From NCBI GenBank assembly GCA_018658715.1, contig JABHUQ010000041.1:1-64000 (forward strand): a DNA stretch of 64,000 nt, read 5' to 3'. Shown here in pieces: positions 1 to 64,000 of this stretch. The notes below the pieces were generated by a model. The model was not told the origin of the DNA. It did not search any database and was given only the letters and a program-made list of their open reading frames with translations. Source of the DNA: Fidelibacterota bacterium (lineage in GTDB: Bacteria > Fidelibacterota > Marinisomatia > Marinisomatales > UBA1611). How positions within the stretch are numbered: position 1 is the stretch's first letter; every line of letters starts with the position of its first letter. The position numbers were made by a program, and so were the translations under genes.

Positions 1-276
1 CTAGAAACGTTTGCGACAGAACAGCTAATGGCTAATGGACGTAGAAGTTGGCCAACAGATCCGTTTACCGCTTTAGAAACAAAACCAGCTGGTTATGATG
101 CTACAAGCGAAAATGCAGATGCAGATGGCGAATGGCGTTTTTATGCGGGTACTGCCAATATCACTCACCAACGTGCAGACAATACGGTCTGGCATTGGGA
201 TTATGAGAGAGGGACTCAATCAGGTGCGAATGCAGCCCCTGGAAGCATGGGCGCAAGAACATCTGGTGTTGACTAA
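1..276 (+). CDS. Partial major (pseudo)pilin-like protein, C-terminal end
   Basis: The reading frame is open from the first base of the window and ends at TAA 274-276, so the ATG at 28 in the ORF track is only internal; the true start lies upstream. The visible 91 residues are hydrophilic and rich in Gly, Asn, Asp and Trp, as expected for the globular C-terminal part of a type IV pilin or GspG-type pseudopilin. No hydrophobic N-terminus is visible, so the pilin assignment rests on context: a strong terminator follows, then three genes with clear prepilin leaders. A terminator directly after a pilin fits separate high expression of the major subunit; that is inference. It could instead be another exported protein. 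Confidence 0.5.
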   Translation, partial: LETFATEQLMANGRRSWPTDPFTALETKPAGYDATSENADADGEWRFYAGTANITHQRADNTVWHWDYERGTQSGANAAPGSMGARTSGVD

Positions 277-295
277 GATTCTGTCTTAAATAAAT

Positions 296-330
296 AAAAA
301 AGGCTCCAAATAATGGAGCCTTTTTTATTT
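296..330 (+). terminator. Rho-independent terminator
   Basis: An A-rich 12-base arm containing GGCTCC pairs perfectly with GGAGCC plus a T run across a 7-base loop. The arms are AAAAAAGGCTCC and GGAGCCTTTTTT. It lies 19 bases after the stop of the partial pilin gene and before the first minor prepilin gene, and would partly or fully separate the two transcripts. The A and T tracts on both sides would let it work in either direction. Confidence 0.9.
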
Positions 331-344
331 AAATTCGGATAAGC

Positions 345-839
345 ATGAAACACGCGAATATCCAAAAACATTCCCATGGCTTTACCTATATTGAGTTAAT
401 CATAATCATCATCATTTTAGGTATTCTAGGTGGAGCGGCTTTTACACGCATATTAAATAATTTAGATCCTATCAAAGTTCGAGCAGCAATCGAACAAATC
501 ACATCTGATATTGAACAAACAAAAGCATTATCCATGGCACGGCATGATACCATTACCATAGCTTTTAATTCATCCAATGATTCCTATTCTATTTATGAAG
601 GTCCGACTGGGAATCAAACTCTATATTCTGATTATCCCGGTAGTGTTAATGGTGTCATTTCCTTTGATCGATCCGAATATAGTGGCGTAGATATTACAAA
701 TGCGAATTTTAATGGATCAGCAAATTTATCCTTTGATCCTTGGGGAAGCACCATAGCGGGCGGAACGGTTACTTTAAATTCAAATAATACTATAACAATC
801 CAAACAGTAACGGGCCATTGGTCTATTTCAACACCATGA
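345..839 (+). CDS. GspH/FimT-like minor prepilin
   Basis: 164 residues. The N-terminus has a short basic leader and then the type III signal GFTYIEL, where prepilin peptidase would cut after Gly and Glu5 of the mature protein is kept. A 20-residue hydrophobic helix follows. The C-terminal half is beta-rich with a late SFDPWGS segment, as in GspH/FimT proteins. It is the first of a set of overlapping prepilin genes and would act as a minor or tip pseudopilin in the inner membrane and periplasm. The next gene starts inside its stop codon (ATGA). The exact class (H versus other minor pilins) is inferred from order and length. Confidence 0.8.
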   Translation: MKHANIQKHSHGFTYIELIIIIIILGILGGAAFTRILNNLDPIKVRAAIEQITSDIEQTKALSMARHDTITIAFNSSNDSYSIYEGPTGNQTLYSDYPGSVNGVISFDRSEYSGVDITNANFNGSANLSFDPWGSTIAGGTVTLNSNNTITIQTVTGHWSISTP

Positions 840-1306
840 AATTAAAACAGACTTATCATGGTTTTTCTTTAGTAGAGGTGCTTATTGTACTTCTTCTTCT
901 CTCCGGAGGATTCATTATTTTACTCCAAGCTCTAAATACGGGTAAAACAATGCGAGCCAAATCAGAATTATTAACAATGCAGGCTGTGTTACTCAACGAT
1001 AAAGTTCAAGAAATTCGTAGTCGAAAATTTGATGAGAATACAACTTCTCCCTGGTCAACCACACTTGGCATCGAATCTGGAGAAACATTTAGAGATGATT
1101 TAGATGATTATCATTTATTTGCTTTATCCGAATACCCAAATCAGACAGCCTTTGGCTGTTCAGTTAAGGTGGCTTATGTCCAATCTTCCAGTGGTTTTCA
1201 TACAGCTGTTACTGGTCCAACTGATTATAAACGCATTATGATTGAAATTAACCATAAATCCATTCCTGCTTTAAGAGATACTTTTATTGTGAGTTCTGGA
1301 CTATGA
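836..1306 (+). CDS. PilV/GspI-like minor prepilin
   Basis: The ORF track start at 818 is too early. ATG 836 overlaps the previous stop as ATGA and gives the usual short basic leader before the cleavage motif GFSLVEV and a hydrophobic helix (LIVLLLLSGGFIILL). At 156 residues the protein matches PilV/GspI minor pilins. Translation is probably coupled to the gene before and to the next gene, which overlaps its stop. Role: minor subunit of a pilus or pseudopilus. The family is clear; the individual subclass is assigned by order (H, I, J, K-like). Confidence 0.8.
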   Translation: MKLKQTYHGFSLVEVLIVLLLLSGGFIILLQALNTGKTMRAKSELLTMQAVLLNDKVQEIRSRKFDENTTSPWSTTLGIESGETFRDDLDDYHLFALSEYPNQTAFGCSVKVAYVQSSSGFHTAVTGPTDYKRIMIEINHKSIPALRDTFIVSSGL

Positions 1307-1878
1307 TGAAAAAACCATTTTCAATTAAAAATCAAACTGGCTTTACGTTAATCGAAATGGTTTTGGTCATTCTGGCGATTGGCATTATTGGAACGATGGC
1401 AGCCGCAATGTTGGGGCAGGGGGCCGATATTTATAAAGAGACTGTTTATCGACAAAGTTTTCTCAGTCAAGCTCGGAGTACATTCTGGAGAATGAGTCGT
1501 GAAGGTGGACTTCAAAGAAATTCAGACAATTTCAACCTATCTGGACCTATCAATTTTTATGCCATCAATGCTAAAAATGAAACAGTCCAATTTGCCTTTT
1601 CTGGCTTAAGTGGATTGAATTATACCGCCACTTCAGGCACTACTTATCCCCTTTCGAACCAATTAAACCCAAATTCATCAAGGATTCGATATTTCAATGA
1701 ATCACTGGGAGAAATATCTCTCTCTACTGGTCAAACATTAACGGAAACACGTGCAGATTCTGTTCGATTATTGTATTTGGATATATCTTTTAAACAAGAT
1801 GATGATTCGGTCCGTTTCTCTTCATTTATTTATCCGCAAAATTTCAGATTTGGAAAGAAAATGTCCTATCATGATTAG
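1303..1878 (+). CDS. PilW/GspJ-like minor prepilin
   Basis: 191 residues with leader MMKKPFSIKNQT, then the cleavage motif GFTLIEM and a hydrophobic helix (VLVILAIGIIGTMAAAMLG). The two tandem ATGs (1303, 1306) overlap the previous stop, so either could be used. The distal part is a soluble beta-rich domain ending in a YPQNFRFG segment. Length and position fit GspJ/PilW. The following gene starts at ATG 1871, inside the end of this one. It would assemble with the neighbouring prepilins in a tip complex. Confidence 0.8.
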   Translation: MMKKPFSIKNQTGFTLIEMVLVILAIGIIGTMAAAMLGQGADIYKETVYRQSFLSQARSTFWRMSREGGLQRNSDNFNLSGPINFYAINAKNETVQFAFSGLSGLNYTATSGTTYPLSNQLNPNSSRIRYFNESLGEISLSTGQTLTETRADSVRLLYLDISFKQDDDSVRFSSFIYPQNFRFGKKMSYHD

Positions 1879-3784
1879 GCTCAAGACACTATCAAAAAAG
1901 CTCGGTTCAGAATCGGGTGCATTACTAATGGCATCCACCATGGGGATATTCATTTTACTCAGTTTATTTGCTTTTTATTTATCCCGATTAGTGATCCAGG
2001 AGTCACGAAATGCTAGTTTTCATGCATTGGATATTAAAGCACGAAACCTTGCCTTGACTGGGATTGAGCATGCTATGCAGTCTTATAAGATGTCACGAAA
2101 TATTTCTAACATCACTGGGAACTTTAATAATGGCAGCTATTCTGTCTCTTTTGACACCCAGAATAATGAAACTGGAGCGCCTCTTCCCTATTCCCAATAT
2201 ATTACTGTTAAAAGCACCGCTACCATCAATGATGTTGAGAGAAACCTGCGTTTGATCATCTCACCAATGCCGGAAGCATTCTGCTTTTCCTTTTACGGCG
2301 ATAATTCTGATAGCGAGACATTTACAGAGCCCAATGGTACCATTAATGGAGATATGTTTTACAACGGTAATATTGAGTCCAATAGCGGTACAAATAGTGG
2401 GGTAACATACACAAGCACAGGAACCGGTGGGACTCTCCTTTCTTCCCCGCCGTCATTTCCAACGCTAGATATCACAGAGTATGAAGCTCTTTTAACCAGC
2501 GCAGCATCGGCTCCCAGTACCTACAATAATTATGCCTTGGGTTTTGATGGAAGTAATGATTATGTCAGAATCAATAATTCTAGTGACATCAATACTGGTA
2601 GCAATAATCATACTCAGAAAACGATAGAGGCTTGGTTCAAAGTTGAGAATAAAAATATAACTTCAAGAAAACAAACGATTTATGAACAAGGCGGAACCAT
2701 TAGGGGACTTAATATTTACGTGTATGATGGACATCTTTATGTAGGTGGTTGGAATGAGCCAAACGGTGAAAGTGCCTGGGCCCCTGGAACCTGGTTATCA
2801 ACAAGTAATATCCAGAGTAATACCTGGCACCATGTAGCCCTTACTTTGAACGGAGGAAACTCTGTCACTAATAATGCATTTAAAGGTTACCTTGATGGTA
2901 CGCAGTTCGGCTCTGGGCAGGGGTCCAAACTATGGAATCATAGTGGAGATGTTTCTATCGGACGTAACAAAGATACAAAATTTCACAGTGGAGATTACAA
3001 TACAGCCAAGTACTTTGCAGGGATGATCGATGAAGTTCGACTCTGGAACGTGGAACGTACAGCCAGTCAGATCGCGGTTAAAAAAGATACGGTTCTTGCT
3101 GGGAATGAGTCTGGATTAACAGCATACTACAATTTCCAGGAAAATACTGGTTCCATAGCGAATGACACCCAGACCCAATCCAACAATGATGGCACCATTA
3201 ATAATGGCGCGTTTTGGACCGATGGGCCTCCTCTCCCCAAAATGGGTAGCTCAACCTTCACTAATACAACGATTAATTTAAGCAGTTATTCTAACAGCCA
3301 ATTGTTGACAAATAGCAACCTTAACATATCGGGCTCAATCGTGAACGGACCTGGTTTTATTGTCGTAAATGGCAACTTGAGTATTAGTTCAAACACAACG
3401 ATTAATGGAAATATTTTCCTAATTTGCAATGGGAATCTTACCATTTCAGACTGTTCTGAGATTGGGACAGAACTGGGGTCAGCAGTTGTCATCTACTCAA
3501 AAGGAGTTGCCGATTTTAATAATTCTACTATTTATGGATTAATCATATCTAAGGGTAACAGCCTAGAACTGGACGGAAGCAAGGTTTATGGAACCATTTT
3601 AAATTATGGTTCTTCTTTTTCATTGGTAGGTGACAGTGACATTACTGGTTCAGTTATTTCAAAATATTCCGTGGACTTTCAGGGTAATAGTGCTTCTATC
3701 ACCAAAGGAAATATGCCTACATTTTTAGGATTGAATATTGGGCTAGATCCTATGGTCGTTCCTGGCTCCTATTTAGAATATTAA
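1871..3784 (+). CDS. PilX/GspK-like pilus protein with inserted LamG domain
   Basis: The track start at 1751 lies deep inside the prepilin gene. ATG 1871 overlaps that gene's stop by 8 bases and starts a PilX-like N-terminus (basic leader, ESGALLMASTMGIFILLSLFAFYL helix). The protein is 637 residues, roughly two to three times a usual PilX/GspK. Residues about 220-450 form a laminin-G-like jelly roll: ALGFDGSNDYV near its start, WHHVALTLNGG, and the closing signature IDEVRLWNVERT. Residues about 455-637 are short Asn/Gly/Ser-rich repeats such as GNLSISSNTTINGN, typical of a right-handed beta-solenoid. I infer a surface-exposed, possibly ligand-binding component at a pilus tip. The N-terminal assignment is moderate, LamG strong. 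Confidence 0.75.
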   Translation: MIRLKTLSKKLGSESGALLMASTMGIFILLSLFAFYLSRLVIQESRNASFHALDIKARNLALTGIEHAMQSYKMSRNISNITGNFNNGSYSVSFDTQNNETGAPLPYSQYITVKSTATINDVERNLRLIISPMPEAFCFSFYGDNSDSETFTEPNGTINGDMFYNGNIESNSGTNSGVTYTSTGTGGTLLSSPPSFPTLDITEYEALLTSAASAPSTYNNYALGFDGSNDYVRINNSSDINTGSNNHTQKTIEAWFKVENKNITSRKQTIYEQGGTIRGLNIYVYDGHLYVGGWNEPNGESAWAPGTWLSTSNIQSNTWHHVALTLNGGNSVTNNAFKGYLDGTQFGSGQGSKLWNHSGDVSIGRNKDTKFHSGDYNTAKYFAGMIDEVRLWNVERTASQIAVKKDTVLAGNESGLTAYYNFQENTGSIANDTQTQSNNDGTINNGAFWTDGPPLPKMGSSTFTNTTINLSSYSNSQLLTNSNLNISGSIVNGPGFIVVNGNLSISSNTTINGNIFLICNGNLTISDCSEIGTELGSAVVIYSKGVADFNNSTIYGLIISKGNSLELDGSKVYGTILNYGSSFSLVGDSDITGSVISKYSVDFQGNSASITKGNMPTFLGLNIGLDPMVVPGSYLEY

Positions 3785-3974
3785 TTCCCTAAAAGCAAAT
3801 CAGATAGGGTAGTGTATTCTATGTGAATTCGGTATCCCATTTTTAAAAAAATAATTTTAGCAGAATAGATTCTTCAGCCGTCGGTTTCGGTGGTATTCTT
3901 TTACCATTTTATTCCTTAAATTAATTACTTAGATAATTGGTTCTCCATCGACTAACATAACAATAGGAAAGAAA

Positions 3975-4178
3975 ATGATAATTGTACTAGCAATTGGCAT
4001 CCTGACTGCAATCTTCGGTTTGCTGCTTATTATTTCACCAAATACAATTTTAAAAATGGAAAAACATGCAAATCATCTCATCATGACAGATCCTTTTTTC
4101 ATGAAATATCGATACCATGTTGGCTTTCTTACCATTCTGGCAGGCGCGTACATGATTTACACATTTTTAACTACATAA
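3975..4178 (+). CDS. Small two-helix membrane protein
   Basis: 67 residues with a good ribosome site (AGGAAAG six bases before ATG). Two hydrophobic segments, about residues 2-22 and 49-66, flank a short basic/polar loop containing KMEKHANH and FMKYRYHVG. Family not recognised. It sits between the pilus prepilin genes and the ExeA-PilM-PilN gene, in the same direction, with 190 noncoding bases before it. It may be an accessory of the pilus platform, or unrelated. Confidence 0.6.
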   Translation: MIIVLAIGILTAIFGLLLIISPNTILKMEKHANHLIMTDPFFMKYRYHVGFLTILAGAYMIYTFLTT

Positions 4179-4211
4179 TAATCGTTTGAATATAAATAAG
4201 GGGATTCAGTT

Positions 4212-7145
4212 CTGAATCTTTTTGAATCTATTGGTCTTTCGGCGGATCCATTCACAACTTCGCCGAATATTGCGTTGTTCTATAATGCAACAGAACATCG
4301 GCAATGTCTAGAAGGGCTTGAACTTGCCATTCGGATGCGCCGAGGTTTATCTGTTGTGCAAGGAGGAGTGGGTGTAGGAAAAACCACTGTTAGTAGAAAA
4401 TTAATCCAAATCTTTGATGATGAATCAGATATCTATGACTTCTACTTGATTCTTGACCCTAAATTTGAGTCAGAACTCATTTTACTTCAGCATCTTATTG
4501 AATTATTTGATATTAATGAAAAAGGGGATTCTGTACAGGACTGCCGAAATATTATTGAGCATCATCTATTAAAAATTGGTGTGGAACAAGGCAAAGTTCT
4601 CATCCTGATTATTGATGAAGGGCAAAATCTTGAAGCAAAGTATTTAGATGCTTTTCGAACATTACTAAATTTTGAGACTGATGATTATAAACTTCTCCAA
4701 CTTATTATTTTTGGTCAACCTGAAATGGGAAGTATTATTAAGGAATATCCAAATTTTGAGGATCGTATATCCTTCCATTATGAGATTGGTCCTTTGGACT
4801 TAGATGATACAGATGGCTTTATAACTCATCGTCTCAATGTCACTGGCGCTGAAGATCACCAATGGTTTTCTGATGAAGTTGTTGAAAAAATCTTTCGTTA
4901 TACAAATGGATTCCCAAGAAAAGTAACTAAAATATGCCATCAGCTTCTCTTGTATATGATCAGTGAGGGAAAAGACATTATTGATACCAAAATGTTTCAG
5001 GATGTATTAGCGGGAAAATCTCCAACAGGACTATTAAAAAAAGAAAAACCAGAAGCAGCCACAGCTGCAGCTAATAAACTCCTCAATGTATTGCGAAAAA
5101 ATAAAATAGAAAAAGTAGAACCAGTCATTGACGAAGAAGAAGAAGACGATGATGATTGGATTGGAGGCATTGCTCCCGTTGATAGCCCAGAAACAGTTGA
5201 AGAGTTGGTTCTCGAAGACGACGATGATGATATTGTCGGTTTAGAACCTGAAAAACCTGAAACTAAATCTGTCACTCCAAAACCTGTAGAAAAAATTAAA
5301 ACGACTCCGACTCCGGTTGATCCTGACCCAATCGAAAAAGAAAAACCTGAGAAACCCATTTCGGATCCTGTTACAGACAACCGATCTGGAACCATTCGTC
5401 CGGCAGATCCCGTGGTCCACCCCGGTCAATTTCCTGAAGGAATTTCACCTCCTGTCCTATTGCGCGAAGAAGCTATTTTAGGCTTGGCTGTTGACGGCAA
5501 TAAAATTGTAGCAGTTGTTTTACAGGATCATCGAAAAACAAAACGCCTCATAGATATCCAAGTTTATACGCATCCGGAAAAGATCGATTTTATTGAAGAC
5601 CCAGAAGGTGCGTCCAATGCCGTGAATAATATTTTGAAAATTTGTGAACGATCAGTAGAAAGCAAAGATTTTCTCACAAAGAAAATAATTGCATCTGTGG
5701 CATCAGGAGCATCTATCGCGATGTCTATCAATGATTCGCTCATGTATTTAAAACGAGTGGATATACCCAAAAATAGTCAGAAAGATCGTAAAAAAATCAT
5801 TGGTTGGAATGCGAAAAAGCAACTTCCGTTTGAGCCCGACCTTCTCCAGCATGATGCGGTCAATCAAGGGAAAAATAAAGAAATTGTTCTTGTAGGTATA
5901 ACCAATCATGATAGATTAAAACAAGCTGGAGATATTTTTTCGGGAAAGGACTGGGCTGTGCGCTGGTGGCACCCTGTTCCCATGGCTATTCATAATGCCT
6001 TTATTTGGAACTATCCAGAAAAGGCAAAAGAAACTTGTTTTGTTTTGCATATGGGCGAAACTGAGAGTTTTCTATTGGGGTATTCAGATGGATGCCTTCA
6101 GATCATTCATCCTTTAGCAATCGGTATTCAAAACATCAATGATGCGCTAACAGATTCAACTATGAGTCAAGAGCATTTCAGGGTTCCCCCTTCCCTTCTT
6201 CCTGGTAAGACAAAATCTGTGACTGGACTTTCTTCAGATGATCAACTTCGACCCATTATTGAAAGCTGGTCCAGAGAGTTAGATCGTTGTCTGACAGGCT
6301 TGAAAAGGAATTTTCCTGTGAGCGAATCGTCCACACTGTTTTTGTCAGGGACCGCTATTGAAATTGAATCTATCGACGAATATTTCGAAGGGCATCTAAA
6401 TATTATTACAACTTTTATTAACCCGTTAAGAAATATTGCTATTTTACCCGATGAAAGTGAAAGAGATCAGATTAAAATTCCATTACCTATATTGACATCC
6501 GCATTGGGCTCCGCACTCAATTTACCTCAAACTGTAAATCTTCTTCCGCCTGTGTTTAAACAGAGTGAATCTTTCCGACTTATGGTACAAATTGGTATTC
6601 GAGCAGCGGCTCTCTTGCTGATTAGTTTATTTTCATTTACTGGTTGGACATCACTTAAGCATACAACATTTTCCAACGAATTGGAGTCATTAACAAGGGA
6701 AACTGAACAGCTATCACCCATCAAGGATACATTTAACGCCATGGATGAAAATCGTGCTTCCGTAGAAACCCAGCTCAACGAACTCAGCCACGATACGGAA
6801 TATTTTCAACGAATCATCTCAACCCTTCGTTTTCTAAGCCACCATACACCTGATGAGATTACTTTTAACGAAGTTCGTTTTCAAATGGGTTGGGAGGTAT
6901 CTCAAAATTATGCTTATGGTCAAGAAATTAGGTCTGAGATTAAAGTGGTTGATGCCCAATTTCGTATATTAAAACTTTCAGGAACTGTTTCAGCAAATTC
7001 TGCCTATAAAGATCGTATTTTTCAAATATTTATAGACGATTTAGAAGAAACATCTCTTTTTAGTCAAGTGGAAATTGTAAGTAATCACACAACAAAAGGT
7101 CTAGACGTACAGGAGCTGACTTTTGTACTCAAATGTATAATATAA
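4212..7145 (+). CDS. ExeA/GspA-type ATPase fused to PilM-like and PilN-like domains
   Basis: The track gives TTG 4275, but the frame stays open back to a stop at 4197. Codons from CTG 4212 encode NLFESIGLSADPF, the normal ExeA/GspA N-terminus; a purine-rich AAGGGGA lies about seven bases upstream, so I favour a CTG start (977 residues). Residues 20-270 are an AAA ATPase with Walker A GGVGVGKTT and Walker B LILIIDEGQ. A Glu/Asp/Pro-rich linker (about 290-400) follows. Residues 415-750 resemble the actin-like PilM fold; a helix near 785-805 and a coiled coil plus periplasmic region resemble PilN/GspL. The protein would combine energy use or peptidoglycan-linked secretin assembly with the inner-membrane platform. 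PilO-like gene follows with a one-base overlap. Confidence 0.8.
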   Translation: MNLFESIGLSADPFTTSPNIALFYNATEHRQCLEGLELAIRMRRGLSVVQGGVGVGKTTVSRKLIQIFDDESDIYDFYLILDPKFESELILLQHLIELFDINEKGDSVQDCRNIIEHHLLKIGVEQGKVLILIIDEGQNLEAKYLDAFRTLLNFETDDYKLLQLIIFGQPEMGSIIKEYPNFEDRISFHYEIGPLDLDDTDGFITHRLNVTGAEDHQWFSDEVVEKIFRYTNGFPRKVTKICHQLLLYMISEGKDIIDTKMFQDVLAGKSPTGLLKKEKPEAATAAANKLLNVLRKNKIEKVEPVIDEEEEDDDDWIGGIAPVDSPETVEELVLEDDDDDIVGLEPEKPETKSVTPKPVEKIKTTPTPVDPDPIEKEKPEKPISDPVTDNRSGTIRPADPVVHPGQFPEGISPPVLLREEAILGLAVDGNKIVAVVLQDHRKTKRLIDIQVYTHPEKIDFIEDPEGASNAVNNILKICERSVESKDFLTKKIIASVASGASIAMSINDSLMYLKRVDIPKNSQKDRKKIIGWNAKKQLPFEPDLLQHDAVNQGKNKEIVLVGITNHDRLKQAGDIFSGKDWAVRWWHPVPMAIHNAFIWNYPEKAKETCFVLHMGETESFLLGYSDGCLQIIHPLAIGIQNINDALTDSTMSQEHFRVPPSLLPGKTKSVTGLSSDDQLRPIIESWSRELDRCLTGLKRNFPVSESSTLFLSGTAIEIESIDEYFEGHLNIITTFINPLRNIAILPDESERDQIKIPLPILTSALGSALNLPQTVNLLPPVFKQSESFRLMVQIGIRAAALLLISLFSFTGWTSLKHTTFSNELESLTRETEQLSPIKDTFNAMDENRASVETQLNELSHDTEYFQRIISTLRFLSHHTPDEITFNEVRFQMGWEVSQNYAYGQEIRSEIKVVDAQFRILKLSGTVSANSAYKDRIFQIFIDDLEETSLFSQVEIVSNHTTKGLDVQELTFVLKCII

Positions 7146-8230
7146 TGAATGAGTTTTTAAAAAATCAGAGGAATGCTTTTTTCGTCCTTATAGGAGCCCT
7201 CTTCGCGGTCTCCCTTTTTTGGTATTTTATTTTCCACCATAATGTGCAATCATTATATGAAGAGAGTTTAGCCAAACATTCATCTATTAGTCAAAACAGA
7301 GATTTGTATAAAAACATGAAAATTGGTCTGCCAAGTGTTGAAGCAAAATGGGATTCTCTGAATACATCTTTTCAAGATATACTCAATAAGATTCCATATA
7401 AACGAAATTATGATCATGCATCTGATGCGCTTTATGATTTATTGATAAAACACAACTTTGATGTAGGCACATTTTCACCTTCCAAAGTTCCTCTTGAGAA
7501 AAAAGTTATAAATATACCAAATTCTCAAAAAACTATTTTAGTAGAAAAATACCCTATTGATATTCAAATGAAAGGCAATTTTATTCAGCTGGGGAAATTT
7601 CTAGATGCAATGAAAACTTTGCCCTATCGTATTACAGCAAGTAATATTCAAATTAAAAATGGGAGATCAGAAATTGCTCAGAATATCAAGTTGATAACTT
7701 ATGTGTATTTGCAATCTGGGCAGAAGGGAGTAAATACAGTTAAAGCCGTTCCAAAAAAGAAAAAGCCCATAAATAAACCAAAAAAATCAACACCTAAACC
7801 AAAAACTAATATCGTTCAAAATACTCAAAAAGTTCAAGATACCAAAGATGGTGAAAAAAAACCTGAACCCAATAATAATTCTGAAAACATTTCTTCCGAT
7901 TATTCTTTAGAAAAAGCACTAATATGTGAAGAAATCGATTTAGAAACAAATGGTCCCATTTTACCTGGGGAATCATTTCCAGTATCTATTGGGCGACTCT
8001 ATTGTTTCACAACAGTTACAAAGCAAAACAGGCAAAATGGGACCATTTCTCATAATTGGTATTCAAATAATGAACTGATGTATCGTGTTTTAATTAATAT
8101 TAAGCAGGAAGGATTAATTAATGCTATCTCTAAATATGATTTCAATTTTGAAAATATGGGGCAATGGAAAGTTGTCATTCTAGATTCAGATAAAAATGTT
8201 TTGGAAACCATTAATTTTGAATTAGTTTAG
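7145..8230 (+). CDS. PilO-like protein with C-terminal DUF2914 domain
   Basis: ATG 7145 overlaps the previous TAA by one base (TAATG); an alternative start at 7133 adds four residues. One helix near residues 12-32 is followed by a coiled-coil and ferredoxin-like PilO/GspM-type region (about 40-190), a Lys/Pro-rich linker (about 200-245), and a C-terminal domain that fits DUF2914: GRLYCFTTV, then SHNWYSNNE, then MGQWKVVILDSDKNVLETI. PilO partners PilN in the inner-membrane platform, matching the PilN-like tail encoded just upstream. DUF2914 has no well-established function known to me. The combination in one chain is unusual. Confidence 0.75.
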   Translation: MNEFLKNQRNAFFVLIGALFAVSLFWYFIFHHNVQSLYEESLAKHSSISQNRDLYKNMKIGLPSVEAKWDSLNTSFQDILNKIPYKRNYDHASDALYDLLIKHNFDVGTFSPSKVPLEKKVINIPNSQKTILVEKYPIDIQMKGNFIQLGKFLDAMKTLPYRITASNIQIKNGRSEIAQNIKLITYVYLQSGQKGVNTVKAVPKKKKPINKPKKSTPKPKTNIVQNTQKVQDTKDGEKKPEPNNNSENISSDYSLEKALICEEIDLETNGPILPGESFPVSIGRLYCFTTVTKQNRQNGTISHNWYSNNELMYRVLINIKQEGLINAISKYDFNFENMGQWKVVILDSDKNVLETINFELV

Positions 8231-8240
8231 ATCGATAATT

Positions 8241-8771
8241 ATGACACCGAGGTTAAAAATATTGTTGGCAATGCTTGGCATTTCTATTCTTGTAATGATT
8301 GCTGATAAAATAAGTATAGCTTCTGAAAAGTCATCCAAGCAAACTTTAGCTACAAAATCAAAGGTAGAGAAAAGAAATAATGGACAAAATAAACCAAATA
8401 ATAAAGTGATTAACAATATTAATAATTCAAATTCTAAAGATCAATCCAGTGAATTCACTCTTGTCTCCAAGGATGTTTTATCTCTCCAAGGATGGGGGGT
8501 AAATCCGTTTGTTAAAAGAGTAAAAAACATACCACTAAAAAATAATATTACTAAAACAACTAAAGGGAATTCTCCAAATAGAGTTTCCACTATGGACAAT
8601 ATCAAGATTGAAGGTGTTTTAAAAATTGAGAATGAATCTCTTGTTCGAATTAGTGGGAAAAACTTTAGAGTAGGAGAAAAATTTAATAATATGATTATTG
8701 AAAAAATAAACCCTCGTGAAATAACCTTCAGACAAGGGAATAATAATTATGTCGTTAATGTTGGGTCTTAA
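8241..8771 (+). CDS. PilP/GspC-like inner-membrane protein
   Basis: 176 residues. An N-terminal helix (LKILLAMLGISILVMIA) anchors a long Lys/Asn/Ser-rich disordered stretch. The C-terminal 50 residues form a small beta domain: IEGVLKIENESLVRISGKNF, then FRVGEKFNNMIIEKINPREI. This is the pattern of the GspC homology region / PilP domain that links the platform to the secretin. Placed between the PilO-like and secretin genes, exactly where PilP belongs in pilus operons. Sequence similarity alone would be weak; position is a large part of the argument. Confidence 0.7.
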   Translation: MTPRLKILLAMLGISILVMIADKISIASEKSSKQTLATKSKVEKRNNGQNKPNNKVINNINNSNSKDQSSEFTLVSKDVLSLQGWGVNPFVKRVKNIPLKNNITKTTKGNSPNRVSTMDNIKIEGVLKIENESLVRISGKNFRVGEKFNNMIIEKINPREITFRQGNNNYVVNVGS

Positions 8772-8772
8772 A

Positions 8773-10092
8773 ATGAGACGAATGACATTCTTTGGATTGG
8801 CTCTTTGGATAATCATTGGGTTCTTTTCCCCTCCCCACGCACAAAATGACCCAACTGCACCATTTAATGTTACTGGAAGTAAATATGATTTAAATCAAAC
8901 TATGTCCATCAATTTGAAAAAATCTGATATAAAAGATGTATTAATGATGATCAGTGAATTAACAGGGCTCAATATGATGATCAGTCCCAACTTAGCTGAT
9001 ACAATTACAGCTAATCTGGATGATGTAACCGTACGTGCAGCATTGGATGCTATATTAAAACCAATAGGATATAGTTATTTTGTTCAAGAAAATATCATTA
9101 TTATAAAAACTACCGATAATGAAATGATTGGTGAGTTGGAAACAGCTGTCATTAAGTTAAAATATATTAGTTCGAATGATTTAAAAGGACCACTTAAGTC
9201 GGTGCTGACGAGTCGAGGTTCACTCCAGCCTTTTTCACCTATTGTATCAGGAAGTGCTGAAGGGGGCAGTGGAACAGCAAGTATTATAATTATTTCTGAT
9301 GTCCAAGAAAATATTCCCAGAGTCCGGAAATTAATTCAGGAACTGGATACACCGATTTTGAATATCAATATTGCTGTTCGATTTATTGAATCACAACTAG
9401 ACACTTCTCAGGGATTCGGTGTTGACTGGTCCAGAACCCCCATTCAAATAGGGGCGAGTGTAGATACTTCTACCTTTTCCCTTCCTATCAATTTTAACAA
9501 TTTGGTTGTCGGGACACTTAGTCCTGCGCAGCTAGTGAATGCATTAAAAATTATGCAGGCACAGGGTAATTCAAAACTTTTATCAAGTCCTCAAGTAACA
9601 ACAATGGACAATCACCAAGCGGAAGTGGATGTGGTAACTACTGTGTATATTGAAGGTATGACAAACCAATCTAACTCTCAATATACTTCGCTTTTTGGAC
9701 AATCATCGACTAATAGTAACCCGAATTTTTTTAATCTTAATACAGTTCAGGAAAAAGATATCGGTATTAAACTTCAAGTGATACCCCGATCAAATGAAGG
9801 GAATAGAGTTACACTCATTGTTAATGCAACTGTAGAAGCATTACTCGGCGCTGCGGACTCGAAATCTGACAAGCCGCGCTCTACTAAAAGAACTGTGCGT
9901 ACCCAAGTTACAGTTGATGATGGCTCAACTGTTATAATTGGAGGTCTCATAACTGAAAATGTCATTGAAAATATTAAGTTTGTACCCATATTGAGCAAAA
10001 TTCCTTACTTAGGTGCATTATTCCGATCTACTTCTATAGAAAAAGAACAGAGAGAGCTATTGATCTTTATTACTCCAACAATTATTAGGTAA
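8773..10092 (+). CDS. pilQ: Secretin (PilQ/GspD family)
   Basis: The ATG at 8773 follows the previous stop by one base and gives a clean signal peptide ending PPHAQ; the track start at 8749 would overlap the upstream gene. The protein is 439 residues, shorter than classical PilQ (about 700) because only one STN/N0-like domain is present (MSINLKKSDIKDVLMMISELTG). An N1-type domain follows (VIKLKYISSNDLKGPLKSVL), then the secretin core with LLSSPQVTTMDNHQAEVDV, VDDGSTVIIGGLI and the final SIEKEQRELLIFITPTII. It forms the outer-membrane ring through which a pilus or substrate passes. Symbol is used for the family role. Confidence 0.9.
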   Translation: MRRMTFFGLALWIIIGFFSPPHAQNDPTAPFNVTGSKYDLNQTMSINLKKSDIKDVLMMISELTGLNMMISPNLADTITANLDDVTVRAALDAILKPIGYSYFVQENIIIIKTTDNEMIGELETAVIKLKYISSNDLKGPLKSVLTSRGSLQPFSPIVSGSAEGGSGTASIIIISDVQENIPRVRKLIQELDTPILNINIAVRFIESQLDTSQGFGVDWSRTPIQIGASVDTSTFSLPINFNNLVVGTLSPAQLVNALKIMQAQGNSKLLSSPQVTTMDNHQAEVDVVTTVYIEGMTNQSNSQYTSLFGQSSTNSNPNFFNLNTVQEKDIGIKLQVIPRSNEGNRVTLIVNATVEALLGAADSKSDKPRSTKRTVRTQVTVDDGSTVIIGGLITENVIENIKFVPILSKIPYLGALFRSTSIEKEQRELLIFITPTIIR

Positions 10093-10097
10093 ATTAA

Positions 10098-12968
10098 ATG
10101 AACAAACAATTTCCATATTTAATTATCGCATTTAGTATTTCTGGCCTAATAGCCTTTGCATCTTTATTTGGCGTATATGATACGATAGAAAATAAATTAT
10201 TGGACATGCGGTTTAATCAAAGGGGACGGATCGAAACCCGAAATGATATTGCTACATTGGATATTGATGTCCGGGCATTACAAACTATTGGGAAATGGGA
10301 TCCTTGGAGTCGAGAAAAACATTTACCAATGGTAAAAGCAGCAGGACAGCATGGAATGGATTTGCTTGCTTTTGATATTTACTTTATAGAAAACAGCGAA
10401 CGAAAACTGAATTATAAAGCATTAAATGCTATTGCTGATTCAGTATTATCAATGGATCAAGTAAAAAACCTTTTCCCTAACCCAGATTCAGATTTGGCAA
10501 ATGCATCTGAAATAGCGGGGAATGTAACATTTGCTCAAAGTTTTAAACCTCAGCCAAAGAAAAAAGAAAGAGTAAAAGACAGAACAGACGTTCAAACAAC
10601 TCGGCTAAACCTTATGGATTCATTAAATCTATTTCGTAAAGTAAACCGAGAAGATTATGCCACTATTTTTGATTTTTATGACGGAGAATTTCCCGTAGAA
10701 ATATTTATTCAAAAATCAGCAGGAATTTATTTTTTCCAAGCGAAGGCTGATGCGGATGGCGTCATGCGTAAATATCCCCTTATCGGCCTTTATGAAGATA
10801 GACTTTTTCCATCTGTCTCACTCGCAATGGCATTAAAACATTATCATGTTTCATTTGATAGTGTTGAAATAATACCTGGAACTCATCTGAAATTCAACAT
10901 CCCTGAGCAAGATGAATATGGACAAAACGAAATTGTGATTCCTATTAACGATGAAGGCATGATGCAAGTAAACTGGGCAGGAAACTGGGAAGATGCTGAT
11001 GGAAACTTCGATGTGATGCACTATCCTTATAATGTGCTTAAAGATTTCCAAGAAACTGAATATCCTAATTATATTATGGCAGAATATAAACGGATTGCAA
11101 ATACAGATTTTGGGGGAGATATAAAAGCCGCCCTAAAACCCGTTGTTGGAAAACTTCCTAACAAGGATAGAAAATTAATAATAACGATTGCAAAAAAATT
11201 AATTCCTATGGGAATGGCTGAATCGTATATAAGAAAATATCCTGATAAAACAGCTCAAGATTTTAAACGTCTCCCTCCTTTTATGTATAATGAATTAAAA
11301 AATAACAATTTGATTGCAGATTCATTTCAAAAATCTGGAGAAACGAACTTAAATGATATGTTGGTCGAAGGTTCATTAATCTATGATCCAAATTTAGAAA
11401 ATTATACTATATCGTCCCTTAGTTCACTTCAAGCTGATTTGAAAGATGCCATAGATAAAACTGACGATATTTCCCATAAAAAAGCCCATAAGAAAGCTCA
11501 AGCGAAACTGGCATTGCTTGAAAGAAATTTTCAGATTATCAGTAATTTAAATAATAATAACATGATTGATGAACAGCGCCCTCTTTACTTTATGGGGAAT
11601 TCTCAACGACTTATTTCTGGGAAAGAAGAGAAAGGAAATGCTCGCCTTATTGTTCCATTTGAATTTGTTGGGAAAAAATTATTTTATGGATTAACAGCCA
11701 CAGGGACTCATGATTTAAACCCTATGCCCTTTAACCCTAGATACCCAATGGTTGGCCTTCATGCAAATGCCCTCAATACTATCCTATCAGGAAATTTTAT
11801 AAATAAGAGTTCCAAAGTATTAGATATTGCTATTATACTATTTGTTGGTCTTATACTCGCAATTGCAGTGCCTAAATTGTCCGCAACTCAAGGTGGTATA
11901 CTTATGGGTACTCAGGCAATTGGGCATACATTTATAGCATTTTATCTATTTAGTAATTATAATTATTGGCTCGATTTATTTGGTCCTGGAATTACAATGG
12001 TTGTTGGATATTTGGGGATTACTATCTACAACTATATTCAAGAAGAAAAGAATAAACAATTCCTGAAAGAGTCATTTGGAACCTATGTTTCACCAGAACT
12101 TATTGACCAAATGTATGATAGTGGTGAAGAACCATCCTTGGGTGGCGAAGAAGGATATCACACTGCTTTTTTTACAGATATTCAAAGTTTTTCTGCCTTT
12201 TCTGAAAAATTAACCGCAAGTGAACTTGTTGCATTATTAAACCAATATTTGACAGATATGACTGATGTTCTTTTAGAAAATAAAGGAACATTAGATAAAT
12301 ATATTGGTGATGCGATCGTGGCATTCTATGGTGCTCCTATAGAAATAGACGATCATGAAATGTGGGCGTGTATAACTGCAATCAAAATGCAGGAAAGCTT
12401 AGAATTACTTCGCCAAGGCTGGCAGGAAGAAGGAGATCGTTGGCCCGAAATTGTCCACCACATGCAAAATAGAATTGGTATCAGTTCCGGACAAATGGTT
12501 ACTGGGAACATGGGATCTGCATCCAGAATGAATTATACTATGATGGGTGATAATGTTAATACAGCTGCACGACTTGAATCATCAGCAAAACAATATGGTA
12601 TTTATATTCAAATTGCAGATAGTACTTATCAAGCTGTGAAAGATCGAGTTGTTGTACGAGACTTAGATTTAGTAAAAGTTATGGGTAAAAATGAACCTGT
12701 AAAAGTATGGGAACTTATTTGTGAAGTTGGGCAAGAACCAGAGCAATATAAAAAGATTCTACCTGCTTACCACGAAGCTTTAGATTTATATAAAAGTCAA
12801 CAATGGGAAAAAGCAATCGAAGCTTTTAAAGTATCAGACGCATTAGAAGATATGTTCCCAGGCCGGAAGACAAATCCAAGTAGAATATATATTCCACGAT
12901 GCGAATATTTCATCGAAAATCCACCAGGAAGAGATTGGGATGGCGTTTGGACTCTCACTTCAAAATAG
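10098..12968 (+). CDS. CHASE2-domain class III adenylate cyclase
   Basis: 956 residues, five bases after the secretin. A helix near residues 8-27 is followed by an extracytoplasmic CHASE2 sensor (DNRFN-like LLDMRFNQRGRIE, ATLDIDVRALQTIGKWDPWSR), which carries a long extra segment (about 310-540). Three helices near 575-660 lead to a cyclase domain (about 690-870). Both metal Asp residues are present (FFTDIQSFS, YIGDAIVAFYGAP), as are the transition-state Asn and Arg in NTAARLES. The Lys in LDKYIGD and Asp in MMGDNVN favour ATP as substrate. A short TPR-like tail follows. Placement suggests cAMP signalling linked to the pilus system; this is inference. Confidence 0.9.
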   Translation: MNKQFPYLIIAFSISGLIAFASLFGVYDTIENKLLDMRFNQRGRIETRNDIATLDIDVRALQTIGKWDPWSREKHLPMVKAAGQHGMDLLAFDIYFIENSERKLNYKALNAIADSVLSMDQVKNLFPNPDSDLANASEIAGNVTFAQSFKPQPKKKERVKDRTDVQTTRLNLMDSLNLFRKVNREDYATIFDFYDGEFPVEIFIQKSAGIYFFQAKADADGVMRKYPLIGLYEDRLFPSVSLAMALKHYHVSFDSVEIIPGTHLKFNIPEQDEYGQNEIVIPINDEGMMQVNWAGNWEDADGNFDVMHYPYNVLKDFQETEYPNYIMAEYKRIANTDFGGDIKAALKPVVGKLPNKDRKLIITIAKKLIPMGMAESYIRKYPDKTAQDFKRLPPFMYNELKNNNLIADSFQKSGETNLNDMLVEGSLIYDPNLENYTISSLSSLQADLKDAIDKTDDISHKKAHKKAQAKLALLERNFQIISNLNNNNMIDEQRPLYFMGNSQRLISGKEEKGNARLIVPFEFVGKKLFYGLTATGTHDLNPMPFNPRYPMVGLHANALNTILSGNFINKSSKVLDIAIILFVGLILAIAVPKLSATQGGILMGTQAIGHTFIAFYLFSNYNYWLDLFGPGITMVVGYLGITIYNYIQEEKNKQFLKESFGTYVSPELIDQMYDSGEEPSLGGEEGYHTAFFTDIQSFSAFSEKLTASELVALLNQYLTDMTDVLLENKGTLDKYIGDAIVAFYGAPIEIDDHEMWACITAIKMQESLELLRQGWQEEGDRWPEIVHHMQNRIGISSGQMVTGNMGSASRMNYTMMGDNVNTAARLESSAKQYGIYIQIADSTYQAVKDRVVVRDLDLVKVMGKNEPVKVWELICEVGQEPEQYKKILPAYHEALDLYKSQQWEKAIEAFKVSDALEDMFPGRKTNPSRIYIPRCEYFIENPPGRDWDGVWTLTSK

Positions 12969-12978
12969 GAATATGTTC

Positions 12979-15900
12979 ATGAAGTTTCCACATTGGATCA
13001 CTTCACTCCTTCTACTGAGTTTATTGTCTTCCACTGGTCACTCTCAGGGGAATCCATTTGTTAAAGATTCTTCATTTACTGATTCTGTGCGACAATCATT
13101 GGCTGCTGAAATTTTAAGCGCGGATATTAATAATGATGGAACAGCTGATTTATTTATGTCTGGATATGATTCAACACGATTTGGCTATTTTCTTGACGTA
13201 TATTCAAATAATAATGGCACACTTGAAACATTTTATACACAAGAAATTGTCACATATTCAGATACGATTGGCGTAAATATTGGCGGTATTAGTGGCATGG
13301 ATTTGGCTGATTTTGATAGAGACGGATTCATAGATGTAGTTATTCATGGTTCTAACCAATTTAGCTTATATATGAATAACGGTACAACACTTACACCATC
13401 TTCTCAGGTAGCTAACGAATATTTAACCTATAGTAAAGCTCGGTGGGGCGATATGAATATGGATGGTGCTCCAGATTTATTTATTACTGGTGTCGATGAA
13501 AATCAAGATGTGATCCTAAATGAGTTACGATTAAATACAAATGGGACTTTAGAGACAGACCAAACAGTTGTTTATCCTAATTTATTTAATGGCAGTATGG
13601 CATGGGGTGATTATGATTTAGATGGTGATCCTGACTTAGTTGTTTCTGGCCAAACAGCGGATATTAATTCAAGTGCAACTCGTTTTTATCAAAATGAACC
13701 GACCGGAAGATTAATTGAAGATTCAAATCAAGATATTTTGGGATTAAAAGCATCTGCGTCCCGATTTGCAGATCTAGATCAAGATGGTGATTTAGATTTA
13801 ATTAAAAGTGGATGGAGTCTTGAACATGGATTAAGAACAGCGCTCTATATTAATGAACCTCTTGGAACTTATACAGAAATTGAAAATGCAATTCCTTTTG
13901 GTGTGGCCTATGGGTCTATTGATGCTATTGATTATGATTTAGATGGAGACGTTGATTTATTTATTGGGGGTGTTGATTCTGTAAATGCCAATGCAACTGA
14001 AGTTTATTCGCTCCATGGGAATCTATACGAAAATACTGGCTCATTCAATTTCATATTAGCTCAAACATTCCCCGGAAGCCGAAGTGTCTCCTTCTCTGAT
14101 TTAAATCAAGATAAACGTCCGGACATTATAGTTTCCGGAACCACAAAAATTAAAAATGGTGATAGTACATTCTGCTCTGTTTATTTGAATACTCTAACCA
14201 CCCAAAATGAACAACCGGTAGCGCCCACATCTACAAATGCTTTTTCAGTTAGTAATCGGGCTATTTTTACTTGGGGAGCAGGAACAGACGATCATACAGA
14301 TGCACCTGCTTTAATGTATAATATTAGAATTGGTTCAGAATCAAATGGGAATGATTTATTATCGTCATCCATCCCAATTCACCAATCAAATAATAATTCA
14401 CGGCTCATTCGGGAATTTATAAATATTCCTCATGGCGTTTATTATTGGAGCGTACAAACCGTTGATCCTTCTAGGCAAACATCTGAATGGTCGGCTGAAG
14501 ATACTCTTTTTATTCCAAGACTTGTTCCATCTATTCAATCATTACCGGGTGTTTATTTTAGTGCTGCAGGGTGGGCTGACTATGACGGTGACAATGCCAT
14601 TGATCTTGGGTTAACCGGCATTTCTTTCACTGGTGGAAGTATTACTCGGTTTTACCAAAATGAAAGCGACTTGCTTGAGCAAGATTTAACTCAAAATACA
14701 GAAGCTGTTTTTGGAGGTCATTTATCTTTTGCAGATTATACCAATGATGGACATTTAGATATGATGATCTCTGGTTACCAAATCATAAGTTTTCAGCCAT
14801 TTCCAAAATGTTATTTATATAAATGGTCTAATGGCACATTTGTCGCTGATCAAATAAAGATTTACCCTACTTACGATTTTGCAACAGGCAGTTGGCTTGA
14901 ACTCGAATCTAGTGTTTTTCCTGTAGTTGGTGGGTCAAACAATCACGCTTGGGGAGATTATGATAATGATGGTGATCTCGATTTAATTATTGGTGGCACA
15001 AATTATTATGGGTGGCGAAGACTTACATTATATAAAAATGAAAATGGGGAATTTTTTCAAGATACAAATCAAACACTTACTCCAATCTTCCCCTGTATTA
15101 CTGCCTGGTCTGACGTGAATAATGATGGATATTTAGACCTAATTGCTTCAGGCGCTGATAGTGCGACTCAAACATTAAAAACATATGTTTATTTAAATGA
15201 TTCAACCCATACGTTAACGGAAAGTCTTAATTGGAATATCCATTTTGGAGTAACAGCTGGTGCTATATCTGTGGGAGATTATGATGCGGATGGAGATGAT
15301 GATTTTGTTATTTTAGGTAAAGATAAAGATGAAGAATTAAAAACGCGTATTTATGAAAATAATGGCTTTAATGGTTTCATGGTAGCAGAAGAATTGGATG
15401 GCGTGTATTATGGGAGAGCTGATTGGGGAGATTATGATAATGATGGTGATCTCGATTTAGCTGTCTCAGGACAAAGTAATACTGAAGGATCACTCGGACT
15501 TGGCTCATCTCCAACGACGGTGGTTTACTCTCAATCTGATGGTCAATTTTCAAAAGATATAACACTTAATCTAGATAATGTAGGTGTTAGTTCTATTCAA
15601 TGGGGAGATTATGACTCAGACGGAGATCTTGATTTATTTGTTGCAGGATTTAAAGAAAATCAAGATGTTATTTCTCTCGTTTTTGATAATCTTGAATCAA
15701 TCAATAATACCAATGAAGTCCCAACAGCCCCTTACAATTTATCTGAAGATATATCATCAAATAATGTGACATTAAATTGGTCTATATCACAAGATTTAAA
15801 TAGTCCAGAAAATGGTTTTACTCCATCTGATGGATTACGTTATAGTCTCCAAATTGGAACAGATGAAAATGAAAATGCAGTTTTATCTGCAAAAATTCCT

Positions 15901-17079
15901 CACAACAAAAATTTAACAATTAATAAATCATTCTATGAACTCAAGAAAATAGATGAAGGTTGGTATGATTGGCGTGTTAGTGCAATCGATAATAGTTATG
16001 GACAATCTGATTGGTCAACAACACATACATTTTATGTAGATAAAACTGCCCCAGCTATTGATACAATACGAGCTAACTATGGGATAGGTGGACAAATTAT
16101 TCTTATTGTTGAATTTGACGAATTTTTTGAAATGAATAACAGTGTTGATCCTACAGTAATTGTTTTTCACCCAGATTCTCCTGATTTAACTAATAATGGT
16201 ATATTGGATACGGTCTATGTTGACAAACAAAGTTTCTCTGCAAAAGTTTGGACAGGTGTTTTAACTCTCCCTGAATTATTCCGAGGGAAAGCAATTGAAA
16301 TCCATGTGGCAGGTGCAGAAGATTTACGTGGTAACCAAATGGAAAATGAAATTACTTATAAAACGCCATCAAAAATAATTTCAGCTTTTGGCGGTACGGT
16401 TATTAGTAAAGATGGAAACGCATCACTGCTTCTTCCGCAAAATACAGTTCAAGAAGATTTAAGTTTGACCATTAATAAAGAGTCAAGCCCCGCAACTTTT
16501 TCATCACTTGCGATGAGTTCTATTTATAATATTACTCCGGATGATTTGGAATTATTAAAACCTGGAATAATCCGAATTATATCACCAAATAAAGATTTGA
16601 ATGATAGTACATCTATTTTCATTGGTCGAATCTCGACGAATGGAGATAGTTTGTTCTATTTAGGCGGAACTCCATCCATTATAAATAGCCAAAAAGTGTT
16701 CACAGCTGAAGTGGATTCTCTTGGGCGGTTTGGTTTATTTACTTATGATACAACCCAAGCCATTCGTAAAATGGATTTCGATCAATTAGTCTGTCAACCA
16801 CGTCTTTTTTCACCGGCAGGAAAAACATTCGAATTCCCATCAACAAATATATTATTTAATCTAGAATCATCCAATGATGTCACTGCTAGAATATTTAATA
16901 TTGGTGGACGTTTGAAAAAAACAATTAAACCTGAATTTCCTCTTTCAATTGGAAGTAATGTTCTTTCTTGGGATGGAAAGGATGAAAATGGGGATGTGGT
17001 TACAAGTGGTTTGTATATTGTAACTCTTGATGTCAATGGGACTGTTTTGAAAACGACAGTAGGGGTTTTAAACCGATGA
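12979..17079 (+). CDS. Very large FG-GAP/VCBS-repeat exported protein
   Basis: ATG 12979 has AGGAAT about seven bases upstream and starts a signal peptide (LLLLSLLSSTGHSQ); ATG 12973 is an alternative, and the track start at 12940 lies in the cyclase gene. The 1366-residue protein has many FG-GAP/VCBS blades with calcium-binding signatures such as DYDNDGDLDL and DLDQDGDLDL, in two propeller groups separated by fibronectin-III-like modules (about 415-515 and 915-1020). The C-terminus has an FlgD-like Ig fold: SWDGKDENGDVVTSGLYIVTL. Likely secreted or surface-attached by a type IX-like route, binding other surfaces or polymers. Ends with ATGA overlap to the next gene. Confidence 0.9.
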   Translation: MKFPHWITSLLLLSLLSSTGHSQGNPFVKDSSFTDSVRQSLAAEILSADINNDGTADLFMSGYDSTRFGYFLDVYSNNNGTLETFYTQEIVTYSDTIGVNIGGISGMDLADFDRDGFIDVVIHGSNQFSLYMNNGTTLTPSSQVANEYLTYSKARWGDMNMDGAPDLFITGVDENQDVILNELRLNTNGTLETDQTVVYPNLFNGSMAWGDYDLDGDPDLVVSGQTADINSSATRFYQNEPTGRLIEDSNQDILGLKASASRFADLDQDGDLDLIKSGWSLEHGLRTALYINEPLGTYTEIENAIPFGVAYGSIDAIDYDLDGDVDLFIGGVDSVNANATEVYSLHGNLYENTGSFNFILAQTFPGSRSVSFSDLNQDKRPDIIVSGTTKIKNGDSTFCSVYLNTLTTQNEQPVAPTSTNAFSVSNRAIFTWGAGTDDHTDAPALMYNIRIGSESNGNDLLSSSIPIHQSNNNSRLIREFINIPHGVYYWSVQTVDPSRQTSEWSAEDTLFIPRLVPSIQSLPGVYFSAAGWADYDGDNAIDLGLTGISFTGGSITRFYQNESDLLEQDLTQNTEAVFGGHLSFADYTNDGHLDMMISGYQIISFQPFPKCYLYKWSNGTFVADQIKIYPTYDFATGSWLELESSVFPVVGGSNNHAWGDYDNDGDLDLIIGGTNYYGWRRLTLYKNENGEFFQDTNQTLTPIFPCITAWSDVNNDGYLDLIASGADSATQTLKTYVYLNDSTHTLTESLNWNIHFGVTAGAISVGDYDADGDDDFVILGKDKDEELKTRIYENNGFNGFMVAEELDGVYYGRADWGDYDNDGDLDLAVSGQSNTEGSLGLGSSPTTVVYSQSDGQFSKDITLNLDNVGVSSIQWGDYDSDGDLDLFVAGFKENQDVISLVFDNLESINNTNEVPTAPYNLSEDISSNNVTLNWSISQDLNSPENGFTPSDGLRYSLQIGTDENENAVLSAKIPHNKNLTINKSFYELKKIDEGWYDWRVSAIDNSYGQSDWSTTHTFYVDKTAPAIDTIRANYGIGGQIILIVEFDEFFEMNNSVDPTVIVFHPDSPDLTNNGILDTVYVDKQSFSAKVWTGVLTLPELFRGKAIEIHVAGAEDLRGNQMENEITYKTPSKIISAFGGTVISKDGNASLLLPQNTVQEDLSLTINKESSPATFSSLAMSSIYNITPDDLELLKPGIIRIISPNKDLNDSTSIFIGRISTNGDSLFYLGGTPSIINSQKVFTAEVDSLGRFGLFTYDTTQAIRKMDFDQLVCQPRLFSPAGKTFEFPSTNILFNLESSNDVTARIFNIGGRLKKTIKPEFPLSIGSNVLSWDGKDENGDVVTSGLYIVTLDVNGTVLKTTVGVLNR
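14950..15459 (+). repeat. 36-base exact direct repeat within FG-GAP gene
   Basis: Positions 14950-14985 and 15424-15459 are identical at the DNA level, 474 bases apart. They encode WGDYDNDGDLDL, the calcium-binding blade motif. A third, diverged copy lies near 15600-15635. Identity at silent sites suggests recent duplication or gene conversion among blades. In-frame recombination between the two copies would change the number of blades. Confidence 0.9.
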
Positions 17080-19814
17080 AACGCCTTCTCATCTTCTTTA
17101 TCCTACTATCGGTATTATTTCCTCAAGGAAATGATCAATTATTTGTAGGGACTCGACCATTAAGTATGGGTGGAGCTTTTGTTGCAGTTGCAGATGATGG
17201 CAATACCATTACATGGAATCCAGCTGGATTACCAAGATTACGTCGAACCGAATTTACTTCATCCTATGGCGATTTATATGGATTGGGGATTACACATTCA
17301 TATTTTGGATTTGTTAAACCTTTTTCGGACGCATTTGCCCTCGGATTAGATTGGTCATATGCAGGTTACGACGATGAAGAGTTAGGGTCTTCAGATAATA
17401 AACTAAATTTAAGTTTTGGCTATCAACCTCATAAGCTTATTTCCATTGGAGCAAATTTAAAATATGCTTTTCGTGACTTAACATTAGATGGAACATCATA
17501 TGGACAAAGCTCCGGGATAGGCTATGATGTAGGACTATTGATTTCTCCATTGAAAAACTTGAAATTTGGATTAGGGCTTTATGATATAGGCGGAACATCT
17601 GTCATGTATGATAATAATGTAGAAGAAGTTATACTGAAGCAAGCCATAAAATTTGGTGTCGCATGGAACCCTATTGAAGCCATGACGGTGGCAATGGATA
17701 TTGATGATCGAATCCATTTTGGAACGGAGTATATTATTAAAAATATGCTCGGGATACGTGCTGGATTTCGATGGGATGCCTTTAACGATAAATCAGTCTT
17801 TACACCATCTGCAGGGATGAGTATTAAATATAAAACGCTCATTCTTGAATATGGATTTGAAGATCATCCATATTTAGGTCAAACAAACCGATTTTCTATA
17901 GCTCTCCAATTTAGCCCTGCTGTTGTTAGTATTACTTCAACGGTTATTAACCATAATCCTATTTTCCGCTCTTTACATCGGTATTATGAAACAAATCCTT
18001 TTGCTAAAGTCGGGATTAAAAATATTTCAGATGCAGATTTACCAGTTAATGTATCGCTCTTTCTTCCAACAATGATGAGCAACCCACATTCAGAGACTAT
18101 TACTCTTCCTCCAAAGTCTGATGAAGAATATGAGTTAGGTGTTTCATTTTCTGCTGATGTATTAACAACGAAAAAGGCAGCTTTTGATAATTTAGTCCAA
18201 CCAGAGATTAAAGTAACCTACAAACAAGGTGGCGAAGAAAAACAGGCACAAAAGAAATTAGAGTCATCATATGTCCTTGGGAAAGGGAAACTAACATGGA
18301 GCAATCCGGATATGATTGCCTGTTATGTAACGCCAGCTGATGCAGTTGTGGATAAATTTTCTCGGAATAATATTCAATATTATACTCCTGTTTTGAATGA
18401 CTATTTCGGCCGAAGTAACTTAGGGCGCGGTATCATTTTATACGATGCATTGGGGACTCATGGATTAGTCTATAATATTGATCTTCAAACACCTTTTTTA
18501 GAAATCGCTGACGATAAAACTACATTTGATAATGTAAAATATCCCGGTGAAATGCTGCGAGATAAAATTGGTGATTGTGATGATTTAACCACCTTGTACG
18601 GTACACTATTAAACAATCTTGGAATTGAAACTATGTTTCTTGATGTATTTAAACCGGGTGCTGGTCATATTTTTCTTATGTTTGATAGCGGTGTGAAGCC
18701 TGATGAAGTCACTAAATATTTCTTAGATGAAAATGAAGTTGTTGTCCTAAATGATAAAGTTTGGATTCCTATTGAAGCTACATTAGTCGGAAAACCTTTT
18801 TTCAGCGCTTGGAAACAAGGTTCATTGAAATATAATGAAATGAAAGCTGAAAACTTTGTCAATGAAATATCAGTAGCAGAAGCCACTGCCATCTACCCTG
18901 CTGGAGCACATATTACACCAGATATGCCCATCCCAGAAATAAATGGTATAAATGATTTATTAAAAGAAGATATTAAGCAATATGGACAATGGTTAGAACA
19001 AATAGTCTATGCAACTGTTGGGAATGAACTTACAGCTGCAGAAGATTATTATGATGCTGGTGTTAAATACATGGAATTTCATCGATATAAAGAAGCTATC
19101 TCTATGTTAGAAACAGCCATCAATATGAAGCCTAATTTCCCTGATGCTATTAATACATTGGGTGTGAGTTATACTAAAAAAGGAGATTTTGAAACATCCT
19201 TAGGATTTTATGAAAAAGCGTTAGAGCAACAACCCGATCATCCTGGGTTTATGCTTAATATTGCTATTGCACATTTTATGATGGGCAATAAAGGAATTGC
19301 TAGAGAAAAATATGATGAAGTTGTTTTAATTGATCCTGTTTTTGCTGGAAAATTGGACAAAGTTTTTGGAGCAGCAAAAGCTGCCTTTTCCAGTAAAAAA
19401 TCTGACGGATCATCATTAAAAATATCAGGGGATTTAGAAAAAGAGCTAGAATCTGAATCTTCTAAAGGGCTAGTAAACGTAAAAAAACCGGATAAAGATG
19501 TAGCACCAAAAGATATTCCAAAAATCTCATATTTAAAAAGACGTGCTCGTTCAGATAATACGGTTGGAATTACTTTTGCCCGACTTGGAAATTATTCAAT
19601 GGCCATCGACTATTTTCGAAAAGCAGTGAAAAATGATGATGAAGAATTAGATTATAAAATCAATCTTGCCGTTGCTCTTTATCGTATGTATAAATATGAG
19701 CAAGCATTAGAGTATTATGAAGAAGTTCGACAGAAGAAACCCGAATTAGTGTCTCAATTAGACTTTATAGAAAGTATGGGCGAAATCACACCTATCTTCA
19801 AAAATTTTGATTAA
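17076..19814 (+). CDS. PorV/UPF0164-like barrel fused to transglutaminase-like and TPR domains
   Basis: 912 residues, with a short signal peptide (LLIFFILLSVLFPQG). Residues 25-290 are an outer-membrane barrel of the UPF0164/PorV type: RPLSMGGAFVAVADDGNTI and WNPAGLPRL are diagnostic. Residues about 400-590 carry a transglutaminase/papain-like core with GDCDDLTTLYGTLL and GHIFLMFD, giving the Cys and His of the catalytic pair. TPR units follow (KYMEFHRYKEAISMLETAIN, NTLGVSYTKKGDFETSLGFY, GITFARLGNYSMAIDYF). It overlaps the preceding FG-GAP gene by four bases and may help export or process that protein, as PorV does in type IX secretion; that role is inferred. Confidence 0.8.
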   Translation: MKRLLIFFILLSVLFPQGNDQLFVGTRPLSMGGAFVAVADDGNTITWNPAGLPRLRRTEFTSSYGDLYGLGITHSYFGFVKPFSDAFALGLDWSYAGYDDEELGSSDNKLNLSFGYQPHKLISIGANLKYAFRDLTLDGTSYGQSSGIGYDVGLLISPLKNLKFGLGLYDIGGTSVMYDNNVEEVILKQAIKFGVAWNPIEAMTVAMDIDDRIHFGTEYIIKNMLGIRAGFRWDAFNDKSVFTPSAGMSIKYKTLILEYGFEDHPYLGQTNRFSIALQFSPAVVSITSTVINHNPIFRSLHRYYETNPFAKVGIKNISDADLPVNVSLFLPTMMSNPHSETITLPPKSDEEYELGVSFSADVLTTKKAAFDNLVQPEIKVTYKQGGEEKQAQKKLESSYVLGKGKLTWSNPDMIACYVTPADAVVDKFSRNNIQYYTPVLNDYFGRSNLGRGIILYDALGTHGLVYNIDLQTPFLEIADDKTTFDNVKYPGEMLRDKIGDCDDLTTLYGTLLNNLGIETMFLDVFKPGAGHIFLMFDSGVKPDEVTKYFLDENEVVVLNDKVWIPIEATLVGKPFFSAWKQGSLKYNEMKAENFVNEISVAEATAIYPAGAHITPDMPIPEINGINDLLKEDIKQYGQWLEQIVYATVGNELTAAEDYYDAGVKYMEFHRYKEAISMLETAINMKPNFPDAINTLGVSYTKKGDFETSLGFYEKALEQQPDHPGFMLNIAIAHFMMGNKGIAREKYDEVVLIDPVFAGKLDKVFGAAKAAFSSKKSDGSSLKISGDLEKELESESSKGLVNVKKPDKDVAPKDIPKISYLKRRARSDNTVGITFARLGNYSMAIDYFRKAVKNDDEELDYKINLAVALYRMYKYEQALEYYEEVRQKKPELVSQLDFIESMGEITPIFKNFD

Positions 19815-19841
19815 ATTATGAGGTACGAGAGGTACACTATT

Positions 19842-20294
19842 ATGAAAAAAGCATTACTCATACTATCCATAGCACTATTTAGCTTTTGTTTCGCCCAAGA
19901 CGAAGATCTTGACCTCGACATGGATGCCATGTGGGATAACACAGTCTGGAATGAAATTGAAGAAGTCACAACAAAAGAATATGAAGTTGAAAAAGTAACC
20001 ACAGTTGCAGGTGTTCGTGGTGCTGAAGCAGAAGATGAAGCATTACATCATCTCTACTACAGACAGTCCATGAAAGGACCCAGCCCAATGGCTCTTCAAA
20101 AAGCTTTAGGGAAACTGTTAAATACTTTAAGTGCATTGAAGGAAAAAGACATCACACATGAAAAAATACCTGAAGTCACTCATTACGTAATTCAAATATA
20201 TAAAAAATTAAATGAGGCTGAAAAAGCCAAAACATTGGAGCAAGAATTGCTAGCTTCAGCACCTGATTCCAAATGGACTAAATTTTATAAATAA
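19842..20294 (+). CDS. Exported protein of unknown function
   Basis: The track start at 19818 is unlikely. ATG 19842 has AGAGG nine bases upstream and gives a classic signal peptide (KKALLILSIALFSFCFAQ). The mature protein, about 130 residues, is very acidic at its N-terminus (DEDLDLDMDAMWD) and helical in the rest (LQKALGKLLNTLSALKEKD, KLNEAEKAKTLEQELL). No family recognised. It is the last gene before a terminator in the barrel/FG-GAP run and may be a periplasmic partner of the TPR protein upstream. Confidence 0.7.
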   Translation: MKKALLILSIALFSFCFAQDEDLDLDMDAMWDNTVWNEIEEVTTKEYEVEKVTTVAGVRGAEAEDEALHHLYYRQSMKGPSPMALQKALGKLLNTLSALKEKDITHEKIPEVTHYVIQIYKKLNEAEKAKTLEQELLASAPDSKWTKFYK

Positions 20295-20315
20295 TTTTAA
20301 TTTTAACATTACAAT

Positions 20316-20338
20316 AGCCCCTTCATTGGGGCTTTTTT
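20316..20338 (+). terminator. Rho-independent terminator
   Basis: Arms AGCCCC and GGGGCT around a TTCATT loop, followed by a run of six T. It lies 21 bases after the stop at 20294 and closes the transcript that contains the FG-GAP and barrel genes. Confidence 0.9.
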
Positions 20339-20397
20339 GTATCTTTCCAATTCCATAATAATTCCCCACATTCAATGAACCATCAATAAATTCACAT

Positions 20398-20901
20398 ATG
20401 TTGAAATTTGTACTATTATCCATGTTCATTATGACACTTTACTCCGGTCAAGGAAAGTGGTACAAAGGGAACTTGAATAATATTGAAGAGCTCTCACTGG
20501 ATATAAACCTCAAAGGAAGTGAAGAAGCCGCATGGAAGAAAAGTATAAAATCCTATATTGAGCTTACCTTATTACAAAATAACATACCTTTAACACTTGG
20601 TAAACCAATGCCAAAACTTATATTGGACATTGAAGTTATTGACTCAAGTGTAGAACATACATCATCCTATATGGTTGATTTCTCTATCTATGATTATGGA
20701 CTTTCAGAGCAAAAATATTCTAAAGCGTATGGTGATTCAAGTTTAGTTAAACGAATGGGGATCTATCGAATTTATAGCCAAGAAATACTTGGACAATCCA
20801 CTAGCTCACGCGTTTATAAGGATATAGAAACTGCTATTAGAAAGTGTATGAATTTATTGATAAATCAGTGGTATAAAGATAATCCCACAAAATCATTGTA
20901 A
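20398..20901 (+). CDS. Exported protein of unknown function
   Basis: 167 residues. The first 18 residues form a signal-peptide-like helix (LKFVLLSMFIMTLYSGQG). The rest alternates strands and helices: LILDIEVIDSS and SYMVDFSIYDYG look like paired beta strands, and the C-terminal DIETAIRKCMNLLINQWYKD is an amphipathic helix. Overall layout resembles small periplasmic proteins with a beta sandwich plus C-terminal helix, but no family is recognised. First gene after the terminator; 43 bases separate it from the next gene. No strong ribosome site is visible before ATG 20398. Confidence 0.65.
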   Translation: MLKFVLLSMFIMTLYSGQGKWYKGNLNNIEELSLDINLKGSEEAAWKKSIKSYIELTLLQNNIPLTLGKPMPKLILDIEVIDSSVEHTSSYMVDFSIYDYGLSEQKYSKAYGDSSLVKRMGIYRIYSQEILGQSTSSRVYKDIETAIRKCMNLLINQWYKDNPTKSL

Positions 20902-20944
20902 ATGATTCATTGAACTTTTTTGGTGTAATTTCGTCAGAATAGAA

Positions 20945-21991
20945 ATGAAACAAAATAGAAACCAACCAGCAACCAGCATATTGCTCTTTTTGTTTATCAT
21001 TATTGGACAAATTAGCTTTTTGAGTGGAACAAATAGGGTCATTACCCTTCAATCCGGTAACAAACTTGCTGTTCTCCCATTTGAAGGGCGTGGTATTTCA
21101 GCCCCATTAACTGCCCACGTCACAGAAGAATTTCGAAAAGCTGTTAGATCATTAAATATATACCAAGTTCAAGATAAAGATATCACTGAAAGGTTAGAAA
21201 TTTTTACCCCAAAATCAAAAACATATTGGAACTGTTGGAGCGTGGGCTGTGCTATTGACCGTGGAAGGCAACTAAATGCAAATTATGTCATTGCGGGAAA
21301 TGTAGAAGAAAAGAACGATACATATTTAATCAACGGCCGTTTATTTTCGATAGATTTAGAAACACTTGTTAATGATTTTTCACTATCAAGTTTTAATGAT
21401 GCCGACAGTTTATTATTGGAATTAAAAAAAATGGCTTATACAATAAGTGGCCTCCCTATCCCAGACACTTTAGGATTAGGGTCCGACACAACTCGCGTAA
21501 ATGAATTAGCAACGGATGATTCTACACCTAAATTGAAACTTCCTAAAATTCCAAGTAAAATTAAAGCATTACTTATGTCCACCGCTCTTCCTGGAAGCGG
21601 GCAATTATGGTCAAAAAAGAAATACCAAGGTTGGGGATTTATGTCCATGGAAGCCACGTTGGGTTTTGCAGCTCTCATTTCATATTATCAGTATGACCAA
21701 AAATGGGAAAATTTTCAAGAAAACTATGATGTATACCTTAATGGAACTGATCCACACAACCTTCTTGAATACCGACCACAAATAGTTCAATATGCAAAAG
21801 AATCAAACCAATATAATTCTTATATGAAACAAATAAAAAATGTAGCTATTCCTATTTGGATTATTAATATGGTACATGCATATGTTGTTGCACCTAATGA
21901 TGACTTTTTTGATGGAGAATTCTTTTTTGATATTGAGTATGATCAAAAAATAAACCAAGTTAAGACAGGACTCAGTATTCCCCTTGAATAA
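20945..21991 (+). CDS. Envelope protein with CsgG/DUF2380-like and DUF5683-like regions
   Basis: 348 residues with a signal peptide/anchor at 10-30. Residues 38-150 resemble the nucleotide-independent TolB-N/CsgG-like fold that begins with KLAVLPFEGRGIS and includes ANYVIAGNVEEKNDTYLING. The C-terminal region has ALLMSTALPGSGQLWSKKKYQGWGF followed by a hydrophobic helix, a pattern of DUF5683 inner-membrane domains common in Bacteroidetes relatives. Likely an envelope-bound protein. The next gene, a lipoprotein, overlaps its end by 8 bases, pointing to a unit with the lipoprotein and the giant protein that follow. Confidence 0.65.
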   Translation: MKQNRNQPATSILLFLFIIIGQISFLSGTNRVITLQSGNKLAVLPFEGRGISAPLTAHVTEEFRKAVRSLNIYQVQDKDITERLEIFTPKSKTYWNCWSVGCAIDRGRQLNANYVIAGNVEEKNDTYLINGRLFSIDLETLVNDFSLSSFNDADSLLLELKKMAYTISGLPIPDTLGLGSDTTRVNELATDDSTPKLKLPKIPSKIKALLMSTALPGSGQLWSKKKYQGWGFMSMEATLGFAALISYYQYDQKWENFQENYDVYLNGTDPHNLLEYRPQIVQYAKESNQYNSYMKQIKNVAIPIWIINMVHAYVVAPNDDFFDGEFFFDIEYDQKINQVKTGLSIPLE

Positions 21992-22517
21992 AATATACTT
22001 CATACTTATTATCCTTTTGGGAGGACTATATTTTTCATGTACTGATGCAGATTATACATTTAATAATAAATATGATCCTGTCAATATGAATTTGGACCCT
22101 CCTGCATTATTTTTTCATCCATATGAGGTTAATGCATCTGTTGGTCAACAAATCTCTGTTGAATTATATGGATATAAGTTAAACCCAGCAGCAGCAGCTC
22201 AATTAGATATCCGATATGATTGGGGAAGTGTAAAAGTTGATTCTGTGGTTGCAGGTCCATTTTTCGTGGGAAATAATGATGCAGTTGAAATTATTGTAGA
22301 TGAACAGGGTGTTCTGGATGTTTTTTTATACTATTTACCAGATATGGAATCAAATGAAAGTGACGAAGGAACATGGTCGTTAGCAACAGTTTATTTTACG
22401 ACTTTATCAATGGGAGAATCGGAATTATTATACGGACCAAATACTCAATTTAGAGATGCACAAAACGATACCGTTCACATCAATGATTATGCGACTGGAA
22501 TAATCAATGTGGAATAA
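21984..22517 (+). CDS. Lipoprotein, unknown function, TTG start
   Basis: 177 residues starting at TTG 21984, inside the end of the upstream gene. No ATG gives a sensible signal, whereas this start yields KIYFILIILLGGLYFSC, a lipoprotein signal with Cys19 as the lipid-attached residue. The mature part is beta-rich and begins with an Asp/Asn-rich linker (DADYTFNNKYDPVN). No family recognised; an SLH or cohesin-like beta sandwich is possible (SVGQQISVELYGYKLN, near residue 50, is reminiscent of cohesin/dockerin-partner folds). It overlaps the next gene by 11 bases. Since that protein has a dockerin-like segment, a pairing is conceivable but unproven. Confidence 0.65.
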   Translation: MNKIYFILIILLGGLYFSCTDADYTFNNKYDPVNMNLDPPALFFHPYEVNASVGQQISVELYGYKLNPAAAAQLDIRYDWGSVKVDSVVAGPFFVGNNDAVEIIVDEQGVLDVFLYYLPDMESNESDEGTWSLATVYFTTLSMGESELLYGPNTQFRDAQNDTVHINDYATGIINVE

Positions 22518-25500
22518 AATCTCCATCACTATTATCGCTCTATTTTCTGTATTAATTGGTCAGCATGCCAGTTATTTATTTGATGGAGATCATGTATCTC
22601 TTGAGAACCCTAATGGAATACGTCCTAATGCGGGGATGACGATTGAAGCTTGGGTAAAACCAAATGAAGATCCAGTCGGATATAACTATGCTGGTATTCT
22701 TTCCTGGGGACAATTTGTTAGTGTAGGAGATGAAAGTGGTTTTGCTTTATTGTATACTGAAAATAAATGGCGTTTTGTCATTAAATCTGTTAATGGAGCT
22801 CTTGTACCACTCAGTAATTATCCCGGAGTAGATATCCCCTATGATGGCGATACATGGACACATATTGCTGCAACATATGATGGCGCAAATGCTCAAATAT
22901 TTCTAAACGGTGTATTAGAAGATCAAGGATCAGGTCTGCCTGGTGGGCAAATCGATTTTGGGGATAATAGTGACAATTTTTTCATTTCAAAATATGTTGA
23001 CCCAGGGGATACTGACCAATTTTTTAAAGGGTCTATAGATGAAGTTCGTCTGTGGAATGTTGCACTAAACCAATCAGGCATTCAAAATGCTATGAATGAT
23101 TCTCTCACTGGAAATGAACCTGAATTATTGGGATATTGGAATTTTAATGGTGATGGTGGTGGAAATATGGTAAAAGATAGTTCTCCTAATGTAAATGATG
23201 GTATTATAAATGATGCTGATGGGATATACACATGGGATGATGATGTTTTTGTGGAACCTGAATCTGATTGTTTTGATATGGAAATAACCGAAGCCGACTT
23301 TCCGTTTAATCATTTGTCTGACTTGTCTATAGAACACAATAATTGGGATATGGGCTCTTTTCCATATCCAGGAGGTGACTCTCATACTAATGGTGCAGAC
23401 GGGGATGATTTTACGTATAAACTCACATTGTCAGAACCTGCTACTATTTATGTTACAACCTGCGATGAATTAACAGATGTTGATGTTCAAATAGCCGTTT
23501 ATAATGTCAATTGTGATGTATCATCATGGATATTATTTCAGGATGATTCCAATTTGGAAATATTTTATCCGGATAACACATCTGAACAATTTGAATTCAA
23601 TTGTATATCTGGATTTGAGTCCAACCCAACATATGCAAATATGCTACCTAGATTAGTATTGGATGCTGGAACCTATTATTTTGTAGTTGATGATAGAGGG
23701 TATGATGGGACTGTAAAAACGTGGTTTGGGTATTCATTGATTGTGGAGTCAACTTCAACATCTGGAGATTATTCTCAAGTAAATTATTATTTTAGCGAAG
23801 GCGTATATGGGGGTGAATATCAAGATGTTTATTATGGAAATGGAATTGGTTTAGAAAAAAGTGACTATACTATCTCAATAAATGCAAATGGCGGAAATGC
23901 CGACCAAGTAGAATTAACATCTCTTGAGTCAGATGGTGGCGCAGCTTTGAGTGGTGGCGAAGAAACAGTTGTACTAAATGTTGAATATCCAAATATACCC
24001 AGTGGAGGTGAAATATTAAATGTGGGGCCTGCTTCTGTTTCTTCCATTTTTAATAGTATTGGAGTACCGCTATTGGAAGTTGATGGTATTTCAATTCCTT
24101 TGGTGGATGCTCTTCCACCAACTATCATTTCTACAAACCCATCAAATGGAGATGAAAATATTGTAACCAGCTCAAATATTATAATCAATTTTTCTGAAGT
24201 TATTCGTCATGCTACAAATGATGTATCTATTAATAATGATAATGCATCAGAATGTTTTTCTTTGGAAAATGTTGCAACTGGTGGGAACCTAACTTTTACT
24301 ATTACTACGAGTGACAATATAACTTTTACAATAAATCCTAATTATGAATTTCCAGAGTTAACGGATATTCAATTCTCCATTTTCAATATTGAGGATGAGA
24401 ATAACAATTCATTGGGAGTGAGTTCTTTATCCTTCACTACTGCAGATGAAACTCCCCCGATTATTGAATCAAGTACCCTTGCTTCAACCAACATGTATGC
24501 ATATATCGTTTTTAATGAAGGGGTGTATTCAACAAACCTAGGAACGGGAGGATTAGATGCTTCTGATTTAGATTACACTTTTAATTCAAACGGAGGTAAT
24601 TGTGAATCAATGACTATTTCTAATGTATTAAATTCTTCTGGAATAACTCTAAGTGGGGGCGAACAAATCATCCGAGCAACACTTGAGTTAACAAGTGCGC
24701 CTTTGGGAATAGAAACACTCACTCTATATCCAATAGATAATAATTCTATTTTTGACATAACGGGGAATGCCATGAACTCAGCTACTACCACGGCTGATTT
24801 AACTCTTTTTGCTTCTGTCCTAATGGACTCATTATTTCTGGCAGACAGTAATGAGTATGTGGATTTAAGATTCACGGGAGCTGTTTATGGAAATGAAGGA
24901 CATTCCCAACCAGTTGTTGCATCAGATTTCGCTATTCTATTGGAATCAAATGATGGGAATGCCACAGCCATATCCATTACAAATATTTCACGTACAACTG
25001 GAGATGTGCTGCTTGGAGGTGAAAGTACAATCCGAATTTTTATGAGTTTAAATAATTTACCCTCAGGCGTCGAGACTATTACTGTGTTGCCAAACGGTGG
25101 CTCCCGCATTTTTAGCATTTCGGGTGTAGGGGTTCCGGGAGCAGAATCTTTTGGTCCTATTCTCCTTAATGACCAACGCCCTCCGACTAGTGAATCGAGC
25201 ATAGATGATGGAGCTGTTAATTATATTGAAAGTAATCCAATTGCCATCTCTTTCACTGAAAACATTTATCATACAGATGGTTCAGCTGTGACAGAAGAAG
25301 ATATGATGAATTATATCGTCTTGAGAAATAGTAATGAGTCTGGAGAAGATATCTCATTTACAACCGAATTGTTTGGGGCACCACCTACACTATCTATTGT
25401 TCCAAATGAACCATTTGAGAGTGATCAGATTGTTTATTATTCTTTTAATGCTACTTTTCAAGATGAAAATGGAAATGCTATAGAAATGATTTATGAAATT

Positions 25501-27030
25501 ACTTTTACGATACGAGACTATTCACCTCCTTTAATAGATTCTACTATTTTATCATTGGATAATACTTATATTGATCTTTTATTTGATGATTCTATTTTTG
25601 GATCATCTGATGCCACAGAAGCATTAGACATGGATGATATTGTTGCTATTCTAATTCCTAATGAGAGTGATGTAACAGAATGTAATGTAACAAGCCTAAC
25701 TCGAACAGATAGTAATTTTCTTATTGGAGGGGAAACGAATATTCGGGTAAACCTTCAATTTAATTCAACCCCAAATGGAAGTGAAAATCTCCTTCTATTT
25801 CCAAGTGAAGACGTAAATATTTTTGATGATGTTGGGAATATAATGGAATTCCAAGCATTAACAGATACCCTATATCTATACGATATTTTACCGCCAAGTA
25901 TTGATACAATATCTGTACCTATCGATACGTATATTACGTTGATGGAAAATACACCTATTACTTTTACTTTTAATGAAACAGTTGATTCTATTGCCTATTC
26001 CGTATCAGCCGCTTTTACAGATACTGTTTCTTATTCATCTGTTCTATCTGATACATCATTAAAGATTACATTAGAGCCTCCATTAACAAGTATGGATTCT
26101 ATTACAATTTATTTTTCCTATCTTGAAGATGCTTCTGGTATTACTACTGTGGATATTGCTTATACATATGTAACACCCATGTTATCGGATTATAATTTAG
26201 ACTCCACAATTAATTATATTGATTTAGCTAATCTTGTTGAAAATTGGAATATTAATAATTATACATTTGAGTTAGGCCCCGTTACTGGAGAAGCACCCCA
26301 TTTTGTATCCTTTCCCGATAGCAAGTATAACATTGATGATGGAATGGCATTCATGCAAATGTGGTCATGGTATCAAAATAAATATGGTGAAATCCTTAAA
26401 GAAGGTGAAGGTGTTGGGCGACCATTAAATATGTTTCAATCTCATAATAAGCTTTATATAGTTTTGGATGAACTTATTCAATCGGGTAATATTCATATCC
26501 AAACTAATAGGTATAATAATCAACAAGGTATAATCCAATTTCAGGGTTTGGATAACCAAATGGCGTTTTCCAATCACAATATTGAAAAGGGTGTAACATC
26601 TCTAGTTTTTGCGAATCTTGACAAATTTCATAATGACACACTATGTGTACAATTAAATTCAAAAGTTAAAGAATATAAATTATTTTATACGTTGGCTGAT
26701 GAAAATAAAGCCATATCACAACATGGATTTATCCAAATTAATCAAGCTAATTTACCCGAAGAGTTAGCTCTCTATTATGCATATCCAAATCCATTTAACC
26801 CAACAACAACATTGAAATATGATATTCCATACTCAGACCTTTCTCAACATGTTTTATTGCAAGTTTTTGATATTAAAGGTCGATTAGTGGATATAATTAT
26901 TAATCATAAAACTGAACCGGGTTCATACACAATTCAATGGAATGGAAATGAATTTGCATCAGGAATATACTTTTTAAATCTATCTATGGGGCTTATCTCA
27001 AAAACACAAAAGCTTTTACTTCTTAAATAA
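22507..27030 (+). CDS. Giant LamG / Ig-like / dockerin-like protein with type IX sorting tail
   Basis: 1507 residues with a signal peptide (ISITIIALFSVLIGQ). Residues 25-230 form a LamG domain (SYLFDGDHVSLENPNG, IDEVRLWNVALNQ). Residues about 420-1210 repeat Ig-like modules of the SbsA/Big_5 kind, each with phrases like PPTIISTNPSNGDENI and LSGGEQIIRATLEL. Near 1230 a dockerin-like pair occurs: DYNLDSTINYIDLANLVENW. The tail starts YPNPFNPTTTLKYDIP and ends FASGIYFLNLSMG, a type IX secretion C-terminal signal. Likely cell-surface or released and polymer-binding. It overlaps the lipoprotein gene by 11 bases. Confidence 0.9.
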   Translation: MWNKISITIIALFSVLIGQHASYLFDGDHVSLENPNGIRPNAGMTIEAWVKPNEDPVGYNYAGILSWGQFVSVGDESGFALLYTENKWRFVIKSVNGALVPLSNYPGVDIPYDGDTWTHIAATYDGANAQIFLNGVLEDQGSGLPGGQIDFGDNSDNFFISKYVDPGDTDQFFKGSIDEVRLWNVALNQSGIQNAMNDSLTGNEPELLGYWNFNGDGGGNMVKDSSPNVNDGIINDADGIYTWDDDVFVEPESDCFDMEITEADFPFNHLSDLSIEHNNWDMGSFPYPGGDSHTNGADGDDFTYKLTLSEPATIYVTTCDELTDVDVQIAVYNVNCDVSSWILFQDDSNLEIFYPDNTSEQFEFNCISGFESNPTYANMLPRLVLDAGTYYFVVDDRGYDGTVKTWFGYSLIVESTSTSGDYSQVNYYFSEGVYGGEYQDVYYGNGIGLEKSDYTISINANGGNADQVELTSLESDGGAALSGGEETVVLNVEYPNIPSGGEILNVGPASVSSIFNSIGVPLLEVDGISIPLVDALPPTIISTNPSNGDENIVTSSNIIINFSEVIRHATNDVSINNDNASECFSLENVATGGNLTFTITTSDNITFTINPNYEFPELTDIQFSIFNIEDENNNSLGVSSLSFTTADETPPIIESSTLASTNMYAYIVFNEGVYSTNLGTGGLDASDLDYTFNSNGGNCESMTISNVLNSSGITLSGGEQIIRATLELTSAPLGIETLTLYPIDNNSIFDITGNAMNSATTTADLTLFASVLMDSLFLADSNEYVDLRFTGAVYGNEGHSQPVVASDFAILLESNDGNATAISITNISRTTGDVLLGGESTIRIFMSLNNLPSGVETITVLPNGGSRIFSISGVGVPGAESFGPILLNDQRPPTSESSIDDGAVNYIESNPIAISFTENIYHTDGSAVTEEDMMNYIVLRNSNESGEDISFTTELFGAPPTLSIVPNEPFESDQIVYYSFNATFQDENGNAIEMIYEITFTIRDYSPPLIDSTILSLDNTYIDLLFDDSIFGSSDATEALDMDDIVAILIPNESDVTECNVTSLTRTDSNFLIGGETNIRVNLQFNSTPNGSENLLLFPSEDVNIFDDVGNIMEFQALTDTLYLYDILPPSIDTISVPIDTYITLMENTPITFTFNETVDSIAYSVSAAFTDTVSYSSVLSDTSLKITLEPPLTSMDSITIYFSYLEDASGITTVDIAYTYVTPMLSDYNLDSTINYIDLANLVENWNINNYTFELGPVTGEAPHFVSFPDSKYNIDDGMAFMQMWSWYQNKYGEILKEGEGVGRPLNMFQSHNKLYIVLDELIQSGNIHIQTNRYNNQQGIIQFQGLDNQMAFSNHNIEKGVTSLVFANLDKFHNDTLCVQLNSKVKEYKLFYTLADENKAISQHGFIQINQANLPEELALYYAYPNPFNPTTTLKYDIPYSDLSQHVLLQVFDIKGRLVDIIINHKTEPGSYTIQWNGNEFASGIYFLNLSMGLISKTQKLLLLK

Positions 27031-27068
27031 GTTCATTGACTACTATTATAAATAATTAATACAGAAAT

Positions 27069-28259
27069 ATGAAAAAGTATGATGCCATTATAATTGGTGC
27101 TGGCGCTGCAGGATTGATGTGTGCTATTGAAGCAGGGAAACGCAATCGATCCGTTTTATTAATCGAAAAGGAAGATCAAGCAGGAAAAAAAATCCTTATT
27201 TCAGGTGGAGGCCGATGCAATTTTACAAATCTTTTTATTGAGTCAGATTCGTTTATATCTCATAATAGTCATTTTTTTAAATCTGCTCTTGCCCGATATT
27301 CTTGTTGGGATTTTATTTCTTTAATGGAAAAACATAATCTCACATGGACAGAAAAAACAAAAGGCCAATTATTTTGCGATCAAAATTCTAAAGCAATATT
27401 GTCAATGTTGCTTGATGAGTGTCATAATGTGGGTGTTGATTTTGCTTATAATAGCCAAGTGAAATCTATCAACCAAAAACTGGGGTATAGCGTTGAAACG
27501 AATAAAATTTCTTTCCATTCATCATCATTAGTTATTGCAACTGGCGGACCATCAATCCCTAAATTAGGTGCATCAGATTTTGGTAATAAAGTAGCACAAC
27601 AATTCAAAATCAATACATTCCCTTTTACACCAGCACTTGTTCCATTTACATTTTCCAAAAAGGATATAGAAAAATATTTCAAGGGATTATCAGGATTATC
27701 TTTCAATGGAAAAGTAAGCTGTAATAAACACATTTTTAGGGATAATATATTAATTACTCATAAAGGATTGAGCGGTCCTGCCATTTTGCAAATATCTTCC
27801 TATTGGACTAAAGGAGATTCAATTCGTATAAATATATTACCTGATTTAAATGCAGCAGAATGGCTGATTCAACAGAAAGGTACCAATGGAGATAGGCAAT
27901 TAAAATCTCTTTTGTCTCAATTCCTACCGAAACGTCTTGCTCTTCGTTTTTCAAATGAATTGCTTCCGGACCAATTGGCTAATAAGTCTATTGGTAATTT
28001 ATCCATAATCAATTTAATGAAATTAGGCCAAACTCTTAATAGTTGGACATTAATCCCCAATGGGACTTTAGGATTCCAATCTGCAGAAGTAAGTACAGGT
28101 GGAATTGATACGAATGAATTATCTTCTAAAACGATGGAATCTAAAAATCATCCTAGCTTATTTTTTATTGGTGAAACGGTCGATGTAACTGGTTGGTTGG
28201 GTGGCTTTAATTTCCAATGGGCTTGGGCTTCTGGTTGGGCTGCTGGTCAAATTATTTAG
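27069..28259 (+). CDS. HI0933/YhiN-family FAD-dependent oxidoreductase
   Basis: 396 residues. The N-terminal dinucleotide fold has IIGAGAAGLMCAIEAGKR and an acidic LLIEKE, binding FAD. The HI0933 family motif KKILISGGGRCNFTN is present, as is the C-terminal GETVDVTGWLGGFNFQWAWASG flavin-contact region. Length matches the family. The physiological substrate of HI0933/YhiN proteins is not well established; they are soluble flavoproteins. It converges with the methyltransferase gene, overlapping by four bases at the 3-prime ends. Confidence 0.92.
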   Translation: MKKYDAIIIGAGAAGLMCAIEAGKRNRSVLLIEKEDQAGKKILISGGGRCNFTNLFIESDSFISHNSHFFKSALARYSCWDFISLMEKHNLTWTEKTKGQLFCDQNSKAILSMLLDECHNVGVDFAYNSQVKSINQKLGYSVETNKISFHSSSLVIATGGPSIPKLGASDFGNKVAQQFKINTFPFTPALVPFTFSKKDIEKYFKGLSGLSFNGKVSCNKHIFRDNILITHKGLSGPAILQISSYWTKGDSIRINILPDLNAAEWLIQQKGTNGDRQLKSLLSQFLPKRLALRFSNELLPDQLANKSIGNLSIINLMKLGQTLNSWTLIPNGTLGFQSAEVSTGGIDTNELSSKTMESKNHPSLFFIGETVDVTGWLGGFNFQWAWASGWAAGQII

Positions 28260-29095
28260 GTTACCTTATATAAAAGAAGCCTATAAGTTTTATGTTTAAT
28301 AAATGTTTCAGCTGTTTGAATCCCAGAAAAATATTCTTTTTCAATTTTTAAAATTCGTTTAGCCATTTTCCATTTTAAGAATGACATTATCTTTGGATAA
28401 TGACTATTCAAATATTCCCCAATAATCTTCCGACCAGGATCAGCCACATAATTAGCAAATTGACCTAATAGAGCTTGAGTTGGTGCTGCTTCTTTCGTTA
28501 AATCTTTATTCATAATGAGTTCAAAAGGAAATTCTGATAATATTTTTTGAGATGTTTCCCATTTATGTCCACCACCAATGGGACTTTTCCCAGAGCTTTC
28601 CAAAGTAAAATAATCAAAAATTAACATGTTCCCATTTTCATTGGAAACAGATTGAACCTTTTTTAATGCATCCCGGATTCGCATATATTGAAAACTTTCA
28701 CTGAATAAAATTAAATCATACTGTTTATCAATATGGGTATCTTCAAATTTTCCGTGATATACGTACCCTTTTCCGTTGAGTTTTATTTCAATTTCATCGG
28801 CCAAATATTCACTTGGGGAAACACAATCTACATCCCATCCTTTTTGTATTAGGTTTTGGGCGAGTCCGCCAGACCCACCACCAACATCTAATATGGTTTT
28901 AACACCTTCTGGGACAGAATCTAGAATTAATTGAGAATGATACTCTTGCGCCTTTTTAATATTGATCGGTTTAACATCCAATCCTTCCGGCCAAATTCCA
29001 TAATGCAAATGTTCTGTATCAAAAAAATATTGCGCTATTAATAAGCCCAATTCTAGGCCTGCATCTTTTGAACGAATCTTTTCTTTTTTTACCAT
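28256..29095 (-). CDS. Class I SAM-dependent methyltransferase
   Basis: I use the ATG at 29095; the track start at 29107 is a TTG four codons earlier. The 279-residue protein has motif I as TILDVGGGSGGLAQNL and a later motif region YDLILFSESFQYM. Its N-terminal LHYGIWPEGL segment resembles small-molecule N-methyltransferases and cyclopropane-synthase-like enzymes, which open with a similar 'HYGxW' stretch. The substrate is unknown. A terminator lies just upstream on the same strand, so it probably has its own promoter between 29095 and 29118. Confidence 0.8.
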   Translation of the reverse strand: MVKKEKIRSKDAGLELGLLIAQYFFDTEHLHYGIWPEGLDVKPINIKKAQEYHSQLILDSVPEGVKTILDVGGGSGGLAQNLIQKGWDVDCVSPSEYLADEIEIKLNGKGYVYHGKFEDTHIDKQYDLILFSESFQYMRIRDALKKVQSVSNENGNMLIFDYFTLESSGKSPIGGGHKWETSQKILSEFPFELIMNKDLTKEAAPTQALLGQFANYVADPGRKIIGEYLNSHYPKIMSFLKWKMAKRILKIEKEYFSGIQTAETFIKHKTYRLLLYKVT

Positions 29096-29114
29096 AAGTG
29101 GCAACAATCTTAAA

Positions 29115-29144
29115 CAAAAAAGGCAGTAAAACCACTGCCTTTTC
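29115..29144 (-). terminator. Rho-independent terminator, minus strand
   Basis: Arms AAAAGGCAGT and ACTGCCTTTT with a six-base loop; read on the minus strand the hairpin ends in a run of six T. It terminates transcription from the class V aminotransferase gene and its trailing remnant, ahead of the methyltransferase gene. The A tract also makes the plus-strand direction plausible. Confidence 0.85.
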
Positions 29145-29169
29145 TACTGTTGTTATCTGATTAAACTGC

Positions 29170-29280
29170 TTATTTCATAAGTATCATTTTTTTTCACTGC
29201 GTGATAATCATCAGCTTGAATGGAATAAATATAGACACTGGTTGATACTGGATAACCTATATCACACGTTGAAAATATGA
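29170..29280 (-). pseudogene. Remnant of a type IX secretion C-terminal tail
   Basis: On the minus strand this stretch encodes GYPVSTSVYIYSIQADDYHAVKK, then a run of eight A (29187-29194). Removing two or adding one base there gives MILMK followed by TAA at 29170-29172. The result closely resembles the last 30 residues of type IX sorted proteins (SGxYxYxLxAGxFxxTKKMxLxK). There is no start and no upstream domain: the stop of the aminotransferase gene abuts it. I read it as the 3-prime scrap of a lost surface-protein gene, with a frameshift. Confidence 0.55.
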
Positions 29281-30732
29281 TTATTTGATTGGATAAAATG
29301 GTGTGAAAGCAAATTGAAATGATGTGTGAATATAATTCCCATGAGAATCCACTTGATATTGTTTAGTATACTTATCCTTATTTGTGGCAATTTCCATGAG
29401 GGCATCAGCTAGAGCAATAACATCTTCTTTCGTTGAATATAGTCCAAAACTAGCTCGAACCATTCCTCGTTTCAATTCAACATAATCAGCAATGTCATCC
29501 ATGTCTACATCTTCAATACCTAACATAAGGTCATCCATAATCATTTCTTTCACATACGGGTGAGCACAAAAGCAATCATTCCTAACAGCAATATTAAAAT
29601 AATCATTCAGAATAGCCGCTGTTAAACCATGATCCAATTCTTTCATATTAAAGGAAATTGATGCTACACGTTTACAGAAATCTGTATTTGTTTCACCATA
29701 GATTCGGATGTCTGGGATGGACTTCATTTTTTTCAAGGCTAATTGAATTAATTCATCCTCTTCTTCAAAAAGAAAATGCATCCCAATTCGATCTAAAATA
29801 TCTACAGCAACTGCAAGTCCAATAGCTCCAGGAATGTTGGGGGTTCCTGCTTCTTCTCGATCTGGGAATGATGATTTAACAACATAGTTATCTACAAATA
29901 CATCCCGAACCATTCCTCCTCCTACCTCTTCTGGCTCAACAGATAAAAGTAAATCTTTTCTAGCTACAACAGCGCCAGGAGATCCTGGGTAATATGTTTT
30001 ATGACCAGAAAAAACAATAGCATCAATATTTCTGTTAGGATTGTGAGGGTCACACATTTGTATGGGAACATGTGCGGCTAATTGAGCTCCATCAACTATC
30101 ATATATGCTCCATATTTATGCGCAATTTCTGCTGCTTCATAAATGGGGTTCATGATTCCAGTCACATTGCTCACGCCTGTCAAAGCAATATAATTTAATT
30201 GACCTTTATTCTCTTTGCAGATGGTTTCAAGAGTCTCAATGCATACACATCCTAGTTTCCCATTTCTTTCTTTCAAAGGAACATGAATGATTTTATCCAT
30301 GTGTTTCCGATGAGGTAAATCATTGGAATGGTGTTCCATAATGGATACAATGGCTAATTCTTTTTCTGGTCTAGAATGTTTGAAAACTCGTGCCAAACGA
30401 TTCATCCCAGCTGTCGTACCACTTCCTGTGAAAAAGCATGCATACGTTTCTGGATCAGCACGAACAAAAGATAGAATACGATCATGAGCCCATTGGTAAT
30501 AATCCGTAGAAATTTTTGCGCCAAAATGGAGTGTACTGTGGGTATTTGAATAATGATGATTAAATTTTTCCACTGCATCGTGCGCAGGCTTCATCATTAA
30601 TGTTGATGCGGTGGAATCTAAATATATTCGTTTAGTGGCTTCACCTGTCGCAAGAGTGTATTCTGTATTTAATCCAATAAATGCATGCTGGATTTCGTAA
30701 AATAAGTCGGACCCTTTTTTATGATGAGACAT
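29281..30732 (-). CDS. Class V aminotransferase, cysteine-desulfurase-like
   Basis: 483 residues with the fold-type I PLP architecture of NifS/SufS/CsdA enzymes. IYLDSTASTLM opens the catalytic domain; FFTGSGTTAGMNRLA, SIMEHHSNDLPHR (the stacking His) and VDGAQLAAHVPI follow; the Schiff-base Lys is in SGHKTYYPGSPG. Near the C-terminus NDCFCAHPYV supplies a Cys where group II desulfurases carry their catalytic loop. It would use PLP to remove sulfur or another group from a cysteine-like substrate. No Fe-S assembly genes are adjacent, so a desulfurase role in FeS assembly is not supported by context. The protein is about 80 residues longer than SufS. Confidence 0.85.
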   Translation of the reverse strand: MSHHKKGSDLFYEIQHAFIGLNTEYTLATGEATKRIYLDSTASTLMMKPAHDAVEKFNHHYSNTHSTLHFGAKISTDYYQWAHDRILSFVRADPETYACFFTGSGTTAGMNRLARVFKHSRPEKELAIVSIMEHHSNDLPHRKHMDKIIHVPLKERNGKLGCVCIETLETICKENKGQLNYIALTGVSNVTGIMNPIYEAAEIAHKYGAYMIVDGAQLAAHVPIQMCDPHNPNRNIDAIVFSGHKTYYPGSPGAVVARKDLLLSVEPEEVGGGMVRDVFVDNYVVKSSFPDREEAGTPNIPGAIGLAVAVDILDRIGMHFLFEEEDELIQLALKKMKSIPDIRIYGETNTDFCKRVASISFNMKELDHGLTAAILNDYFNIAVRNDCFCAHPYVKEMIMDDLMLGIEDVDMDDIADYVELKRGMVRASFGLYSTKEDVIALADALMEIATNKDKYTKQYQVDSHGNYIHTSFQFAFTPFYPIK

Positions 30733-30803
30733 AGTGAAACGTAATAATAATAAGATTTTTAATAACGGGAAACTAAATAGAATTCAGTCAATCATTTATA
30801 GTT

Positions 30804-31703
30804 TTATTCCCATGGATTTGGAATGTCCCCATTGATCAATTTTTTATAATAAATCCAGCTTGTCATATTAGGGCGATCATCATCAATCGGAGGTGGAAAT
30901 TCATATTTTGGATATTTTTCTCGGATAGTATTTTTTAGTACTTCCGGTAAATCTTCAAATAAAGCAACTCGTTTCCCTAATCCATGATATAATGTTGATC
31001 CTTCAATACTCCCCATTTCCATCCATGGAAGCCATTGAGCAGATCGTGCCCACCCAACATTCACATCCGTTGATGTTGGTTTTGATTCATCAAATAAATC
31101 ATCTGTACGACCAAACCAATTAAACATTTCATGTGCTTGATAGTATCCACCTACTTGTTTTTGAAAATCTCCACCTAATGGATTTGGATAAAATAATGGG
31201 ATTTCCATATTCATCATAAAATGTCCACCCTGAACAACTGCTGGTAGTTTAAAAGGACCCCGTTTCCCATAAGCATACGTAGGATAGCGACTATTTACTG
31301 GATCATTGGCAATATGGATAATATCTACTGTTTTTCCTGTCCACGGATTTTCCCATTGATGAATAAGTTCTCCCGTTTTAGGATCTAAATAAAATAATAC
31401 TTCTCGCGAAACATATTCGTAACCATACCCATGTTCTTCATTTGTGACTGTTTTAGTTGCACGAACATTTAGCCCTTGGTAATCAAATAAATGTCGATCT
31501 TTTTCACCTAATTTGTGACTATACACACTTCCATAAAACCAAAAGTACGTGGGTTCATTATCAATAAGAGATGACGATACTTTTCGCATAATTTTTACTG
31601 CATCTTCAGGATTATTCGGATCAAGCCATTCCCCTTTCCCTTCAATGATTGTGAGTGAAAAGAAAGATAGAAATAGAAATGATATTATGTTATGCTTCTT
31701 CAT
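30804..31703 (-). CDS. DUF1838-family exported protein
   Basis: The start is ATG 31703, which has a GGAGG eight bases upstream and begins a signal peptide (KKHNIISFLFLSFFSLTIIEG); the longer track ORF reads into the porin gene. The 299-residue protein has many Trp/Tyr/His motifs, for example YEYVSREVLFYLDPKTGEL, NPWTGKTVDIIHIANDPVN and FNWFGRTDDL, which I recognise as DUF1838. The family's biochemical role is not known to me; members often lie near genes for breakdown of cyclic compounds. Last gene of the tight nine-gene minus-strand operon headed by the FadR-type regulator. Confidence 0.8.
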   Translation of the reverse strand: MKKHNIISFLFLSFFSLTIIEGKGEWLDPNNPEDAVKIMRKVSSSLIDNEPTYFWFYGSVYSHKLGEKDRHLFDYQGLNVRATKTVTNEEHGYGYEYVSREVLFYLDPKTGELIHQWENPWTGKTVDIIHIANDPVNSRYPTYAYGKRGPFKLPAVVQGGHFMMNMEIPLFYPNPLGGDFQKQVGGYYQAHEMFNWFGRTDDLFDESKPTSTDVNVGWARSAQWLPWMEMGSIEGSTLYHGLGKRVALFEDLPEVLKNTIREKYPKYEFPPPIDDDRPNMTSWIYYKKLINGDIPNPWE

Positions 31704-31713
31704 ATAACCTCCA

Positions 31714-32868
31714 TTAGAACGAGTGAGAAATTCGAATTGACCCCACAAATGCATTTTCATTTATGGCAGAACCCCCAGGATGTAAAATCCACTGTAAATC
31801 TGGCTGTATAGTGATATAATTCATGAATTGAAATTGGTAAGTACATTCAATGGCACATTCATAATCCAAAGGAATTAATAAAATTTCTTCTACACTCTGG
31901 AGGTATACTTGGTCTGGTATTTTTGCAAAAGCAAAGCCAATACCAAATGAATCATCTTTTAGAGATTCAAATACATTTTGAATCGTTATTCCACCATCAA
32001 TGGCAATTGTGTATGTATTTTGAATACTATTTGGACTCCAACCTGCACGAAAAAATCCATTGATTGATTGATTACTTCCAAATGATTTTAATTTCGATTC
32101 AGAAGAAAAATAAAAACCATATCTATCGCGTGCATTCTGATAATAAAGTGAAGATGAATCGAAACTAGTGTACTTCCATGAGCCCAATTTAATTGTTCCT
32201 AGATTTTTGGCTCCAATGAATGATACCCATTCTCCAATAGAAAAAATTCCTTGATCTTTAGATAATTCCCAATGATTTCCGTGTGCAGTAATTTTTTCAT
32301 CTCCATCGAAATGATCGAATGGATCTCCATCATATATTCCAAATTGAAAAAATTGATTTTCTTTTAATTGTTGCTTAATTCGTATCCCTGGTGCTGTGAC
32401 AAAATATGCCGGTCCTGTATTAACGGTATTTGCTGAAATATATGCTGGCCAACCAAAAGAACTGTTTATAAATAAACCTCCTAAATCATTCACAGAAAAT
32501 TCAGCATCTGCAATTAAACTACCAAATCGTATGCTTAGGGTTTGATTCAATAGGTGTTTTTCGACCCATATTTCATACAGCCGAAAACTATTATATCCAT
32601 CTATATTACTTGCACCAAATCTATCACCGATAAATTTTGAAGGACTTTCACCGTTTAAATATAATGTACTTGCTTTAACCTGCCCAAATTTGTGATTAAT
32701 CTCAACTCCAAATTCACCTACACCACTTATAGCCTTTCCTGTCTTAATCCCACCGGAAATATTTGTCATGGATTCCATAATAATGTTCCCATTAATCTGG
32801 ACGAAGGATTGTGCGCTCACCAAACTAGTGAAAACTACACCTAGTATAATCCTATAAATAAAACACAT
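31714..32868 (-). CDS. OprB-type outer-membrane porin
   Basis: The start at ATG 32868 gives a signal peptide (CFIYRIILGVVFTSLVSAQ). The track start at 32922 would overlap the upstream small gene. The 384-residue protein has alternating beta strands, ends in the outer-membrane signature IRISHSF, and carries OprB-like segments such as GLFINSSFGWPAYISANTVN, FFQFGIYDGDPFDH and IDGGITIQNVFE. OprB porins let small neutral or acidic compounds, typically sugars, cross the outer membrane. In this operon it likely admits the compound catabolised by the cluster. It lies seven bases after the small membrane gene. Confidence 0.85.
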   Translation of the reverse strand: MCFIYRIILGVVFTSLVSAQSFVQINGNIIMESMTNISGGIKTGKAISGVGEFGVEINHKFGQVKASTLYLNGESPSKFIGDRFGASNIDGYNSFRLYEIWVEKHLLNQTLSIRFGSLIADAEFSVNDLGGLFINSSFGWPAYISANTVNTGPAYFVTAPGIRIKQQLKENQFFQFGIYDGDPFDHFDGDEKITAHGNHWELSKDQGIFSIGEWVSFIGAKNLGTIKLGSWKYTSFDSSSLYYQNARDRYGFYFSSESKLKSFGSNQSINGFFRAGWSPNSIQNTYTIAIDGGITIQNVFESLKDDSFGIGFAFAKIPDQVYLQSVEEILLIPLDYECAIECTYQFQFMNYITIQPDLQWILHPGGSAINENAFVGSIRISHSF

Positions 32869-32875
32869 AATGTTA

Positions 32876-33073
32876 CTATTTCCCTTTATTTTGTCCTTTG
32901 TTCCAAACGTATAGATATCCACCTATCGCTACAAGAAGTACTAATACATACATAATCATGGTACTATTTTGTATTATGGATCTTTCTTCCCAAGTGCCAC
33001 TGTTATAAATAAAATACAACATAATTAAGGGGAATAGAATCATTTCAGCCCAAAATACTTTTAATATCCACAT
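32876..33073 (-). CDS. Small two-helix membrane protein
   Basis: The ATG at 33073 has GGAGG eight bases upstream and begins one base after the stop of the neighbour, so the longer track ORF (33121) is not used. The 65-residue protein has two hydrophobic helices: WILKVFWAEMILFPLIMLYFI and MIMYVLVLLVAIGGYLYVW. Family unknown. Third of three consecutive small membrane proteins, likely a complex with the two upstream. Confidence 0.7.
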   Translation of the reverse strand: MWILKVFWAEMILFPLIMLYFIYNSGTWEERSIIQNSTMIMYVLVLLVAIGGYLYVWNKGQNKGK

Positions 33074-33074
33074 A

Positions 33075-33596
33075 TTACCATCCTCCCATATCCATGCCCA
33101 TTTGAGATCCCACCAAGGCAATGATTATAATTAATGATAAAAGAATATGAAGTGTAATTGCAGGATAGGCTAAATCTTTAACACGTTTTTTTAGGATAGC
33201 TTCATTTTCTTCTTCTTCACCTTCCCCATCTTTAATATTCTGGAGTACGCCAACCGTTCCAGATGCTCCTGTAATGAGCAAAACAGCCATAATAAGAATA
33301 ATACTAAAAAGTATAAGTTTTAAATTCATCCACGGAAGGGTAATTAAAGGTTCAAAACTTCCCCATCTGAGCCAAGCCAAAGTAAGGCCAATAAATGGTG
33401 TTGCTAAAAATACCTTTGTAACCCACATATCGAATTTCTGTGCCAGCTTTGCTCTATCGAGACGAACATCAATAGGTAAATTCCTATTCATTAAACTCAT
33501 ACTTAAACTAAATACAACAAAATCACTCCCTAGCCATATAACAACAAAAATGATATGTATCCATAGAACTAAATTGGTCAAATTCAAATATTCCAT
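33075..33596 (-). CDS. Four-helix membrane protein, DUF2269/CopD-like
   Basis: 173 residues with four clear membrane helices and a GGAGGAAAA ribosome site. The first helix contains WIHIIFVVIWLGSDFVVF, and later VKDLAYPAITLHILLSLIIIIALV, with His residues in helices as in CopD/DUF2269-type proteins where such His can bind heme or metal. The loop IKDGEGEEEENEAILKKRVKDL is strongly charged. The family call is tentative. Sits between the HsmA-like and 65-residue membrane genes with gaps of nine and one bases, which suggests a membrane complex, possibly an electron-transfer module for an enzyme in this operon. Confidence 0.6.
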   Translation of the reverse strand: MEYLNLTNLVLWIHIIFVVIWLGSDFVVFSLSMSLMNRNLPIDVRLDRAKLAQKFDMWVTKVFLATPFIGLTLAWLRWGSFEPLITLPWMNLKLILFSIILIMAVLLITGASGTVGVLQNIKDGEGEEEENEAILKKRVKDLAYPAITLHILLSLIIIIALVGSQMGMDMGGW

Positions 33597-33605
33597 TTTT
33601 CCTCC

Positions 33606-33977
33606 CTAAGAAAGTGTTCCAATCACAATGCCCGTTATAAATGGCACTAACCAAATAACCCAAACAATTGTACTAAATTTGTGGAAACTCAAAATAGCTT
33701 CTTCATCTTTTTTTATAATAACTATAGTAGCCCAAATGGTATGAATTAACATTAATACAATGGCAAGTAAACCTGTAGAACCATGAAGATTTAAATGGAT
33801 ACCACCTGCAATTTGCCTCATATAATCTGTACCAATAAAATCTGCTGTGAGGCCTGCCCAAAAAAATCCAAGGTGCCAAATTTTTAATCGCCCTGCAAAT
33901 CGCTCACTCCAAACAGCAATCGTATAAAAAATGAGAGCTGTCACAATATAGATAACAGCTAATTGTAATAATGTCAT
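33606..33977 (-). CDS. HsmA-family four-helix membrane protein (TIGR03987-like)
   Basis: 123 residues with four hydrophobic helices and a good ribosome site (GGGAGGATAA). The conserved block IAVWSERFAGRLKIWHLGFFW, followed by GLTADFIGTDYM and NLHGSTGLLAIVLMLIHTIW, matches the small family I know as TIGR03987/HsmA. The function is not established. Follows the hydantoinase-like gene by 25 bases in the same operon. Conserved His in helices again raises the chance of a heme or quinone role; that is inference. Confidence 0.7.
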   Translation of the reverse strand: MTLLQLAVIYIVTALIFYTIAVWSERFAGRLKIWHLGFFWAGLTADFIGTDYMRQIAGGIHLNLHGSTGLLAIVLMLIHTIWATIVIIKKDEEAILSFHKFSTIVWVIWLVPFITGIVIGTLS

Positions 33978-34002
33978 TTATCCTCCCTTAATAGATTTAG
34001 TT

Positions 34003-35463
34003 TTAATAGGGTCGTTTCAAATATTTTCCGCATGCCTTATCTAAAATATTTCCATTTTCATAAATTTTATTTCCGCGTAGAAATGTAGTCTTTACTTTTC
34101 CTGTTAATTCATATCCGTCAAATGGTGAATATCCTTGAGTCGACTGAGACTCCCCTGAATTCACAACAAATGTTTCATTGGGATCCACTAATACAATATC
34201 CGCATCAAATCCAGGTGCTAGATCGCCTTTAGACTTTAATCCAAATCTTTGCGCAGGATTCCAACAAACTAATTCTGCTATTTTATTTGGAGATACTCCT
34301 CTTTTTGTGCCTTCACTAAATAACCCAGATAATAAATATTCCGTCCCACCAAAACCAGATTTAGCCAAGAATATATTATCGGGGTCATTCGAATTCACTT
34401 TCATTTCTTTAGAACAACATGCATGGTCACTCACAACCCAATCAATGTGCCCATTTTTCAATGATTCCCATAATGCTTCTACATCTTCTCTTGAGCGAAT
34501 GGGTGGATTCACTTTTGCATAATTACCGTTGGGACAATCTACATCCAAGAGCAAATGCCCAATCGTAACCTCACGTCGAAAATTGATATGTGGAAACGTC
34601 GCTTGCATCATCATAGCAGCATCAATGGCTTTTCGGGAAGTTAAATGAAGTAAATTTATATTGATACAATCAGTTTCATTAGCCAAATAAGAAGCAATAA
34701 AAATTGCCAATCCTTCCGAATGGGGCGGTCTAGATGCACTATAAGCCCTTAACCCTGCCAATTTTCCTTCTTCCTCCACAAGCTTGGTATAAGCCGTCAT
34801 AATTTCAGCTGTTTCACAATGTAGACTTAAACTAATAATATCCTTTTTATCAGAATGATTATCCATTGCTTTTCTAATACCACGCATAATGAATTCAAAA
34901 TGAGCCATATCATATTTATCATCAGGACCAATCATAAGAAAGTTAGATTGATCGTCAGATTTCCCGTGTAAACCATGGCTACCGTAAAACATGAAAATCT
35001 TAAAGGACGTGACACCAAATTTATCAATTATATAGTCAATTTCATCGATATGACTTCCCATCATAGGAGCTAGATGATATGCATAATCCACATGAAATTT
35101 TCCATCTGAAATATCTAACACTTCTGGGAAAAACTCACGATATGGACCAGTCTTATTCAAATAATATTGTCCCGTTCTCATATAATTTATACTACTTGTT
35201 ACCCCTCCCATGGCTGCAGCTCTGCTTTCAGTGATAGCATCATTGCTTAAATGAGTATAAATACCTGTATGCATGTGTGCATCTACCAACCCAGGGAATG
35301 CCATATAATTACAACCATCAATAATAATATTTGCATCACTTGAATTTAAATCAGGCTGTACAGTAATGATTTTTCCGCCTTTTATTCCTATATTCGAATC
35401 CTTAACAGTAGAAATGTTTGGTCGAACAAGTTGAATATTTTTTACAATTGTATCAAACTTCAT
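34003..35463 (-). CDS. Dihydropyrimidinase/hydantoinase-like cyclic amidohydrolase
   Basis: 486 residues, the usual length for D-hydantoinase/dihydropyrimidinase. All metal ligands are present: HxH in GLVDAHMHTG, the carboxylatable Lys in TSFKIFMFY, His in SLHCETAE and LLHLTSRKA, and Asp in VVSDHACC. The C-terminal composite fold ends with ADIVLVDPNETFVV. It opens cyclic amides, hydantoins or dihydropyrimidines by hydrolysis in the cytoplasm, using two metal ions. The substrate here is not fixed by sequence. It lies between the PD40 fragment and HsmA-like genes of the regulator-led operon and so probably acts early in the pathway. Confidence 0.88.
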   Translation of the reverse strand: MKFDTIVKNIQLVRPNISTVKDSNIGIKGGKIITVQPDLNSSDANIIIDGCNYMAFPGLVDAHMHTGIYTHLSNDAITESRAAAMGGVTSSINYMRTGQYYLNKTGPYREFFPEVLDISDGKFHVDYAYHLAPMMGSHIDEIDYIIDKFGVTSFKIFMFYGSHGLHGKSDDQSNFLMIGPDDKYDMAHFEFIMRGIRKAMDNHSDKKDIISLSLHCETAEIMTAYTKLVEEEGKLAGLRAYSASRPPHSEGLAIFIASYLANETDCININLLHLTSRKAIDAAMMMQATFPHINFRREVTIGHLLLDVDCPNGNYAKVNPPIRSREDVEALWESLKNGHIDWVVSDHACCSKEMKVNSNDPDNIFLAKSGFGGTEYLLSGLFSEGTKRGVSPNKIAELVCWNPAQRFGLKSKGDLAPGFDADIVLVDPNETFVVNSGESQSTQGYSPFDGYELTGKVKTTFLRGNKIYENGNILDKACGKYLKRPY

Positions 35464-35490
35464 TTTTGTCTTTCTTATTTCTTTATATTT

Positions 35491-35865
35491 TTATCGCCAT
35501 TCCGCAAAGTTTGCAGGATTCTCTACCCACCCTAAAGGTAGTTTTGATTTTAGGGGAACACCTTTATAATTCTCCGGTCCCAGATTAAGTGACAATACAT
35601 CCATAATATGGGAATACAATGACCAACTTCTCGGTTCACCACGAGTATAAACCATTTTTTCCCCATCCGGTGAAAAAGCTCCCATTCCATCCCAACCTGA
35701 GTTAAATGTGATTCGTTTCATATAGCTGGTATCAGCCAAATTAGGTAGTTTATATATTGGCAATTCTCTCGGGTCATGTTTCTTTGGTTTTAAATTGTCC
35801 GCCAACGCTAGTGTAATACTGAATAGAATTACACTAAAGAATCTAAAGAAGTGTTGAAATTTCAT
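35491..35865 (-). CDS. Short exported protein with one PD40/TolB-like repeat
   Basis: I choose ATG 35865, which gives a signal peptide (KFQHFFRFFSVILFSITLALA); the track start at 35889 is a TTG. The 124-residue protein contains a single WD40-like PD40 repeat, GWDGMGAFSPDGEKMVYTRG, and ends shortly after. TolB-like propellers need several repeats, so it may be truncated or bind as one blade in an oligomer. It begins inside the end of the CoA-transferase region, or just after it, and is 27 bases before the amidohydrolase gene. The retained signal peptide and tight spacing argue against random debris. Confidence 0.6.
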   Translation of the reverse strand: MKFQHFFRFFSVILFSITLALADNLKPKKHDPRELPIYKLPNLADTSYMKRITFNSGWDGMGAFSPDGEKMVYTRGEPRSWSLYSHIMDVLSLNLGPENYKGVPLKSKLPLGWVENPANFAEWR

Positions 35866-35878
35866 AGAGCAGGACATT

Positions 35879-37066
35879 TTATGATTCAAAATAAATCACT
35901 TTATCATCTTTTAACTGGTCCATCTCATTCGATGATAATCCTAATTCAGATAAAACTTTTTCAGTATCCTTTCCAATATTATTGGGTGGATTTTTTCGAA
36001 GACCTAAATCAGAATCACCATACTCAATCGGAAGTCTTGGCATTTTAGCTTGTGTCCCATTAGGAAATTCTGTATTCAATAATCTGCCATTATGATTGAG
36101 CTGAATATCATCAAATAAATCTTCGGGACATGCTATGGGAGCAAATGGGACCCCACCTTTTTGACATTTATAAATAATTTCTTCCTTGGTGAACGATTTT
36201 AACAATTTTTCAATTTCTGGAATAAACCATTCTCTTTCTCGGATTCTATCATTATTTGTTTTTAATCTCGAATCATCCAATAGTGAATTACATTTAAATT
36301 CATGGCAAAATTTTTCCCAATGTTTTTCACTTATTACACCTACGAATATTTGTTCGTCATCCTTAGTGTCAAATACTTTATATATCGCCCAAGCGCTAAT
36401 GCGATTAGTCATAGGTGGTATTTTTTCATCTGATAAAGCAGAATAGGCCATATGTTGACCCATAATAAATGCACACGTTTCATATAGAGAACTTTTTATA
36501 TATTTTCCCATATTTGTGGTTTTTCGTTCAAAAAGTGCTGTTAATATTCCCATGGCCGCAAACATGCCTCCTGAAATATCAATGACAGATGCACCCGCCC
36601 TTAATGGTTGACCTGGTAACCCTGTCATATATGCTAATCCTCCCATCATTTGAACCACTTCATCCATTGCATGACGGTTCTCATATGGCCCTGATAAAAA
36701 GCCTTTAAGTGATGCATAAATCAGAGAAGGATTAATCGATTTCATTTCTTTGTAACCAAATCCTAATCTATCCATAGTCCCAGGTCCATAATTTTCAATT
36801 AATATATCTGCTTTATTCACTATTTTTCGAGCAATACTCTTCCCATCAGATGTTTTTATATTAATCGCAATTGATTCTTTATTTCTGTTATAAAATGGAT
36901 AATACCCTTTACCAAATCCTTTTAACTTTCGGGTTGGGTCGCCTGTTGTTGGTTCAACTCTAATAATGTCTGCACCTAAATCTGCCAATATGAGCCCACA
37001 AGATGGACCCATTACTGCATGTGTAAATTCAATTACTTTAATTCCGCTCAACGGTAAAGGAGTCAC
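35879..37066 (-). CDS. CaiB/BaiF-family (class III) CoA-transferase
   Basis: 395 residues. N-terminal block IKVIEFTHAVMGPSCGLILADLGADIIRVEP and central NRNKESIAINIKTSDGK are family signatures; ILIENYGPGTMDRLGFGYKEM follows. The catalytic Asp lies in HAMDEVVQMMGGLAYMTG, as in formyl-CoA transferase. These enzymes move CoA between carboxylic acids through acyl-aspartyl intermediates. It overlaps the FadR-type regulator gene by four bases (ATGA) and would activate an organic acid for the HMG-CoA lyase-like enzyme encoded in the divergent operon. The acids used are not identifiable. Confidence 0.9.
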   Translation of the reverse strand: MTPLPLSGIKVIEFTHAVMGPSCGLILADLGADIIRVEPTTGDPTRKLKGFGKGYYPFYNRNKESIAINIKTSDGKSIARKIVNKADILIENYGPGTMDRLGFGYKEMKSINPSLIYASLKGFLSGPYENRHAMDEVVQMMGGLAYMTGLPGQPLRAGASVIDISGGMFAAMGILTALFERKTTNMGKYIKSSLYETCAFIMGQHMAYSALSDEKIPPMTNRISAWAIYKVFDTKDDEQIFVGVISEKHWEKFCHEFKCNSLLDDSRLKTNNDRIREREWFIPEIEKLLKSFTKEEIIYKCQKGGVPFAPIACPEDLFDDIQLNHNGRLLNTEFPNGTQAKMPRLPIEYGDSDLGLRKNPPNNIGKDTEKVLSELGLSSNEMDQLKDDKVIYFES

Positions 37067-37773
37067 TTCTCTTCCCTTTGTGACTCCAATACATTTCCAA
37101 CTTGGTGCATGTGAGACTGCATGGCTAATTCTGCACCTTCAATATCTTGACTAACAATATTTTTTAGTATTTTTTTATGATGACTGAGAGCTGTTTCAGT
37201 TTGATCTTGAAAGTTTAAAACAAATGTTAAGTCACTTCTCAATATTTGCATTATTGCTTGCGTTAACACAACAAAAGCAGAATTCCCAGACGCTTTTGCT
37301 AATTCCACATGGAATTCCATATCCACTTCAATGAATTTTTTTGTATGATTTTTTGATTTTTCCATCTTTTCGATAAGGAATTGCAATTGGTCAATATTTT
37401 CTTGTTTACGGTTTTTAGCTGCTAACTTTGCAATAGGGGCTTCCAATACTTTTCTTGCATAATGTAGATCTTCTTTTACTACCTTTTCTACATCTAATAA
37501 CAAATTGACAGATTCGACAATACGATCAGCAGTATTGTTAGCAACAAAAGTACCCCGTCCAACCATAATATCTATTAATCCAATTTCTGATAACGATTTA
37601 ATAGCTTCTCTTACAGCTGTTCGACTAACACCAAATTGTTGAGCCATATCTCTTTCAGATGGTAATTGATCTCCTTTTTTTAATTCACCGCTTAAAATCA
37701 TCTTTCTAATTTGATTAACAATATTTTTATAAAGTTTTTGTTGTGGGACAATTGGTTTGTAATTGACATTCAT
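37063..37773 (-). CDS. FadR-type GntR regulator (FCD domain)
   Basis: 236 residues. A winged helix near residues 12-78 includes MILSGELKKGDQLPSERDMAQ and FGVSRTAVREAIKSL. The FCD effector domain (about 95-225) is helical, with D and H residues (DMEFHVELAKASGN, LSHHKKILKNI) that bind a metal and organic acid in this class. Usual action is repression relieved by a pathway intermediate. The palindromic operator at 37845-37877 lies between it and the divergent fifteen-gene operon, so autoregulation and control of both sides is likely. A related operator lies at 55844-55870. Confidence 0.92.
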   Translation of the reverse strand: MNVNYKPIVPQQKLYKNIVNQIRKMILSGELKKGDQLPSERDMAQQFGVSRTAVREAIKSLSEIGLIDIMVGRGTFVANNTADRIVESVNLLLDVEKVVKEDLHYARKVLEAPIAKLAAKNRKQENIDQLQFLIEKMEKSKNHTKKFIEVDMEFHVELAKASGNSAFVVLTQAIMQILRSDLTFVLNFQDQTETALSHHKKILKNIVSQDIEGAELAMQSHMHQVGNVLESQREEK

Positions 37774-37844
37774 TTCTTGATCCTGTTAATTGCTAAAAAT
37801 TGTATTGCAAAAGTTGAAATAAATCTTTAGTCTCTTCTTGATAT

Positions 37845-37877
37845 AAGTGGTCTAATGGTCATACCATCATACCACTT
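37845..37877. promoter_or_regulatory. Nested palindromic operator for the FadR-type regulator
   Basis: Outer arms AAGTGGT and ACCACTT surround an inner ATGGT/ACCAT pair centred on position 37861, within the divergent promoter region. TGGT-N11-ACCA spacing occurs between 37856 and 37874. The right half ATCATACCA is identical to that of the operator at 55844-55870. FCD-family GntR regulators commonly bind TGGT...ACCA palindromes, so the adjacent regulator is the likely ligand; that is inference. Confidence 0.75.
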
Positions 37878-37952
37878 AACATACAGATTTTCAAGCATTA
37901 ATCATATAAAATATTTATGACTGGATTCATTTTGAGTGGAGAATTGCGTTAA

Positions 37953-39254
37953 ATGGCAGGATTTACAGTGACAGAAAAAATTATGGCACAACAGAGTGGA
38001 AGAGATTCTGTTCGTCCCGGCGAATTGGTTTGGGTGGATGTAAATTCCATTATGACCATGGATTATTTAGGGAAATCCACCTTCAATATATTTGATTCTT
38101 TAGGCGCGAAAGATCTCTTTGATCGTGATAAAGTGATTTGCGTATCCGATCATTTAGTTCCTCCCCCCACTGAGCGATTTGCCAATTTACTTAATGAATG
38201 GCGTGAAATCGTCAAAGCTCATAATGTCACTCATTTTTATGATTTTGGCAAACAAGGCATCGCTCATCAAATTATGCTAGAAGATGGACATGTGCTCCCG
38301 GGAACCATTAGTATCGGGACCGACTCTCACGCCAATTCTTATGGTGCTGTCGGTGCGGTTGGAAATGCAGTGAGCGTAACGGATGCAGCTGTTGCTATGG
38401 CCACAGGGAAAGGATGGTTTCGTGTCCCGGAAACAGTGAGATTTCATATAACCGGGAGATGGCAACCTTGGGTCATGGGAAAGGATTTATCACTGCACAT
38501 TATGAATATGATGCATTGGAATGGAGATCTTATTTATAAAGCATTGGAATATGATGGCCCTGCTATGAGTGATTTATCCATGGGTGGGCGAATTTCTCTT
38601 TGCAATATGACGGTAGATTTGGGTGCAAAAAATGGAATCGTTGCTCCCGATGAAAAAACGCAAGCCTATTTAAATGGTGTGGCTAAAGGTGATTGGGAAA
38701 TGGTTTCTTCCGATTCAAACGCTGAATATGAAGCTGAATATGAAATTGATATTTCCAATGTTGGCCCAGTCGTCGCCAAACCAGATAATTTAGACGATGT
38801 AGTTACAGTTGAAGAAGTTGTGGGGACAAAATTGAATCAGATATTTATTGGGACCTGCACCAATGGACGGGTGGAAGATTTTGGTATTGCGGCGGCTATT
38901 TTAGAAGGAAAACAAGTTCATCCTGATATTAATATGCTCATGGTTCCCGCAAGTCAAACCCAATATTTAGAAGCCATGCATAAGGGATATGTTTCCACGT
39001 TGGTCAAAGCGGGCGTCGCTATTGGCACATCTGGATGCGCCCCTTGCTTTGGAACCCATCGTGGTGTTGCCGGAGACGGAGATGTTGTTTTGAGTGCAGG
39101 GAATCGAAATATGAAAGGACGGATGGGAAGTAAATCAGCAGAAATATATTTAACATCCCCTGCTGTCTGTGCTGCATCCGCTCTCACGGGGGCAATTGCT
39201 GACCCCCGAGATTTGCCCATGCCAGAAAACTTTGGAGTAACCTATGGCGAATAA
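37953..39254 (+). CDS. Aconitase-superfamily large subunit, LeuC-like (copy 1)
   Basis: 433 residues. Iron-sulfur cluster cysteines are kept: FIGTCTNGRVEDF and SGCAPCFGTHRG. The substrate-side histidine/serine block is SIGTDSHANSYGAVGAVG. These place it with isopropylmalate/homoaconitate-type hydro-lyases, which move water on 2-hydroxy di- or tricarboxylic acids with a [4Fe-4S] cluster. No leucine-pathway gene is present and a second pair lies 13 kb downstream in the same array, so I do not call it leuC. It overlaps its small subunit by 11 bases. First gene of the plus-strand operon after the operator. Its partner subunit is oddly diverged. Confidence 0.85.
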   Translation: MAGFTVTEKIMAQQSGRDSVRPGELVWVDVNSIMTMDYLGKSTFNIFDSLGAKDLFDRDKVICVSDHLVPPPTERFANLLNEWREIVKAHNVTHFYDFGKQGIAHQIMLEDGHVLPGTISIGTDSHANSYGAVGAVGNAVSVTDAAVAMATGKGWFRVPETVRFHITGRWQPWVMGKDLSLHIMNMMHWNGDLIYKALEYDGPAMSDLSMGGRISLCNMTVDLGAKNGIVAPDEKTQAYLNGVAKGDWEMVSSDSNAEYEAEYEIDISNVGPVVAKPDNLDDVVTVEEVVGTKLNQIFIGTCTNGRVEDFGIAAAILEGKQVHPDINMLMVPASQTQYLEAMHKGYVSTLVKAGVAIGTSGCAPCFGTHRGVAGDGDVVLSAGNRNMKGRMGSKSAEIYLTSPAVCAASALTGAIADPRDLPMPENFGVTYGE

Positions 39255-39783
39255 TTTAAAAGGCACCGTTTGGAAAGCAGAAGGCTATGTTTTTGCTTAT
39301 GATATCATTAAACAGGAATTTTGGACATCTGCTTTAGATAAGGAAGAAAATAGTAGATGGGTGATGGGTGGTGTTCATTCTGATTTTGATTGTGAAAATG
39401 GATTTAAATCCAATGGATATTCATTTATCGTCGCCGGTCATAATTTTGCTGGTGGCGGGAAAAGTATTGAACACGTCATTACAGGACTCATGGGAGCCGG
39501 TATTAAAGCAGTTATTGCCGAATCTTTTTCTCGACTTCAATTCCGAAATGCAATTAATTATGGGTTACCCTTCATTACGTGCAAAGGCATTGAAGCTATC
39601 GCTTCTTCCGGGGATGAGCTAGAAGTTGATCCTATTTCGGGACAGATAAAAAATCTTACAACGGGTGAAGAAATTCAAGCTGCGCCTGTGGCACCCTTTG
39701 TCGCTGAAGTTGCGGAAGCAGGTGGATTGATTTCTTATATTCAACAGGCCATAAAAGAAGGAAAAGTGGACGAGCTACGATGA
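39244..39783 (+). CDS. Diverged aconitase-superfamily small subunit, LeuD-like (copy 1)
   Basis: 179 residues, with the swivelling-domain core GAGIKAVIAESFSRLQFRNAI that marks LeuD-type subunits. The usual substrate loop G-x-G-S-S-R-E-H is replaced by GGGKSIEH, so the Ser that acts as base in aconitase and the carboxylate-binding Arg appear missing. The N-terminal DTDxIIP motif is also replaced (YVFAYDIIKQEFW). It overlaps the large subunit and the aldolase gene. It probably has a different substrate from IPM isomerase, or a noncatalytic role; the pairing with a cluster-bearing large subunit favours the former. Confidence 0.8.
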   Translation: MANNLKGTVWKAEGYVFAYDIIKQEFWTSALDKEENSRWVMGGVHSDFDCENGFKSNGYSFIVAGHNFAGGGKSIEHVITGLMGAGIKAVIAESFSRLQFRNAINYGLPFITCKGIEAIASSGDELEVDPISGQIKNLTTGEEIQAAPVAPFVAEVAEAGGLISYIQQAIKEGKVDELR

Positions 39784-40547
39784 AAGAAAATAAAATGAAG
39801 ACAAAATTAACCAATGGTGATCCTGTCTTTGGTTGCATTGCACCCAATTCTGATTCCATACTCATAGAAACAATGGGGCTTATTGGCTTTGATTATCACA
39901 TTTTAGATTGTGAGCATGGCCCCGCAGGTGTCGTGGAAGTAGAAAACTTTGTACGTGCATGTGAAATACGCGGTATGACGCCACTCGCTCGTGTTCGTGA
40001 ATTAAATCGTCATCTCATTCTTCAATTTATGGATGCAGGCATCATGGGACTTATTGTTCCCGGTATGAAAAATGCAAATATGGTGCGAGAAATGGTTGAT
40101 GCCGTCAAATATCCGCCCATGGGAAACCGTGGGCTTGGCCCTATTCGAGCTGCTGACTATATGCTGGGGAAAATGAGTCAGGAAGAATATGTCAAATTTG
40201 CCAACGAACAAACAATGGTTTTGCCATTATTTGAAGATATTTCTGCTTTAGATAATTTAGATGAAATGGTAAAGGTCAAAGGACTTGACGGCTTTATTAT
40301 TGGACCCCGAGATTTAGCCATGTCTATGGGTTATATCGATGGACCAGCAGGGCATAACGATGTAAAAGAAACGATAGATAAAGTGATCAAAACAGTCACA
40401 GATGCTGGTCTGGTTGTAGGAACGGTTGCACCAAATGGATCAGCTGCAAAAGGACTTATAGAACGGGGTGCTCAGATTTGTCTTGGTGGTGTGAATGGTT
40501 TACTGGTTTCTGCCGGAAGAACTTATTTAAACGACGCAAAAAATTAA
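39780..40547 (+). CDS. HpcH/HpaI-family aldolase
   Basis: 255 residues. GFDYHILDCEHGP holds the catalytic His and a metal-site Glu; RVRELNRHLILQFMDAGIMG and VPGMKNANMVREMVDAVKYPP follow the family pattern; the metal ligand lies in LPLFEDISALDNLDEM; and GFIIGPRDLAMSMG closes the barrel. These metal-dependent class II enzymes cleave 4-hydroxy-2-oxo acids to pyruvate plus an aldehyde. An aldehyde dehydrogenase in the same array could take the aldehyde. Start ATG 39780 overlaps the previous stop as ATGA; ATG 39795 is an alternative. Confidence 0.88.
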   Translation: MKENKMKTKLTNGDPVFGCIAPNSDSILIETMGLIGFDYHILDCEHGPAGVVEVENFVRACEIRGMTPLARVRELNRHLILQFMDAGIMGLIVPGMKNANMVREMVDAVKYPPMGNRGLGPIRAADYMLGKMSQEEYVKFANEQTMVLPLFEDISALDNLDEMVKVKGLDGFIIGPRDLAMSMGYIDGPAGHNDVKETIDKVIKTVTDAGLVVGTVAPNGSAAKGLIERGAQICLGGVNGLLVSAGRTYLNDAKN

Positions 40548-40567
40548 TAGTAATAAAGGAGAATCTT

Positions 40568-40879
40568 ATGTCAACTCTCATCGTTTTATTCAATTTGAAA
40601 GAAGGCCAATCTGTGGATGATTATGAAGCCTTTGCAAAAGATGTAGATGTTCCCGGAGTAAAATCTTTGAATTCCATTGATGATTTTAAAGTCTATAAAT
40701 CACAGGCACTTTTATTTTCAGAAGATGCTCCCCCATATCAATATTTCGAAGTTATTGATGTGAATGATATGGATGCATTTGGGGCAGATGTACAAGATGA
40801 AAAAGTACAAGAAATTGCAGGAAAATTCCAAGGTATGGTGGACAACCCCATGTTTATTCTCACTGAAAAAATCGCCTAA
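40568..40879 (+). CDS. REDY/HapK-like small dimeric alpha-beta protein
   Basis: ATG 40568 has AAAGGAG eight bases upstream, so the 30-residue extension in the track ORF is dropped. The 103-residue protein begins TLIVLFNLKEGQSVDDYEAF and contains APPYQYFEVIDVNDMDAF, the pattern of REDY-like (HapK) proteins of the ferredoxin-like dimeric fold. Relatives occur beside pigment and aromatic-compound genes; their role is poorly known. It sits between the aldolase and the SDR. A small-molecule binding or isomerase-type role is guesswork. Confidence 0.7.
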   Translation: MSTLIVLFNLKEGQSVDDYEAFAKDVDVPGVKSLNSIDDFKVYKSQALLFSEDAPPYQYFEVIDVNDMDAFGADVQDEKVQEIAGKFQGMVDNPMFILTEKIA

Positions 40880-40881
40880 TC

Positions 40882-41715
40882 ATGAAATCATTAGCGGGAA
40901 AAACAGCCATCATTACCGGTTCCGGTAGAGACAAAGGTATTGGAAAAGGAATTGCCATGGCCTTCGCAGATGCAGGATGCAATGTGGTCATAAGCGATAT
41001 TGGCGTTGCCAAAGACCATCGTTTTGATGAAAGCCACATTGGAACAACCCTTGAAATGGAAGCCATTGTCCAAGAAGCCAAGAATAAAGGTGTAGATGCA
41101 ATTGGCGTTGAGTGTGATGTGCGGAGCGAATCCGAAGTAGACCAATTAATTTCTACAACAGTGGCTCATTTTGGTGCCTTTGATATTATGGTGAATAATG
41201 CAGGAATTGGGTATCTCATGGAACCGTTGGTTGATTTCAAGGAAGAAAGTTGGGATGCTGTATTAGAAGTGAATCTTAAAGGCGCATTTTTGTGCACAAA
41301 GCATTCTGCAAAACATATGATAGATCTAGGAAACGGTGGACGTATTATTAATATTGCTTCTCAAGCGGCCAAATCTGGCTTCCCATTTGCTGCAGCTTAT
41401 ACCGCATCCAAACATGGAATGGTGGGATTGACGCGTTCTAACGCTGTGGAGTTAGGTCAACATAAAATTACAGTGAATGCAGTATGCCCCAATCATATCA
41501 CCACAGGACTCGGTCAATGGCAGAATGAATTTTTCAGTGAAAAGATGGGTATGAATTATGATGATTACATTCAAGGTATTCGTGACAGAGTTCCACTGGG
41601 GCGCGTCGGTATGGTAAATGATATTGCCAAAGCATGCATTTTCCTAGCATCAGACCAAGCGGATTATATTACCGGCGAAGCACTGAATGTCAGTGGCGGC
41701 GAAGAAATGCATTAA
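40882..41715 (+). CDS. Short-chain dehydrogenase/reductase
   Basis: 277 residues. NAD(P)-binding motif TGSGRDKGIGKGIA, NNAG at FDIMVNNAGIGYL, catalytic Ser in INIASQAAKS and the YxxxK in AAAYTASKHGMVG are all present. The acidic ISDIG after strand 2 favours NAD. A longer insert before helix C (AKDHRFDESHIGTTLEMEAI) is seen in some SDRs acting on larger or acidic substrates. It would oxidise or reduce a hydroxy/keto intermediate of the pathway. Starts two bases after the REDY-like gene. Confidence 0.9.
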   Translation: MKSLAGKTAIITGSGRDKGIGKGIAMAFADAGCNVVISDIGVAKDHRFDESHIGTTLEMEAIVQEAKNKGVDAIGVECDVRSESEVDQLISTTVAHFGAFDIMVNNAGIGYLMEPLVDFKEESWDAVLEVNLKGAFLCTKHSAKHMIDLGNGGRIINIASQAAKSGFPFAAAYTASKHGMVGLTRSNAVELGQHKITVNAVCPNHITTGLGQWQNEFFSEKMGMNYDDYIQGIRDRVPLGRVGMVNDIAKACIFLASDQADYITGEALNVSGGEEMH

Positions 41716-41718
41716 ACG

Positions 41719-43800
41719 ATGAGTTTTCAACTTGGTATTGATATTGGCGGAACCTTTACGGATGTGGTATTGCTGGATGAAAAAAACGAAAAACTCACCT
41801 TCGGGAAAACCCTCACAACTTATGGTGATCCTACCGATGGAATCGTTAATGGTATTCAACAAGTATTACGTGATAATCATGTATCCGGAAAGGATATCCG
41901 TCGCGTCCTACATGGTACCACATTGGTTACCAATGCAATCATTGAACGAAAAGGCGCCAAAACGGGATTAATCACGACAAAGGGATTTGAAGATGTATTA
42001 GAAATTGGTCGTGAGCTTCGATATGATATTTATGATTTAAATATTACCATGCCCAAACCATTAGTGCCAAGAAACTTGCGTGTAGGCGTAAGCGAACGCA
42101 TGGATAAACATGGTAATATTATTCATAGTCTCAACCAATCTGACTTAGCTGAATCTGTTCAAAAACTTGTCGATCAAGGCGTAGAAGCCGTTGCCATTTG
42201 TTATATGTTTGGATTTATGAATCCCACTCATGAACAAGAAACTGCACAATACATTCAATCTCATTTCCCTGACATATATGTTAGTGTTTCCAGTGAAATC
42301 ATGCCGGAGATTCGGGAATATGAACGCACATCTGCCACAGCGATGAATGCATTTGTCCAACCCCTGACGCATACCTATTTATCACGTTTAGAAACTCGGC
42401 TATATGAAATGGACATCGCTGGTGTTATCAATATTATGCTTTCAAGTGGGCGACTCACCACACTCGAAGGCGCGAAACACTCACCCATCCATTTATTAGA
42501 ATCCGGACCTGCCGGCGGAACAATGGCGGGCGTTTTTGTGGGAAAGCAAACGCATCGGAAAGATTTATTTGCCTTTGATATGGGAGGGACGACGGCCAAG
42601 GCATCACTTATCCATAACCATGAGCCCGACATTACAAATCAATTTGAAGCGGGTCGTGTAAAACGATTCCGCAAAGGCAGTGGATTACCTGTGCGTATCC
42701 CAGTGATTGATATGATAGAAATTGGTGCTGGTGGCGGAAGTATTGCTAAAGTGAATCAATTAGGTTTACTAACTGTTGGACCGGAAAGTGCCGGTTCGGA
42801 ACCGGGCCCTGCATGTTATGATCGTGGTGGAAAATTTCCAACTGTAACAGATGCAGATTTAGTATTGGGATATTTAAATGAAGATTTTTTCTTGGGCGGA
42901 ACCATGAAACTAAATCGCCAAAAAGCTGAAGATGCTATTCGAATTCATTTAGCCGAATCATTAGGCCTCTCCGTGGAAGATGCAGCTTTAGGTGTTCATC
43001 GTGTAGTGAATGAAAACATGGCAAATGCAGCTCGCGTTCACATTTTAGAGAAAGGACAAGACCCTAGGCATTATACTATGATGGCTTTTGGCGGTGCAGG
43101 TCCCGTTCATGCATTTCATGTGGCGCAACGACTTAACTTAAAACAACTCATGGCTCCTGTGGGTGCCGGTGTAGCTTCAGCGATTGGATTTTTAGTTTCT
43201 GCTGTTGCGGTGGAATCTGTTCGAAGCCATGTCAATAAATTAGCAACCATGGATTGGGAGCAAGTGAATTTATTTTTAGATGAATTGGAAAAGAGTGGAC
43301 GGATTTTTTTAGCAAATTCAGGAATTACTGATGCAGATGTTACTGTTACTCGCCAATCGGATATGAGATATTTTGGACAAGGATTTGAAATAAAAGTATC
43401 CGTTCCAAACGGAATATTATCCGAAGATAAAATTGTTAAAATTGAAAAGAATTTTTCTAAAGTATATAAAACACTCTATTCTCGAACCATTGATGATGTA
43501 CCGATTGAGAGTGTTACATGGCGCGTGTTAACCAAAGGGCCATCTCCGGAAATTCGATTACAACAAGTTTTTGATGATAATAGTCATATAACACTTAAGG
43601 GTCATCGGAAAGTGCGATTTCCAGAAATGGAATCGCCTTTAGAATGCCCTGTTTATAGTCGATATGGATTAACCGTTGGGGATGAAATAAATGGTCCGGC
43701 CATTATTGAAGAAAAAGAATCAACTTTTGTGATTGGTCCAAATAGTCGATTTTCAGTGGATAATCAAATGAACATTGTTGTGGATATGGAAGCGTCATGA
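41719..43800 (+). CDS. hyuA: HyuA-type hydantoinase/oxoprolinase subunit A
   Basis: 693 residues, standard length for HyuA. The first ATP-fold motif is QLGIDIGGTFTDVVLLD, the second is FAFDMGGTTAKASLI, and GAGGGSIAKVNQLGLLTVGPESAGSEPGPACY is typical for the family. With HyuB it makes an ATP-dependent enzyme that opens hydantoins or oxoproline, or, in the acetone/acetophenone carboxylase branch, carboxylates ketones. Overlaps hyuB by four bases. Which chemistry applies cannot be decided from the motifs. No third carboxylase-type gamma subunit is adjacent, which favours hydrolysis weakly. Confidence 0.92.
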   Translation: MSFQLGIDIGGTFTDVVLLDEKNEKLTFGKTLTTYGDPTDGIVNGIQQVLRDNHVSGKDIRRVLHGTTLVTNAIIERKGAKTGLITTKGFEDVLEIGRELRYDIYDLNITMPKPLVPRNLRVGVSERMDKHGNIIHSLNQSDLAESVQKLVDQGVEAVAICYMFGFMNPTHEQETAQYIQSHFPDIYVSVSSEIMPEIREYERTSATAMNAFVQPLTHTYLSRLETRLYEMDIAGVINIMLSSGRLTTLEGAKHSPIHLLESGPAGGTMAGVFVGKQTHRKDLFAFDMGGTTAKASLIHNHEPDITNQFEAGRVKRFRKGSGLPVRIPVIDMIEIGAGGGSIAKVNQLGLLTVGPESAGSEPGPACYDRGGKFPTVTDADLVLGYLNEDFFLGGTMKLNRQKAEDAIRIHLAESLGLSVEDAALGVHRVVNENMANAARVHILEKGQDPRHYTMMAFGGAGPVHAFHVAQRLNLKQLMAPVGAGVASAIGFLVSAVAVESVRSHVNKLATMDWEQVNLFLDELEKSGRIFLANSGITDADVTVTRQSDMRYFGQGFEIKVSVPNGILSEDKIVKIEKNFSKVYKTLYSRTIDDVPIESVTWRVLTKGPSPEIRLQQVFDDNSHITLKGHRKVRFPEMESPLECPVYSRYGLTVGDEINGPAIIEEKESTFVIGPNSRFSVDNQMNIVVDMEAS

Positions 43801-45422
43801 ATAATCAAAAATTTGATGGAATTAACTTAAGCATTTTATGGTCACGATTGTTGGCCATCGTGGATGAAGCCGGTACCGCATTACAACGCACATCTTTTTC
43901 AACCGTTACGCGTGAATCCAATGATTTTGCTGTGGTGCTTATGGATACTCAAGGGCGATCCATTGCTCAATCAACTATTTCTGTTCCATCCTTTTTGGGT
44001 GTAATTCCAATGATGACCAAATATTTGCTCAATGGAAATTTTCCGTTGAACTCATGGAAAACGGGTGATGTGGTGACCACAAATGATCCCCAACTATGTG
44101 CCGGACATAAACCGGATGTGGGTGTTGTTTCTCCTATTTTCCATCAAGATAAATTGATTGGCTTCATCGGAACCATTTCTCATGTACCTGATATTGGGGG
44201 GGTGCTTTGGGGCGCTGGTGCTCGTGATGCTTATGAAGAAGGTTTATTGATTCCGCCCACAAAATTGTATGCCGAAGGTATTCAAAATGAAACACTCATC
44301 AGCTTAATCGAAAATAATGTTCGCGCACCCATGCAAACGATTGGTGATATTCGTGCTCAAGTTGCCGCCAATGACCAAGGAAGAAAAGGGCTCATTTCAT
44401 TGATGAATGAAGTGGGTTTGAATAATATTGAAACATTAGCTGAGCAAATTATTGGTGTATCAGAAAAAGCCATGCGAGATGCTATTTCTGATGCACCAGA
44501 CGGAACGTATAAATACACCTATGGTGCAGATGGAGACGGTATTAATGAACCAGTCACCATTGAATGTGCCATTACCATTGTCGGAGATGAAATTGCTGTA
44601 GATTACGAAGGCACGAGTGATGCTCATACTTTAGGTATTAATGCGGTTTTGAATTATACCTATGCTTACACAGCTTATCCGATCAAATGCACATTTAGTC
44701 CAGATGTGCCAAATAACGATGGTGCCTTTATACCCATAACCGTAACGGCGCCCCGGGGTTCACTATTAAATGCCACAGGATACGTTCCCGTCGGCGCTCG
44801 AAATATGACAGGGAATATGCTCCATGCACCCGTTTTTGGTGCATTAGTCCAAGCTGTTCCGGAACAAGTCCAAGCGGACTGTGGCGCACCCTGTTGGTGT
44901 GTGGTTTTGAATGGAAGGCATCCTGAAAAAGATAATATGGAATTTGTTGAATATTTTTTTTTAAATGGCGGATATGGTGCAAGACCAAATAGAGATGGAG
45001 AAGGAATTTTAAGTTTCCCAACCAATGTGTCCAATGTCCCTATTGAAGTATTGGAAAGTTCAACACCAATTCGATATCATGAAAAATCTCTTATTCCTAA
45101 TTCTGCTGGGATGGGAAAATTCCGTGGCGGATTAGGGCAAAAAATAATTTTTGAAGTATTGAATGAATCAGGGCTTAATATGTCGGTATTGACTGAAAAG
45201 TTAATAACAGTTTCCAAGGGATTGAATGGCGGAAAAGATTCTATCCATGGAAAAATATCAATTTCTCCTGAACGATTTATTCCGCCTAAAGGTATTATTC
45301 GATTGAAAAAAGGTGATATTGTTACCATGGAAATGCCTGGTGGCGGTGGATATGGAAATGAAAATGATCGAGATCCCGAATTAATTAAATATGATCAAGA
45401 TTTGGGGTATATTCATTCATGA
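43797..45422 (+). CDS. hyuB: HyuB-type hydantoinase/oxoprolinase subunit B
   Basis: 541 residues. SRLLAIVDEAGTALQRTSFSTVTRESNDFAVVL opens the family fold; GDVVTTNDPQLCAGHKPDVGVVSPIF and GFIGTISHVPDIGG hold conserved Asp/His residues that bind metal. PNSAGMGKFRGGLGQ and MEMPGGGGYG are C-terminal family marks. Partners HyuA in an alpha/beta complex. Start overlaps hyuA and stop overlaps the NTF2-like gene (ATGA each), so the three are tightly coupled in translation. Confidence 0.92.
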   Translation: MNNQKFDGINLSILWSRLLAIVDEAGTALQRTSFSTVTRESNDFAVVLMDTQGRSIAQSTISVPSFLGVIPMMTKYLLNGNFPLNSWKTGDVVTTNDPQLCAGHKPDVGVVSPIFHQDKLIGFIGTISHVPDIGGVLWGAGARDAYEEGLLIPPTKLYAEGIQNETLISLIENNVRAPMQTIGDIRAQVAANDQGRKGLISLMNEVGLNNIETLAEQIIGVSEKAMRDAISDAPDGTYKYTYGADGDGINEPVTIECAITIVGDEIAVDYEGTSDAHTLGINAVLNYTYAYTAYPIKCTFSPDVPNNDGAFIPITVTAPRGSLLNATGYVPVGARNMTGNMLHAPVFGALVQAVPEQVQADCGAPCWCVVLNGRHPEKDNMEFVEYFFLNGGYGARPNRDGEGILSFPTNVSNVPIEVLESSTPIRYHEKSLIPNSAGMGKFRGGLGQKIIFEVLNESGLNMSVLTEKLITVSKGLNGGKDSIHGKISISPERFIPPKGIIRLKKGDIVTMEMPGGGGYGNENDRDPELIKYDQDLGYIHS

Positions 45423-45865
45423 ACGGAGAATCTCAACACTCATTGATTCAAGACTTTTGCAACAAACAATTTTCCGCCGTCATTGAAGCCCGAGTTAAAG
45501 ATATTATCAGCCACTATAATGAATCACCAGATACATACGTATTTGTAGAAGGCCCACGCTGGTCCACGTTGGGATTTGAAAAAATATCCGCCGGGTGGAA
45601 TGGATATGTGGATTCTCCCATCAAAGTAAAAGATATTCGATTTGTAGAAGGACCCAAAGGTCGCGTGACAAAAAATATGGCATGGATCGGTCATATTATT
45701 AATATGATTGTAGACATCAATGGCGTAGAAAAAGAGATACGATTCCGCGGCACATTTGTCATTGGAAAAAATAATGATGGCGGATGGAAAATCGAACATG
45801 AACATTTTTCACAACCAGCGCCAGATCCCTATGGAACAGGTGACTGGTTACCAAAAGGAGAATAA
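45419..45865 (+). CDS. NTF2-like / SnoaL-like fold protein
   Basis: 148 residues with a helical N-terminus and a curved sheet typical of NTF2/SnoaL/DUF4440 proteins: YVFVEGPRWSTLGFEKISAG, VKDIRFVEGPKGRV, then EIRFRGTFVIGKNNDGGWKIEHEHFS. The final GGWKIEHEHFS strand is a common signature in DUF4440-like proteins. Such folds act as small hydratases, isomerases or binding proteins. It follows hyuB with a four-base overlap and precedes the nitrilase-fold gene by one base; an accessory role in the ring-opening step is plausible. Confidence 0.75.
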   Translation: MNGESQHSLIQDFCNKQFSAVIEARVKDIISHYNESPDTYVFVEGPRWSTLGFEKISAGWNGYVDSPIKVKDIRFVEGPKGRVTKNMAWIGHIINMIVDINGVEKEIRFRGTFVIGKNNDGGWKIEHEHFSQPAPDPYGTGDWLPKGE

Positions 45866-45866
45866 A

Positions 45867-46904
45867 ATGGCTAAACCATTAGATGCATACCGTGCCCTTC
45901 CCTTACAGGTGCTTTGCCAAGCCGTTAGCAAAACAACAACACGAGAAGAAGCAGCTCAACTGATGTCCCATACCATTAAAAAGATTGGAAAACAAATTAC
46001 TTCCAGCAAACGATTCATTGGAGAAGATTGCAAACTGGTGGTTCTGCCCGAATATTTTCTTACATCTTTCCCAATGGGAGAATCCATATCAAACTGGGCG
46101 GAGAAAGCCGCTATTAAAATGGATGGGAAAGAATATGAGTTATTAGGGGAAATTGCACAAAACAATGCTATTTACCTTTCAGGGAATGTATATGAACGTG
46201 ATCCTAATTTTCCAGGAATCTATTTTCAAACATCCTTCATTATTGACCCTTCTGGGAATGTAGTTTTACGCTATCGGCGACTTAATTCCATGTTTGCTAT
46301 AACCCCCCATGATGTATGGGACGACTATTTAGACATTTATGGTACTGAAGCTATCTTTCCTGTGATTGACACTGAGATTGGAAAACTTGCCTGCGTTGCA
46401 TCAGAAGAAATTCTGTATCCGGAAGTTACGCGATGCCATGCTCTCAAAGGTGCAGAAGTCATTTGCCATTCGTCATCTGAAGTGTATGGGCCTATTGCGA
46501 CACCAAAACGCATCGCGAAACAAGCTCGTGCATTTGAAAATATGGCCTATATAGTTTCTGCAAATTCCGCCGGTATTTATGGTATGGATATTCCCGCATC
46601 GTCAACGGATGGTGGATCTATGATCGTGAATTACGAAGGACAGATCCTGAATGAAACAAGTTCGGGTGAAAGTATGGCTGCTTATTCAACCATCGATATG
46701 GCTGCTGTTCGTCGTGCACGGAAACGTGTTGGAATGGGAAATATGATTGCGCGTCAACGCTTGGAACTCTATGCAGATTCTTATGCTTCATCTAGTTTCT
46801 ATCCAGTGAATTCCTTATTAGAAAAGGAAGTGGATCGGTCCCATTTTAAACACATGCAAGAAGATACTATCCAACGACTAACCAAGGCCGGTATTCTGTC
46901 CTAA
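45867..46904 (+). CDS. Nitrilase-superfamily protein with altered active-site residues
   Basis: ATG 45867 has AAGGAGAATAAA upstream; the track start at 45756 is a shadow. The 345-residue protein has the nitrilase alpha-beta sandwich, with the Glu in VVLPEYFLTSF. The Lys position reads LRYRRLNSMF, with Arg instead of the usual Lys. Aligning on the YPE motif (ACVASEEILYPEV) puts a Ser where the nucleophilic Cys normally stands; the only nearby Cys is three residues earlier. If correct, the Glu-Lys-Cys triad is not intact. PHDVWDDYLDIYG and HSSSEVYGP suggest a distinct subfamily. It would hydrolyse an amide or nitrile if active. Confidence 0.8.
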   Translation: MAKPLDAYRALPLQVLCQAVSKTTTREEAAQLMSHTIKKIGKQITSSKRFIGEDCKLVVLPEYFLTSFPMGESISNWAEKAAIKMDGKEYELLGEIAQNNAIYLSGNVYERDPNFPGIYFQTSFIIDPSGNVVLRYRRLNSMFAITPHDVWDDYLDIYGTEAIFPVIDTEIGKLACVASEEILYPEVTRCHALKGAEVICHSSSEVYGPIATPKRIAKQARAFENMAYIVSANSAGIYGMDIPASSTDGGSMIVNYEGQILNETSSGESMAAYSTIDMAAVRRARKRVGMGNMIARQRLELYADSYASSSFYPVNSLLEKEVDRSHFKHMQEDTIQRLTKAGILS

Positions 46905-47044
46905 AAACATTAACAATGAATAATCAGTATTTAAAACTCCCATTATCCCCCTATGACAGAGGGATTTGGAAAACTGTAAATGAATTGAAATCCTTTTATT
47001 TCCTACACTGTAATGGGGGGGGAATAAAAGATGGGTAAACAATA

Positions 47045-48457
47045 ATGAAAAACTCCATATCGGTAAGAAACCCACGGACAGGACAAGTGGATTATACATT
47101 TGATCCGCCTTCTAATCATGACCTTTCATCTATGTACCGATCTGGACGAAATGCTCAAAAAGTTTGGACAGAAAATGGAATAGATTATCGTATTGACATA
47201 TTACAAAAATGGAAGAAGGCTTATGAATCTCGTAGCGATGAACTCATAAATGCGTTAGCCACTGATACAGGGCGAATTCATGAAACCATTCTAGAGGTAG
47301 AAACTATTCCAAAATCCATTGATCGCTGGTGTGACATTGCCAAAGAATTATTTGGAAACTCTGAACCAAAACTATCTTCCATTCCATTCATTGCTATGGA
47401 ACAACACACTGTCCCCTATTCATTGGTGGGCGTCATCAGTCCCTGGAATGTGCCAAATCTCTTGGCCCATATTGATGCCATTCCGGCATTGTTGGCCGGG
47501 AGTTCTGTCATCATTAAACCTAGCGAATTTACACCAAGGTTTGTAGAACCATTACAACACATTGTTGAATCTGTTCACGAATTGTCGGACGTTTTACAAT
47601 ATGTTCAAGGGGACGGAAACACTGGCGCTTTATTGTTAGATGAAGTGGATTTAATTTGTTTTACTGGGAGTGTTGCGACTGGTAAAAAAGTAGGACAACA
47701 AGCGGCTAAAAACTTTATACCCGCATTCCTTGAATTGGGTGGAAAAGATGCGGCTATTGTATTAGAAAGTGCCAATCTAGAAAAAGCAGCATCTGCTATT
47801 CTATGGGGTTCAGTCGTTAATGCGGGACAATCCTGTTTATCTATTGAACGTGTTTATTGTATGGAATCTGTTTATAATTCATTTTTATCTATCCTGACTG
47901 AAAAAGCGAATGCAATACAATTGGCTTATCCCGAAATGGACAGCGGGCAGATTGGTCCCATCATTTCACCCAATCAAACTGAAATCATTGAATTACATTT
48001 GGAAGATGCAATATCAAAAGGCGCCCATGTACATCGTGGTGGAAGTATTGAACACCATGGCGGTGGTGATTGGGTTCGTCCAACCGTTTTATCTCAAGTA
48101 AATCATTCTATGAAAATCATGACAGAAGAAACTTTTGGTCCTATCATTCCCATCATGTCTGTGTCTTCTCAAGATGAAGCCATTCACTATGCGAATGATA
48201 CAGAATATGGATTGAGTGGTGCTGTTTTTGGAGAAGAGTCTGTTGCGAAATCCATTGCAAAAAAAATAGAAGCAGGCGCCATCAGTATTAATGATGCTGG
48301 ATTAACATCCATTTTGTATGATGGAGAAAAAAATTCATTTAAATCATCTGGTTTGGGGGGCTCTCGTATGGGGCCCACATCCATTCAGCGATTTTTTAGA
48401 AAAAAAGTATTATACACCAATACAAATTCACAAAATGACCCTTGGTGGTTCAACTAA
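47045..48457 (+). CDS. NAD(P)-dependent aldehyde dehydrogenase
   Basis: 470 residues. Oxyanion Asn lies in GVISPWNVPNLL, cofactor loop FTGSVATGKKVGQQ, catalytic Glu in FLELGGKDAAIVLE and catalytic Cys in NAGQSCLSIERVY. Oxidises an aldehyde to an acid with NAD(P), fitting an aldehyde released by the HpcH-type aldolase. A 140-base gap precedes it, holding a run of eight G (47015-47022), the longest gap in the array, so an internal promoter or regulatory site is possible there. Confidence 0.92.
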   Translation: MKNSISVRNPRTGQVDYTFDPPSNHDLSSMYRSGRNAQKVWTENGIDYRIDILQKWKKAYESRSDELINALATDTGRIHETILEVETIPKSIDRWCDIAKELFGNSEPKLSSIPFIAMEQHTVPYSLVGVISPWNVPNLLAHIDAIPALLAGSSVIIKPSEFTPRFVEPLQHIVESVHELSDVLQYVQGDGNTGALLLDEVDLICFTGSVATGKKVGQQAAKNFIPAFLELGGKDAAIVLESANLEKAASAILWGSVVNAGQSCLSIERVYCMESVYNSFLSILTEKANAIQLAYPEMDSGQIGPIISPNQTEIIELHLEDAISKGAHVHRGGSIEHHGGGDWVRPTVLSQVNHSMKIMTEETFGPIIPIMSVSSQDEAIHYANDTEYGLSGAVFGEESVAKSIAKKIEAGAISINDAGLTSILYDGEKNSFKSSGLGGSRMGPTSIQRFFRKKVLYTNTNSQNDPWWFN

Positions 48458-48472
48458 TTGAAAGGAAAACCT

Positions 48473-49714
48473 ATGCCTACTAAACCAAAATTCTTTTATG
48501 GATGGATCATCGTCCTTTCATCATTTGTCATACTATTTATTTCTCAAGCCTATACTTTGGGTGGATTGAGTGTGTTTGATAAAGAGATTTTAAGAGAGTT
48601 TGGATGGACAGTTGGCGACTATAAGCTAAAAGGATTAATCACATTTTTGTTTGCGGGACTTTTGGCACCATTTATGGGTGCATTGGCAGATAAACATGGT
48701 GTACGTCCATTGATGATTGTAGGAACATTCCTATTGGCTATGGGCTATTTCATGTATTCAAAAATTGCAACACTTACGAATGTATATATCATACATATAT
48801 TGTTCGCTGGTGCTTTAGCTTCTGCTGGACTTGTGGTAAATGTAATGTTGGTTTCTCGTTGGTTCAATAAACGACGTGGGACTGCTCTGGGTTTAATTCT
48901 TATGGGAACAAGTTTGGGGAATATGATTGTCCCTAAAATAAATGTGCAACTAATTTCTATATTTCAATGGCGTCCATCCTTCATATACCTTGCCATAGTT
49001 CCGCTGATATTAATTCCTGTTATATTATTTATTATTAAAGAATATCCATCAGATATGGGAGTAAAACCTGATGGTGCAACTGAAGATGAGCCTGACGCAT
49101 CATCTGCAGAGCATATAGAAAAAGGTGGGATGGATTACAGTGAAGCCATGAAAAACAGAAATTTCTGGGAATTAACCATCATTGCCATGTGTACATTTTA
49201 TGCAATTCTTGCATTGGCAGATCATATGTTTTTATTCATGCTCGGGCAAGGGCACACTGCTCAAAAAGCCGCATCTGGACTCTCTGTTCTCTTTGGTCTG
49301 GCATTGGTAGGCAAATTATTTTTCGGATTTTTATCTGACCATATGAATAAGCGCCAAGTCTTTAATATTAATATTGGAACCATGTTTGCGGGAATGGTGG
49401 TTTTAGTCATTGATCCACAAACTCTTTTATGGCCCGCAGTTGTTCTTATTGGTTTAGGTTGGGGAGGCCTCTACACTTTACTTCAAATTTTGACGGCACA
49501 TATTTTTGGCATGAAAGCATTTGGTAAAATTATGGGAACCATGTCCATCTTGGATGCCTTCGGTGGTGGTATGGGCATGTGGCTCACAGGTGTTCTATAT
49601 GATAAAACTGGCTCTTATACACTACCGTTTAATGTGATTGCTGTATTAGTAGGAATTGCATTTGTGTTATCCTTTTTGGTAAAAAAATCATCTAATCAAA
49701 CTCAAACTGCATAA
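48473..49714 (+). CDS. MFS carrier, oxalate/formate-antiporter-like
   Basis: ATG 48473 with AAAGGAAAA upstream is preferred to the TTG at 48458. The 413-residue protein has twelve membrane helices in two bundles. The first loop has LADKHGVRPLMI, the usual MFS motif A, repeated as SDHMNKRQVFN in the second half. The FYGWIIVLSSFVILF start and RGTALGLILMGTSLGNMIVPKI are typical for the OFA/monocarboxylate branch. It likely imports the carboxylate substrate or exports a product in this cluster. Confidence 0.88.
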   Translation: MPTKPKFFYGWIIVLSSFVILFISQAYTLGGLSVFDKEILREFGWTVGDYKLKGLITFLFAGLLAPFMGALADKHGVRPLMIVGTFLLAMGYFMYSKIATLTNVYIIHILFAGALASAGLVVNVMLVSRWFNKRRGTALGLILMGTSLGNMIVPKINVQLISIFQWRPSFIYLAIVPLILIPVILFIIKEYPSDMGVKPDGATEDEPDASSAEHIEKGGMDYSEAMKNRNFWELTIIAMCTFYAILALADHMFLFMLGQGHTAQKAASGLSVLFGLALVGKLFFGFLSDHMNKRQVFNINIGTMFAGMVVLVIDPQTLLWPAVVLIGLGWGGLYTLLQILTAHIFGMKAFGKIMGTMSILDAFGGGMGMWLTGVLYDKTGSYTLPFNVIAVLVGIAFVLSFLVKKSSNQTQTA

Positions 49715-49723
49715 GGATTCAAT

Positions 49724-50371
49724 ATGTCTGAACAAACTCCACATTCAATCGTTGTTGTAATAAGGGGAAAACTCGCAGAAGGGAGTGGTGATGTTTATCA
49801 AAAATATTTAGAAGCATCTACGCCTATTGCTGAAAAATATGGTGCAAAAATCGTTTCTGTTGGTGATGCTATTCATCGAGAGTATTTGAATATTGAACTT
49901 CCATTAAATATTGTAGTTTCCTTCGCTACAGAAGAAGATTGTGACGGATATTTTCTTGACCCTGAGTATATTGAGATTAAACAAAAATATCGTGATCCTA
50001 GTTATGAAAAAGTTCATATTTCTGTTTTTAAAGTAGGAATGCCCATTACAAAAAATGATACAGAATGTGTTGTTGTTAGCTTTGCAAATCTCATTACTGG
50101 AACCGAAGATCAGTACAAAGCCTATTTACATGGCGTCTTAGGCATTGCTCAAAATTTCGGTTTAAGTTTGTTAGCAGGTGGAAAAGGATTAAACAAATCT
50201 TATGCTGACCCAAGATTTGAGATTAACAGTTTACTCAAATTCCCAACAGCCAACGAGGCGGATGCCTTTTTCAATGATCCGGATTATTTGCAAATTGCAG
50301 AAAAACGCCATGCATCCTACATGGATGCTGAATTAGGTATGTATAAACCAAGAGTTCTTGAATTTGATTAA
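49724..50371 (+). CDS. Tandem DUF1330-like dimeric alpha-beta barrel protein
   Basis: 215 residues composed of two related halves. Each has an opening strand (SIVVVIRGKLAEGSGDVYQKYLEAS; CVVVSFANLITGTEDQYKAYL), a middle glycine-rich turn (GDAIHREY; AGGKGLNKSY) and a closing FxxxxDxxxFxxDPxY-like motif (CDGYFLDPEYIEI; ADAFFNDPDYLQI). This is the ferredoxin-like fold of DUF1330/ABM proteins, here fused as a pseudo-dimer. Function unknown; single-domain relatives occur near catabolic genes. It is nine bases after the carrier gene and abuts the lyase gene. Confidence 0.7.
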   Translation: MSEQTPHSIVVVIRGKLAEGSGDVYQKYLEASTPIAEKYGAKIVSVGDAIHREYLNIELPLNIVVSFATEEDCDGYFLDPEYIEIKQKYRDPSYEKVHISVFKVGMPITKNDTECVVVSFANLITGTEDQYKAYLHGVLGIAQNFGLSLLAGGKGLNKSYADPRFEINSLLKFPTANEADAFFNDPDYLQIAEKRHASYMDAELGMYKPRVLEFD

Positions 50372-51265
50372 ATGTCCCATTCAAATCAAATCATTTTAAC
50401 TGAAGTAGGCCCACGAGACGGATTTCAAAGCGTTTCTGAACTTGTTCCAACTAATCAAAAAATAGACATAATACGTGGTCTTGTTGGCGCGGGGCTTAGA
50501 CAAATCCAAGTTGCATCATTCGTTCATCCAAAGTGGGTTCCACAAATGGCAGATGCTGAAGATATCTGCAAACAATTGCCGAAAAATGATAATGTTATTT
50601 ACAGCGGATTGGCATTAAATAACCGTGGCGTTGAACGAGCCATAGATGCCAATCTTCAGCGTATAGAAGTATCTATTTCTACCAGTGAGACACATAGTAA
50701 AAATAATACCAATATGACATTAGAAGAAGCCATGGAAAATTTGAAATCTATGATAAAATTGGCCAAGGGAAATGGATTGGAAGTACGAGCTGGGTTACAA
50801 GCAGTTTGGGGTTGTGTTTATGATGGATTTCCTCCCATTGATCGAATCATCAATTTATCAAAAACCATTCTCGACCTCGGTATAAATACCTTATCCTTGT
50901 CCGATTCAACAGGAATGGGAAATCCATATTCAATCAAAGAAACTTTAAAACATATCCTTCCCCATGCTGGGGATGTACCTATTGCATTGCACTTACACGA
51001 CACCCGCGGATTGGGATTAGCCAATGTGGTTGCAGCTATAGATATGGGGGTAAATCAATTTGATTCAGCTCTTGGGGGCATTGGTGGATGTCCTTTCATC
51101 AAGGGTGCCACAGGTAATATTGCTACGGAAGACACTGTGAATCTTTTCAATGAGTTGGGTCTAGATACAGGCATAGATATAAAAAATTTAGCTGCTATTT
51201 CTCGATCATTAGTCCCTGTTATTGGAGAAAAATATTTTTCTGGAAAACTTTATAAAATAAATTAA
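50372..51265 (+). CDS. HMG-CoA lyase-like enzyme
   Basis: 297 residues, typical length. TEVGPRDGFQSV carries the catalytic Arg and metal-ligand Asp; LSLSDSTGMGNP, ALHLHDTRGLGLANV (two metal His) and GGIGGCPFIKGATGNIATED (mobile-loop Cys) are all in place. The reaction cleaves a 3-hydroxy-3-methylglutaryl-CoA-type ester to acetyl-CoA and a keto acid. The context of a CoA-transferase and two hydro-lyase pairs suggests a branched 3-hydroxyacyl-CoA other than HMG-CoA may be used. It abuts the previous gene with no gap. Confidence 0.9.
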   Translation: MSHSNQIILTEVGPRDGFQSVSELVPTNQKIDIIRGLVGAGLRQIQVASFVHPKWVPQMADAEDICKQLPKNDNVIYSGLALNNRGVERAIDANLQRIEVSISTSETHSKNNTNMTLEEAMENLKSMIKLAKGNGLEVRAGLQAVWGCVYDGFPPIDRIINLSKTILDLGINTLSLSDSTGMGNPYSIKETLKHILPHAGDVPIALHLHDTRGLGLANVVAAIDMGVNQFDSALGGIGGCPFIKGATGNIATEDTVNLFNELGLDTGIDIKNLAAISRSLVPVIGEKYFSGKLYKIN

Positions 51266-51268
51266 AAC

Positions 51269-52510
51269 ATGGGACAAACTATTTCAGAAAAAATTCTTTC
51301 TACTCATGCTGGTCATGATGTAAAAGCAGGAGAACTAGCCATTGTCAATATTGATGGGGTCATGGCATCTGATACTACGGCTCCCTTAACCCTAAAAGCA
51401 TTTAAAGAAATGGGTGGAACCACACCTTGGAATTCTGATAATACAATTTTTGTTATTGATCATGCTTCTCCTGCCCCCAATGAACACATTGCCAATCTCC
51501 ACAAGTTTATCCGTGAATTCGCCAATAAAACAAATTCCATTTTATATGATGAAGGATCAGGAATTTGTCATCAAATTATGGTAGAAGAACAACATGTTAA
51601 ACCGGGTCAATTAGTTATTGGGGCTGACTCTCATACCGTAACGTATGGTGCCCTTGGAGCTTTTTCTACCGGTGTAGGATCTACAGATCTTGCTGCCATC
51701 ATGATTACTGGAAAAACATGGATCAAAGTTCCGGAAAGTATCAAAATAATACTGAATGGAAAACCAAATCCCGGAATAACGGCCAAAGATATTATATTAG
51801 ATATTGTAGGGAAACTAGGTTCGAACGGAGCTACGTATAAAACATTGGAATATGTCGGTTCCACATTAGAATTTCTCTCTTTGGGTGACCGAATGACCAT
51901 TGCAAATATGTCAGTGGAAATGGGTGGAAAAGCTGGCATCTTTGAAACAACCGGTTTGGAATTGCCATATAAATTTGAATCGGTTATAGGTGATGCTGAT
52001 GCAGAATATTTAGAAACTATCACTATTGACGTTTCTGTGATTCGGCCCAAAATTGCCAAACCTCATTCATTGGAAAATATCTGTGATATTGATGAAGTAC
52101 TCGGAATAAAAATTGATATAGCCTTCATCGGAACTTGCACTAATGGACGCTTGGAAGATTTACAATTAGCCGCTTCTATTTTGAAAGGAGAAAAGCTCGC
52201 ACCGGGAGTGCGCATGCTTATTACACCTGCTTCCAGAAATGTGTTGAATAAGGCTATGGCGGACGGAACCATGAATATTTTATCAGAAGCAGGAGCTACA
52301 TTGATTCCACCAGGATGCGGTCCATGTGTGGGAACTCATTTGGGTGTTCCAGGAAATGAAGAAGTCATTCTTTCCACCGCAAATCGGAATTTCCCCGGCA
52401 GAATGGGAAATCCAAATTCTCAAATTTATTTGGCGTCACCAGCCGTTGTAGCTGCATCTGCATTGACAGGTGTTATAACGGATCCCATATCCATTGGAAA
52501 GAATGAATAA
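51269..52510 (+). CDS. Aconitase-superfamily large subunit, LeuC-like (copy 2)
   Basis: 413 residues, of the archaeal-type LeuC/HacA branch. VIGADSHTVTYGALGAFSTG, FIGTCTNGRLEDLQLAASIL and PPGCGPCVGTHLGVPG hold the substrate block and the three cluster cysteines. It pairs with an apparently complete small subunit downstream, unlike copy 1. Reaction expected: dehydration/hydration of a malate-type acid using [4Fe-4S]. Three bases after the lyase gene; one-base overlap with the small subunit. Confidence 0.9.
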   Translation: MGQTISEKILSTHAGHDVKAGELAIVNIDGVMASDTTAPLTLKAFKEMGGTTPWNSDNTIFVIDHASPAPNEHIANLHKFIREFANKTNSILYDEGSGICHQIMVEEQHVKPGQLVIGADSHTVTYGALGAFSTGVGSTDLAAIMITGKTWIKVPESIKIILNGKPNPGITAKDIILDIVGKLGSNGATYKTLEYVGSTLEFLSLGDRMTIANMSVEMGGKAGIFETTGLELPYKFESVIGDADAEYLETITIDVSVIRPKIAKPHSLENICDIDEVLGIKIDIAFIGTCTNGRLEDLQLAASILKGEKLAPGVRMLITPASRNVLNKAMADGTMNILSEAGATLIPPGCGPCVGTHLGVPGNEEVILSTANRNFPGRMGNPNSQIYLASPAVVAASALTGVITDPISIGKNE

Positions 52511-52995
52511 TGGTCGGAAAAGTTCATCTTTATAACATTGACAATATTGATACGGACAGAATTATTCCTGGGAAGTATACCAAAACTCTTGATGTTTCTA
52601 CTTTTGCAGACCATTGTTTAGAAGATCTGGATTCTGATTTCAAAACAAAAGTTCAACAAGGAGATATTTTAGTGGGTGGGTGGAATTTCGGATGTGGCTC
52701 TTCTCGAGAACAAGCGCCTATTGCCTTAAAGGTATCCGGGATTTCAGTTGTAATTGCCCGTTCATTTTCGCGAATATTTTATCGAAACGCTATCAATATT
52801 GGCTTACCGATATTAGAAATTCCTGAACATGATATTTCGGATAGAATACGTCTCGAGATAGAATTAGAATCGGGGAAAGTGGCGGATGGAGATATAATAT
52901 ATTCTGCAACTCCCCTTCCTCAGGTTATGATTGATATATTAAATGAGGGTGGGCTGGTTGCTTACTTGAAAAAGTTTGGAAAATATAAAATATAA
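52510..52995 (+). CDS. Aconitase-superfamily small subunit, LeuD-like (copy 2)
   Basis: 161 residues. The full signature set is present: IDTDRIIPGKYTKTL at the N-terminus, GWNFGCGSSREQAPIAL with the catalytic Ser and substrate Arg, and SFSRIFYRNAINIGLP. It therefore contrasts with copy 1. Together with copy 2 large subunit it should form an active hydro-lyase. Last gene of the plus-strand array, ending seven bases before the convergent NmrA-like gene; no hairpin terminator is visible in the gap. Confidence 0.9.
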   Translation: MVGKVHLYNIDNIDTDRIIPGKYTKTLDVSTFADHCLEDLDSDFKTKVQQGDILVGGWNFGCGSSREQAPIALKVSGISVVIARSFSRIFYRNAINIGLPILEIPEHDISDRIRLEIELESGKVADGDIIYSATPLPQVMIDILNEGGLVAYLKKFGKYKI

Positions 52996-53002
52996 AAGCT
53001 AA

Positions 53003-53887
53003 TTAGGTTTTCAAATAATCCAATGTCGTTTCAGCAAACTCTCTAAAACTCGTGGCGGTCGTATTTTTGATTGACCTTGGATGTTCAGGGACCAAAATTC
53101 CATCATTGTAAGCTTTATACATATTAATTAAATCGTCCGTATAATTTTCTGAAGCTCCACGGAATTGTATAATAGCATTTTTTGTGTCATCATACGTGGA
53201 TTCTACATAGTTCAAATCAGGTCGATTCAATACATCTGCCATAATCCTGGTTGCTTCTTTACAACTGATAGATTCATACCCTAAAAGTTCTTTGACACCT
53301 GGGAGTGTTTCTCCAACTAATGCATCCACAATATTCGCTGCAATATCCTTTGTAGCTGTCATATTTAAAGGCAAATCTGCTTTTATTGGTGATGACCAAA
53401 AATTCATATTTTGAATTGTGACTGCACTAAATAAAATATTTTCCATAAAATAATCTGGACGGAAAATATGTAAATCCACATCTGCAAGTTTCACCAATTG
53501 CTGCTCATGTTCATAATGACCGGAAATGTGGCTGTCATTATTGGAAATATGAGCTCCAATACTACTTAATATAGCCACACGATTTATCCCTGAATTTTGG
53601 ATTGCTCCGATTTGGGCTCTACTTGTTTGACGCATGAATTCACGAACATTGGGTGCAGATAAATCTGGTGGAATTAATGTAAAGGCGCCATCTACATCTG
53701 AAAAAGCATCTGTTAATCTCTTTGTGTCATCTAAATGGCTTTCGAATGGTTCTGCTCCTTTTGCCACAAGGGTATCAAGAGTATCTCGATTCCGACTCAC
53801 AGCTCGAACGTTGTGTCCTAGTTCTAAAAGCGATTGTATAATTTGAGAACCAATTTGTCCTGTGGCGCCAAGAATAGTGAATATCAT
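53003..53887 (-). CDS. NmrA-like NAD(P)-binding oxidoreductase
   Basis: 294 residues. N-terminal Rossmann motif TILGATGQIGSQIIQSLLELG, then VRAVSRNRDTLDTL, where the Arg residues favour NADPH. VDGAFTLIPPDL, NRVAILSSIGAH and DLHIFRPDYFMENIL follow the NmrA/azoreductase-like atypical SDR pattern, without a clear YxxxK catalytic site. It may reduce a quinone-like or unsaturated compound or serve as a redox sensor. Last gene of the operator-led four-gene operon; two bases separate it from the cupin gene. Confidence 0.85.
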   Translation of the reverse strand: MIFTILGATGQIGSQIIQSLLELGHNVRAVSRNRDTLDTLVAKGAEPFESHLDDTKRLTDAFSDVDGAFTLIPPDLSAPNVREFMRQTSRAQIGAIQNSGINRVAILSSIGAHISNNDSHISGHYEHEQQLVKLADVDLHIFRPDYFMENILFSAVTIQNMNFWSSPIKADLPLNMTATKDIAANIVDALVGETLPGVKELLGYESISCKEATRIMADVLNRPDLNYVESTYDDTKNAIIQFRGASENYTDDLINMYKAYNDGILVPEHPRSIKNTTATSFREFAETTLDYLKT

Positions 53888-53889
53888 AT

Positions 53890-54255
53890 TTATTTTTCTT
53901 CCCTATGAACAAGATCTAGAGAAAATGCAGGGATGCATACAGACCAATAGTCTGCAGACTCATTAAAAGGATTGGAATATTGAACATGACTCCCTTTTTT
54001 AACCATGAGAGTTTCACCTGCGTTGAGTTCTATCAAATCATCGTCAATTAAGATTTGTTTTTTACCAGAAATCATGATTGTAATTTCATCGAATTCTGGT
54101 ATTTGAGTAGGTTCAGACCATCCTGATGGTGCTACCATATGGGCAATACTGAAATCATTATCTTGGCTACTCACTAAACCAAAATATTCTTCAATAAGTT
54201 TTCCATCCGTAGTGGGGACTACAAATGGAACTGTAGATTTAGTATAATTTGGCAA
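53890..54255 (-). CDS. Small cupin-domain protein
   Basis: 121 residues beginning at TTG 54255, directly after the stop of the gene before; no upstream ATG fits. The single cupin barrel shows IPEFDEITIMISGKKQILIDDD and ELNAGETLMVKKGSHVQYSNP. The usual His-x-His of motif 1 is replaced by a PEFDE stretch, so any metal site differs from classical cupins. Function could be an isomerase, dehydratase or binding protein acting after the methyltransferase. Confidence 0.8.
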   Translation of the reverse strand: MPNYTKSTVPFVVPTTDGKLIEEYFGLVSSQDNDFSIAHMVAPSGWSEPTQIPEFDEITIMISGKKQILIDDDLIELNAGETLMVKKGSHVQYSNPFNESADYWSVCIPAFSLDLVHREEK

Positions 54256-54627
54256 TTATTCCGTCGTGAATTCTTTGGCTAAATCTTCTACAGCTTCATT
54301 CATATCTGGTGATGTTTCTAATGCTTCTCTATCCTGTTGGATGATTCGCATGATGCGAGCTAAATACTCTGCATGCCAGGTTTGTCTTTCATGGGCATCA
54401 TTTTCAGTTGGGGTAAATGATTCAATTTCATCTCGACTCATTATCCCTTTGGATTCTAAAATGCGCTCTAATGTATCCAATCTTTCTCGCGTTACTGCTA
54501 ATTCTCCAGCAATCGCCATTGTGATAGATAAGACTTTTTCAACTTCCGGATTATTTAAAAACCACGGACGTTTCCCTTTTGGTTTTTTACCTGCTTCTGC
54601 TATGTAATCTATATTTAGTTTTTTCAT
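54256..54627 (-). CDS. Helical protein of unknown function
   Basis: ATG 54627 overlaps the methyltransferase stop by four bases (ATGA); the track start at 54654 is too early. The 123-residue protein is mostly alpha-helical, with AGKKPKGKRPWFLNNPEVEKVLSI near the N-terminus and amphipathic helices after it (AVTRERLDTLERILESKGI, LARIMRIIQQDREALE). No family recognised. Its coupling to the methyltransferase and the cupin suggests a subunit or accessory protein for them. Confidence 0.7.
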   Translation of the reverse strand: MKKLNIDYIAEAGKKPKGKRPWFLNNPEVEKVLSITMAIAGELAVTRERLDTLERILESKGIMSRDEIESFTPTENDAHERQTWHAEYLARIMRIIQQDREALETSPDMNEAVEDLAKEFTTE

Positions 54628-55826
54628 GATTTCCATGCTCCAAATACGGTCCATAATGCTTCTCGGCCATGATCTTCAAAAATAGCTTTTGCTGGTTTTG
54701 TTACATCCCCATCCACAGTATCTGCCGCTGCTTTAAATTCCATATAATTGTCATCACTAAAACCGCCCATGCGCATTATTTCCTTTGTATCCATACCATG
54801 CATTTTTGACCAAAAAGGTTCATTATTATACCAACAATCCCAATCTCGAATCGCTTGCTCCAATAAATCCATTTCTGGGGTGTAATTAGGCTGCTCAACT
54901 TGGAGCAATAGGCCGCCCGGTTTAAGCATGCGCCCCAATTCACTCATAATTCTTCTAATTGATTTAGATGATAATTCATGTAAAAACATGGTTGTTTGAA
55001 TCCAATCGAAATAGCCATCTTCATAATCGAGATTTTCTACATCGGCTTGAATAAATGTTACATTATTCACACCTAAATCTTGGGCTCTTGCATGCCCATA
55101 TCGTAATACAGGAGCACCTGCATCAATAGCAATAACTTCCGCATCAGGATAAGCTTGGGCAATTGGTAACACATTATGTCCAATTGTGCAGCCTACATCT
55201 AAAATACGTTTTGGTTTAAAGTCGGTAAATTTCTGTTTTACCGAAGATGCGACTGCCCTTCCACCACCATCAATACCAGGACCAACGCCACCTGTGGTAG
55301 TGACAAAAATACCTGAATCATAATTTGCGCCTACTGAAATATCACCTTCTACTAATTCTGTATGATAACCACCCACTTGACAATGAATATCCACAGCAGA
55401 TGCATATCTTGGAGATTTAATTTCCGAATTCAACTTTAGAGTAGGTTTTCCTTCATTTAGTTTTTCTGCCTTTCCATTAAGATCATCAATTTGGCGAAGT
55501 ACGACTGACCTACCTGCTTGTTGGCGCATTTCCATTGTATTTCTACGAAGGGCTGACCATGTTTGCCAATATGGATCTTTCTTTAAGGCACGATGCACTT
55601 CATGTCTATTCTCAAAATTTCGCCCATGCTCTTTAATAAAATTGGGTTTTAACCGCTTTTCATATACAACTTTATTTCCTGCTGATACCCCAGCCAAGTG
55701 CTGATTTAAGCTGGCAATAAAATTAAATCTCGCTGTTTCATCATGAGTGGGTTCGGGGAAAACACCATGACGACTTACCTTATCATAAGTTGGTGGCAAT
55801 TGGCCTGAATAGTCTGATTTTTTCAT
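54624..55826 (-). CDS. Class I SAM methyltransferase with long N-terminal domain
   Basis: 400 residues with AAGGAGATAAA upstream of ATG 55826. Motif I is RILDVGCTIGHNVLPIA, followed by AEVIAIDAG (acidic loop), NNVTFIQADVENLDY and a LKPGGLLLQVEQPN motif. About 190 residues of unrecognised N-terminal sequence precede this core, including HGRNFENRHEVHRALKKD and a Gly-rich VTTTGGVGPGIDGGG stretch. It leads a four-gene operon with a perfect palindrome just upstream of the ribosome site. Substrate unknown; a small carboxylic acid or phenolic intermediate is possible. Confidence 0.85.
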   Translation of the reverse strand: MKKSDYSGQLPPTYDKVSRHGVFPEPTHDETARFNFIASLNQHLAGVSAGNKVVYEKRLKPNFIKEHGRNFENRHEVHRALKKDPYWQTWSALRRNTMEMRQQAGRSVVLRQIDDLNGKAEKLNEGKPTLKLNSEIKSPRYASAVDIHCQVGGYHTELVEGDISVGANYDSGIFVTTTGGVGPGIDGGGRAVASSVKQKFTDFKPKRILDVGCTIGHNVLPIAQAYPDAEVIAIDAGAPVLRYGHARAQDLGVNNVTFIQADVENLDYEDGYFDWIQTTMFLHELSSKSIRRIMSELGRMLKPGGLLLQVEQPNYTPEMDLLEQAIRDWDCWYNNEPFWSKMHGMDTKEIMRMGGFSDDNYMEFKAAADTVDGDVTKPAKAIFEDHGREALWTVFGAWKS

Positions 55827-55843
55827 ATTTTATCTCCTTATGC

Positions 55844-55870
55844 AAATTGGTATGATGATCATACCAATTT
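55844..55870. promoter_or_regulatory. Perfect palindromic operator upstream of methyltransferase operon
   Basis: Twelve-base arms AAATTGGTATGA and TCATACCAATTT are separated by three bases. It lies 18 bases before the methyltransferase start, so a bound regulator would block transcription or initiation. The ATCATACCA half-site and TGGT-N11-ACCA spacing match the operator beside the FadR-type gene (37845-37877), which suggests the same regulator controls both. Confidence 0.85.
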
Positions 55871-55922
55871 AAATGTAGCTATTGTTCAAACATTTTGCAA
55901 TACTTAATATAAGATTGGAAAC

Positions 55923-57350
55923 TCATATATTAATATTTTTTCTACTGCCATACCATCCAATACTTAAAGCAATAACGAATGGTAGAAATTTTTCTAAAAC
56001 ATCACCCGGTGTATTTGGCATGAAACTTAAAAATACTGTAAGTGAAAATCCTGAAAAAATCGCACAAAAAGTTGCTGATGGTTTTATTATCCTGTCCAGA
56101 ACAATAATAACCAAGACTGGGCCAAAAGATGCTCCTAATGCACTCCATGCAAACAGGACGCGAGAATAGATATCTTGGGGTACATATAAAGCCAATAACA
56201 TAGCAATCCCGCACACAAGAATTAATACTACACGCGACAAAAGTAATAATTGATGTTTAAAAAGGAAATCTAATTTCAAGATGTGTCGCAAATCATGAGC
56301 AATAGCCGACGCTACAACTAATAATTGACTATCAGCTGTAGACATGATTGCTGATAAAACCGAAGCAATAATCAGCCCTGCTAGTATGGGTGGCATCAAT
56401 GTGTCTGTTAAAATAAAAAAGATACTTTCATTATTCACGAGATTCACCAACAATGCTTTCCCACAAAACCCCAATAACAGCATTCCGCTGAAAACAATGG
56501 ACTGCCAACTGATGGCAATTATTTGTGCCTGCCGCATGGATGATCTATCTCGAATAGCCATGAATCGAGTCAAAATATGAGGTTGCCCAAGTGTGGCAAG
56601 TCCCACACCTAAAAAACCCAAAGGTAGTCCATATTTTGCAATTCCCGATTGGCTCCCCCAAATAGACCTATAGTTTGCATCTCCCATATTTTGGAGAGAT
56701 TCCCAAAGTTCTGAAAATCCACCCGCTGCGAATAATGCTGTCACAGGAAGAATAATTGAAGTGCAAACCATAAGCAAACCCTGCAATGTATCGGTAATAC
56801 TCACTGCCCAGAATCCACCCAAAATAGCGTATATAAGAATGATGGTTCCTCCAAGCATTATGGCCACGGAAGCATCCATATTAAAATTAGATGCAAATGT
56901 TGTCCCTGCTCCTTGAAATTGAGAAGCAATATGGAATGAAAATGAAAATACGATTATAAAGGATGAAAAAACTAAAATTGCGGTTCTCCAAAACCCTTCG
57001 GAAGAACCAACTAAAATATCATTTACTGTGATAGAATCATTTTTGGTGCTCAACCTTTGTAATTTGGGCGCCAAAAAAAACCAATTAAGAATGCTCCCCA
57101 GCATAATTCCAGGAAATACCCACAGTGCTGAAAGTCCCCAACTAAATGCAATGCCACTCAAGCTTAATAATGTCCAAGCTGAAGATGCGCTGGCAACCGC
57201 ACTGATGGATGCCACCCATGGTCCCAATCTTTTCCCACCTAGAAAAAAATCGGCTGAATCTATTGTCCGTTTGCTGGAATAATATCCTATCCCTAACAAA
57301 ATTACTTTGTATATGATTAAAGTATATAAGATGATTTCAGTTCTAGACAT
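55923..57350 (-). CDS. Sodium:solute symporter family carrier
   Basis: 475 residues with about thirteen membrane helices. N-terminal GIGYYSSKRTIDSADFFLGGKRLGPW and AVASASSAWTLLSLSGIAFSWG are SSS-family marks; helix 5-6 has LGGTIILIYAILGGFWAVSITDTLQG, with the Na-binding region; later SVLSAIMSTADSQLLVVASA matches PutP-like carriers. It imports a small solute, often an amino acid, acid or sugar, with Na+. Three bases after the BASS carrier gene, so the two form one operon. Confidence 0.9.
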   Translation of the reverse strand: MSRTEIILYTLIIYKVILLGIGYYSSKRTIDSADFFLGGKRLGPWVASISAVASASSAWTLLSLSGIAFSWGLSALWVFPGIMLGSILNWFFLAPKLQRLSTKNDSITVNDILVGSSEGFWRTAILVFSSFIIVFSFSFHIASQFQGAGTTFASNFNMDASVAIMLGGTIILIYAILGGFWAVSITDTLQGLLMVCTSIILPVTALFAAGGFSELWESLQNMGDANYRSIWGSQSGIAKYGLPLGFLGVGLATLGQPHILTRFMAIRDRSSMRQAQIIAISWQSIVFSGMLLLGFCGKALLVNLVNNESIFFILTDTLMPPILAGLIIASVLSAIMSTADSQLLVVASAIAHDLRHILKLDFLFKHQLLLLSRVVLILVCGIAMLLALYVPQDIYSRVLFAWSALGASFGPVLVIIVLDRIIKPSATFCAIFSGFSLTVFLSFMPNTPGDVLEKFLPFVIALSIGWYGSRKNINI

Positions 57351-57353
57351 GGG

Positions 57354-58223
57354 TTACAGTTTTCTATTCCCATAATAAATAATGAATATGCCACTGATAC
57401 ACATGACCAAGCCATAGACACCAGATGAAACAGCAAACTCCGCATTTCCCAATAGTGCTGGTGCCGAAGCAATTGTCATTCCCATCACGCCATTCTGGAG
57501 ACCTGCTTCTATAGATATTGTGATGCGTCGTTTTAGATCTAATTTGAATATTGAAGCGACTCCCCACCCTGCTACTAATGTAACAATGTTTAATAGTATA
57601 ACACTGGGACCAGCCGATAGAACATAATGCCAAATGGAGCCCTGTTTCCCTAGAAGGGTCAGCATACCCCATAACGCCAAAACAATAAATCCACCTGAAA
57701 GCCATTTTAATACTGATTCACTTTTCTTGCTAAAATCAGGGAACTTGATATGGATTAACATTCCAATGAAAGTCGGCAATGCAGTAAGTCTAAAAATATT
57801 ATATATCGTTTTGAGAATAGGCAATTGCATTTCCTTCCCCGGAATCCCAAAATAATATAAAGAATAATTCACAATAAAGGGGATGGTAAAAATAGTAATA
57901 AGACTTGAAAAAGCCGTTAGAGAAATAGATAAAGCTGTGTCTCCCTTTGATAAATGAGAATATAAATTAGATGTTGCACCACCAGGTGATGCGGCAATAA
58001 TCATGAGTCCAACCGCAAGATAAGTGGGTAAATGAAGTATGATCGCCAATAAAAATGCAATAATGGGTAAAACAATTAATTGGCTTCCCAATCCGACAAT
58101 AATGCCTTTTGGGTCAGTACCAACACGCTTGAAATCATCAAACGTGAGTGTCATCCCCATTCCCAACATGATGAGAAAGAGAAGCCCCGGCAATAAAAGT
58201 GTTGATATAAATTGTGTAGACAT
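57354..58223 (-). CDS. Bile acid:sodium symporter (BASS) family carrier
   Basis: 289 residues with ten hydrophobic helices. LGMGMTLTFDDFKRV, LMIIAASPGGATSNLYSHLSKGD and EAGLQNGVMGMTIASA are BASS-family signatures; the SPGG and ExGxQN regions hold sodium-site residues. Family members move organic acids such as pyruvate, pantothenate or sulfonated acids with Na+. Divergent from the MarR gene with the palindrome at 58285-58300 between them. Confidence 0.9.
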   Translation of the reverse strand: MSTQFISTLLLPGLLFLIMLGMGMTLTFDDFKRVGTDPKGIIVGLGSQLIVLPIIAFLLAIILHLPTYLAVGLMIIAASPGGATSNLYSHLSKGDTALSISLTAFSSLITIFTIPFIVNYSLYYFGIPGKEMQLPILKTIYNIFRLTALPTFIGMLIHIKFPDFSKKSESVLKWLSGGFIVLALWGMLTLLGKQGSIWHYVLSAGPSVILLNIVTLVAGWGVASIFKLDLKRRITISIEAGLQNGVMGMTIASAPALLGNAEFAVSSGVYGLVMCISGIFIIYYGNRKL

Positions 58224-58284
58224 CCAAAGACCTAATTTTTTTTATTGAATTGCGATAAGATTTGCTGTAATATGATTAAGCTTC

Positions 58285-58300
58285 TTAACTATTAAGTTAA
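58285..58300. promoter_or_regulatory. Palindromic operator for the MarR-type regulator
   Basis: Arms TTAACT and AGTTAA surround four bases (ATTA), 29 bases before the MarR start and 62 bases before the divergent BASS start. Size and composition fit MarR-family binding sites. Likely controls both the carriers and the molybdoenzyme operon; inference from position. Confidence 0.7.
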
Positions 58301-58328
58301 TTTACAAAATACTATAAAATGGTCAAGC

Positions 58329-58847
58329 ATGAATAATTCACATAATATTTTTGAGAAAAACATCCACGACGAAATTATTTTTCTACTTTCGGATATTGGG
58401 AATTTCTTCAATAAAAAGGGAGATCTTATTGCAAAAAAAGCAGGGCTCACCACGCTTCAATGGATTATCCTTTTAAATATTGCCCGAGATCCGAATCTAC
58501 CAGTAGTTAAAGATAATGACATGGTGCATCCTGGAGTTTTAGCTTCAGAGATTGCAGAAAATCGTGGTGTTTCTCGTGCGAATATAAGTCCAATAATTTC
58601 CACGCTAATTAAGAATAAATATATTACCCAAAAAGATCATTCTACGGATCGTCGCAGAAAAACGCTTCATATTTCGCAAAAAGGAATGAATGCTTTAAAA
58701 TCTATTCAAGAAGAGCGACGATTTTTAAATGACCGATTATTTGACTCAATCTCTAAAAATAATCAATCTATTCTGGTTCAATCATTGCAACATTTACTTA
58801 ATACTGTAAGTGGTTTCCCGCACGAGGAAAAAACAGATTCTGTTTGA
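58329..58847 (+). CDS. MarR-family regulator
   Basis: 172 residues. The winged helix contains TLQWIILLNIARDPNL, VLASEIAENRGVSRANISPIISTLIKNKYI and DRRRKTLHISQKGMNAL, typical for MarR. An insert near residue 57 (VVKDNDMVHPG) lengthens the first turn. Usually represses adjacent genes until a small ligand binds. It is the first gene of the molybdoenzyme operon; its stop overlaps the next ATG by one base. Confidence 0.9.
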   Translation: MNNSHNIFEKNIHDEIIFLLSDIGNFFNKKGDLIAKKAGLTTLQWIILLNIARDPNLPVVKDNDMVHPGVLASEIAENRGVSRANISPIISTLIKNKYITQKDHSTDRRRKTLHISQKGMNALKSIQEERRFLNDRLFDSISKNNQSILVQSLQHLLNTVSGFPHEEKTDSV

Positions 58848-61660
58848 TGAAAAAGTATAATCCCGAAATGGATCGTATTAAAAATGAAATGAAAGTGGAT
58901 TATTTCCCCCCCATGTCTCGTAGGAAATTTTTATCTGCTTCCGGATTAGCAGGTTTGGGACTCATGCTCAAATTTTCGCCCCTAAAAGCAGCAACAACTC
59001 CGGATCGGCCCTATCGTAGATTTGAAGATGTGATGAGAAATAAATTCACTTGGGATAAAGTGGCTCGGGGAACCCACGGCACCAACTGTGCTGGGAATTG
59101 TGCATTTAATGTTTTCGTGAAAGATGGAATTGTTTGGCGGGAAGAGCAGCAAGGTGAATATGAAAGTACAGATGATACACCTGATTATGGTCCACGAGGT
59201 TGCCAAAAAGGACTTCGCCATGCCAAATATATGTATGGAAACCAACGCATTTTATATCCAATGAAACGAGTTGGAAAACGTGGCGAAGGTAAATGGGAAC
59301 GTGTGAGTTGGGACCAGGCTTTAACTGAAATTGCCGATAAATTTATTGATGTTGTAGAGAAAGAAGGCCCAGAAAGTATTTCTTGGGGAAGCGGCACGCA
59401 AATGAGTGTAAAGATGGCCTCCTATGCAGCTTTAGCGCGACTAGTGAATATTACGGGTGTTACTGTTCCAGAGTTTTATTCAGGTGTGGGAGATTTGCCA
59501 ACTGGTGTTTATACAACGTTAGGAAAAGTCTATGTGGGCGATACCATGTCTGCCATTTATAAATCAAAATGTGTCTTAGTGTGGATGTCCAATCCAGCTG
59601 TAACACGAATCCCAGATGCCCACTTTTTCTGGGAAGCTAAATACAACGGCACAAAAGTTATTTCCATTTCTCCAGAATTCACGCCTACCGCCATGCATTC
59701 AAGCCTGTGGGTGAATCCAAAACCGGGCACAGATGCTGCTCTAGCAATGGGCATGGTTCATACCATCATAGATGAAAAGTTGGTGAATCAAGAATACATC
59801 AAAGAACAATCAGATCTCCCGTTTTTGGTTCGGATGGACACTAAAAAATTCCTGCGAAAAGAAGACACATCAATTGTATCCACTTTGGCAGTAGAAGATA
59901 ATATTTTTTATCTTTGGGATAAAAAAACTAACCAAGCTGTTATAGCGCCTGGAACAGGTTTAACGGACCCGCCACCAGGGAGAGACAGACGAAAATATGG
60001 CACCATTGATTTGGGTAATATTGATCCTGTTTTAGAAGGACGGTGGACTGTATCCACCTTGGATGGAGATGTGGAGGTAACTACGGTTTTTGAACTACTA
60101 AAAGATGAGGCGGAAAACTTTACACCGGAAAAAGCCTCAGAAATCACGGGTGTGAGTCCGGAAGTTATTCGCCAAATTGCCAGAGACTTTGCTCAGGCTC
60201 AACCCGCCATGATTTATGCGGGATATGCCGCATGCAAATGGGTACACGGTGATTTGTTGCAACGGGCATTCGTATTGCTTCTTTCTCTTACGGGTAATAT
60301 TGGACCGGAAGGCAGTGGACTCCAAATTTCCAATTCACCTAAAGTCCGGGGACTTATGGCTTTTGCGTTTAATGGAATGGGTCCGGCGACACGCATGATT
60401 TCTGCTACAAACTGGGACTATGAACAAGGCAATATGAAAGAACTCACTAAAAATGTATATGGTGAAAAATTGGCAGAAGAATGGGACGAAAAATATCAAA
60501 AATCCATTAAGGAAGATTGGTTTCCCCAATATGGAAAGAAGGGCTGGAAAATGGGTTTCTTTGCCGGGAATAATGGCGCCAATTGGCGAGCATCTGGGAA
60601 TAAATGGCGAAAAGACGCTTTCGAAAATTTAGAATCCATTGTGGCTATTGTGCCAGATATGGGCGTAACAGCACATTACGCAGATTATATTTTACCTGTC
60701 GCTCACCATTATGAAAGAGCAGATATTATGCTTCAGCCACGGACGCCTTACGTGCAAATTTTGGATGCTGCTGTACCGCCGTTGGGTGAATCCAAAGATG
60801 ATTATACCATCGTGCATGATTTTGCCAAAATGCTCGAAATAAGAGCAAAGAAAAGACGTATGAAAGTGATCAGAGATAATGTGGATGGCAAAAGTGTACG
60901 TCGTGATTTTAAACGAGCATACCAACAGTTTACAATGGACGGGAAGGTTAAGGATGTAAAGGATGTGATTCAATTTATCATCAATACTACACCAGGAATT
61001 CCAAAAATGTCATTTGAAGAATTGGCCGCTATTGGGAAAGTCCGCGTAGAAGGGTCAAATAAAACATATTATGATAAAGATGCGCCTTATCATTCGGAAA
61101 TTATGGAGAGTGTCAATGAAAAACGTCCCTACGAAACGCTTACATCCCGGCAACAATTTTATATAGACCACGATTGGTTTATTGAATATGGTGAACAACT
61201 CCCAACCCATAAAGAACCTTTAAAAATCGATGGTTATCCATTACGTATGATGATGGGGCATGCACGCCACGGAATCCATAGCATGTGGCGTGATGACCCA
61301 CTAATGTTGACACTTCAGCGTGGAGAACCAGATATTTATGTGAATCCTGATGATGCAAAGATTCGTGGGGTGAAAGATGGAGATAAACTTCGCATATTCA
61401 ATTCAGGTGGAGAATTTTTTGCTATGGCACATATTAGTGCTGGAATTCAGCCTGGGATGACATTTATGTATCATGGGTGGGATCCTATGATGTTCAAAGA
61501 TCGGCAAAACTTTTCTGCTGTGATATCTACATCCGGTCTAATTAAACCCACTTCCATGGCTGGAGATTATGGTCATTTAGGTTATAAAGTTTTGGCTTAT
61601 GCGCCTAACCAAACATACAAAGATTTCACCTGTGATTTTGAAAAAGTGCAAAGTGCATAA
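58847..61660 (+). CDS. Tat-exported type II DMSO-reductase-family molybdoenzyme, catalytic subunit
   Basis: ATG 58847 (TGATG overlap) is preferred over TTG 58844; 937 residues. A Tat motif SRRKFLSASG begins near residue 24 and is followed by a hydrophobic stretch, so export as a folded protein is expected. GTNCAGNCAFNVFV with the preceding HGT gives the His/Cys set for the FS0 cluster; GPRGCQKGLRHAKY is family-typical. GDLPTGVYTTLG matches the NarG CDLPP block whose Asp binds molybdenum. This places it with NarG, ethylbenzene/dimethylsulfide dehydrogenase and selenate/chlorate reductase. Periplasmic, bis-MGD cofactor. Substrate cannot be fixed. Confidence 0.9.
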   Translation: MKKYNPEMDRIKNEMKVDYFPPMSRRKFLSASGLAGLGLMLKFSPLKAATTPDRPYRRFEDVMRNKFTWDKVARGTHGTNCAGNCAFNVFVKDGIVWREEQQGEYESTDDTPDYGPRGCQKGLRHAKYMYGNQRILYPMKRVGKRGEGKWERVSWDQALTEIADKFIDVVEKEGPESISWGSGTQMSVKMASYAALARLVNITGVTVPEFYSGVGDLPTGVYTTLGKVYVGDTMSAIYKSKCVLVWMSNPAVTRIPDAHFFWEAKYNGTKVISISPEFTPTAMHSSLWVNPKPGTDAALAMGMVHTIIDEKLVNQEYIKEQSDLPFLVRMDTKKFLRKEDTSIVSTLAVEDNIFYLWDKKTNQAVIAPGTGLTDPPPGRDRRKYGTIDLGNIDPVLEGRWTVSTLDGDVEVTTVFELLKDEAENFTPEKASEITGVSPEVIRQIARDFAQAQPAMIYAGYAACKWVHGDLLQRAFVLLLSLTGNIGPEGSGLQISNSPKVRGLMAFAFNGMGPATRMISATNWDYEQGNMKELTKNVYGEKLAEEWDEKYQKSIKEDWFPQYGKKGWKMGFFAGNNGANWRASGNKWRKDAFENLESIVAIVPDMGVTAHYADYILPVAHHYERADIMLQPRTPYVQILDAAVPPLGESKDDYTIVHDFAKMLEIRAKKRRMKVIRDNVDGKSVRRDFKRAYQQFTMDGKVKDVKDVIQFIINTTPGIPKMSFEELAAIGKVRVEGSNKTYYDKDAPYHSEIMESVNEKRPYETLTSRQQFYIDHDWFIEYGEQLPTHKEPLKIDGYPLRMMMGHARHGIHSMWRDDPLMLTLQRGEPDIYVNPDDAKIRGVKDGDKLRIFNSGGEFFAMAHISAGIQPGMTFMYHGWDPMMFKDRQNFSAVISTSGLIKPTSMAGDYGHLGYKVLAYAPNQTYKDFTCDFEKVQSA

Positions 61661-62285
61661 TACAATAAATATATTATCAGGGCGATCCGCGACTTATGCC
61701 ATGTTCTCTAATCTAACTTCTTCTCCCCATGAAGATTATATGGTTTTTTCAGATATAAAAATGGCATTGAATGAAATGGCTATTCATCTGCCCTACAAAA
61801 TGGATTTTACTCAAATAATATCAGAATCAATAATATTAACAAACGAATATTGGGAAGAAATTGTCCAGTCTTATAGTGGATTATTTGAAGTGGGAAATGA
61901 TGGTCCGCCTATTCCCCTCCGAGAAAGCGCGAACCCAATGCTATCATTTAACAAAGAAGAAGTAACGCGTTATTATGAATACTTTGGATATGAAGTGGCT
62001 GTAGATCGTCAGTGGGAATCGGATCATTTAGCTATTGAATTAGAATTTATCCATTTTTTATGCCAAGGAGAATTGGGTAGCGAAGATGCACTTTCCTTCC
62101 AATTAGCACAAAAAGATTTTATAGATCGCCATTTCATTTTATGGTTGGCATCTATCAATCATAAGATAAAAGGTTTAGATGTTCATCCTTATTGGATTGA
62201 AATATTTTCTGCGCTATATACTTTTATTCAAAAAGATTTAGAGTGGTTAACAACCCAAACAAAATATTTAAAGGAAACAATTTAA
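61653..62285 (+). CDS. TorD/DmsD-like molybdoenzyme chaperone
   Basis: GTG 61653 is the likely start; the track start at 61599 sits well inside the catalytic gene. The 210-residue helical protein has NILSGRSATYAMFSNLTSSPHE, PIPLRESANPML, then RYYEYFGYEVAVDRQWESDHLAIELEFIHFLCQGE, where the EPDHLxxELxFM-like block is the hallmark of TorD/NarJ chaperones. It would bind the Tat signal and help insert the cofactor into the catalytic subunit. It lies between the genes for the two structural subunits, as an in-operon chaperone. Confidence 0.85.
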   Translation: MHNTINILSGRSATYAMFSNLTSSPHEDYMVFSDIKMALNEMAIHLPYKMDFTQIISESIILTNEYWEEIVQSYSGLFEVGNDGPPIPLRESANPMLSFNKEEVTRYYEYFGYEVAVDRQWESDHLAIELEFIHFLCQGELGSEDALSFQLAQKDFIDRHFILWLASINHKIKGLDVHPYWIEIFSALYTFIQKDLEWLTTQTKYLKETI

Positions 62286-63274
62286 TGGCACGACAAATCG
62301 CAATGGTCATGGACTTAAATAAATGTATCGGATGTCAAACCTGTACTGCTGCATGCAAATCCCTGTGGACAGATGAACAAGGGCAGAACCACATGCTATG
62401 GAATAATGTTGAAACAAAACCTGGCGATGGATATCCAAAAAATTGGGAAAAGAATGGCGGTGGTTGGGCCAAAGATGGAACCATTAGTCCGGGAACCATT
62501 CCCAATCCTGCAGACTATGGAAGTATTTGTGATACCAATGCGCAGGAAGTGTATTTTGACGGCAAAGAAAAAGTGCTGGGCCGAAAAGAATCCATGGAAT
62601 ATGGTCCTAATTGGAATGAAGATTCCAGCGTTGGAGACTACCCCAATAATTATCATTTTTATGTGCCACGAATTTGTAATCATTGTACCAATCCCACTTG
62701 TTTGGAAGCATGTCCAGTCCGGGCGATTTACAAACGAGAAGAAGATGGAATTGTGCTGATTGATCAAGATCGTTGCGAAGGATATCGTGAGTGCAACAAA
62801 GCATGTCCGTACGATAAAATATATTTTAATATGGCTACCAAAACGTCGCAAAAATGTATATTTTGTTTTCCACGATTGGAAGAAGGCATCCCTCCTGCTT
62901 GTGCAACTCAATGTCCAGGGCGATTACGATTTATTGGCTATCTTGATGACGAAAATGGCCCCATTCATAAACTGGTTTACAAATGGAAGGTGGCTCTCCC
63001 CTTGCATGAAGAATATGGATGTGAACCAAATGTGTTTTATGTGCCGCCTATCTTGCCACCCACTTTTGATGAAAAGGGGAATATTTCCAAAGAACCACGT
63101 GTTCCCATTGAATACATGGAATCTCTTTTTGGAAAAGGAACAAAGTATGCTTTAAAAACCATTGAAGGTGAAATGAAAAAAAAAGAAGATGGTAAGGATT
63201 CAGAACTCATGGATTTACTTATTTCCAAAGATTGGAAAGCCTTGTTTGGTATTCCCAATGTGAAATTGATGTAA
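62285..63274 (+). CDS. Four-cluster FeS beta subunit of the molybdoenzyme
   Basis: ATG 62285 overlaps the previous TAA, with AAAGGAAAC upstream; 329 residues. Cys groups: CIGCQTCTAAC, CNHCTNPTCLEACP, CEGYRECNKACP and CIFC plus CATQCPGR. In the third group Tyr stands where a fourth Cys would be, the pattern that gives a [3Fe-4S] cluster in NarH/DdhB/EbdB-type subunits. It passes electrons between the catalytic subunit and a further carrier. No signal peptide, so it would be co-exported with the Tat-bearing subunit. Confidence 0.92.
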   Translation: MARQIAMVMDLNKCIGCQTCTAACKSLWTDEQGQNHMLWNNVETKPGDGYPKNWEKNGGGWAKDGTISPGTIPNPADYGSICDTNAQEVYFDGKEKVLGRKESMEYGPNWNEDSSVGDYPNNYHFYVPRICNHCTNPTCLEACPVRAIYKREEDGIVLIDQDRCEGYRECNKACPYDKIYFNMATKTSQKCIFCFPRLEEGIPPACATQCPGRLRFIGYLDDENGPIHKLVYKWKVALPLHEEYGCEPNVFYVPPILPPTFDEKGNISKEPRVPIEYMESLFGKGTKYALKTIEGEMKKKEDGKDSELMDLLISKDWKALFGIPNVKLM

Positions 63275-63275
63275 A

Positions 63276-64000
63276 GTGAAGGATTTTCCCATAAGTAAAA
63301 CTCGACGAATTTGGGTGATTTCCGGATTACTCTTGTCCAGTGTTATGGCAAGTTTGGATTCCAGTTTTGTTCCCATTGCTTTTTCGGATTTGATTGATGA
63401 TTTGGACACAAACACAAGTCAGGTTGTTTGGGTAGCGTTGGGATATCTGATTGCTGCTACCGGTCCAATGCTTTTTATGGCACGAGTTGCAGATCGTATT
63501 GGAAGAGCGACCATGTTTGGGATTGGTACATTAGTTTATGCCATTGCCATGGCTGCCTGTGGGTTTGCGGATTCTGTTTCTATTCTTATTACTCTTCGTG
63601 TCGTCCAAGGGTTCGGGATGGCCATGTTTTTACCCACAACATTTACGCTTGCAACGGAAGTTTTTCCGCCAGAAGAACAGGGAAAAGCATTGGGTATCAT
63701 GGCATCCGGGAATGCATTTGGGTTTTTGTTAGGTCCTATTTTTGCGGGATGGCTATTAGATGCGTATGACTGGCACGCCTTATTTTTATCTCGGATTCCT
63801 ATTGGTGTTATTGCTGTTGGATTGGGATTTACTATTTTTGGGAAAGAGATTGGTCGCACAAAAGTTGAACGAAAACATTACGATATTGTTGGCGCCATTT
63901 TATTGACCTTAAGTTTATTCGGATTACTTTTTGGTTTTAATCGCCTTCCAGTTGAAGATAATCATTTAGACGTTTTTGTTTGGGCAATTTTTCTCATGGG
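63276..64000 (+). CDS. MFS carrier, DHA2/EmrB-QacA type (3-prime end beyond window)
   Basis: An open frame from GTG 63276, one base after the previous stop, continues to the window end and is absent from the ORF track for that reason. The 241 visible residues begin SKTRRIWVISGLLLSSVMASLDSSFVPIAF, a DHA2-style helix 1, followed by ARVADRIGRATMFGIG (motif A), LRVVQGFGMAMFLPTTFTL and ASGNAFGFLLGPIFAGWLLD (motif C, antiporter type). About seven helices are seen. It may export a product or drug-like compound of the molybdoenzyme. The start could be a few codons later. Confidence 0.88.
   Translation, partial: MKDFPISKTRRIWVISGLLLSSVMASLDSSFVPIAFSDLIDDLDTNTSQVVWVALGYLIAATGPMLFMARVADRIGRATMFGIGTLVYAIAMAACGFADSVSILITLRVVQGFGMAMFLPTTFTLATEVFPPEEQGKALGIMASGNAFGFLLGPIFAGWLLDAYDWHALFLSRIPIGVIAVGLGFTIFGKEIGRTKVERKHYDIVGAILLTLSLFGLLFGFNRLPVEDNHLDVFVWAIFLM

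Follow-up and report, generated by a model that had tools for sequence, protein, structure and literature searches.

The window (the whole 64,000-nucleotide stretch of DNA that was analysed) contains two pairs of LeuC- and LeuD-like genes. The first pair, here called LeuC' and LeuD', lies in a row of plus-strand genes next to a divergent regulator gene, and copy 2 is located further along the same array. The genome also encodes separate aconitase and leucine-type LeuCD genes. The features of the array are as follows.

35879..37066, minus strand: family III CoA-transferase, a conserved member of the Kapabacteria version of the pathway
37063..37773, minus strand: divergent gene for a putative GntR-family regulator, identified by inspection of the sequence
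37844..37878, plus strand: palindrome upstream of LeuC', containing TGGTCATACCA at 37856-37866; candidate GntR/FadR-type operator
37953..39254, plus strand: LeuC' large subunit, with every cluster cysteine retained and an 11-nt overlap with the start of LeuD'
39244..39783, plus strand: LeuD' small subunit, 179 aa, LeuD-like, catalytic Ser/Arg loop absent
39780..40547, plus strand: HpcH/HpaI-type aldolase, overlapping LeuD' by 4 nt
40562..40879, plus strand: HapK-like (PF11639) protein
40882..41715, plus strand: short-chain dehydrogenase (SDR)
41719..43800, plus strand: HyuA (hydantoinase/oxoprolinase A)
43797..45422, plus strand: HyuB (hydantoinase/oxoprolinase B)
45419..45865, plus strand: SnoaL-like protein, conserved in the pathway
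47045..48457, plus strand: aldehyde dehydrogenase; the nearest model is succinic semialdehyde dehydrogenase, with a score below the cut-off
50372..51265, plus strand: HMG-CoA-lyase-like enzyme
51269..52510, plus strand: LeuC copy 2, canonical, sister to the LeuC2 of Kapabacteria and one Saprospiraceae locus
52510..52995, plus strand: LeuD copy 2, canonical, with the loop NFGCGSSREQ and the motif DTDRIIP
54256..54654, minus strand: 132-aa protein beside the methyltransferase, conserved in the pathway, no Pfam match
54624..55826, minus strand: methyltransferase-like protein of 400 aa that co-occurs with LeuD'

The sequence VAGHNFAGGGKSIEHVITG is read within the translation of the LeuD' open reading frame (39244..39783, plus strand). 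Three stretches of the first pair differ from the canonical enzymes.

39292..39312, plus strand: LeuD' F17-A-Y-D-I-I-K23, which replaces DTDxIIP in the alignments
39442..39474, plus strand: LeuD' loop NFAGGGKSIEH (N67-H77), identical in 69/69 relatives with varying synonymous codons; the Lys73 codon is at 39460-39462
38616..38618, plus strand: codon of LeuC' Asp222, which corresponds to aconitase Glu262; a clade-fixed change from Glu to Asp (D in 65/65, versus E in 29/29 canonical LeuC)

Residue numbers for Ser642, Ser643, Arg644, Glu262, and Thr168 are those of mitochondrial aconitase. In the alignment to the solved LeuD proteins 3VBA, 2PKP, and 1V7L, NF-A-GGG-K-S-I-EH of LeuD' is matched to NF-GCG-S-S-R-EH. 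The match makes Ala69 an insertion and puts Lys73 in the position of Ser642 and Ile75 in that of Arg644; Ser74 corresponds to Ser643 and is retained. If the extra residue is instead assigned to the opposite flank of the loop, Gly72 aligns with Ser642. In these alignments no placement that respects the insertion brings a Ser to the Ser642 site, and the presence of another in-register Ser in the loop is ruled out. Among the relatives of LeuD' the TD motif has become a pair of the AY or SF type, with the Asp changed to an aromatic residue (Y/F).

The first-pass annotation had read GGGKSIEH in place of G-x-GSSREH in copy 1, had found DTDxIIP missing there, and had described copy 2 as canonical. 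The translation and the alignment to solved LeuD proteins bear out the first of these readings, F17-A-Y-D-I-I-K23 bears out the second, and the motifs of LeuD copy 2 agree with the third. That annotation had also named two observations that would speak against a new specificity or mechanism: a different Ser/Arg pair at the catalytic sites, or a loop common among known active isopropylmalate isomerases. At the sequence level, the alignments contain no such pair, and a loop of the NFAGGGKSIEH type occurs in none of the aligned solved LeuD proteins and in none of the 33 sampled canonical LeuD sequences, all of which have GSSRE.

The scan for relatives relied on exact peptides taken from the window protein and may miss more distant carriers. 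It recovered 68 relatives that share the loop (one genome per GTDB species; best 80 of 85 matches listed), and among the matches listed all of these are from Bacteroidota (including Kapabacteria) or Marinimicrobia. Beyond the closest Marinimicrobia, the dereplicated relatives have an overall identity of 56-67% to the window protein. The 11-residue loop is nevertheless invariant in the window protein and its 68 relatives (69/69, among the matches listed). The codons of the loop have several synonymous variants at every position and zero replacements across these 69 sequences, again among the matches listed: Ser74 is encoded by AGT, AGC, TCT, TCG, TCC, and TCA, which include both the AGY and the TCN class, and Lys73 by AAA and AAG. 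Because the loop is identical in 69/69 despite full synonymous codon variation, it is under strict selection. Residues Q99, F100, and Y106 of LeuD' are also newly fixed. Decay of LeuD' into a pseudogene is ruled out by the identity of the loop alongside synonymous variation. A sequencing or assembly error in the loop is ruled out as well; independent MAGs with 94-96% identical proteins agree.

The large subunit has kept most of its active site. Cys302, Cys362, and Cys365 of LeuC' (corresponding to Cys358, Cys421, and Cys424) are present in 65/65 sequences, as expected from the earlier claim that the cluster cysteines of the large partner are intact. Arg385 and Arg390 (Arg447 and Arg452), Asp66-His67, His105, and Asp124-Ser125-His126 are retained, and the equivalents of His101, His147, and Asp165 are all present. 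In addition to the change from Glu262 to Asp, which the first-pass annotation does not mention, Ala127 takes the place of Thr168 (Ala in 65/65, versus Thr in 29/29 canonical LeuC).

The AlphaFold model of LeuD' has a mean pLDDT of 93 and a pTM of 0.89, and the predicted structure has the small-domain fold (LeuD/aconitase domain 4). The top fold match in the PDB is 3VBA, the small subunit of a methanogen isomerase (TM 0.82/0.88, the latter by target), with other LeuD proteins and aconitase next; because the model matches these structures, the fold is judged to be intact and the change local. Against the NCBIfam profile TIGR02087, LeuD' scores 91.4 bits, which is a significant match under the curated cut-off of 108.95; LeuC' scores 464.2 bits against TIGR02086 (IPMI_arch), over the curated cut-off of 410.15. 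By fold, cluster site, and sequence, LeuC'D' is a member of the aconitase superfamily. Several features that define the core (non-AcnX) part of this superfamily are absent, namely the Ser642 base (Lys73 in 69/69, among the matches listed), Arg644 of the SSRE loop (Ile75 in 69/69, among the matches listed), and Glu262 together with the small-subunit TD motif (Asp222 in 65/65). Because these defining catalytic features are lacking, LeuC'D' should not be annotated as a 3-isopropylmalate dehydratase. Judged from its sequences, it is a real variant of the isopropylmalate-isomerase type, and its conservation is strict. We found no description of the variant in the literature on the gene set, the catalytic residues, or plasmid pJE1.

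In the phylogenies of LeuC and LeuD (the latter calculated with the loop masked), the LeuC' and LeuD' sequences each form one clade with 100% support, and the stem of the LeuC' clade has a length of 1.7 changes per column. Because this holds for both subunits, LeuC' and LeuD' most likely changed together, once. LeuD' is present in 5/245 Marinimicrobia genomes; the identity to the window protein is 96% in a member of another family of the order and 94% in a member of the same genus. Across the families of the order, the LeuD' of four Marinimicrobia genomes (G106, G125, G129, and G130) are 93-96% identical. This similarity between families, although only 5/245 genomes of the phylum carry the gene, suggests that LeuD' spread horizontally, perhaps recently, in Marinimicrobia.

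The gene order LeuC'-LeuD'-HpcH aldolase-HapK-SDR-HyuA-HyuB is maintained in Bacteroidota, Kapabacteria, and Marinimicrobia. The version in Flavobacteria contains one or two inserted genes for FAD enzymes. Outside Marinimicrobia, the operon is usually preceded by a DUF3598-like gene and followed by a methyltransferase-like gene; the canonical LeuCD2, the CoA-transferase, and the aldehyde dehydrogenase are common to the Marinimicrobia and Kapabacteria loci, and the Saprospiraceae loci share the HMG-CoA-lyase-like gene. LeuD' and the methyltransferase of the pathway are found in the identical 5/297 Bacteroidota genomes (chance approximately 3e-9, with the centre genome discounted). The palindrome with TGGTCATACCA, which sits between the GntR gene and LeuC', is also kept in three Marinimicrobia loci (L005, L007, and L028), and TGGTNNNACCA occurs 2 times in the window versus 0.84 expected. 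The palindrome at 37844-37878 is likely an operator.

Genes adjoining the operon, upstream of LeuC' and within 8 kb, include DUF3598-like genes in 57/69 loci and CpeT/CpcT-like genes in 16 loci (for example, L008 and L037). The CpeT/CpcT family is known from the attachment of phycobilins in cyanobacteria. As a lead only, these neighbours hint at a possible bilin or pyrrole substrate; a literature search on the degradation of hematinic acid and maleimide yielded no support for it.

A related, uncharacterised catabolic cluster on the Sphingomonas sp. JE1 plasmid pJE1 (L085, 12711-25268) has the same SDR, HapK, methyltransferase, and 132-aa protein; LeuC'D' is absent, and a gene is annotated as a member of the MmgE/PrpD family. 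The plasmid clusters L086 and L088 are related and share the same four genes. MmgE/PrpD is the family of 2-methylcitrate dehydratase, and the sphingomonad cluster carries such a gene in the absence of LeuCD. A hydration or dehydration step would predict a swap of this kind; the cluster has no aldolase, its HyuAB show only a distant relationship (35% and 27%), and the replacement of LeuC'D' by a dehydratase is only suggestive. On a Peribacillus plasmid (L087, 6261-10429), genes for a CoA-transferase, a canonical LeuCD, and an HMG-CoA-lyase-like enzyme are consecutive and correspond in type to LeuCD2 and the genes that accompany it in the window; this row is surrounded by genes for flavin-dependent oxidoreductases and riboflavin. 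The LeuC of four further loci (L081-L084, deltaproteobacterial type) have GTSCNGR for GTCTNGR, which moves the first cluster cysteine by one residue, and QPRN for the usual xNRN.

Weighing these data, we lean towards LeuC'D' working as a two-subunit [4Fe-4S] hydro-lyase that is functional and owes its rebuilt active site to a single change in a common ancestor; with an altered substrate and Lys73 or another residue as acid/base, it would serve a GntR-controlled catabolism. Lys73 and Ile75 are fixed in the lineage, and the enzyme is always found inside one uncharacterised degradation pathway; LeuC'D' therefore probably performs an altered version of the textbook reaction. The first-pass annotation had suggested a new specificity or mechanism. 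The part of this that has support is a functional, altered enzyme in place of a decayed one, on account of the strict conservation, the co-changed residues of the partner, and the kept operon, whereas a new mechanism is something we only infer.

The retained cluster ligands, His/Asp pairs, and two large-subunit arginines would make LeuC'D' an isopropylmalate-isomerase-like hydratase or isomerase, with a Lewis-acid reaction at the Fe-S cluster because the ligands and the His/Asp pairs are kept. LeuD' would offer neither the Ser alkoxide base nor the Arg of the SSRE loop. Because Arg644 is lost, the substrate may lack one carboxylate at this position, or carry an amide or other neutral group in its place. 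Lys73 at the Ser642 site may act as acid/base, tuned by the shorter Asp222, but it could be structural instead of catalytic. The solved proteins nearest to HyuA are N-methylhydantoinase and 5-oxoprolinase, so HyuAB may open a lactam or hydantoin-like ring upstream of LeuC'D', which would then hydrate or isomerise the unsaturated acid produced by ring opening. A hydroxy-oxo acid would be a plausible product of this step because the neighbouring aldolase is HpcH/HpaI-like; the aldolase would cleave this acid, and one product would pass to the aldehyde dehydrogenase of the succinate-semialdehyde type. Taken together, the pathway would be a catabolism of a lactam or N-heterocycle under GntR control.

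The loss of the base could equally mark a non-catalytic subunit, and the Arg of the SSRE loop is missing as well. LeuD' might thus be dead as a catalyst and serve as a scaffold or in regulation, with LeuC' either borrowing a canonical small subunit (from copy 2, which lies 13 kb off in the window and nearby in Kapabacteria, or from the leucine-type pair) or being non-enzymatic. However, a dead loop is unlikely to stay identical in 69/69 sequences (among the matches listed) amid such synonymous change, nearly all Bacteroidota loci have no second LeuC/LeuD within flanks of approximately 8 kb, and LeuC' has kept its catalytic residues while changing in step with LeuD'. We regard a dead LeuD' as quite unlikely.

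If LeuD' is catalytic, its chemistry could be the usual one with only the specificity changed, the base being supplied by Ser74, by Gln99 or a Tyr, or by a residue of the large subunit. The retention of Ser74 at the Ser643 position, the newly fixed Q99, F100, and Y106, and the unchanged fold of the modelled LeuD' are compatible with such an ordinary hydro-lyase; against it, the insertion never places Ser74 at the Ser642 site in any alignment, and Lys73 is itself fixed. We consider a base from elsewhere unlikely. A reaction other than (de)hydration, for example a different isomerisation or the elimination of another group from a ring-derived substrate, would fit the location amid ring-opening enzymes and the fact that the changed positions are invariant in all sampled canonical enzymes. 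But the cluster ligands and the equivalents of His101, His147, and Asp165 are all present, and the downstream aldolase suits the product of a hydratase; such a reaction seems very unlikely. Within the preferred reading of a functional, rebuilt hydro-lyase, a more specific proposal is tentative and, to us, possible: LeuC'D' may have swapped the Ser alkoxide base for Lys, matched by the change from Glu to Asp near the cluster, and may (de)hydrate a substrate that is not citrate-like in an undescribed ring-degradation pathway.

Such a conserved lineage, without the Ser base and with the cluster retained, would show how far aconitase chemistry can be rebuilt. LeuC'D' offers a counterpart from nature to the S642A and R644Q variants of aconitase solved in the PDB (1C96 and 1B0M), and it marks an undescribed catabolic pathway with a patchy distribution in Bacteroidota and Marinimicrobia. 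The array resembles the HpaH-HpaI type of hydratase plus aldolase in meta-cleavage pathways in having a downstream aldolase of the HpcH/HpaI type and an aldehyde dehydrogenase that comes closest to the succinate-semialdehyde type. The aldolase in the window scores 151.8 against the HpaI equivalog, far under the cut-off of 368.8, and HpaH is not known to be an Fe-S enzyme.

The best match of LeuC'D' in sequence and fold is the archaeal-type isopropylmalate/citramalate isomerase (4NQY/4KP1 for the large subunit, 3VBA for the small one), with which it shares the two-subunit layout, the fold, the cluster cysteines, and most active-site residues. It differs in replacing the Ser base, the SSRE Arg, the TD motif, and Glu262, and in one additional residue in the loop. 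The LeuD/DmdB subfamily TIGR02087, whose name includes the dimethylmaleate hydratase DmdB, is of the same superfamily and length as LeuD'; however, LeuD' falls below its cut-off, and the sampled canonical proteins have GSSRE (DmdB was compared via this profile). According to a published comparison, 20 active-site residues are fully conserved in all aconitases except aconitase X, with Ser642 as the base (PMC8184944). The Ser base is described as common to aconitases, homoaconitases, and isopropylmalate isomerases, and divergent aconitase X has it too (PMC8184944). As aligned here, LeuC'D' departs from this published conservation at Ser642; the usual mapping gives further changes at Arg644, Glu262, and the Asp of the TD motif. 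Aconitase X (cis-3-hydroxyproline or phosphomevalonate dehydratase) is the superfamily's other branch in which the active site was rebuilt; its Ser70 is equivalent to Ser642, and Lys530 has a catalytic role (PMC8184944). The position of Lys530 is not homologous to that of Lys73 in LeuD'. In aconitase X the Ser is retained and the cluster site changed, whereas in LeuC'D' the cluster site is retained and the Ser lost.
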